Shown piece by piece: positions 1-40,714 of a stretch of 40,714 nucleotides of DNA. The stretch comes from Bacteroidetes bacterium QS_8_68_28. GTDB lineage: Bacteria > Bacteroidota > Rhodothermia > Rhodothermales > Salinibacteraceae. The stretch's first letter is position 1. Each line of letters begins with the position of its first letter. The notes below the pieces were generated by a model. The model was not told where the DNA came from and ran no database searches. It saw only the letters and a list, made by a program, of their open reading frames with translations. The stretch is taken from positions 1 to 40,714 of the forward strand of contig PXTS01000057.1 in NCBI GenBank assembly GCA_003022485.1, in the 5' to 3' direction. The position numbers and the translations under genes were made by a program.

Positions 1-4443
<4,443 letters not shown>

Positions 4444-4521
4444 ATACGCGGGCACGTGGGGGGCCGGCGCAGGGCACGCCTGCTACGCGGGCTCTACTTT
4501 TGAAAAGTCGTTTGACTTTCG

Positions 4522-5649
4522 TCAGGTACTTTGGGACGCGACATTGCGTCCTGCGGACGGAACCGTTGCCGCCCCGTCGCCGCCACCGGGCGCGCTCGTC
4601 TCAATCGTACCGGCCTGGGAACGGCTCTCCCCTCCATCGCCAGGGGCCTCGAAGAGATGCGGGTGCGCGCCCTGGAGGTGCTCGCGCAGGGCGTCGTCGA
4701 GGGCGGCCTCGTAGAGGGTGGCCGCCTGCCCCAGCGCGTCGGTGTCTTCCTCGGCGAGCCGCACGCCCGAGAGGTCGGCGGCACGCAGGATGGCCCCGTC
4801 CAGCGAGGTCCCGCGCAGGTCGGCCTTGCGGAGGGTGGCGCCGGTGAGGTCGGCTTTGTCGAGGCGGGTGCCCGCCAGCCTCGCCCCGGTGAGGTTGGCC
4901 TCGCGGAGGGTAGCGCGGCCCAGGTTGGCTTCCTCGAGAGCGGCCGCGCGCAAGTTGGCGCCGCTCAGGTTCGCGCGCTCCAGCTCGATGCCGCGCAGGG
5001 TTGCGTACTGAAGGTCCGCCTCTTCGAGGTCGGCCCCGCGCAGGTCGGCCTTCTCGGCGTGGGCGCGTTCCATGTCGGTGGTGCGCAGGTTGGCCCCGCG
5101 CAGGTCGGCGGCTTCGAGGCGGGCGCTTTCGAGGTCGGCGGCTTCGAGGGCGGCCCCGGCCAGCAGCGAGCCGGCGAGTTCAGCCCGGCGCAACGTGGCC
5201 TCTTCGAGATTTGCGCCCCAGAGGTTCGAGTTGTTGAGCCGCACGTTTTCGAGGCTGGCGCCTTTGAGGTGGGCCTCCGGCAGCTCCAGCCCCTCGGTCA
5301 CGCCGCTGCGGTTGAGCCGCCGCACGTTGCTGACGATGCGGTGAGAGGCCACCGGCGAGCGCCAGCCGAGGGCGTCTTCGATCTCCTCGCGGTAGCGGTT
5401 TTTGCGCTCGCGCCGGTCGGCCACGCTGCTCAGCCAAAGAAGCAGCCAGCCGAGGATGAGCAGGTCCAGCAGGATGCCGTAGGATTCGGCCACGAGGTTG
5501 ACCTTCAACTCCTTCACCGCCGGGGAGAAGAAAAACGGCAGCGACACCGGCACCACCAGCGCAGCGGTGAATAGAAACACCAGGAACACCATTAGCACGG
5601 GGCTTTCAGCCGCGAGCTCTTCGAACTTGTCCTGGAGGCGCTTCTTCAT
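4522..5649 (-). CDS. Pentapeptide-repeat protein with two N-terminal transmembrane segments
   Basis: Starts MKKRLQDKFEELAAESPVLMVFLVFLFTAALVV; hydrophobic ILLDLLILGWLLLWL; then many A(D/N)Lxx repeats (ADLRGADLEEADLQYATLRG). Confidence 0.88.
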   Translation of the reverse strand: MKKRLQDKFEELAAESPVLMVFLVFLFTAALVVPVSLPFFFSPAVKELKVNLVAESYGILLDLLILGWLLLWLSSVADRRERKNRYREEIEDALGWRSPVASHRIVSNVRRLNRSGVTEGLELPEAHLKGASLENVRLNNSNLWGANLEEATLRRAELAGSLLAGAALEAADLESARLEAADLRGANLRTTDMERAHAEKADLRGADLEEADLQYATLRGIELERANLSGANLRAAALEEANLGRATLREANLTGARLAGTRLDKADLTGATLRKADLRGTSLDGAILRAADLSGVRLAEEDTDALGQAATLYEAALDDALREHLQGAHPHLFEAPGDGGESRSQAGTIETSAPGGGDGAATVPSAGRNVASQST

Positions 5650-5970
5650 GAGAGCGAACGGGTGAGGGCGAAGGCGGGAAGAAGCAACGCGACGGCCGGG
5701 CCGGGGGGAGGCGCGGCTCGTTCTTGCAGCGCCGGCCGCGCGGGAGAGCGCGGGCAAAGAACACAAATCAAAAACCCGGCCACTTTGGGCAGGCACCGCG
5801 TGAAAGCGCGCCCCGTTCCGCGTTGCACTTGCGTGCGGACGCCGGCAAACGTGATCTTTACAAAAACGACGCTGGCTGCCCCGTATGCTTACAGGCAGGG
5901 CCGCGCCTCTGGCGCTGCGGCCGAACGCTCCTTTTCGCTGAATGCTTCCCTCCTCGACTGTCGTTTTGCC

Positions 5971-6303
5971 ATGAACACCTACTTTCTCGTCTACCTGATC
6001 GGATACGGCCTCATGATTGCCGCCGTGTGGCTGGGCCTCGACGCGGCAGGCGTTTCGCAGACTTGGAAGCTCGTGGCGGCCGCCTTTCTGCTGGGGCTGG
6101 GCATCATCTACGCCTTCTCGCAGGCGCAGACGGACACGGCACAGCGCGAGCAGGCGCGCAACACCGGCGGCGGCAGCCCGCAGCAGGGGGGGGCGCCCCC
6201 GCAAAGCGGCCCACAGCAGGGAGGGACGTCGCAGCAAGGCGGCAGCCCGCAGCAGGGCGGGGCGCAAGGCAACAATCCACAGCAGGGTGGTGGACCCCAG
6301 TGA
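5971..6303 (+). CDS. Small membrane protein with Gln/Gly/Pro-rich repetitive C-terminal tail
   Basis: MNTYFLVYLIGYGLMIAAVWLGLDAAG... two hydrophobic helices, then PQQGG-like repeats to the stop. Confidence 0.7.
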   Translation: MNTYFLVYLIGYGLMIAAVWLGLDAAGVSQTWKLVAAAFLLGLGIIYAFSQAQTDTAQREQARNTGGGSPQQGGAPPQSGPQQGGTSQQGGSPQQGGAQGNNPQQGGGPQ

Positions 6304-6343
6304 GGCGCACCCCCCAGGGCTGACGGATCGGGGAGGTGTGCCT
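6303..6343 (+). terminator. Hairpin (terminator- or attenuator-like) after the Q/G-rich ORF
   Basis: AGGCGCACC (6303-6311) pairs with GGTGTGCCT (6335-6343) allowing one G-U; no clear U-tract. Confidence 0.4.
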
Positions 6344-6533
6344 GGCAAGCGCGTCCCCCCGTGGCCAGGCCCGGGGCGTTCCGTCCTGGCCGTGCGGGGT
6401 TTCCAGGAAACTCTCCTCGGTGTGGTCGTTGGCACAGGCGTGCCCGTCGCAGCTGTCCGTCCCGTGCGGAGGAGAGACGCGGCGCTTCGCGTTTTTTCTT
6501 CTCACCTCCTGCGGACGCTGTAGGCCACGTGGC

Positions 6534-8378
6534 ATGTGGGATTCGATCCGCGACGGGCTGGTGACGCTGGCGGAGCAGTACGGCGTCAATCCGGTCGTCT
6601 TCGTGGCCATCTACCTGAGCACGATCCCGCTCTACATGGCCTCCATCGGCTGGGTGGTGCGGCGGCTGTTGCGGGGGCGCTCCTACCTCCTGCCTGCCAC
6701 GCTGGCGGCGGGGTTTTACCTGTCCTCCTACATCTACGTGTTCGTCGAAGGGCGCAACCTCCCGCTCTGGGTGTACGGGGCGATGGCCGTCATGATCGGC
6801 GGCGGGGCCTACTTTACGATCCAGAACATCCGCAAGCGCACGGGGATGAACCCCAAGGACTGCACGCACGACCTCATCGTGATCGGGGGCGGCGCGGCGG
6901 GGCTCACGGCGGCGCGCTTTGGGGCGCGCATCGGGGCCGAGACGCTACTGGTCGAGCAGGGCCACTTCGGCCCGGTCGCCGAGGAGGGCACGCCCCAGCT
7001 AGGCGGTGACGCGACGTGGGAAGGGTGCGTGCCCTCCAAGACGCTCCTGCGAAGCGCGCGGGCGGCCCACCAGCAGCGCCACGCCTCACGCTACGGCCTC
7101 GAAGACCGCGATCCGGAGGTGGACTTCGCTGCCGTGATGGAGCACGTGCGCTCCGTGCGCCAGCAGGTCTTCGACGAGCGCAGCCACCCCGACCACCTCG
7201 AGGCGCTGGGGGCGGAGGTGCGCGCGGGCCGGGCACGCTTCTTGGGACCGCACACCGTCGAGATCGAGCAGAGCGACGGCGTGCACACCGCCAGCGCGCG
7301 CTACCTCGTCATCGCCGGCGGGGGCGACCCGAAGTCCCCGCCCATCGAAGGGCTCGACCAGACGCCCCACCTCACCAGCGCGTCGCTCTTCGAGATCAGC
7401 CGCCGGCCTGAACGGCTGCTCATCCTGGGGGGCGGCCCCATTGGGACGGAGATGGCGCAGGCGTTCCAGCGGCTGGGCTCGCAGGTGACGGTCGTCGAGG
7501 AGCGGGAGCGGATTCTTCCGAAAGACGATCCCGAGATGACCGGGCGCCTGCGCGAGCGGCTCGAAGCGGAGGGCGTGCGCTTCCGGCTCGGCGCCTCCGT
7601 GGAGCGCGTCGGCAAGCACGGCGCCGAGGAGGGCCTCGCCAGTGCCGTCTTCGCCGACATCCACAGCAGCGGCGACGGCGAGCCTGAGCGCATCGAGGCC
7701 GACGCGCTGCTGGTGGCGACCGGGCGCGGGGCGGCCCTCGAGGCGCTTCACCTGGAGGCCGCCGGCATCGAGCACACCGAGTGCGGCGTGACCGTCAGCA
7801 GCCGCTGCCGCACCAGCCAGCGCCACGTCTACGCCGCCGGCGACGTGACCGGGCGCTACCAGTTTACCCACATGAGCGAACACATGGCACGCGTGGCCGC
7901 CGTCAACGCGCTCCTCAAAGTGCCCCTCACGCTCGACACCGACCACGTGCCTTGGGGCACCTTTACCGACCCCGAGCTGGCCCACGTCGGTGCCACCCGG
8001 CAGCAGCTCGACGACGAGGGGACCGACTACGAGGTGCACCGCTTCGACTACGCCTCGCTTGACCGGGCCGCCGCCGAGGGCGAGTCCGAAGGCCTCATCA
8101 AAGTGTACGCCACCGAGTGGCGCGGCAAGATCCTCGGCGCGACGGTGCTGGGCGCGCGCGCCGGCGAGCTGATCTGCGAGTACGCCGTGGCCATGAAGCA
8201 CGGCGTGAGCCTGCACCGCCTGGCCGACACGGTGCATCCGTACCCCACCTACGGCCTCGCCGTCCGCCGCGCCGCCGACCGCTGGTACGCCAGCAAGCAC
8301 ACCGCCCGCGTCATCGACTGGATCAAGAGCATCTGCGACTACAGAGGCGAAGTGACCGACCCCGAGCACCTGGCGTGA
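6534..8378 (+). CDS. Membrane-anchored FAD/NAD(P)-dependent pyridine-nucleotide-disulfide-oxidoreductase-family protein (MerA/Lpd-like)
   Basis: N-terminal hydrophobic segments, FAD motif DLIVIGGGAAGLTAARFGARIG, NAD motif LLILGGGPIGTEMAQAF, VYAAGDVTG; active-site region GGDATWEGCVPSK. Confidence 0.88.
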   Translation: MWDSIRDGLVTLAEQYGVNPVVFVAIYLSTIPLYMASIGWVVRRLLRGRSYLLPATLAAGFYLSSYIYVFVEGRNLPLWVYGAMAVMIGGGAYFTIQNIRKRTGMNPKDCTHDLIVIGGGAAGLTAARFGARIGAETLLVEQGHFGPVAEEGTPQLGGDATWEGCVPSKTLLRSARAAHQQRHASRYGLEDRDPEVDFAAVMEHVRSVRQQVFDERSHPDHLEALGAEVRAGRARFLGPHTVEIEQSDGVHTASARYLVIAGGGDPKSPPIEGLDQTPHLTSASLFEISRRPERLLILGGGPIGTEMAQAFQRLGSQVTVVEERERILPKDDPEMTGRLRERLEAEGVRFRLGASVERVGKHGAEEGLASAVFADIHSSGDGEPERIEADALLVATGRGAALEALHLEAAGIEHTECGVTVSSRCRTSQRHVYAAGDVTGRYQFTHMSEHMARVAAVNALLKVPLTLDTDHVPWGTFTDPELAHVGATRQQLDDEGTDYEVHRFDYASLDRAAAEGESEGLIKVYATEWRGKILGATVLGARAGELICEYAVAMKHGVSLHRLADTVHPYPTYGLAVRRAADRWYASKHTARVIDWIKSICDYRGEVTDPEHLA

Positions 8379-8502
8379 GCCGGTCCGCCTCACGCGCCAA
8401 GCGGACATCCAGCGGCTGGCCGGCGAAACGGGGGCGGCAGTGACGCTCGGGCGCTGACGCTTCTACGCGCTGTGCGAACGCCGGCCCCGCCCTGCCGTTA
8501 AG

Positions 8503-8533
8503 GAACCCTACGCTCCAAACCCGAAACCCCCCC
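8503..8533 (+). repeat. Degenerate heptamer repeat directly upstream of the DUF2237 gene
   Basis: gaaccct|acgctcc|aaacccg|aaacccc then ccc and ATG at 8534. Confidence 0.7.
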
Positions 8534-8941
8534 ATGCCCACGACCGACGGCCACGCTACCAACGGAACTGCCTCCCCGCCGCAAAACGTGCTCGGCGAAG
8601 ACCTCCAGCCGTGCAGCCGCGACCCCATGACCGGCTTTTATCGAAGCGGTGCCTGCGAAACGGGGCCGCAGGATCTCGGCGCGCACGTCGTCTGCGCGCA
8701 GATGACGGAAGACTTCCTGCGCTTTACCAGAGAGCAAGGCAACGACCTCTCCACACCGCGCCCGCAGATGAACTTTCCCGGGCTCGACGCCGGCGACCAG
8801 TGGTGCCTGTGCGCCGCGCGTTGGCAGGAGGCGCTGGAGGCGGGCGTCGCGCCGCCGGTGGTATTGGAGGCCACGCACGAACAGGCGCTGGAGGCGCTGG
8901 ACCTGGAGGACTTGCGCAGCCACGCGGTAGAGGCGGAGTGA
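8534..8941 (+). CDS. DUF2237 family protein
   Basis: NVLGEDLQPCSRDPMTGFYRSGACETGPQDLGAHVVCAQMTEDFLRFTREQGNDLSTPRP...FPGLDAGDQWCLCAARW is characteristic of DUF2237. Confidence 0.88.
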   Translation: MPTTDGHATNGTASPPQNVLGEDLQPCSRDPMTGFYRSGACETGPQDLGAHVVCAQMTEDFLRFTREQGNDLSTPRPQMNFPGLDAGDQWCLCAARWQEALEAGVAPPVVLEATHEQALEALDLEDLRSHAVEAE

Positions 8942-8984
8942 CCTCCACGCGTGTGAAATCAGACCTCCACGCGTGCGAAATCAT
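8941..8984. repeat. 22-bp tandem direct repeat, each unit containing the palindrome CACGCGTG
   Basis: acctccacgcgtgtgaaatcag / acctccacgcgtgcgaaatcat. Confidence 0.9.
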
Positions 8985-9248
8985 CCGAAGCGGTCAGGTC
9001 ACCGCTAACGCTCTCTTCACTGACTTCCGCAACGGCATGGTGGGGATCGAGGCGAAGGGCGGCGTCGAGGACCCCGAGTTCGAAGTCGTGGAAGACGAAG
9101 GGGCCGTCCGATGGATCTCGTCTCCCGGCGAAAGGAACGCCCGGAATCGGCCGTGATGCGTGCAGGCGCGCGGAGCAGCCGTTGCGCGGGACGGGCGACG
9201 TTGCCTACGTTGTGACGGCTGCCTCTCCTCCTCGCGACCGTCTTCCAG

Positions 9249-10478
9249 ATGTCGCTCCGCTGTCTCTTTGTGGTGCAGGGAGAAGGGCGCGGCCACCTCA
9301 CCCAGGCGCTGGCGCTGCGCAAGATTCTCGAGCGCGCCGGCCACCGGGTGCCCGCCGTCCTGCTCGGGCGCAACCCCAACCGCGAGGTGCCGCCCTTCTT
9401 TATGGAAAAAATCGGCGCACCCGTCGAGCGGATCGACAGCCCCAGCTTTTTCATGGACGGGCACCGCCGCGCGATGGCCTCGCTGGGCCGGACGATCTGG
9501 AAGAACGTCCCGCTGATCGGGCCCTTCCGCGAGGGGCTGCGCCGCGTGGGCCGCACCATCGAGCGCGTACAGCCCGACGTGGTCATCAACTTCCACGAGG
9601 TGCTCGCGGGCGTGCACTACGCGCTGCGCGGCGGGCTGCTGGAGCACGCCCCGGCGGAGCTGCCGCCGCTGGTGTGCGTGGCCCACCAGTACCTGTTTCA
9701 GCACCCGGCGTACCCGTCTTTCCCTGAAGGAAGGGCGTGGGACCGTTGGTGGTTGCGCTTCTTCGTGGGGGCGACGCAGCTGGGAGCGACGAAGCGGCTG
9801 GCGCTCTCGCTCTACCCAGCCGCGCACCGGCGCGAGGAGGGCCTCGTCGTAATGCCGCCGCTCCTGCGCGAGAGGTTGACTGACCCACCGAGCAGCCCGC
9901 CGGTCGAGGAGGAACCCTTTTTTCTGATGTACCTCCTCAACAGCGGCTATGCCGAGGAGGTCATCTGCTGGCACCGGTGGAATCCGGGCGTGCGGCTGCA
10001 CTGCTTCTGGGACCGTCCGGGCGCCTCTGCCCGGGAGCGCTACGACGACACGCTGACCTTTCACGCCCTCGATGACGAGAAATTCCTGTCGATGATGAAA
10101 CGCTGCCGGGGGCTGGCCACCACGGCGGGTTTCGAGTCGGTCGGCGAGGCGCTCTACCTGGGCACGCCGGTCCTGATGGTGCCGGTGGAGGGTCACTTCG
10201 AGCAGCGCTGCAACGCCATCGACGGACAGCGCGCTGGGGCGGGCGTGGCCGCGCGCAGCTTCCGGACGGGAATGAGCCGCCTGCAGGCGCTCGCCCGATG
10301 CTACGAGCCGCGCGCGCGGCGCTTCCGCCGCTGGCTCGACGGGGCCGCCGGGCGCTTCGTGCGCGAGATCGAAGGGGCGGCCGCGGGGGAGCGGCCTTTC
10401 GTTTCCGCCGGGGCGCCGGGGGGCGACGGCGTTTCCGAGGAGGCCACGTTGCAGGGGGGCGTGACGCATGGTTCGTGA
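9249..10478 (+). CDS. Glycosyltransferase family protein
   Basis: MSLRCLFVVQGEGRGHLTQALALRKILERAGHRV N-terminus; C-terminal GFESVGEALYLGTPVLMVPVEGHFEQRCNA. Confidence 0.8.
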   Translation: MSLRCLFVVQGEGRGHLTQALALRKILERAGHRVPAVLLGRNPNREVPPFFMEKIGAPVERIDSPSFFMDGHRRAMASLGRTIWKNVPLIGPFREGLRRVGRTIERVQPDVVINFHEVLAGVHYALRGGLLEHAPAELPPLVCVAHQYLFQHPAYPSFPEGRAWDRWWLRFFVGATQLGATKRLALSLYPAAHRREEGLVVMPPLLRERLTDPPSSPPVEEEPFFLMYLLNSGYAEEVICWHRWNPGVRLHCFWDRPGASARERYDDTLTFHALDDEKFLSMMKRCRGLATTAGFESVGEALYLGTPVLMVPVEGHFEQRCNAIDGQRAGAGVAARSFRTGMSRLQALARCYEPRARRFRRWLDGAAGRFVREIEGAAAGERPFVSAGAPGGDGVSEEATLQGGVTHGS

Positions 10479-10496
10479 GGCTGCCCTGCGAGCAAC

Positions 10497-10524
10497 ACGA
10501 ACCACGCCCTACGCACCACGTCCC
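10497..10524. repeat. Heptamer repeat at the 3' end of folC
   Basis: acgaacc|acgccct|acgcacc|acgtccc. Confidence 0.8.
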
Positions 10525-11855
10525 CCTTCCACCTGCGCGACGACGCGGTGCGAGCCGCAGATCAGGAGCGCGTCGCCCGCACCGGCGTCGGCGAGGAAGC
10601 GTTGCCGGTGCGCTTCGGCGTCGCCGGTCGGGCCGACGGGGACGCCCCGGGCCTCCAGCACGTCGGCCAGCACGCCGGCAGAAAGGGCGCGTTCGCTTTC
10701 GAGAGCGACGGGCCACGCCTCGACGGAGCGTCGCTGGCCGACGTCGGCCAGCACGGCAGCGCAGGCATCGGCGTCCTTGTCGCGCATCAGGCCGAGGGCG
10801 ACGACGAGGCGGCCCTGCTGTCGGGAGAAGTGGTTGCGCCACGCGCGCAGCGTGGCGGCGAGGCTGTCGGGGTGGTGCGCCACGTCGGCCACCACGAGCG
10901 GGCGCTTCGAGAGCACCTCGAAGCGGCCCCGCAGCCCGGCATATCGACGCACTGCGGCAAACCCCTCGCGGACGGGAGCGGCGCTCGCCTCGGCTTCGCC
11001 CCAGAATAGCTCGGCGAGGCGCGCGGCGGTGGCGGCGTTGCCGGCCTGGTGGCGGCCGTAGAGTGGGAGGCGCAGGCCCCGGTAGCGGCGCAGCGGGGTC
11101 TGGAGGTCCAGTCGCAACCCGTTTTCGTCGAAGGTGATGTTGCGCAGCGTCGCCTCTTCTCGAGCGATGTGGAGCGGCGCCCCAGCGCCGGCAGCCGCGT
11201 CGCGGAGCGTCGCCAGCGCCTCGGGCGGCATCGGGCCGGCGACGGCGGGGACGTCTTTTTTGAGGATGCCCGCCTTCTCGCGCGCGACTTTGGCGAGCGT
11301 GTCGCCCAGCAGGTTCGTGTGCTCCAGGCTCACAGTGGTGACGGCGCATGCAGCGGGGGTGAGCGCGTTCGTCGCATCGAGCCGCCCGCCGAGGCCCACC
11401 TCCACGACGGCGTCGCCGGCCCCCTTTTCGGCGAAAAAGAGAAAAGAGAGCGCCACGGTGGCCTCGAAGAAGCTCACGCCGATGCGCTCGAAGTCGCCGC
11501 GGTAACGCTCGGCCGCCCCGGCGAGCCACGTGTCGGGAGCGGGCGTGCCGCCCGTGCGCATCCGCTCGTTCACCGCGAAGAGGTGCGGCGACGTGTGCAG
11601 CCCCACGGCGCGCCCGGCGGCCGTGCCGGCGGCGGCCACGAGCGCGGCGGTGGTGCCTTTGCCGTGGCTCCCGGCCACGTGCGCGCTACGGAATTGCTGC
11701 TGGGGATTCCCCATCGCACCCAGCAGCGCGCGGATGCGCCCGAGGCCCGGCTTGAAGGCCGCCCCCTCGCGCCCGGCGAAGCGCGGCAGCGCGAGGAGAT
11801 TGTCGATTGCCGATTGTCGATTGTCGATTGCGTGTTGCTCGCTTCGTTGCATCAC
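10509..11855 (-). CDS. folC: Bifunctional folylpolyglutamate synthase/dihydrofolate synthase
   Basis: HVAGSHGKGTTAALVAAAGTAAGRAVGLHTSPHL; DAVVEVGLGGRLDATNAL; TTVSLEHTNLLGDTLAKVAREKAGILK. N-terminal start uncertain. Confidence 0.93.
   Translation of the reverse strand: MMQRSEQHAIDNRQSAIDNLLALPRFAGREGAAFKPGLGRIRALLGAMGNPQQQFRSAHVAGSHGKGTTAALVAAAGTAAGRAVGLHTSPHLFAVNERMRTGGTPAPDTWLAGAAERYRGDFERIGVSFFEATVALSFLFFAEKGAGDAVVEVGLGGRLDATNALTPAACAVTTVSLEHTNLLGDTLAKVAREKAGILKKDVPAVAGPMPPEALATLRDAAAGAGAPLHIAREEATLRNITFDENGLRLDLQTPLRRYRGLRLPLYGRHQAGNAATAARLAELFWGEAEASAAPVREGFAAVRRYAGLRGRFEVLSKRPLVVADVAHHPDSLAATLRAWRNHFSRQQGRLVVALGLMRDKDADACAAVLADVGQRRSVEAWPVALESERALSAGVLADVLEARGVPVGPTGDAEAHRQRFLADAGAGDALLICGSHRVVAQVEGGRGA
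11798..11832. repeat. 5-unit heptamer repeat inside the annotated 5' end of folC
   Basis: gattgtc|gattgcc|gattgtc|gattgtc|gattgcg. Confidence 0.95.
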
Positions 11856-11858
11856 GGC

Positions 11859-12383
11859 TCACGTTTCCTCTCTTCCTCTCTCTCCCGCTCCCACACGCAC
11901 CGATACGCGCCGCCGCTTTTCGCTCAGGTGCGCCAGGTGCAACCAGAGCATGTCCGTCGGCAGCACCGGTTCCACGTGCTCCGGCCACTCGACCAAGCAG
12001 ACGCCCTCGCCGAAGAAATACGTTTCGTAATCGACCGACGCCAGCCCCTCCGGCCCGCCCGAGAGGCGGTAGGCGTCGAGGTGAACAAAGGGCACCGCGT
12101 TGCCCGCCGCCGGGTGCCCCGCAGGCCAGCGGCCGTCATACTCGCGTGCAATGACGAACGTGGGGCTGCGCACGCTCCGCTCGGCGACGCCCAGTTCGCC
12201 AGCCACGCCCTTTGCGAGCTGCGTCTTGCCCGCTCCGAGGTCGCCGGAAAGCGCCACCACGGCGCCGGGGGCGAGCTGCCGGGCGAACCGCCGTCCCAAC
12301 GCGCGCGTGGCTTCCGGCGAGTCCGTCTCGGCCGGGAAGAGCGCGGTTGGACGTTGGTTTTCGGGCTTTGGACTGTTTTCCAT
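11859..12383 (-). CDS. tsaE: tRNA threonylcarbamoyladenosine biosynthesis ATPase TsaE
   Basis: VVALSGDLGAGKTQLAKGVAGELGV Walker A; SPTFVIAREYDG; FVHLDAYRLSG; CLVEWPEHVEPVLP. Confidence 0.93.
   Translation of the reverse strand: MENSPKPENQRPTALFPAETDSPEATRALGRRFARQLAPGAVVALSGDLGAGKTQLAKGVAGELGVAERSVRSPTFVIAREYDGRWPAGHPAAGNAVPFVHLDAYRLSGGPEGLASVDYETYFFGEGVCLVEWPEHVEPVLPTDMLWLHLAHLSEKRRRVSVRVGAGERGREET
12346..12373. repeat. Heptamer repeat within the first codons of tsaE
   Basis: gttggac|gttggtt|ttcgggc|tttggac on the + strand. Confidence 0.8.
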
Positions 12384-12412
12384 CGGCAACGCTGCCTCGG
12401 CACAAAAACCCG

Positions 12413-12444
12413 CACCCCCGCACTCCCGCGCTCCCGCGCTCACG
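12413..12444. repeat. Octamer repeat between tsaE and porX
   Basis: cacccccg|cactcccg|cgctcccg|cgctcacg. Confidence 0.85.
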
Positions 12445-14038
12445 AGCGCGAGCGAAGTGTCAGCGCCGGCAGAATCATCTCCTCCATCGAGGCGCCGCCG
12501 TGCTGCATCGTGTCGCGGTACTTGCGCTGGTAGTGGTGGTAGTTGGTCGGGTAGACGAAATAGTAGTCCTCCTTGGCGATGATGTAGTTGGTGTTCATCC
12601 CCTGGCTGGGCAGACCGTAGTCTTCGGGGTCTTTGACAAAAATCGCGTGCTCGTCGTTGCACTTGAGGTTGCGCCCGTACTTGTAGCGCAACGCGGTCGA
12701 GGTCTCGCGGTCGCCGATGACTTTCGTGTCGCGCAGGCTGCGGACGGCCCCGTGGTCGGTGGTGACGACGCAGGTGGCGCCAGCGTCCGCGAGCTTCTTG
12801 AAGGCATCCAGGAGCCAGGAGTGCTCGAACCACGTGCGCGTCAGGGCGCGGTAGGCGCGCTCGTCGGGGGCGATCTCTTTGAGCACGTCGCTGTCGGAGC
12901 GGGAGTGGGCAAGGATGTCCACGAAGTTGACCACCACCGCCGAGAGGGGCTGCTGCGCCAGGTCGCCGGCGCGGGCGGCGAAGTCCTGCCCGTCCTCGCT
13001 ACTGATGAGCTTTTCGTAGTGCGCCTCGACGCTGCCCCCGCCGGGGCCGCCCGCCTGCCTGCGGTCCAGCAGGTCCTGCAGAAGCTCGGCCTCGTGCTGG
13101 TTGCGGCTGTGCTCACGCTCCTCGCCGGTGGTCCAGATTTCGGGATATCGCTCGGCGATCTGCACCGGCAGGAGCCCGCTGAAGATGGCGTTGCGCGCGT
13201 AGGGAGTGGCCGTCGGCAACAGGCCGTAGTGAAAGTTCGTCTCGATCTCGAAAAGCGGCTGGAGCAAATCCTCGAACTCCAGCCACTGGTCGTAGCGCAT
13301 GCAGTCGATCACAAAGAAGACGACCGGGCCGCCCTTTTCTTCCAGCTCCGGCAGCACGAACTGCGGAATGGCCTCGTGGCTGAGCGGCGGGCGCTCCTCG
13401 TCGGGCATATACTCGGTGGCCTCGTCGATCCACCGCGAGTAGTGACGCTCCACGAACTGGCCGAAGGCGCGGTTGGCTTCCTGGCGCTGGTCGTCGAAGA
13501 TCTGGCGCGCGCCCTCGTCGTCGGCGTCCAGTTCCTCGTCGTAGCCGACCAGTTCGCGGTACAGATCCGTCCACTCCGCGTGCTGCATCGGGGCGGAGAG
13601 GCGGCGCGAAATATCGTTAAAAGACCGGAGGTACGTCTCGGACGCCTTCTCGCTCTGCAGGCGCTCCTGTTCCAAGAGGCGCTTGACGGTCAGCAGGATC
13701 TGGCTGGGGTTGACCGGCTTGGTCAGGTAGTCGCTGATCTGGCCGCCGAGGGCCTTTTCCATCAGGCGTTCCTCCTCGCTCTTCGTCACCATCACCACGC
13801 GCGCGCCGGGGCGGGCCTCCTTGATCGCTTCGAGCGTCTGGAGGCCGTCCATGCCGGGCATCTGCTCGTCGAGGAGGACGACCTCGTAAGGATGGTCGCG
13901 CACCTCGTCGACCGCGTCGCTGCCGTTGGTCGCGCTCTCGACGGCGTAGCCTTTTTCTTCGAGAAAGAGCATGTGCGGGCGAAGCATCTCGATCTCGTCG
14001 TCCACCCACAGGATGCGTGCGGCGCCGTTGTCGGGCAT
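12440..14038 (-). CDS. porX: PorX-type response regulator with PglZ (alkaline-phosphatase-superfamily) effector domain
   Basis: Receiver ILWVDDEIEMLRPH...VVLLDEQMPGMDGLQTL...TKPVNPSQI; C-terminal VVFFVIDCMRYDQW, YGLLPTATPYARNAIFSGLLP, VVVNFVDILAHSRSD, VVTTDHGAVRS. Adjacent tsaE. Confidence 0.9.
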   Translation of the reverse strand: MPDNGAARILWVDDEIEMLRPHMLFLEEKGYAVESATNGSDAVDEVRDHPYEVVLLDEQMPGMDGLQTLEAIKEARPGARVVMVTKSEEERLMEKALGGQISDYLTKPVNPSQILLTVKRLLEQERLQSEKASETYLRSFNDISRRLSAPMQHAEWTDLYRELVGYDEELDADDEGARQIFDDQRQEANRAFGQFVERHYSRWIDEATEYMPDEERPPLSHEAIPQFVLPELEEKGGPVVFFVIDCMRYDQWLEFEDLLQPLFEIETNFHYGLLPTATPYARNAIFSGLLPVQIAERYPEIWTTGEEREHSRNQHEAELLQDLLDRRQAGGPGGGSVEAHYEKLISSEDGQDFAARAGDLAQQPLSAVVVNFVDILAHSRSDSDVLKEIAPDERAYRALTRTWFEHSWLLDAFKKLADAGATCVVTTDHGAVRSLRDTKVIGDRETSTALRYKYGRNLKCNDEHAIFVKDPEDYGLPSQGMNTNYIIAKEDYYFVYPTNYHHYQRKYRDTMQHGGASMEEMILPALTLRSRS

Positions 14039-14128
14039 GGTCGGGGGAAGGGAGAACAGAAAAAAGGGATGGATAAGATTTCCTTACGGAGCGGCAGGCC
14101 GTTTTCTCCGGCGTGAGACGGAACGCGC

Positions 14129-14160
14129 GTAGGTTCGTGGGTTTGTAGGGAGGTAGGTTG
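14129..14160. repeat. Octamer repeat upstream of porX
   Basis: gtaggttc|gtgggttt|gtagggag|gtaggttg. Confidence 0.85.
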
Positions 14161-14201
14161 TCGAATTGCTTTCGCGTCTACCCCGTGGCTTCCCTCTCCG
14201 C

Positions 14202-14233
14202 CTAACAAACTTACGCACTCTCCTACCTAAACG
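14202..14233. repeat. Octamer repeat directly upstream of the O-methyltransferase GTG start
   Basis: ctaacaaa|cttacgca|ctctccta|cctaaacg. Confidence 0.6.
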
Positions 14234-14898
14234 TGTCCAATCGCTCCCACGGCCTCTCCGACGCGCTTCACGGCTATCTGGTGGAAACGGGTGTGCGCGA
14301 GCCGCCGGCCTTAGCGCGCCTGCGTGAGGAGACGCGCCAACACCCGCGCTCGCAGATGCAGATCGCCCCCGAGCAGGGCCAGTTCATGCGCCTGCTGGCG
14401 AGGCTCGTCGGCGCGCGGCGCACGCTCGACGTGGGCGTCTTTACCGGGTACAGCGCGCTCGCGGTGGCGCTGGCGCTGCCGGAGGGGGGCCGGGTCGTCG
14501 GCTGCGACGTCTCGCCGGATTACACGTCCGTCGCCGAGCGTTTTTTCGAAGAGGCCCAGATCCGCGAGCGGCTCGACCTGCGCATCGGCCCGGCCGTGCA
14601 AACGCTCGACGCGCTCCTGGACGACGGCGAGGCGGAGGACTTCGACCTCGCCTTCATCGACGCGGACAAGGAGCAGTACGACGCCTACTACGAGCGGAGC
14701 CTGCGCCTCGTGCGCCCCGGCGGGCTGGTGCTGATCGACAACGTCTTTCGCGGCGGGGACGTGGCCTGTTCTCCCGACGATGTGGACGAAAGCGTGCGCG
14801 CCGTTCAGCAGCTCAACGACAAGCTCCACGGCGACGAGCGCGTCGACCTGTCCGTGATTCCCGTCAGCGACGGCCTGACGCTGGCGCGCAAGCGGTAA
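14233..14898 (+). CDS. Class I SAM-dependent O-methyltransferase (caffeoyl-CoA OMT-like)
   Basis: QMQIAPEQGQFMRLLARLVGARRTLDVGVFTGYSALAVALALP; FDLAFIDADKEQYDAYYE; GGLVLIDNVFRGGDV. GTG start. Confidence 0.92.
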   Translation: MSNRSHGLSDALHGYLVETGVREPPALARLREETRQHPRSQMQIAPEQGQFMRLLARLVGARRTLDVGVFTGYSALAVALALPEGGRVVGCDVSPDYTSVAERFFEEAQIRERLDLRIGPAVQTLDALLDDGEAEDFDLAFIDADKEQYDAYYERSLRLVRPGGLVLIDNVFRGGDVACSPDDVDESVRAVQQLNDKLHGDERVDLSVIPVSDGLTLARKR

Positions 14899-15160
14899 GC
14901 GTCCGGTGTTTGGGGGGCGTGCCGCGGTTGGAGGTCTTCAGTCGGAGTTTCCGATCTGCCTCGTGTCTGCGGAGCGCGTCGCTCTTCGAACGGCCTCGGG
15001 TGAGCGCGAACTTCGATGAGCGCGAAAACGCTGCGCGAGGTCGGTGTCGATGCCGCGTCGCGCACGCTACGCTCGGCGGGCACGTCTGGCGCAGAAGCCG
15101 CGCCGCCGTCAGCGCGAGGGGAGAGTCTGCCCCAGCACGAGCGCATCCTACGCCGAGGCA

Positions 15161-15211
15161 TGCTTCCAGCCGGGACGTGCTACCAGCCAAGACGTGCTTC
15201 CAGCCAGGACT
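15161..15211. repeat. 17-bp x3 imperfect tandem repeat in an intergenic region
   Basis: tgcttccagccgggacg / tgctaccagccaagacg / tgcttccagccaggact. Confidence 0.88.
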
Positions 15212-15333
15212 CTCCGGCGAGGACGCCGGAGCGAGCAGCGGGCTCTGGCCACTGCCAGGGAGCAGGAAACGCCGGAGCCGAACGGGCCTGCCTCGAGGAT
15301 ACGGCGACCCCGGCGTTTCGTCGAGTCCCGCCG

Positions 15334-16830
15334 CTACCGCCGCCGCCGTTCGGCCCAGCGGCTGCGTTGCTGGAGACGCGCCGCGCCCTCCTCTTCGGCG
15401 AGGGCGTCCGGCTCCTGTGAAGCCTCAAAGAGCACCGCCGCCACCGCCGCGTCGCGCTCGAACTGCGGGTCCTCGGTGAAAAGCTGCTCCGGATCGAAGT
15501 GCTCCTCGACGAAATGCGTCGAGAACCGACCGCTGCGGAAGGCCTCGTGGCGCATCGCGTAGCGGCAGAACGGGATCGTGGTGGTGACGCCGGCGATCTC
15601 GTACTCCGCCAGCGCGCGCTCGCTGCGGCGAATGGCCGCCTCGCGCGACGGGCCCCAGCAGACGAGCTTTGAGATCATCGGGTCGTAGTGGACAGGCACC
15701 GTCTCGCCTTCCTCGACGCCCGCGTCCACGCGCACGCCGGGGCCGCTGGGCGGCGCGTGGCGCACCAGCGGGCCGGGGTCGGGGAGGAAGTTCTGCGCCG
15801 GGTCCTCGGCGTAGACGCGGCACTCGACGGCGTGACCGTCGATGGAAAGATCCTCGGCGGCGCGGTAGCCCAGTTCTTCGCCCTCGGCCACGCGGAGCTG
15901 CTCGGCCACGAGGTCCAGCCCCGTGACCATCTCGGTGGTCGGATGCTCGACCTGGAGGCGCGTGTTCATTTCCATGAAGTAGAAGTCGAGATTCGCGTCC
16001 ACCAGAAACTCGACCGTGCCGGCGTTTTCGTAGCCGACCGCCTCGGCGGCGCGCACGGCGGCGGCGCCCATTTCGGCGCGCTTCTCGGGCGGGAGGACTG
16101 ACGACGGGGCCTCTTCGATCACCTTCTGGAGACGGCGCTGGATGGAGCACTCGCGCTCGAAGAGGTGCGTGGTGTGACCGTGCCGGTCGGCAATAATCTG
16201 GAACTCGATGTGACGCGGCTGCTGGATGTACTTCTCGACGAAGACGCGCCCGTCGCCGAAGGAGGACTGCGCCTCGCTCTGCGCGCGCTCCATCGCGCCG
16301 GTGAAATGGTCCGGGTTGTGGACGACGCGCATCCCCTTGCCGCCGCCGCCCGCTGCCGCCTTCACCAAGACCGGGTAGCCTATTCCAGAGGCCACGCGGG
16401 CGGCCTCCTCAGGGTCGGCAATGGCATCGGTGGTGCCGGGGGCCATCGGGACGCTCGCCTTCTCCATCAAAGCGCGCGCGGCGGTTTTGTCGCCCATCCG
16501 GCGGATCGCCTCCGGCGGCGGACCGATCCACGTGAAGCCGGCCTCGCGCACCGCCTCGGCGAAATCGGCGTTCTCCGAGAGAAAGCCGTAGCCGGGGTGG
16601 ATGGCGTCGGCCTCGCTTGCGCGTGCGGCCTCGAGGATGTTCTCGAAGACCAGGTACGACTCGCCCGCGGCAGGCGGGCCGACGGCGTACGCCTCGTCGG
16701 CGCGGCGCACGTGCAGGGCCGTCGCGTCGGCCTCGCTGAAGACGGCTACGGCAGTGAGGCCGCGCTCGTGGCAGGCGCGAATGACGCGCACGGCAATCTC
16801 GCCCCGGTTGGCGATCAGGACCTTGTCCAT
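15334..16830 (-). CDS. accC: Biotin carboxylase subunit of an acyl-CoA carboxylase
   Basis: MDKVLIANRGEIAVRVIRACHERG; AAAGGGGKGMRVV; FFMEMNTRLQVEHPTTEMVTGLDLV analogue present. No biotinyl domain, so subunit type. Confidence 0.93.
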   Translation of the reverse strand: MDKVLIANRGEIAVRVIRACHERGLTAVAVFSEADATALHVRRADEAYAVGPPAAGESYLVFENILEAARASEADAIHPGYGFLSENADFAEAVREAGFTWIGPPPEAIRRMGDKTAARALMEKASVPMAPGTTDAIADPEEAARVASGIGYPVLVKAAAGGGGKGMRVVHNPDHFTGAMERAQSEAQSSFGDGRVFVEKYIQQPRHIEFQIIADRHGHTTHLFERECSIQRRLQKVIEEAPSSVLPPEKRAEMGAAAVRAAEAVGYENAGTVEFLVDANLDFYFMEMNTRLQVEHPTTEMVTGLDLVAEQLRVAEGEELGYRAAEDLSIDGHAVECRVYAEDPAQNFLPDPGPLVRHAPPSGPGVRVDAGVEEGETVPVHYDPMISKLVCWGPSREAAIRRSERALAEYEIAGVTTTIPFCRYAMRHEAFRSGRFSTHFVEEHFDPEQLFTEDPQFERDAAVAAVLFEASQEPDALAEEEGAARLQQRSRWAERRRR

Positions 16831-16833
16831 TTC

Positions 16834-16861
16834 GGATTTTGGATGGGGGATTTTCGATGGG
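16834..16861. repeat. Heptamer repeat directly upstream of the biotin carboxylase start
   Basis: ggatttt|ggatggg|ggatttt|cgatggg. Confidence 0.9.
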
Positions 16862-16924
16862 CTGCTCTCGCGCTCCCGTTCTCCCTCCCTCCCTACGCGC
16901 ACATGGCACGATCTGTGCGGTTAG

Positions 16925-18049
<1,125 letters not shown>

Positions 18050-18173
18050 CGCAAGGCGTGGTGCCGGCTGGTGGCTGCGTGAGAAGAAGCACCGACTTGC
18101 TCCGGAAGTGCTACAATGGGAGATGAGCGGGTTCTCGAACGGGTCCTCGTGCACCTCGGAACGTAGATGCGAT

Positions 18174-18206
18174 TGCCCTGGGCGCGGAGATCCGCTTGCC
18201 AGGGCA
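18174..18206. terminator. Nested inverted repeat between convergent genes; possible bidirectional terminator
   Basis: TGCCCTGG...CCAGGGCA (8 bp) enclosing GCGGA-ga-TCCGC (5 bp). Confidence 0.55.
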
Positions 18207-18231
18207 GAACGCGCTCTTAAACCGCCATGCC

Positions 18232-19701
18232 TCACCCCCGCCGCAGGTCCCGCACTGCCGTCCGCGCCGCGAGGTGGCCGCACATGCCATGCACGCCTCC
18301 CCCAGGGGGCGTCGAGGCCGAGCAGAGGTACAGTCCCTCGGCGGGCGTGCGGTAGGGCGTGAGGCTCAGGGTGGGCCGCGCCACAAGCTGCACGAGGTCC
18401 ATCGCCCCGCCGTTGATGTCGCCGCCGACGAGCGCAGCGTTCTGCCGCTCCAGGTCCGCCGGCGCGCTGATCGTCTGCTGGGTCACGCAGTCGCGGAAGC
18501 CGGGCGCGAAGCGCTCGATCTGGCCGGTGAGGCGCGCGGCCATTTTTTGGCGGTCCCCGTCCCAGCCGTTGGGCACGTGGCAGTACGCCCAGGCAGTGTG
18601 CCGGCCCGCCGGGGCACGCGTATCGTCGAACAGGCTGTGCTGCGCAAGAAGCACAAACGGGCGCTCCGGCGCGCGGCCCTCGGCGACCGCCTGCTCACTG
18701 GCGGCCACCTCCGCCGCCGGGCCGCAGACGTGGACGGTGCCGGCTTTTTTCACATTGTCGTTCGCCCACGGGATCGGCTCCGACAGCGCGAAGTCCGTCT
18801 TGAAGGCCGCCGGGCCGCGCCGGTAGCTCCGCAGGCGGCGGCGGTAGCGGCGGGGCAAGGCGTCCCGGGCGATGTTCGCAAGCTGGCGCGGGGCCGTGTC
18901 GAAGAGCACCGCACGCGCCGGCGGGACGTCCCTCGCGAGGGACGTGACGCGGTGGCCCGTCCGAATCTCGCCGCCGAGCGCGCGCAGGTAGCTCGCCAGT
19001 GCATCGGTAATAGCCTGCGCGCCGCCGCGCGGGAGCGGCCAGCCGACGGCGTGGCCCAGCATCGCCAGCACCAGCCCGAAGGCCGCCGAGCCCGGCGCAG
19101 AAAGCGGCAGGTTCGCGTGGGCCGCGTGGCCGGCGAAGAGCGCACGCGCCTCCTTCCCTCGAAAGAGCGCTTTCACCAACCCCGCCGCCGGCCACACCGC
19201 CCGCAGCCCGAAGCGCCCCAACGCGACCGGGGCGCGCGGCACGTGCAGCATCGGCCGGAGGATTTCCCCGAGCGCCTTCCGCCAGTCGCGCACGAGCGGT
19301 TCCATCAGGCGGCGCCAGTTCTCCCCGTCGCGCCCGAGAGCGGCCGTCGTCTCGCCGAGGGCGTGGTGCTGGAGGACCGCTCGCCCCGTGGGGAGCGGAT
19401 GCGCCGCCGGCACCTCCGGCCAGATCCACTCCAGCCCGTGCTCCCCCAGTGGCAGCTTGCGCAGAAAGGGGGAGGCCACCCCCAGCGGGTGAATCGCCGA
19501 GCCCAAGTCGTGGCGAAAGCCCGGCTCCGTCAGTGCCCCCGTGCGCGCGGCCCCGCCGAGGCGCGAGTTGGCCTCCAGCACGAGCACCGAGTGGCCCGCC
19601 TCCGCCAGCGTGATGGCGGCGGCCAGTCCGTTCGGCCCGCCGCCGACGACGACGGCGTCGTGTTCGGCGTTGCGTGCGTGCGGGCCGTGCGCGGACGGCA
19701 T
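18232..19701 (-). CDS. FAD-dependent oxidoreductase, phytoene desaturase/carotenoid isomerase-like
   Basis: HDAVVVGGGPNGLAAAITLAEAGHSVLVLEANSRLGGAARTGALTEPGFRHDLGSAIHP; C-terminal GLYLCSASTPPGGGVHGMCGHLAARTAV. Confidence 0.9.
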   Translation of the reverse strand: MPSAHGPHARNAEHDAVVVGGGPNGLAAAITLAEAGHSVLVLEANSRLGGAARTGALTEPGFRHDLGSAIHPLGVASPFLRKLPLGEHGLEWIWPEVPAAHPLPTGRAVLQHHALGETTAALGRDGENWRRLMEPLVRDWRKALGEILRPMLHVPRAPVALGRFGLRAVWPAAGLVKALFRGKEARALFAGHAAHANLPLSAPGSAAFGLVLAMLGHAVGWPLPRGGAQAITDALASYLRALGGEIRTGHRVTSLARDVPPARAVLFDTAPRQLANIARDALPRRYRRRLRSYRRGPAAFKTDFALSEPIPWANDNVKKAGTVHVCGPAAEVAASEQAVAEGRAPERPFVLLAQHSLFDDTRAPAGRHTAWAYCHVPNGWDGDRQKMAARLTGQIERFAPGFRDCVTQQTISAPADLERQNAALVGGDINGGAMDLVQLVARPTLSLTPYRTPAEGLYLCSASTPPGGGVHGMCGHLAARTAVRDLRRG

Positions 19702-20116
19702 GGAGTCGGGGGGAGAGGTCGGAAAAAGGGAAGACGCGCTGCGCCCGAGGGGGGCGGAGCCCCGTTTACGGGTCACGCTCCTCATCACAGCGGCACTCGC
19801 GCTTCTCCAGTAGCTCCGCCGCGCGCTCGTCGGTCGCTCCACGAACGTCGCGTGGATCGCCGCCGAGGAAGGCGGAAATGGCGCTTATTCCCTTCACCGA
19901 GGAGGCCGATCAGCGAGGACCCGCTCCCGGCGCACTTCGGCACCGTCGAGCGGGTCCCCGGCCATCGCGGGAGCGCACCTACTACAACCGCGCCTACGAC
20001 CTGCGTCTCTGCAAGCACAAGAAGATCGCCGACGGCTGGGTCAAGGGCGCCGCTCAGGTGCACATTGCTCTGTATGCAGGCGACCCGCACGGGTGCGCCG
20101 TTACCGCGTCGCCGGC

Positions 20117-22038
20117 TCACTCCTCCGGTGCGCCCGAGGACGTGCCGACGGTCGCCTCCACCCCGGTCGCCGCCCCGTCGCCGCCGATCTGCTCTTCCTC
20201 GAGGCCCTCGCCGGGGAACTGCTCGATGAACTCGGTCGGGAGGTCGCGGCCCGTGCTCTTCCGAAGAGCGAAAAGAGGTAGTCCAGCGCCGCGCGGTCGC
20301 GCTCGAAGGCCGGGCCGCGCTCCCCGCGCCGCAGCTGGTCGTCGTACTTCGAGAGGCTGCACGCCAGCGCAAACAGCATGATCGCGTTGTCGGCCACGCG
20401 TGCCTGTTGCGCCTGGCGCCTGACGATCTCCTCGCGCTCCCACTTGCTGGTGAGCTTGAAGTAGTGCGAGTGCTGCTGCACCAGCTTCGAGAGGCGCTTC
20501 GCGTACGCGTCGAGCGACGGATGCAGGCCCTCCACATTCGGCCGCGCGGGCTTGATGCCCAAGAAGAGCTGAAGGCCCAGCGGAATGGCGCGCTTGAGGA
20601 CTTCCGGGTTCGTCCCCGCGCGCAAGATGCGGCTGAAGTTGTCCTTGGGAGATTCGTCAAAGTCCCAGAGAAGCGCCTCCTGCACCGAGATCATCTGCTC
20701 GGCCAGCTGCTTGCCGCCGTAGGCGAAGACGAACGACTGCATCACGTCGTTCGAGCCCTCGACGATGCGGTGGATGCGGTTGTCGCGCCAGATGCGCTCC
20801 AGCTCGTGCTCGGTCATGTAGCCTTCGCCGCCCATGATCTGCATCGCGTCGTCGATGACCTCCCAGCCGTAGCGCGAGCAGAAGACCTTGCAGATGGCCG
20901 TCTCGACCATGATGTCCTCGTCGCCGCGGTCCAGCATCCCCGTCATCATGTAGAGCATTGCGTCCATGGCGTAGGTGTAGGCGCTCATGCGCGCGATCTT
21001 TTGCTGCACCAGCTCGAAGTCCGAGAGTGGGCGGTCGAACTGGTGGCGCGTCTGCGCCCACTTGGTGCTCTGGTTCATCGCGTGCTTGGCCGCGCCGGTG
21101 ACGCCGGCTGAGAGCGTGCAGCGCCCGTAGTTGAGACACGAAAGCGCCACGTTGAGGCCGCGCCCGCGCTCGTGGAGCAGATTCTCCTTCGGCACCCTCA
21201 CGTCATCGAAGCGGAGGCGCGCCTGCTGCGTCCCGCGGATGCCCGTCTTCGAGCGGTTGTGCTCGAAGATCTCGACGCCTTCCATGTCGGGCGTGCAGAT
21301 CAGCGCGTTGACGCCCTGTTGCTCCAGCCCGCCGCCCTCGCCTCCCGAGGGCACCATGTTTTTGCTCATTACCGTGAAGAGTGCCGACCACGCCCCGCTG
21401 GTGGACCACTTCTTCTCGCCGTTGAGGATGAAGTGCTTCCCGTCGTCCGATTCCACGCAGGTCGTCTCCTGGTTGGCCGCGTCGCTGCCGACGTTCGGCT
21501 CCGAGAGACAAAAGGCTGACAGCTCCTCCTGCGCGACCATCGGCAGGTACTTCTCCTTCTGCTCCTCATTGCCGAATATCACGAGCGCCTTGCAGCCGAT
21601 GCTCTGGTGCGCCGAGACCATCACCGCCGTCGAAGAGCAATGGTAGCCGATCAGCTCGAGCACGCGGTTGTAGCTGGTCACACCCAGCCCGAGGCCGCCG
21701 TACTCCTCGGGGATGATCATGCCCATCACGCCCATCTCGAAGAGCCGGTCGATGCACCATTGCGGGATGACCTGTTCCTTGTCGATCTGGATGGACGGGT
21801 GCTCGTTTTCGAGGTAGTCTTCCAACTCCTCGAGCAGCGCGTCGGTCTTTTCCCGTTCCTCTCTGCCCTCGTGCGGATACGGGAAGACCGCATCGCTCTG
21901 AAAGCGGCCCCAGAACATGTTTTTGACGAAGCCCATCTCCGAAGGCTCCGGCCCCATCATCGTCTCGATGTCCTCGATCATTTTTCGATCTTCCTTCGAG
22001 ACGCCTTTGATGTCGGAGAGTCCTTGTTGGTCAGACAT
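20117..22038 (-). CDS. Acyl-CoA dehydrogenase, C-terminus frameshifted near 20271-20274
   Basis: SAFCLSEPNVGSDAANQETTCV, NGEKKWSTSG, IMGGEGYMTEHELERIWRDNRIHRIVEGSNDVM. In-frame ORF runs to 20101 with low-complexity Ser/Arg tail; the other frame gives ALRKSTGRDLPTEFIEQFPGEGLEEEQIGGDG to a stop at 20117. Confidence 0.88.
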
Positions 22039-22435
22039 GACGGGGGCGATCCGGTTACTGAAAAAGAAAAGAAAACGCGGCGCCCGGCACGCCGGCGGTC
22101 GGGGGCACTCGCGTTCGTGCGCCCGGCAGCTTCACGTTACCAAAGCGGGGGAAAGCGGTTCCTCCTGTGGCGGGGGCACGCCGGAATTGTTGAGGGGATT
22201 TCCCGGTTGGAGGTCCGCTAATTTCCCGGCTTTCGGGGCTTCAGACAGTCGGTCACCTCGGCATTCGGCCATCGGCTGCAATGCGAAGAACGCCCGTCCA
22301 AATCTCGAAGTGTCCTTCGGCATCCTGGCCGGGGAATCCCCGTAGGGAGGCGTAGACCGCTCGCGCCGACGTCTTCGACAGCCCGCTTCCGGGCCGATGG
22401 GAGGGACCCGGGCGGGTGCCCGCTGCCGTAGCCGG

Positions 22436-23584
22436 TCACGCCGCGCCGCCGGGAAGTTCTCTCTCCGCCAGCGCCTTGACGTAACGCCCGGCCACCGCCG
22501 GCCAGCCGAAGGTGCCCTGCACGTAGCGCACCGCGCGCTGCCCCGCTGCCTGCACGTCGCGCTCTCCGCTGTGGTAACGACGGATAGCTTCGGCGAACGC
22601 CCCGGGGGCTCGGGGAGCGACGAGCTGCCCGTTTTCCCCCTCGGCGATCACGTCCTGAATGCCTTCCAGCCGCGCGGCCACCGTCGGCAGGCCGCTCAGG
22701 CCGGCCTCCAGCATGACCACGCCGAAGCCTTCCATGTCGCCCTCCGGGGCGGGAACGTTGGGCATTACGAAGAGATCGGCCCCCCGGTAGAGACGGTGCA
22801 GGTTCTCTTCGGAGATGCGCCCCAGAAGTCGCACGCGCCCGGCCACGCCCGCCCGGTGCGCCGCCCGGCGGATGGCGTCGGTACGCGGCCCCTCGCCGGC
22901 CAGCCAGTAGTGCACGTCCATCGGGAGGCGCGGCAGCACGGTCTCGACGAACCAGTCGAAGCCTTTGCGCTCCACGTGCCGCCCCACGCTGCACAGCAGC
23001 GTCGCCCCGTCGGGCACACTTGCCTCGAAGGTCGCCAGCAGCTCACGTCGCGCGGCGCGGCGGTCCGTCGGCGGGGCGAAGCGATTCGGGTCCACCCCGT
23101 TCGGGACGACCTGGATGCGCTCCGGGTCGCCGCCGCGCGCGGCGGCGGCGGCGGCGGTTGCCCGGCTGACGGGAAAGACGCCCCCGAGCGATGCGAAGAC
23201 GCGCGGCAACATCCACTGGTAGGGGGCCACGGGGAGCGTCAGGTCGCGCCCGTGAGCGATGGCGCCGGTGACGATTCCGTTTTTTCGAAAAGCGCCCCGC
23301 AGCGGCCATGCCAAAGGGGCCGTCACCATCGAGGAGAAGAGCACCGCGTCCACCGCGCGGCGGCAGGCGGCCTGCCAAAGACGCCAGGCCGCACGCGCCA
23401 GAAACGGCCCAGTACGCAGATGCGTCCACCGCCACGAGGTGCGCAGCAATTCCTCATGCAGCTCCACGTCGGGGCGGCCGGCGAGCGCCCCGTGCAACTC
23501 GACGGCTACGCGCTGCATTCCGCCGAGGTTCGCCAGCGGGCGCCCCGGCGGCGGGAACGAATGCGAGACGAAGAGCAGGCGCAC
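22436..23584 (-). CDS. Glycosyltransferase family 4 protein
   Basis: VRLLFVSHSFPPPGRPLANLGGMQRVAVEL; VVPNGVDPNRFAPP; LLCSVGRHVERKGFDWFVE; LFVMPNVPAPEGDMEGFGVVMLEAGLSGLPTVA. GTG start inferred. Confidence 0.9.
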   Translation of the reverse strand: MRLLFVSHSFPPPGRPLANLGGMQRVAVELHGALAGRPDVELHEELLRTSWRWTHLRTGPFLARAAWRLWQAACRRAVDAVLFSSMVTAPLAWPLRGAFRKNGIVTGAIAHGRDLTLPVAPYQWMLPRVFASLGGVFPVSRATAAAAAARGGDPERIQVVPNGVDPNRFAPPTDRRAARRELLATFEASVPDGATLLCSVGRHVERKGFDWFVETVLPRLPMDVHYWLAGEGPRTDAIRRAAHRAGVAGRVRLLGRISEENLHRLYRGADLFVMPNVPAPEGDMEGFGVVMLEAGLSGLPTVAARLEGIQDVIAEGENGQLVAPRAPGAFAEAIRRYHSGERDVQAAGQRAVRYVQGTFGWPAVAGRYVKALAERELPGGAA

Positions 23585-23622
23585 GGGCGCGTGGCGCTGA
23601 GGGGCAGAGCGCGAGGCGGAGC

Positions 23623-24915
23623 CTACGACGCCGGCATGAGCGCTGGCTCGCTGCACGCGGCCCCGTCGCCGGCGGCCTGCTGGGCACGGGCGCGGTGCGG
23701 GTTCAGGATTTCGTCGTAGTAGCCGGCCATGCGCGAGAGGATGGCGTGCCAGTCGTAGCGCTGGGCCCGCCGGCGGGCAGCTCGCCCCATGCGACGGCGC
23801 AGGCGCGTGCGCGTGACGAGGCACGCGGTGGCGTCCAGGAAAGCACGCGCGTTGCCCGAGGGCGCCAGCAGGCCCGTCCGCTCGTCGTCCACGAGCGTGC
23901 TCGATCCGGTGGCGTCGGCGCAGATGGTGGGGAGCCCCGAGGCCATCGCTTCGAGGGTCACGTTGCCGAAGGTCTCCGTGTCGCTGGGAAAGAGAAACAC
24001 GTCCCCAGAGGCGTAGGCGCGCGCGAGCGCCTTTCCTTCAAGATGGCCGGTGAACGTGGCCGTCTCCGGCAGGCGCGCCTCCATCTCCCGGCGGGCCGGG
24101 CCGTCGCCCACCACGAGGCAGCGACAGGGCACGCCGCGCGCCTGCAGTCCTTCGACGACCTCGGCGAAGACGTCGAGGCCCTTCTCGCGCACGAGGCGGC
24201 TCACGAAGGAGACGACCACCTCGTCGTCGTCGATGGCGCGCGCGCGGCGCCATTCCAGCGAGCGCTGGTCGGGGCTGAAGCGGGTCGTGTCCACGCCGCG
24301 CTGCCAGAGGCGCAGCCCGCCGGTGACGCCCCGGTGACGCAGGACCTCGGCCATCGAAGGGCTGGGGACATAGATGTGCCGGCACGGGCGATAAAAACGG
24401 CGGAGGTACGCCCACAGCGCGCCTTCCAGGAGCCCGAGGCCGTAGTACTTGAGATACGAGCTAAAGTGGGTGTGGTAGGAGGCCACCAGCGGCACGCCCC
24501 AGCGGCGGGCCCACTTGCGTGCCGAGCGGCCCAAGAGGTCGGGCGTGGCAACGTGAAAGAGGTTGGGGCGGAAGGCTTTAAGCTCCTTTCGCGCCGCACA
24601 CGAGAGGCCCAGCGCTACGCGGTAGTCGGGGCGCCCGGGGGCGCGTACCGAGCGCACCGGCACGAGCGTTCCCGCATGATCGACGGGCGGGTCCTCGACG
24701 GTCGGGGCGAAGACACGCACCGCCGCGCCCTTCCGCTCCAGGTGCGCCACCAGCCGGTTCAGAGTTAGCGAGACGCCGTCGGCAATGTGGTTGTAGGCGC
24801 CGGTGAAGAGCGCCACCCGCTTCTGGCAAAGCCCGGCCCGGGGCATGCGTGCCGCCGGGCGACCCGCCCTGCCGAGAACGGCGCCGCCAAGGGAGGAATC
24901 GTCGTGCAACTCCAT
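23623..24915 (-). CDS. Glycosyltransferase family 4 protein
   Basis: KRVALFTGAYNHIADGVSLTLNRLVAHLERKGAAVRVFAP; RGVDTTRFSP; VSFVSRLVREKGLDVFAEV; VFLFPSDTETFGNVTLEAMASGLPTI. Confidence 0.9.
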   Translation of the reverse strand: MELHDDSSLGGAVLGRAGRPAARMPRAGLCQKRVALFTGAYNHIADGVSLTLNRLVAHLERKGAAVRVFAPTVEDPPVDHAGTLVPVRSVRAPGRPDYRVALGLSCAARKELKAFRPNLFHVATPDLLGRSARKWARRWGVPLVASYHTHFSSYLKYYGLGLLEGALWAYLRRFYRPCRHIYVPSPSMAEVLRHRGVTGGLRLWQRGVDTTRFSPDQRSLEWRRARAIDDDEVVVSFVSRLVREKGLDVFAEVVEGLQARGVPCRCLVVGDGPARREMEARLPETATFTGHLEGKALARAYASGDVFLFPSDTETFGNVTLEAMASGLPTICADATGSSTLVDDERTGLLAPSGNARAFLDATACLVTRTRLRRRMGRAARRRAQRYDWHAILSRMAGYYDEILNPHRARAQQAAGDGAACSEPALMPAS

Positions 24916-25208
24916 GAGGGAAAAACTCTCTTGCCGTTGGAGAGCGGGCCGCGCGGGCAGATGCTCACGAGAACGCTCGGGCCGATCACGCCGCGCCAAC
25001 GAAAGGGGCTCGCGCGTGATTCTTGCTGGCCGAGACGCGCGGGCATGGGCGCGAAATTCACCCGATGGTCACGCGCCTTGCGAAGTCACTTTTGCAACGG
25101 CTACCTTCACGGTCAAACAAGCCGCGCCCGGCACGCGCAAAGTAACGCCTCCCTCCGTGAAGATTTAGCACATTAAAGCCGCGACCCGGGGAGCCTCCGC
25201 CCCGGCCC

Positions 25209-25928
25209 TCAGATGTCGCCCGCCTGCGGGCGCAGGACGACCTCCTCGACGACCGAACGACCCGAGAGTCGCCACGCGCCGATGAGCGCCTCGGCCACGT
25301 CTGCCGGCGGCATGAAGCGCTCATCGGGCCGGTCGGTGCCGTCCCAGCTGGGCGTGCGCGTGGCGCCGGGAAAAACCGTGGTGACGCGCACGCCTTCGCT
25401 CTTAGTTTCCTCGCGTGCCACGCCAGCGAGGTTGGCCAGGCCCGCCTTCGCCGCCCCGTAGGCCGCTCCGCCCGCGTAGGCGGTGCGCGCCGCGATGGAG
25501 GCGACGTAGAACAGGTGCCCGCTTCCGCGCTGAGTCATCGCCGGCAGAAACGCCTTCGTGACCACGAACGCGCTGGTGAGGTTGACGCTCACCTGCCGGC
25601 GAAACTGCTCGGGCGAGGTTTCTGAGAGCGTCCCCGGCTCGAAGCGCCCCGCGTTGCTGACGACCCCGTCGGGCGGCCCCCAGCGTTCTTCCACCGCCTC
25701 CGCCGCGCGGAAGACCGCGTCGTCGTCGGTCACGTCACAGGGGAACGAAGCCGCCCCGCCGGCCCCTGCCGCGCGGCACGCCTCGGCCACCGTTTCGAGT
25801 TTGTCCTTCGAGCGGGCCAGAAGCGCGAGGCGCACGGGGGCCTCGCGGGCGGCGCATTCGCGGGCAAAGCCTTCAGCGACAGCCCGCCCGATGCCCTGGC
25901 TCGCTCCGGTGACTACGACGGTAGGCAC
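25209..25928 (-). CDS. SDR family oxidoreductase
   Basis: VVVTGASQGIGRAVAEGFA; VSNAG; YGAAKAGLANLAGV (YxxxK). GTG start. Confidence 0.92.
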   Translation of the reverse strand: MPTVVVTGASQGIGRAVAEGFARECAAREAPVRLALLARSKDKLETVAEACRAAGAGGAASFPCDVTDDDAVFRAAEAVEERWGPPDGVVSNAGRFEPGTLSETSPEQFRRQVSVNLTSAFVVTKAFLPAMTQRGSGHLFYVASIAARTAYAGGAAYGAAKAGLANLAGVAREETKSEGVRVTTVFPGATRTPSWDGTDRPDERFMPPADVAEALIGAWRLSGRSVVEEVVLRPQAGDI

Positions 25929-25931
25929 GGC

Positions 25932-25952
25932 GTGCGGTTGCGGGTTTGGAGC
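25932..25952. repeat. Short degenerate heptamer repeat directly upstream of the SDR gene
   Basis: gtgcggt|tgcgggt|ttggagc. Confidence 0.5.
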
Positions 25953-26105
25953 TGGCGAGTTCGACGTTCTCGGCGTACAACGCGTGCCTGCGCTACCGGT
26001 ACTGCTGGTCGATTGAGGTCCCCTTCCGGAGGATCACGGAAACTGTTTCCAGGGGGCTCACGGAACTGTTCCGGGGGCTCAGGGCCTGCTCGAATTCGAC
26101 CATCT

Positions 26106-26144
26106 CATCAGTCCTGTTCATCAGTCCTGTTCATCAGTCTTGAC
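26106..26144. repeat. 13-bp x3 tandem repeat
   Basis: catcagtcctgtt / catcagtcctgtt / catcagtcttgac. Confidence 0.95.
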
Positions 26145-26203
26145 CCGACGGGATCATTCGGCAGGTTCACTGGCCTCTACAACGAAGCCGTCGCTCAACG
26201 TTT

Positions 26204-26239
26204 ATTTACTACCGAAATTTCATTTACTACCGAAATTTC
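26204..26239. repeat. 18-bp exact tandem duplication
   Basis: atttactaccgaaatttc twice in succession. Confidence 0.97.
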
Positions 26240-26264
26240 AACTTTGAACCTTCAACGTTCAACC
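26237..26264. repeat. Heptamer repeat overlapping the ruvB stop
   Basis: ttcaact|ttgaacc|ttcaacg|ttcaacc. Confidence 0.92.
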
Positions 26265-27299
26265 GAACAGATCCTGTTCTTCCTCCGGCGGCGGGAGATC
26301 GAAGTGGCGGTAAGCGCGCGTCAAGGCGACGCGCCCGCGCGGGGTGCGCTCCAGAAATCCCTCCTGAATGAGGTACGGCTCGTAGACCTCCTCGATGGTG
26401 CCGGAATCTTCCCCGACCGAGACGGCCAGGTTGTTCAGCCCCGTCGGCCCGCCGCCGAAGTTCTCGATCAGCGTGAGCAGGATGCGCGCGTCCATGTCGT
26501 CGAGGCCCTCCTCGTCCACGTCGAGGGCGCCGAGAGCGTGGTCGGCGATTTCTTCAGTGACGGTGCCCTCGCCCTCGACCTCCGCGAAGTCGCGCGTGCG
26601 GCGCAGGAGGCGGTTGGCCACGCGGGGCGTCCCGCGCGAGCGGCGCGCGATCTCGAAGGCCCCATCGTCAGTGATAGCCACGTCCAGAATGCTGGCGGAG
26701 CGCTCGACGATCTGCTGGAGCACCTCGCCCGGGTAGTAATCGAAGCGCAGGTCGATCCCGAAGCGCGCCCGCAGCGGGGCAGTCAAAAGCCCCTTGCGCG
26801 TGGTCGCCCCCACGAGGGTGAACGGCGGGAGCGTCACCTGCACGGTGCGCGAGTTGGGCCCGCTGTCGATGAGGATGTCGATGCGGTAGTCCTCCATCGC
26901 GGAGTACAAGTACTCCTCGACGACGGAGGTGAGTCGGTGGATCTCGTCGATGAAGAGCACGTCCCCCTCTTCGAGGTTCGTCAGCACGCCGGCGATGGAG
27001 GCGGGCTTTTCGAGCACCGGGCCGCTGGTGGTGATAATCTTCGCGCCCATCTCTTCGGCACAAATGTGTGCTAAAGTTGTTTTGCCGAGCCCCGGCGGCC
27101 CAAAAAGCAGCGTGTGGTCGAGCGCGTCGCCGCGCCGCAGCGCCGCCGTCATAAACACGCGCAGGTTCTCGGTGATCTTCGCCTGGCCCACGAAGTCACT
27201 CAAGCGTGTGGGACGTAGCGCCGTCTCGACGGCCTCCTCGGCGGGCTCGGCGTCGGCGGAGAGGACGTCGTCGGCGGGAAGAGAGGCGTCGTCGGTCAT
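26259..27299 (-). CDS. ruvB: Holliday junction branch migration DNA helicase RuvB
   Basis: [85 protein letters not shown]. Confidence 0.97.
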
Positions 27300-27472
27300 G
27301 CAGGAGCGAGGAGGCAGGCGGCGGCGGAGCGGCGTCGCTAACACGGTACGCTCCCCTCGCCGCGTTGTGCCGTCCCCCCGGCGGGGCTCCCCAGCGCAAC
27401 GGCGTAACGGGCCGCGGCCTGCCTTAGCGTTTCGCCGCCCGCAAGATGCTTGCCAAACAAACGATTCGACAC

Positions 27473-27480
27473 TAAGTTTA
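27473..27480 (+). promoter_or_regulatory. Possible Bacteroidota-type -7 element upstream of rpoN
   Basis: TAAGTTTA matches TAnnTTTG at 5 of 6 specified positions; no confident -33 box. Confidence 0.25.
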
Positions 27481-27556
27481 AAAGCGCGCTCGGCCGCTTT
27501 CTCTCTTCCTTCGTCGGCGCGCGTCGCCTTTTCAGAGTCGTTTCTCGCCTCGTCCT

Positions 27557-29230
27557 ATGCTCAACCTCAAGCAGGAGCAGAAGCTCAAACAGAAGCTCAG
27601 CCCGCAGCAGATCCAGTACATCAAGCTGCTGCAACTCAACACCCTCGATCTCGAGCAGCGCATCAAAGACGAGATGGAGGCCAACCCGCTGTTGGAGGAA
27701 GGCCTGACCGAGGAGGAGCGCGAGGAAGAAGAGGACCTGACCGAGGAGGAACGCCTCGAAGAAGAGCGCGAGCGCGAACTCGACGCCGAGGCCGAGAGCG
27801 AAGTCGAAATCGACGAGGACGACGAGTTTGACTGGGAGGACCTCTTGAACTCCAGCGAGGACCTCCACGGCTACAAGGCCAACGTCGAGGGCGGTGGGGG
27901 GGAAGACGACGACCGCGAGAAGCCGATGCGCGCGACCTCCACCATCGGCGAAGACCTGCGCGACCAGCTCACCTTCTCGGACCTCAGCGAAGAGGACGAG
28001 CTGATCGCCGACCAGATCATCGGCTCCATCGACGAGGACGGCTACCTGCGCCGTTCCGTCGAGTCGATCTTGGACGACGTGCTCTTCAACCACGGCATCG
28101 AGCTGGCCGAGGAGGACGTCGAGCGCATCCTGCGGCAGATCCAGCAGCTCGACCCGGTCGGCATCGCCGCGCGCGACCTCCAGGAGTGCCTGCTTTTGCA
28201 GCTGGAACACCTGCCGGAAGACACTACCGGGCGCGACGTGGCCGTGGAGATGCTGCGCGACCACTACGAGGCGTTCACCATGAAGCACTTCGGCAAGCTC
28301 GCCAAGCGCCTCGGTGTCTCCGACGCTCGTCTTAAAGACGCCTTCGATCTGGTCAAGGAGCGCCTCGATCCCAAGCCCGGCGAGGGCTCGTTCACCGCGC
28401 AGGAAAATTACATCACGCCGGACTTCACGGTGCGCTGGGTAGACGGGGAATTCGTCATCTTGCTCAACGGGCGCAACGCCCCGAAGCTGCACATCTCCAA
28501 GCAGTACCGCAAAATGCTCGAAGAGCTCTCGGCTGAGCAAAAGAAGCGCCAGAAGCAGCAGCAAAACGGGGCCCCGTTCGCCGGCGACGACGCCACGCCC
28601 GACGTGGCCGGTGCCGCCGCTGAAAGAGAAGAAGACGGCGCTTCCGGCAAGGTCCCTTCGGGAGCGCCGTCCCGAGGTAACGGCCCGCCCACTCAGGAAG
28701 GCGTGGATGAGGAGACCCGTGACTTCCTCAAAGACAAGTTCGACTCCGCGCGCTGGTTCATCAACTCGATCAACCAGCGCCGCCACACCATGACGATGGT
28801 CATGGACGCCATCGTGCAGGAGCAGGAGGCTTTCTTTAAGCAGGGGCCGGGCAACCTCAAGCCCATGATCCTGGAAGACATCGCCGAAATCATAGAGATG
28901 GACATCTCTACCGTCAGCCGCGTGGTCAACGGCAAGTACGTGCAGACCGAATGGGGCGTCTATGAACTGAAGTATTTCTTCAGCGAAGGGTTGGAGACCG
29001 AGAGTGGGGAGGAGGTCTCCAACAAGGAAGTAAAGGCGATCCTCCAGCAAATCGTCAACGAAGAGGACAAAACCAGCCCGCTTTCGGACTCGAAGCTGGC
29101 GGACGCGCTTTCCGAGCGCGGATTCAAGATCGCGCGGCGCACCGTCTCGAAGTACCGCAAGCAGCTCTCGATCCCCGTCGCGCGGCTGCGCAAGCAGATT
29201 GTGGTGGAGGAGGAGGGAGAAACGGAATAG
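27557..29230 (+). CDS. rpoN: RNA polymerase sigma-54 factor
   Basis: MLNLKQEQKLKQKLSPQQIQYIKLLQLNTLDLEQRIKDEMEANPLLEEG; C-terminal RpoN box ARRTVSKYRKQLSIP. Confidence 0.96.
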   Translation: MLNLKQEQKLKQKLSPQQIQYIKLLQLNTLDLEQRIKDEMEANPLLEEGLTEEEREEEEDLTEEERLEEERERELDAEAESEVEIDEDDEFDWEDLLNSSEDLHGYKANVEGGGGEDDDREKPMRATSTIGEDLRDQLTFSDLSEEDELIADQIIGSIDEDGYLRRSVESILDDVLFNHGIELAEEDVERILRQIQQLDPVGIAARDLQECLLLQLEHLPEDTTGRDVAVEMLRDHYEAFTMKHFGKLAKRLGVSDARLKDAFDLVKERLDPKPGEGSFTAQENYITPDFTVRWVDGEFVILLNGRNAPKLHISKQYRKMLEELSAEQKKRQKQQQNGAPFAGDDATPDVAGAAAEREEDGASGKVPSGAPSRGNGPPTQEGVDEETRDFLKDKFDSARWFINSINQRRHTMTMVMDAIVQEQEAFFKQGPGNLKPMILEDIAEIIEMDISTVSRVVNGKYVQTEWGVYELKYFFSEGLETESGEEVSNKEVKAILQQIVNEEDKTSPLSDSKLADALSERGFKIARRTVSKYRKQLSIPVARLRKQIVVEEEGETE

Positions 29231-29288
29231 GCCCGCGTCCCTCCCAGACGCGGACCGCACCCAAAACCTTGCGCACGCCCTTTTCTTC

Positions 29289-30283
29289 ATGCTCGTGACC
29301 ACGCGTCGGCGAAGCGCTCGTTTTCAAGGCCGTCTTCTCGACGTTCTTCCCGTTCCCAATCTGCGCCCGGCCTTCGTGCTCGCGCTGCTGCTGAGTGGGA
29401 GCGCATGGGCGCTCGCCGCCCCCGGTCGAGGCCACGCTGCCGGCAGAGGCCGACGTGCGAGTGCCTCCCTTGCCGCCGGCGCTTCGCCCCCCGCCGCCGT
29501 GGACGCTCGACCTGATCGGCAAGCTCAGCGCCACGCAGGTCGCCTATAACAACTGGACGGAAGGCGGCCTCAACACGCTGGCGCTCACCGCCACGCTCGA
29601 CGGGCAGGCCGTGCGCAAAACGCGCCGCTGGAAGCAGACCCACGCCGCCGACCTTGCGCTCGGGTTCATCCAGCGCGACACCCTCACGGTGCGCAAGGCC
29701 GACGACCGCCTGCGTCTCTCCAGTGCCTTGCAGTACCAGGGCAACGGATTTTTCCACACCTTCTAGCCCGACGCTCGCGGCGAGCCTGCGCACGCAGTTT
29801 CTCGACGGGCTCAATTACGACAAAAATCCGTTCGGCGACGGGCGCGACCCGCCGGTCCAGGTGTCCGGCTTCCTTTCGCCGGCGACGCTCACGCAGTCGG
29901 TCGGGTTGACCTACGAGCCGGAACCCTGGATCGACCAGCGCCTGAGCCTGGGGGCCAAACAGGTCCTCGTGGCCCACGAAGACCTGGGCGTGCTCTACGG
30001 CCTCGCCCCCCGCGAGAACGTGCGTTACGAAGCAGGCCTCGAATCGACAACGGAACTGGACCGCGAGGTCTTCGACGACATGCTGGTGCAGTCCTCGTTG
30101 CGCCTCTTCGCCTCCTTCAACCGCGAATCCCCCGACATGGTGTGGGAAAACGTGGTCAGCCTGAAGTTCAACGAATGGATTAGCTTCGACTTCGAGCTGA
30201 CCACCCTCTACGACAGCGACGTGATAACTGCCCTGCAGGTGCGCGAAACCATCTCGCTGGGAGCCTCGGTGGAAATGATCTGA
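29289..30283 (+). pseudogene. DUF3078-like protein, reading frame split in three by two single-base disruptions
   Basis: Frame A signal-peptide-like LRPAFVLALLLSGSAWALAA; frame B WTLDLIGKLSATQVAYNNWTEGGLNTLALTATLDG...RKADDRLRLSSALQYQGNGFFHTF*; frame C SPTLAASLRTQFLDGLNYDKNP...WISFDFELTTLYDSDV to 30283. Confidence 0.75.
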
Positions 30284-30327
30284 CGATCGGTCCCGCCCTC
30301 GGCGCCCGTGGCCTGCGGAGGCCCGTT

Positions 30328-30717
30328 TTACGCGGTGAACTGCGCGATCCCCAGTAGCACCGTCACCATCGTGCCGAACAGGACGAGCAGCCCGATGAGC
30401 CACCGTGTCATCGAGAGGATGCGGTCGTTCATACGGTCGAGCTTCTCATCGATGTGCTCAGAACGCTCGCTCATGCGAGTGTTCATCGCGTCGAAACGCT
30501 CGTCCATCGCGTTGAGGCGATCGTCGATGCGGTCGAGGCGGTCGTCCACGCCGTCGAAGCGCTCTTCGAGCACGTCGAGACGACTAAGCACCTTGCGAAA
30601 CTCGTCGCGCTCGACGGCCTGCGCGCGGATTGATTCATCGAACCAGGTGGCAAGATCGCCGCTGGCTTGCTCACCGAGCACCTCGCGGACGCTCTGCGGA
30701 ACGGCGGGAGAAGGCAT
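30328..30717 (-). CDS. Small coiled-coil protein with C-terminal transmembrane anchor
   Basis: LEERFDGVDDRLDRIDDRLNAMDERFDAMNTRMSERSEHIDEKLDRMNDR heptads then LIGLLVLFGTMVTVLLGIAQF. Confidence 0.75.
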   Translation of the reverse strand: MPSPAVPQSVREVLGEQASGDLATWFDESIRAQAVERDEFRKVLSRLDVLEERFDGVDDRLDRIDDRLNAMDERFDAMNTRMSERSEHIDEKLDRMNDRILSMTRWLIGLLVLFGTMVTVLLGIAQFTA

Positions 30718-30871
30718 GGGAAGGGGGCGAAAAGCACAGACTGCGTGAAGACTCTACCTGCGCGACAAGAAGCCGGTTCCGATCTCGCCGCTCCGCCTGC
30801 ATCTTGCGCCGCCGCTGTGCATACAAGCGAGCGTCGTGGTTTTGCTTCCTCGCCCAAGCAGCGCTCCCGCC

Positions 30872-32497
30872 ATGAGTGTGCCGACTGCCCTCCCCCGTTC
30901 AACGGATTCCGCCGAGGCATTCTCGCGCGAGGACCGCCGCGCCCTGCTTGCGGCCCTCCAGCCGGCTTTCGACGGGCTGGCGACGACCTACGAGCTGGCC
31001 GGCGGCGAGCATAAGCGCCGCACGTACCTCGACAGCGCCGCCTCGAACCTGCGCCTGCGGCCGGCGGCGCGCGTGATGCGCCAGGCGCTGGGCCACTACG
31101 CCAACACCCACTCGAAGCTTCACTTCGGCGCGCACGTCATGACGCGCGCCTACGAGCAGTCCCACGAGGCGATTCTCGACTTCGTGGGCGCCAACCCCGA
31201 CGTGTACACGGCCGTCTTCTGCGGCCACGGCGTCACTGCCGGACTCAACCGCATGGCCCGCCAGCTCCTGCCGTCTCCGGGCCGGCATGGCCAAGAGGGC
31301 GCCCGCGACGTGGTCATCACGACAATGATGGAGCACCACGCCAACGACCTGCCGCACCGCAAGCACGCCCGCGAGGTCGTCCACGTCCCGCTGGAGACCG
31401 ACCCCGGCGGCCAGGCCGGGCGCGTGGATATGCAGGCCCTCGAGGGTGCCATCCAGGAGCATGCCGACCGGCTGGCGTATGTGGCCATCACCTCTGCCTC
31501 GAACGTGACGGGCGTGGCCAACCCGGTGCGCGAGATCGCCCGCTTGGCGCACGAGGCCGGCGCGCGCATCGTGGTAGACGCCGCGCAGAGCGCTGCGCAC
31601 ATGCCCATTCCCATCTACGACGAGTCCACCGGCCACGCGCTCGACGTGGTGTGCCTGAGCGGGCATAAAATCTACGCCCCCGGCAGCCCCGGCGTCATCG
31701 TGGCGCGCAGGGAGCTTTTCGAAGGACGCGAGCCACAGACGGTGGGCGGCGGCATCGTCAGCCGCGTGGAGACGGGGAGCTACCAGATCACCGACCGCCT
31801 GCCGGAGCGCGAGGAAGCGGGCACGCCCAATCTGCCGGGCGCCTTCCTGCTGGCGGCCACGCTGCGCATCTTGAGCCGAGTGGGAATGGACGTGGTCGAG
31901 AGGCACGAGCGCGAACTTACGCAGCGCGCGCTCACGCGCTTCTCGGACATCGACGGCCTCACCCTCTACGGATCACCCGACCTGGAGGTGGCCGAGCGCA
32001 TCGGCGTGATTACCTTCAACCTCGATGCACTTCCGCACGGGCTCGTGGCCGCCGCGCTCAACGACTACTTCGGCATCGCCATGCGCAACGAGTGCTTCTG
32101 CGCGCAGCCGTTCGTGCGCCAGTTGCTGGGCCGCGCCGGGGAGGCCGCCGCGCCTGTCCCCAGTGGCGATGGAGCGCCCGCTGCTTCGTGCGAAGAGGCT
32201 GGCGCGAGCGACGCTGGCGCCGGGGGCGCCCAGCCCCGCTCGCAGCCGGGGTACCAGCAGCCCGGCATGGTGCGCGCCAGTCTGGGCCTCTACAACACCG
32301 AGGCCGACATCGACTACGCCGCCGAGGCGCTGGCGGACCTCGCGGCGCGGCCCGAGTTCTATCGCGAGCAGTACCAGCCTGCCGGTGGCGGCAGCGGCGA
32401 CTGGCGGCACCAGTCCTTCGCGTTCGAACCCGCCGAGGTCTTCGACCTGAACGCCGCGGCGAATGAAGCAGCCGACGAGGCCGTTGCGAAAACGTAG
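30872..32497 (+). CDS. Aminotransferase class V / cysteine desulfurase (SufS-like) family protein
   Basis: TYLDSAASNLRLRPAARVMRQALGHYANTHSKLHFGAHVMTR; MMEHHANDLPHR; VDAAQSAAHMPI; LSGHKIYAPGSPGV; CAQP. Confidence 0.88.
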   Translation: MSVPTALPRSTDSAEAFSREDRRALLAALQPAFDGLATTYELAGGEHKRRTYLDSAASNLRLRPAARVMRQALGHYANTHSKLHFGAHVMTRAYEQSHEAILDFVGANPDVYTAVFCGHGVTAGLNRMARQLLPSPGRHGQEGARDVVITTMMEHHANDLPHRKHAREVVHVPLETDPGGQAGRVDMQALEGAIQEHADRLAYVAITSASNVTGVANPVREIARLAHEAGARIVVDAAQSAAHMPIPIYDESTGHALDVVCLSGHKIYAPGSPGVIVARRELFEGREPQTVGGGIVSRVETGSYQITDRLPEREEAGTPNLPGAFLLAATLRILSRVGMDVVERHERELTQRALTRFSDIDGLTLYGSPDLEVAERIGVITFNLDALPHGLVAAALNDYFGIAMRNECFCAQPFVRQLLGRAGEAAAPVPSGDGAPAASCEEAGASDAGAGGAQPRSQPGYQQPGMVRASLGLYNTEADIDYAAEALADLAARPEFYREQYQPAGGGSGDWRHQSFAFEPAEVFDLNAAANEAADEAVAKT

Positions 32498-32500
32498 CGC

Positions 32501-33433
32501 GTGTCGCAGATCCGCCGCTCCCAGGTCCCCGCTCCCATGCCCGTTCAACTCTGCGAGGTCGGCCCGCGCGACGGGTTTCAGTTCGAGGATCAGTTCATCC
32601 CCACCGCGATGAAGGCCGAGGTCATCGAGGCGCTCGCGGACGCGGGGGTGCGGCGCATTCAGGTCACGTCTTTCGTGCACCCCGAGAAGGTGCCGCAGAT
32701 GAAAGACGCCGGAGAACTGGTGGAACGCCTGCCTCAGCGGGAAGGCGTCACCTACGCGGGGCTGGCCCTCAACCAGCGCGGCCTGGAGCGCCTTTGCGAC
32801 ACTGGCCTGGAGCAGGCGGACCTCTCCATCGCTACGAACGACCGCCACAGCCGCGACAACGCCGGCATGAGCGCCGCCGAAGCCGCCGATGAGGCCGAGG
32901 CGATGACCCGCTGGGCATTGGAGCGCGGCCGGTCGGTGCAGGTGGGCTTCCAGACGGTCTTCGGCTACCAGGAGCCCGGCGACATGCCCCTCGAAACGAT
33001 CACCGCGCTGGCCGAGCGCTTCGCGCCGTTTCCGCTCGAATCGCTCTCACTGGCGGACACCACCGGCATGGCGAACCCGCAGATGACGCGCCGCCGCGTA
33101 GAAGCGGTGCGCGAGGCGGCCCCCGGCGTGCCGCTGGTGCTGCACCTGCACGACACGCGTGGCCTGGGGCTGGCCAACGTCTGCGCCGCGCTGGAGGCGG
33201 GCGTGGAACGTTTCGACACGTCGCTGGCCGGAATGGGCGGCTGCCCGTTCGTCCACGGGGCCGCCGGCAATATCGCCACCGAAGACACGGCGTACCTCTT
33301 CGAGCAGATCGGGCGCGAGACGGGCGTGGACTACCGCCGCGTGGCCGCCGCCAGCCGCCGCGTGGAGGACGTTCTGGACAAGCGCTTTCCCGGCAAGCTG
33401 CACCGCCTGCCGGTGACAATGAGTGACGAATAA
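32501..33433 (+). CDS. Hydroxymethylglutaryl-CoA lyase family protein
   Basis: VQLCEVGPRDGFQFEDQFIPTAMKAEVIEALADAGVRRIQVTSFVHPEKVPQM; HLHDTRGLGLANVCAALEAGVERFDTSLAGMGGCPFVHGAAGNIATED. GTG start. Confidence 0.92.
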   Translation: MSQIRRSQVPAPMPVQLCEVGPRDGFQFEDQFIPTAMKAEVIEALADAGVRRIQVTSFVHPEKVPQMKDAGELVERLPQREGVTYAGLALNQRGLERLCDTGLEQADLSIATNDRHSRDNAGMSAAEAADEAEAMTRWALERGRSVQVGFQTVFGYQEPGDMPLETITALAERFAPFPLESLSLADTTGMANPQMTRRRVEAVREAAPGVPLVLHLHDTRGLGLANVCAALEAGVERFDTSLAGMGGCPFVHGAAGNIATEDTAYLFEQIGRETGVDYRRVAAASRRVEDVLDKRFPGKLHRLPVTMSDE

Positions 33434-33438
33434 CGAGC

Positions 33439-33909
33439 ATGAGTAGCCGAAAGCGACGCTTTCGCTGGCAGCGCTGGGGCTGGATGCGCCGCCTCGCCGC
33501 CGGCCTGGCCGTGCTTGCCGCGCTGGCGGCGCTCGCCGCGGCTCTCTTTTACGCCTTCGCCGTGCGGCCCGACCGCCAGTCCGTTCCCTACCGCCGGGCG
33601 ATGGAGCGCCTGCGCGCGAACCGCTCAGTCACGCGCCTGCTGGGGGCGCCCGTCGAAACGGGCTGGTGGGTGCGCGGCCACGCCGGAGCCGATTCCGCCC
33701 GCCTCGCCGTGCCCGTCAGCGGGTCCCGGAGCGAGGGCATCCTGCGCGTCGAGGCGCAGCGAGCCGGCAACGGCGCATGGACGTTCTCGCACCTCGTTCT
33801 CGACGTCACTGACAACACCATGCGCCTGAGCCTGCTCGAAAAAGAGCGCCGACGCAAAAAACAGAGCTCCCCGCCGCCGATCAAGGTACCGCCGCGCTAC
33901 CAGGAGTGA
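33439..33909 (+). CDS. Single-TM protein resembling cytochrome c oxidase assembly factor Coa1 family
   Basis: N-terminal TM then SVPYRRAMERLRANRSVTRLLGAPVETGWWVRGHAGADSARLAVPVSGSRSEGILRVEAQRAGNGAWTFSHLVLDV. Confidence 0.65.
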   Translation: MSSRKRRFRWQRWGWMRRLAAGLAVLAALAALAAALFYAFAVRPDRQSVPYRRAMERLRANRSVTRLLGAPVETGWWVRGHAGADSARLAVPVSGSRSEGILRVEAQRAGNGAWTFSHLVLDVTDNTMRLSLLEKERRRKKQSSPPPIKVPPRYQE

Positions 33910-33945
33910 GGGTTGAAGGGGAGAAAGTGTGAGGGGGTGAAGGGA
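33906..33945. repeat. Octamer repeat downstream of the Coa1-like gene
   Basis: gtgagggt|tgaagggg|agaaagtg|tgaggggg|tgaaggga. Confidence 0.8.
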
Positions 33946-33989
33946 CGTGCCGCCTCCTCCCGGCCCCCTCAAAGCTGCCGCTCGGGACG

Positions 33990-34240
33990 ACTCTCCTTGC
34001 GCACGCTCCGCTCGTCACCACCGGCGCCGCCCCCCCGATCAGGACCAGGTTCTTGATGAGGTACTCCCCGCGGTCGTCGGCGCGTGGGGAGACGGGGTTC
34101 AACACCACGCGTCCGGCAGCACCAGCAGTGGCAGGAACGTGCCCGCCGCCATCTGCGCAAAGAGCCGAAAGAGCGCGCACGAGCGGGCGAACGAGCAGCG
34201 CCACGCCGATAGCCACTTTCCACCAGCCCAGGATTGGGAA
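33990..34240 (-). pseudogene. Decayed remnant of a DoxX-like membrane protein
   Basis: Minus-strand frames alternate: ILGWWKVAIGVALLVRPLVR / LFAQMAAGTFLPLLVLPDA / VVLNPVSPRADDRGEYLIKNLVLIGGA. Confidence 0.65.
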
Positions 34241-34246
34241 AAGCAG

Positions 34247-34280
34247 AAAAACCGCCCCGAGCGCCAGGCCCGGGGCGGCT
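34247..34280 (-). terminator. Intrinsic terminator of ahcY
   Basis: Minus strand CCGCCCCG-loop-CGGGGCGG followed by TTTTT, about 55 nt past the ahcY stop. Confidence 0.85.
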
Positions 34281-34334
34281 CCATTCCTACTGGCGACGGC
34301 GCTGTGAACCATCTACAATCCACGGTCTACCAGA

Positions 34335-35618
34335 TCACGTGCCGGCAGAGTAGTCAGTCGCGTAGACTTCCTGCTTCTCGGTCAGCGAGTCGATTTCGAT
34401 GCCCATCGTCTCCAGCTTCAGCCGGCCGATGTTCTCGTCCATCTCCTGGGGGATGTCGTAGACGTGGTCCTCGAGGGCGTCGCCGCTTTCGTGGCGCTGC
34501 ACCAGGTCGAGGTGGGCGCTAAACTGGTTGGCGAAGCTCATGTCCATGACCTCCGAGGGGTGGCCTTCAGCGGCGGCGAGGTTGACGAGGCGTCCGTCGG
34601 CGAGGACGTAGACCTTCTTGCCGTTTTCGAGCGTGTACTCGCGGTTGTTGGGCCGCACGATGCGCGCGTCGGTGGAGAGTTCGGCCAGCTCTTCGAGGTT
34701 GAGCTCCACATCGTAGTGGCCGGTGTTGCTGACCACGGCGCCGTCCTTCATGCGCACGAAGTGATCGCCGCGAATCACGTCCTTCATGCCGGTGGCCGTG
34801 ACGAAGACGTCGCCGATCTCGCAGGCTTCGTCCATTGTCATTACCTGGCAGCCTTCGAGCTTGGCTTTCAGGGCGGCGGTGGGCTTGACCTCCGTGACGA
34901 TGACGTTGGCCCCCATGCCGCGTGCCCGGGTGGCCACGCCACGCCCGCAGTGCCCGTAGCCGGCCACGACGACGTTTTTGCCCGCGAGCAGGACCGAGGT
35001 GGCGCGCAGGATGCCGTCGAGCGTGGACTGGCCGGTGCCGAAGACGTTGTCAAAGTCCCACTTCGTCTCGGCGTCGTTGACGGCGTAGACGGGGTAGCGC
35101 AGCTTGCCGTCGTCGTCCATCGCGCGCAGGCGGTGCACGCCGGTGGTCGTCTCCTCACTGCCGCCGATGAGGTCGTCGGCCATCTCGGGGTGCTCGTGGT
35201 GGAGCGTGAAGATCAGGTCCGCGCCGTCGTCGAGCGTCAGGTGCGGCGGCTTCGGATTGATCGTCTGGTCGATGCTCCAGTAAAACGCATCGGTGTCCTG
35301 CCCGTGCCAAGCGTAGATCTCCGCGAGGCCGCGATTAGCGAGGGCGGCAGCCACTTCGTCGTTGGTCGAAAGCGGGTTGCAGCCGCTCCAGGCCACCTCC
35401 GCGCCGCACATCGCCAGAGTCTCGACGAGGACGGCGGTCTCTTTGGTAACGTGCAGGCAACCGGCGATTTTGTAGCCCTCGAAGGGCTTCGAGTCAGCAA
35501 ACTTCTCGCGCAGTTGCATCAGCACGGGCATGCGGCTTTCGGCCCATTCGATGCGTTTGCGGCCAGCGCCGGCAAGGTCGAGGTCTTTGACTTTGTACTG
35601 TCCTTCTTTGTGGTCCAT
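34335..35618 (-). CDS. ahcY: Adenosylhomocysteinase
   Basis: YKVKDLDLAGAGRKRIEWAESRMPVLMQLREKF; AGKNVVVAGYGHCGRGVATRARGMGANVIVTEVKP; VVSNTGHYDVELN. Confidence 0.96.
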   Translation of the reverse strand: MDHKEGQYKVKDLDLAGAGRKRIEWAESRMPVLMQLREKFADSKPFEGYKIAGCLHVTKETAVLVETLAMCGAEVAWSGCNPLSTNDEVAAALANRGLAEIYAWHGQDTDAFYWSIDQTINPKPPHLTLDDGADLIFTLHHEHPEMADDLIGGSEETTTGVHRLRAMDDDGKLRYPVYAVNDAETKWDFDNVFGTGQSTLDGILRATSVLLAGKNVVVAGYGHCGRGVATRARGMGANVIVTEVKPTAALKAKLEGCQVMTMDEACEIGDVFVTATGMKDVIRGDHFVRMKDGAVVSNTGHYDVELNLEELAELSTDARIVRPNNREYTLENGKKVYVLADGRLVNLAAAEGHPSEVMDMSFANQFSAHLDLVQRHESGDALEDHVYDIPQEMDENIGRLKLETMGIEIDSLTEKQEVYATDYSAGT

Positions 35619-35621
35619 TCT

Positions 35622-35653
35622 CTGAGGGGGGGAGTGCAGGGATACGGGGGGTG
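35622..35653. repeat. Possible octamer repeat directly upstream of ahcY
   Basis: Gene-sense strand approx. CACCCCCC|GTATCCCT|GCACTCCC|CCCCTCAG; degenerate. Confidence 0.5.
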
Positions 35654-35857
35654 GCGTCGCCAGTCGTTCCATCGATCTACAACAGGCCGGAGCGGGGCGA
35701 GTTTTGGCTTGGACGGATCTTCGATGCGTACGCGCAGGCTCTTTACATAACATCAACCTTGCGGCTCATCCACGTTGCATGTGGGGCGACTCTGCGCCCG
35801 AGCCAAGCCCTGTCCGCTCAGGTTGTAGAATGTTCGCTTCCTTGCCCCGTCGGTTGG

Positions 35858-35876
35858 GTCTCGGAGGCTGCGAGAC
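35858..35876 (-). terminator. Terminator-like hairpin after the small membrane protein gene
   Basis: GTCTCG-gaggctg-CGAGAC (perfect 6-bp stem) just past the stop at 35883; no strong U-tract. Confidence 0.4.
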
Positions 35877-35882
35877 GAGCGC

Positions 35883-36251
35883 CTATTGTCCGTCGGGCGT
35901 CGTTTCTTCGTCACCGGGCCTCCGGCGGTGGCGTTGCGCGAAGAGGTCTTCTCCCTCATCCACGCGCCGAGCCGCGCGCCAGAAGAGCCGTGCGATCAGG
36001 GCTACGCAGACGGCGATGAACACGGCAAAGGGGACCCAGAAGGGCGCGGCCGCCCCAAACTGGGTGGCCTGCACTTCGGGGTAGCGAAACGCTTTGTCCA
36101 CCAGCCACGCTACGATGGCGAGGCCCAGCAGGACCGCCAGTGCGGCGGCGCCTTTCAAAAGGCGCGCGTGGGCCTGGTGCCCCGGAGGAGCATCCGCGTC
36201 CGGGGAGTCCGGCGCGGAGGAAGCATCCGGGGGCGGAGATGATTCACTCAT
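35883..36251 (-). CDS. Small two-TM membrane protein overlapping hisF
   Basis: [23 protein letters not shown]...[66 protein letters not shown]; start overlaps the hisF stop by 8 bp. Confidence 0.7.
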
Positions 36252-37092
36252 GGACAGGCGCTTCGGCAAGGGAGTCTTCGTCGGGAGAGGCGGGCGCGTC
36301 CTCGGCGGGCGGGCGTACCTCGAGGCCGGCTTCGCGCAGGAAGCGCTTGGCCTCCGGCACGCTGTGAGTGCGAAAATGGAAGATCGAGGCGGCCAGGACG
36401 GCGTCGGCGCCGCCGTCTTGGAGGCCGGCGCGCAGGTGCTCCAGGCTGCCGGCCCCACCGGAGGCGATGACGGGCACCCGGACGCGCCCGGCCACCGCGC
36501 GCAGCAGGGCGAGGTCGTACCCGTTCTGGGTGCCGTCGCGGTCCATCGAAGTGAGCAGGATCTCGCCCGCGCCGCGCCGCTCGGCCTCGGCGGCCCATTC
36601 GACGGCGTCCAGGCCCGTGGGCGTGCGCCCACCGCTGGTGAAGACCTCCCAGCGCAGACCGTCGTCGCGCTGCTCGCCGCCGTCGGCCACGCGCTTCGCG
36701 TCGATGGCGACGACGACGCACTGGCTCCCGAACGCCTCGGCCCCGCGCGCGATCAGTTCAGGGTCGTTGGCGGCGGCGGAATTGACGGCCACCTTGTCGG
36801 CCCCGGCGTGGAGCATGGCGCGCATGTCGGCCACGCTGCGCAGCCCGCCGCCCACGGTGAGCGGGATGAACACCTGGTCGGCTGTGCAGCGCACCACGTC
36901 GTGCATGATGTCGCGCCCTTCGTGCGTGGCCGTGATGTCGAGGAAGACGAGCTCGTCGGCCCCGGCGCGGTCGTAAAAGCGGGCTTGCTCGACGGGGGCG
37001 CCCGCGTCACGAAGGTCCACGAAGTTGACCCCCTTGACGACACGTCCGTCGTTGACGTCGAGGCACGGAATGATGCGCTTGGCTAAGGGCAC
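36244..37092 (-). CDS. hisF: Imidazole glycerol phosphate synthase subunit HisF
   Basis: [55 protein letters not shown]. Confidence 0.97.
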
Positions 37093-37095
37093 GCC

Positions 37096-37130
37096 GGTTT
37101 CGGGGGTAGGGTTGCGGGTTCGGGGTTTTC
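37096..37130. repeat. 5-unit heptamer repeat directly upstream of the hisF start
   Basis: ggtttcg|ggggtag|ggttgcg|ggttcgg|ggttttc. Confidence 0.92.
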
Positions 37131-37188
37131 AGTCGAGGACGCGCTGCCGGAAGCGGCGGGCGGCCCGCCGGTCGTCCGCTGTTCTTTT

Positions 37189-38001
37189 TCAGCAGTCCTG
37201 CGGCAGCGCTTCGTCCTTGAGCTGCGCGGTCGAGAAGCGGTCCAGGTCCACTCCCTCGAGGTCGTTCCAGGCCCAGAACTGCTGGCAGGGGAAGGCATTT
37301 TCGTAGAGCGCGCGCCCCACGATGACCGAGTCCACCCGGTAAGGGGCCAGCTCCTGGATGCGCAGGAGGTCGTCGTAGCCGCCGACCCCGCCGCTGGCGG
37401 TGATCTTGGCCTCCGAGAGGCGCCGCCCCAGCGTGCGGTAGGCTTCGACGTTGGGCCCTTCCATCGTGCCGTCGCGGCTGATGTCGGTGTAGACGAAACG
37501 CCGCGCGCCGCGCTGCTCCATGTCGAGCGCCAGTTCGATCGCGTCCACGCCGCCGCCTTCGGTCCAGCCGTCCACGCGCGCCTCTCCGCCGTCGGCGTCG
37601 ATGCTGACGACCACGCGCCGGCACCCGAACCGCTCGATGGCCTCGGAGACCAGCGCGGGCTCGCGCACCGCCGCCGTGCCGATCACCACGCGGTAGACGC
37701 CCATCTCCAGCGCCGCTTCGACGGCCTCCAGCGAGCGGATGCCACCGCCCAGCTGCACGGGAATGTCGAGCGCCTCGCAGACGGCGCGCACAGCCTCGCG
37801 GTTGTCGTCGCCCCCGCCGCCCAGGCCGCCGCGTGCCGCGTCGAGGTCCACCACGTGAAGCGCGCAGGCGTCCTGCACGCGCCACAGCTTCGCCATCTTG
37901 ACCGGATCGTCGAAGTAGACCGTCTCCTCGGCGTAGTCGCCCTGATGGAGGCGCACGCACCGGCCGCCGCGCAGGTCGAGAGCGGGGAGGACGAGGGCCA
38001 C
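37189..38001 (-). CDS. hisA: Phosphoribosylformimino-5-aminoimidazole carboxamide ribotide isomerase HisA
   Basis: VALVLPALDLRGGRCVRLHQGDYAEETVYFDDPVKMAKLW; VQLGGGIRSLEAVEAALEMGVYRVVIGTAAV. GTG start. Confidence 0.95.
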   Translation of the reverse strand: MALVLPALDLRGGRCVRLHQGDYAEETVYFDDPVKMAKLWRVQDACALHVVDLDAARGGLGGGGDDNREAVRAVCEALDIPVQLGGGIRSLEAVEAALEMGVYRVVIGTAAVREPALVSEAIERFGCRRVVVSIDADGGEARVDGWTEGGGVDAIELALDMEQRGARRFVYTDISRDGTMEGPNVEAYRTLGRRLSEAKITASGGVGGYDDLLRIQELAPYRVDSVIVGRALYENAFPCQQFWAWNDLEGVDLDRFSTAQLKDEALPQDC

Positions 38002-38060
38002 GTTGGGAGGCGGAAGTGTGGGAAATCGCCCTGCGCGAAGCGCCACGCGCCTTGCGCAGC

Positions 38061-38705
38061 TCACAGCGCGGCGAAGTTCTGGAGCAGACGCAGGCCGGCG
38101 GTTTGGCTTTTCTCCGGATGAAATTGCACGCCGAAGACGTTGTTTCGCTGCACGACCGCCGGGAAAGCGCGCGGCCCGTAGGTCGTCGTCGCCAGCACGT
38201 CGCCGGTGTAGGTGGGGCACGCGTGGTAGGAGTGAACGAAGTAGAAGTAGGGGGCTGCACCCCGTTCGCCCAAGAGGGGCGATTCGCGGGTGGCCTCGGC
38301 GGTGTTCCAGCCCATGTGCGGTACCTTCAGCGATTGCAGGTCGCCGGCCGCCCCGTTTTCGGAAGAATCCGTGTCGTGGAAGTGCGCCACGCGCCCTTCC
38401 AGAAGGCCCAGCCCGTTGTGCGCGCCATGCTCTTCGCCGGTTTCGAAGAGGAGCTGCATGCCCACGCAGACGCCCAGCAGCGGCGTGCCCGCCCCGGCCG
38501 CCTCGCGGACGGGCGCCTCCAGCCCGCGCCGGCGGATCTCGCCGATGCATGCCCCGAAGGCGCCCACGCCCGGTAGCACCAGCCGCTCCGCCTCGACGAT
38601 CTGCTGGGGGGCGTCGGTGCGCACCGGCGCCGCACCCACGTGATCGAGCGCCTTCTCGATGGAGCGCAGGTTGCCGATGCCGTAGTCGATGATCGTTGTC
38701 GGCAC
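38061..38705 (-). CDS. hisH: Imidazole glycerol phosphate synthase glutaminase subunit HisH
   Basis: TIIDYGIGNLRSIEKALDHVGA; LPGVGAFGACI; LLGVCVGMQLLFE; FGVQFHPEKSQTAGLRLLQNF. GTG start. Confidence 0.95.
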   Translation of the reverse strand: MPTTIIDYGIGNLRSIEKALDHVGAAPVRTDAPQQIVEAERLVLPGVGAFGACIGEIRRRGLEAPVREAAGAGTPLLGVCVGMQLLFETGEEHGAHNGLGLLEGRVAHFHDTDSSENGAAGDLQSLKVPHMGWNTAEATRESPLLGERGAAPYFYFVHSYHACPTYTGDVLATTTYGPRAFPAVVQRNNVFGVQFHPEKSQTAGLRLLQNFAAL

Positions 38706-38863
38706 GAGAGAAAAAGAGGAGGCGAGGAAAGGGGAACTTGCATGGGGCGCGAGAAAGCCAAGCCGCACCGCCTGGACCGAAAATATACCGGCAACCCCTC
38801 CAAAAGAACCGTCGCTTCACCGAATATTCGGCGCTCGTAAAGGGCAGCCTCACGCAACACGCC

Positions 38864-39697
38864 TCACTCACTTTCGGCCAGCTCTTTCGAGCGCTCGGTG
38901 GCGGTGGCGACGGCGTCGATGAGAGTGGTGCGCAGGCCATGATCCTCCAGTTCGGCCACGGCGGCAATGGCGGTGCCGCCGGGCGTGGTCACTTCGTCGC
39001 GCAAGAGGGCCGGGTGCTTCTCGGTTTCGACGGCCAGCACCGAGGCCCCGTAGACCGTCTGCGCGGCCAGGCGCGCGGCGGCGCGGCGCGGGAGGCCCTG
39101 CTTGACGCCCGCGTCGGTGAGCGCTTCGATGAACATGTAGACGTAGGCCGGCCCGCTGCCGGAGAGGCCCGTCACCGCGTCCATCAGGTGTTCCTCGACG
39201 ACCTCCGCCGCGCCGACGGCCTCGAAGATGCGCCGCGCCACGGCCAGGTCGCCCTCGCCCGCGAAGCGCCCAGCGGCCAGCGCGGTCGCGCCCTCGTCCA
39301 CGAGCGCTGGCGTGTTGGGCATGGCCCGCACGACGGGCAGCTCCTTGCCGAAGGCCGCCTGGAGGCCGCCGGTCGTGCGACCGGCCAGGACCGAAATGAC
39401 GAGCGCGTCCGCGTCGGTTCCCTTTCGGATCTCCTCGATCACGTCGTCGGCGCTCTGCGGCTTGACGGCGAGAATCACGACGCTCGCGGCCCGCGCGGCC
39501 TCGGCGTTGTCCGTCGTCGTGCGGAGGCCGGGAAACTCCTCGGCCAGCGCCTGGAGGGCGTCTTCGCTGCGCCGCGTGGCCCAGACGCGCTCCGGCTCGA
39601 TGAGCGCGTCGCCGGCGAGCATCCCGCCGACGAGGGCGCGCCCGATGTTGCCCGCTCCGATCACGGCAACGGTCTGGTCGGTGAGGTCCGTAGGCAA
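38864..39697 (-). CDS. proC: Pyrroline-5-carboxylate reductase
   Basis: QTVAVIGAGNIGRALVGGMLAG; VVRAMPNTPALVDEGATALA; AVTGLSGSGPAYVYMFIEALTDAGVKQGLPR. TTG start. Confidence 0.95.
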   Translation of the reverse strand: MPTDLTDQTVAVIGAGNIGRALVGGMLAGDALIEPERVWATRRSEDALQALAEEFPGLRTTTDNAEAARAASVVILAVKPQSADDVIEEIRKGTDADALVISVLAGRTTGGLQAAFGKELPVVRAMPNTPALVDEGATALAAGRFAGEGDLAVARRIFEAVGAAEVVEEHLMDAVTGLSGSGPAYVYMFIEALTDAGVKQGLPRRAAARLAAQTVYGASVLAVETEKHPALLRDEVTTPGGTAIAAVAELEDHGLRTTLIDAVATATERSKELAESE

Positions 39698-39725
39698 GAG
39701 GGAAGGGGGAATGGGGAAGAGGGAA
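39698..39725. repeat. 4-unit heptamer repeat abutting the proC start codon
   Basis: gagggaa|gggggaa|tggggaa|gagggaa. Confidence 0.95.
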
Positions 39726-39787
39726 GCAACGCGCTGCGGGAACGTATCGTAGGGGCGCGGTACATCGCGCCTTTTCTGCGCCTGCGC

Positions 39788-40438
39788 TCACAGCACGCCT
39801 TTCGTCGAGGGCGTGCGGTCGCCGTCGGGGTCGCGCCGCGTGGCCGCTCGCAGCGCGCGGGCCCCCGCCTTGAAGAGCGCCTCTACCTGGTGATGCGCGT
39901 TGTCGCCCTTCAGCAGGTCCAGGTGCAGCGTCAGCCCGGCGTGTTCGGCCACCGAGCGCCAGAAGTGCCGCGTCATTTCCGTAGAGAGGTCGCCAGTGCG
40001 CTCGCGTGAAAAATCCGCCTCGAAGGCCAGGTAGAAGCGCCCCGAGAGGTCCACCGCCGCGCGGGCGAGCGCCTCGTCCATCGGCACGCAGGCGTGGCCG
40101 TAGCGCGCCACGTAGTCTTTCTCGCCGAGGGCCTGCCCGAGCGCCTGCCCCAGCGCGATGCCTACGTCTTCGACGGTGTGGTGGTCGCCGGTTTCTAAGT
40201 CGCCGTCGCAGCGCACCGCCAGCGCGAAGCCGCCGTGGCGTGCGAAGGCGTCGAGCATGTGGTCGAAAAAGCCGACGCCCGTGTCGCAGTCGGTGCCGGG
40301 CGCGGGGCCGCCGCCATCGCCGGGGTCCAGCGCCAGGCGCACGGTCACGTCCGTCTCGCCGGTGGTGCGGCGGACTTCGGCCGTGCGCGGTTCAAGGACG
40401 GCGGTCGACGTGTCGGGAGAAGCGTCGGGCATGGGCAC
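39788..40438 (-). CDS. hisB: Imidazoleglycerol-phosphate dehydratase (monofunctional)
   Basis: AEVRRTTGETDVTVRLALDPGDGG; TGVGFFDHMLDAFARHGGF; GDLETGDHHTVEDVGIALGQAL; KGDNAHHQVEALFKA. Confidence 0.96.
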   Translation of the reverse strand: MPMPDASPDTSTAVLEPRTAEVRRTTGETDVTVRLALDPGDGGGPAPGTDCDTGVGFFDHMLDAFARHGGFALAVRCDGDLETGDHHTVEDVGIALGQALGQALGEKDYVARYGHACVPMDEALARAAVDLSGRFYLAFEADFSRERTGDLSTEMTRHFWRSVAEHAGLTLHLDLLKGDNAHHQVEALFKAGARALRAATRRDPDGDRTPSTKGVL

Positions 40439-40463
40439 ATTTTCTGTAAACGGAGGGCCGCCC

Positions 40464-40714
40464 GTGTCAACTGGCGGCGGCGGGCGCTATACTTTGATCC
40501 ACCCTACCCTGCGTTTGTTCGCCGCCCCCGAGATTTTGTTCGCCAAAATCGAAGACGACGCCATCCAGCAGCAAATGAGCAAGCTCGAAACAAGCGACGA
40601 CGCTGCCTCCGAAGAAGAATCCGCCGAGGAGGCCGGCTACGCGCCGCTCAAGGACGAGATCACGTTTGACGACTTCCAGCAGATGGACTTGCGCACAGGC
40701 CGCGTCACCGAGGC
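40464..40714 (+). CDS. MetRS C-terminal / tRNA-binding (EMAP/OB) domain-like protein without a synthetase body; runs off the window
   Basis: Frame from GTG 40464: LRLFAAPEILFAKIEDDAIQQQMSKLE...LKDEITFDDFQQMDLRTGRVTEA, matching the MetRS linker (E-L/I-LF-KIEDD-I) and OB-domain start. hisB occupies the other strand immediately upstream. Confidence 0.7.
   Translation, partial: MSTGGGGRYTLIHPTLRLFAAPEILFAKIEDDAIQQQMSKLETSDDAASEEESAEEAGYAPLKDEITFDDFQQMDLRTGRVTE
40488..40496 (+). promoter_or_regulatory. Possible -7-like element within the upstream part of the MetRS-like frame
   Basis: TATACTTTG resembles TAnnTTTG with one extra spacer base. Confidence 0.25.

Follow-up and report, generated by a model that had tools for sequence, protein, structure and literature searches.

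What might a flavoprotein of the disulfide reductase fold do once the first of its two redox cysteines has become an alanine, and is the alanine real? These questions are raised by a gene on a contig of Bacteroidetes bacterium QS_8_68_28 (PXTS01000057.1), of which positions 1 to 40,714 were analysed and are referred to below as the window. Judging from its name and composition, the host genus of Bacteroidota is probably a halophile of the Salinibacter type.

Gene, domains and membrane module

The original prediction, made from the letters of the sequence, had given the interval 6964-8255; a gene does lie there, but its start is further upstream, at the position listed in Table 1. Translation of the full frame yields 614 aa and a stop codon; the product, which contains TPQLGGDATWEGCVPSKTLLR, has cysteines at positions 110, 165, 417, 425, 548 and 601 and no others, and has the C-terminus ...GEVTDPEHLA. 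Pfam matches to Pyr_redox_2 (PF07992, residues 113-451, 2.8e-55) and Pyr_redox_dim (PF02852, residues 472-579, 2.8e-27) both exceed the curated cut-offs, and together make this a protein of the flavoprotein disulfide reductase fold. The FAD and NAD motifs, which had been thought to look intact, are indeed kept in the translation, the Pfam matches and the alignment, and the strand after the NAD(P)H-binding motif ends in an acidic VVEE, which suggests NADH as the donor. The best curated NCBIfam models are those of the PRK06370-type FAD oxidoreductase, mercuric reductase (MerA) and lipoamide dehydrogenase (Lpd), none scoring above its own cut-off, and sequence comparison with solved structures places mercuric reductases and lipoamide dehydrogenases nearest. 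A structure predicted by AlphaFold from three input sequences had low confidence scores (mean pLDDT 41.8, pTM 0.30).

Table 1. Features of the reductase gene and its downstream neighbour, in window positions
Feature	Residues	Positions	Strand	Basis
Whole gene, membrane-anchored FAD/NAD(P)H oxidoreductase of disulfide reductase fold		6534..8378	+	translation, domain and family searches
Three-helix hydrophobic module	~1-105	6534..6848	+	hydropathy, neighbour-locus comparison
FAD-binding dinucleotide motif region, DLIVIGGGAAGLTA	113-126	6870..6911	+	translation, Pfam, alignment
11-residue insert HFGPVAEEGTP, directly before the active-site motif	144-154	6963..6995	+	alignment
Active-site motif, GGDATWEGCVPSK	157-169	7002..7040	+	translation, congener and class comparison
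Codon GCG, Ala replacing the first redox Cys	160	7011..7013	+	translation, alignment
Codon TGC, Cys kept, flavin-proximal, family-invariant	165	7026..7028	+	translation, alignment
NAD(P)H-binding motif GGGPIGTE, kept	299-306	7428..7451	+	translation, Pfam, alignment
HPYPTYGL, site of the Lpd/glutathione reductase (GR) His-Glu dyad, here Tyr570 and Leu575	568-575	8235..8258	+	structure-sequence alignment, family comparison
DUF2237 gene, immediately downstream of the reductase		8534..8941	+	Pfam, locus comparison; candidate link only

A hydrophobic N-terminal module was also predicted to be fused to the flavoprotein, and three hydrophobic stretches are found there, with hydropathy peaks at around residues 17-42, 52-71 and 76-96. 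A Pfam search of this module gave no matches. The arrangement is not unique: the module adjoins or is fused to the reductase at a dozen or so of the other loci examined, being a separate upstream gene at most of them and fused at a few (L008, L009, L010 and L015), with homologues present at L007-L016, L023, L027, L031 and L045. At L009 and L027 a second copy of the module lies just upstream. Cys-bearing relatives have the module as well, so membrane location and the loss of the cysteine are not linked. Arg-rich stretches following helices 1 and 3 suggest, by the positive-inside rule, that the flavoprotein part would be cytosolic. An as yet unnamed three-helix membrane module therefore deserves notice as a companion of this reductase family.

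Elsewhere in the window are a hybrid histidine kinase that combines several near-identical HAMP domains in tandem with a GAF domain and three receiver domains (31-4443), a protein in which a hydrophobic segment precedes a long stretch of pentapeptide repeats (4873-6057, reverse strand), and a fusion of a response-regulator receiver domain with a PglZ domain (12440-14038, reverse strand).

Alanine at the first redox cysteine

The replacement of the first redox cysteine by alanine, with retention of the second, is borne out by the codons and by a congener, Bacteroidetes bacterium QS_9_68_14 (G001, contig PXTT01000055.1), the protein of which is 92% identical and has the motif GGDATWKGCVPSK, reading GGDATWKGC. 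The two genes are about 90.5% identical at the DNA level, and conversion of a Cys codon (TGC or TGT) to an Ala codon (GCN) takes at least two base changes; a read error shared by two species about 9.5% apart is therefore very unlikely. The two genes differ by 57.5 nonsynonymous and 108.5 synonymous changes, giving a dN of 0.044, a dS of 0.27 and a dN/dS of 0.16 (Fisher p ~1e-28), a sign of strong purifying selection. Neighbouring genes have higher ratios (0.24 for a glycosyltransferase and 0.38 for a FolC-like gene), hence the reductase is at least as constrained as they are. The rarity of the change and the incompleteness of both assemblies are all that speaks for Ala160 as a sequencing error or the mark of a decaying pseudogene; set against the shared alanine, the intact reading frame and the purifying selection, the chance of either is negligible, and both were rejected.

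Whether the alanine is conserved in close orthologues had been posed as a test, and the outcome is divided: the congener has it, but every other genus read has cysteine, which marks the alanine as a derived trait of the genus, not as an error. GGDCTW is found in 94 of the 94 other family members read, these being 93 proteins from other genera of the class and a second copy in the congener; 39 of them, the congener copy included, were read at full length or nearly so, and the further 55 are spread across the class. The Cys-bearing orthologues, found throughout the order and the class, are around 50-61% identical to the window protein and have the same domains and the same HPYP motif. Ala-bearing sequences number only two, both from incomplete metagenome-assembled genomes, around 56-62% complete (that of the window ~62%). 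Across 396 genomes of the phylum, the pattern GGDATWxGC matched the window alone. The genomes of 84,980 species, one per species, were scanned for GGD-[Ala, Gly, Thr, Arg or AGY-Ser]-x-W-x-GC-[VI]-P-x-K, a pattern limited to these residues and codons (Ser by AGY only), in a set from which the window's own genome records may have been omitted; the matches were the congener and one distant protein, and nothing more. The latter, from a Candidatus Microgenomates genome (L036:123-1490), is about 37% identical and reads GGDSLWYGCIPSK, with Ser in place of the first cysteine (GGDSLWYGC); it is apparently an independent loss. Further relatives were sought in viral contigs, with none confirmed.

The missing His and Glu of the C-terminal dyad, by comparison, tell little about this protein in particular. 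HPYPTYGL reads as originally described, and Tyr570 and Leu575 stand where group 1 enzymes (Lpd and GR) have the dyad, but this is ordinary for the family: Cys-bearing orthologues also have Tyr at the His position (HPYP[TSA][YW]G...), and the dyad Glu is absent from most of those listed as well. A minority (for example L018-L022 and L024-L026) have an acidic residue nearby, in HPYPAWGEG, one position ahead of the dyad Glu. With the His absent family-wide and the Glu absent from most members listed, this is a family trait, and its loss was rejected as a special feature of the window protein.

Other changes are confined to the Ala pair. The 11-residue insert, which in the congener reads HVGQVAEGGTP, was not found in any Cys-bearing orthologue aligned. 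The window protein keeps 85 of 92 family-invariant residues and the congener 82 of 92, with Gly128, Cys160, Tyr213, Asp217, Pro505, Ile567 and Gln583 altered in both; in a leave-one-out comparison, Cys-bearing proteins each keep around 95-100% of the invariant positions, except for one lower value (L011) from a partial alignment row. In the tree, the Ala pair has full support and groups as sister to a Cys-bearing protein from another family. Its stem measures 0.78 changes per site, whereas the median tip is 0.16 and the tips of the pair itself are short. A long stem followed by short tips, in a gene that is now conserved, is as expected for a functional shift followed by renewed constraint.

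The congener's second copy (L072:9369-10800, on its contig C69) has the ordinary GGDCTW motif and no membrane module. It lies directly downstream of what appear, by eye, to be pentose-phosphate genes, for 6-phosphogluconate dehydrogenase, glucose-6-phosphate dehydrogenase and 6-phosphogluconolactonase. When the neighbourhood of this copy was searched for in the window's own assembly, the match extended over its first part only. The adjacency of the Ala-bearing gene to DUF2237 is kept in the congener, and was not seen near the Cys-bearing orthologues examined. The interval between DUF2237 and the glycosyltransferase gene (8941-9249 in the window, compared with L043 and L071) contains about 16 kb of extra DNA in the congener. 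In G002, a third species of the genus with an assembly 62% complete, neither an Ala nor a Cys copy was found, and other genes occupy the corresponding place beside the glycosyltransferase gene.

Proposed function and its alternatives

We consider it very probable that the Ala-bearing protein still works as an enzyme but has lost the classical route of disulfide reduction. More specifically, we put the probability at about one in two that it is a functional membrane-anchored NADH:acceptor oxidoreductase, derived from a two-Cys flavoprotein disulfide reductase and probably having a quinone as its acceptor. NADH would reduce the FAD; without the first cysteine the enzyme could neither form an internal disulfide nor attack an external one, and, as no internal dithiol is possible, the flavin would hand its electrons straight to a two-electron acceptor. 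With the putatively cytosolic domain anchored at the membrane through the three-helix module, the most likely acceptor would be a membrane quinone of the menaquinone type, as for Mycobacterium tuberculosis LpdA, whilst Cys165, lying beside the flavin, could tune it by charge transfer. The different chemistry originally suggested, a Cys-based peroxide or persulfide reaction or one linked to quinone at the membrane, survives in part: loss of internal disulfide chemistry is implied, and a quinone reaction at the membrane has a precedent in LpdA (PMC6296175), but nothing specific was found for peroxide or persulfide. A bolder form of the proposal is that loss of the cysteine and gain of the active-site loop converted a module-tethered flavoprotein of disulfide reductase type into a distinct kind of membrane NADH:quinone oxidoreductase that reduces quinone directly and arose in evolution independently of complex I, NDH-2, Na+-NQR and LpdA; this we advance tentatively, and think rather unlikely.

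Retention of one invariant, flavin-proximal cysteine would also suit a single-Cys chemistry of the kind known from the group 3 enzymes (NADH peroxidase, NADH oxidase and CoA-disulfide reductase): Cys165 would alternate with its sulfenic acid or persulfide form, or oxygen would oxidise the reduced FAD. Such enzymes use one cysteine (PMC6296175), and changing the first cysteine of the transhydrogenase SthA to alanine sent 37% of reducing equivalents to H2O2 (PMC9460512). However, the window protein descends from two-Cys group 1, no group 3 family is among its best 25 NCBIfam matches and no other sequence feature points in this direction, so we regard this as unlikely. We would give slightly less credence to a transhydrogenase-like enzyme or general diaphorase, passing hydride between nicotinamides or to dyes and metal ions, for which quinone would not be the physiological acceptor. 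Transhydrogenases likewise lack one cysteine and have Tyr at the dyad His (PMC9460512), yet in them it is the second cysteine that has changed (CxxxxT) and the first that is kept, opposite to the AxxxxC seen here; the score against PRK05249 is 257.8 bits, compared with a cut-off of 465, and the membrane anchoring would be left without explanation. On the motif and the score, a true transhydrogenase was rejected.

Catalysis may also have been given up. A pseudoenzyme, or a membrane sensor of redox state or NADH, would bind FAD and NADH with turnover irrelevant and play a structural or regulatory part beside a canonical copy, and the lost catalytic residue, the insert beside the active site, the long stem branch and the ordinary Cys-bearing copy in the congener all fit such a role. 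It is nevertheless improbable, given that the cofactor and NAD sites are kept and that the first segment of the FAD domain has the lowest dN of the segments measured (0.034). Least credible amongst the functional readings, and very improbable, is a disulfide reductase that persists by using another cysteine, such as Cys110, or Cys548 of the partner subunit: Cys110 is exclusive to the two Ala proteins, both of which have Cys548 too, but Cys548 is also present in some Cys-bearing relatives, and Cys110 sits just before the first FAD strand, a position that in known folds would be far from the flavin ring.

Comparison with known systems

By descent the window protein belongs to the GGDCTW family, and its fold is that of a disulfide reductase. 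Its direct relatives, the PRK06370-type, MerA- and Lpd-like proteins with GGDCTWxGCVPSK, many of them with the module adjacent or fused, differ in keeping the first cysteine and in having no insert. As the CxxxxC of group 1 enzymes (Lpd, GR and MerA) is AxxxxC in both species of the genus, the names disulfide reductase, mercuric reductase and lipoamide dehydrogenase are unsuitable. MerA, with which the MerA-like Slr1849 of Synechocystis is grouped among the closest known systems, provides the best curated enzyme model after PRK06370 (TIGR02053, 347.7 bits against a cut-off of 454.45) and, when aligned with the window protein, has Tyr at the dyad His position too. However, MerA needs an active-site Cys pair and a C-terminal one as well; the window protein has neither the active-site pair nor the C-terminal vicinal pair, and a true mercuric reductase was rejected on these grounds and on the score. 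SthA shares with it the loss of one cysteine of CxxxxC and the Tyr at the dyad His, but it is the second cysteine that SthA has lost; SthA also keeps the Glu and is soluble.

The closest mechanistic precedent is LpdA, which lacks one cysteine and the His-Glu dyad and reduces quinones but not disulfides, and a further parallel is yeast Irc15p, an Lpd paralogue that lost both cysteines after gene duplication and which, once reduced by NADH, passes electrons to quinones and dyes in vitro as a diaphorase or quinone reductase (both PMC6296175). The motif of LpdA (Rv3303c, PDB 1xdi) is GGAAVLDDCVPSK, with Ala at the first cysteine and the second kept; the entry was identified in the PDB by the match of a short motif fragment at full identity. 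LpdA and the window protein thus have in common the Ala...Cys active site and the absent dyad, but belong to different subfamilies (232.7 bits against the PRK07845 cut-off of 479), and by this score the window protein is not an LpdA orthologue, though it may work like one. Irc15p resembles it in redox Cys loss, and differs in having lost both cysteines and in keeping the dyad. To our knowledge, neither LpdA nor Irc15p has a membrane module, three-helix or otherwise. The Ala-bearing protein looks like a natural case in which evolution independently repeated the course described for LpdA and Irc15p: a redox cysteine was dropped from a disulfide reductase and the result kept under selection. The congener's two-Cys paralogue and the two-Cys orthologues of related genera offer a clean pair for tracing this conversion, with the Cys to Ala change, the insert and the replacements of Tyr213, Asp217 and Pro505 as candidate steps from a thiol enzyme to a direct hydride donor.
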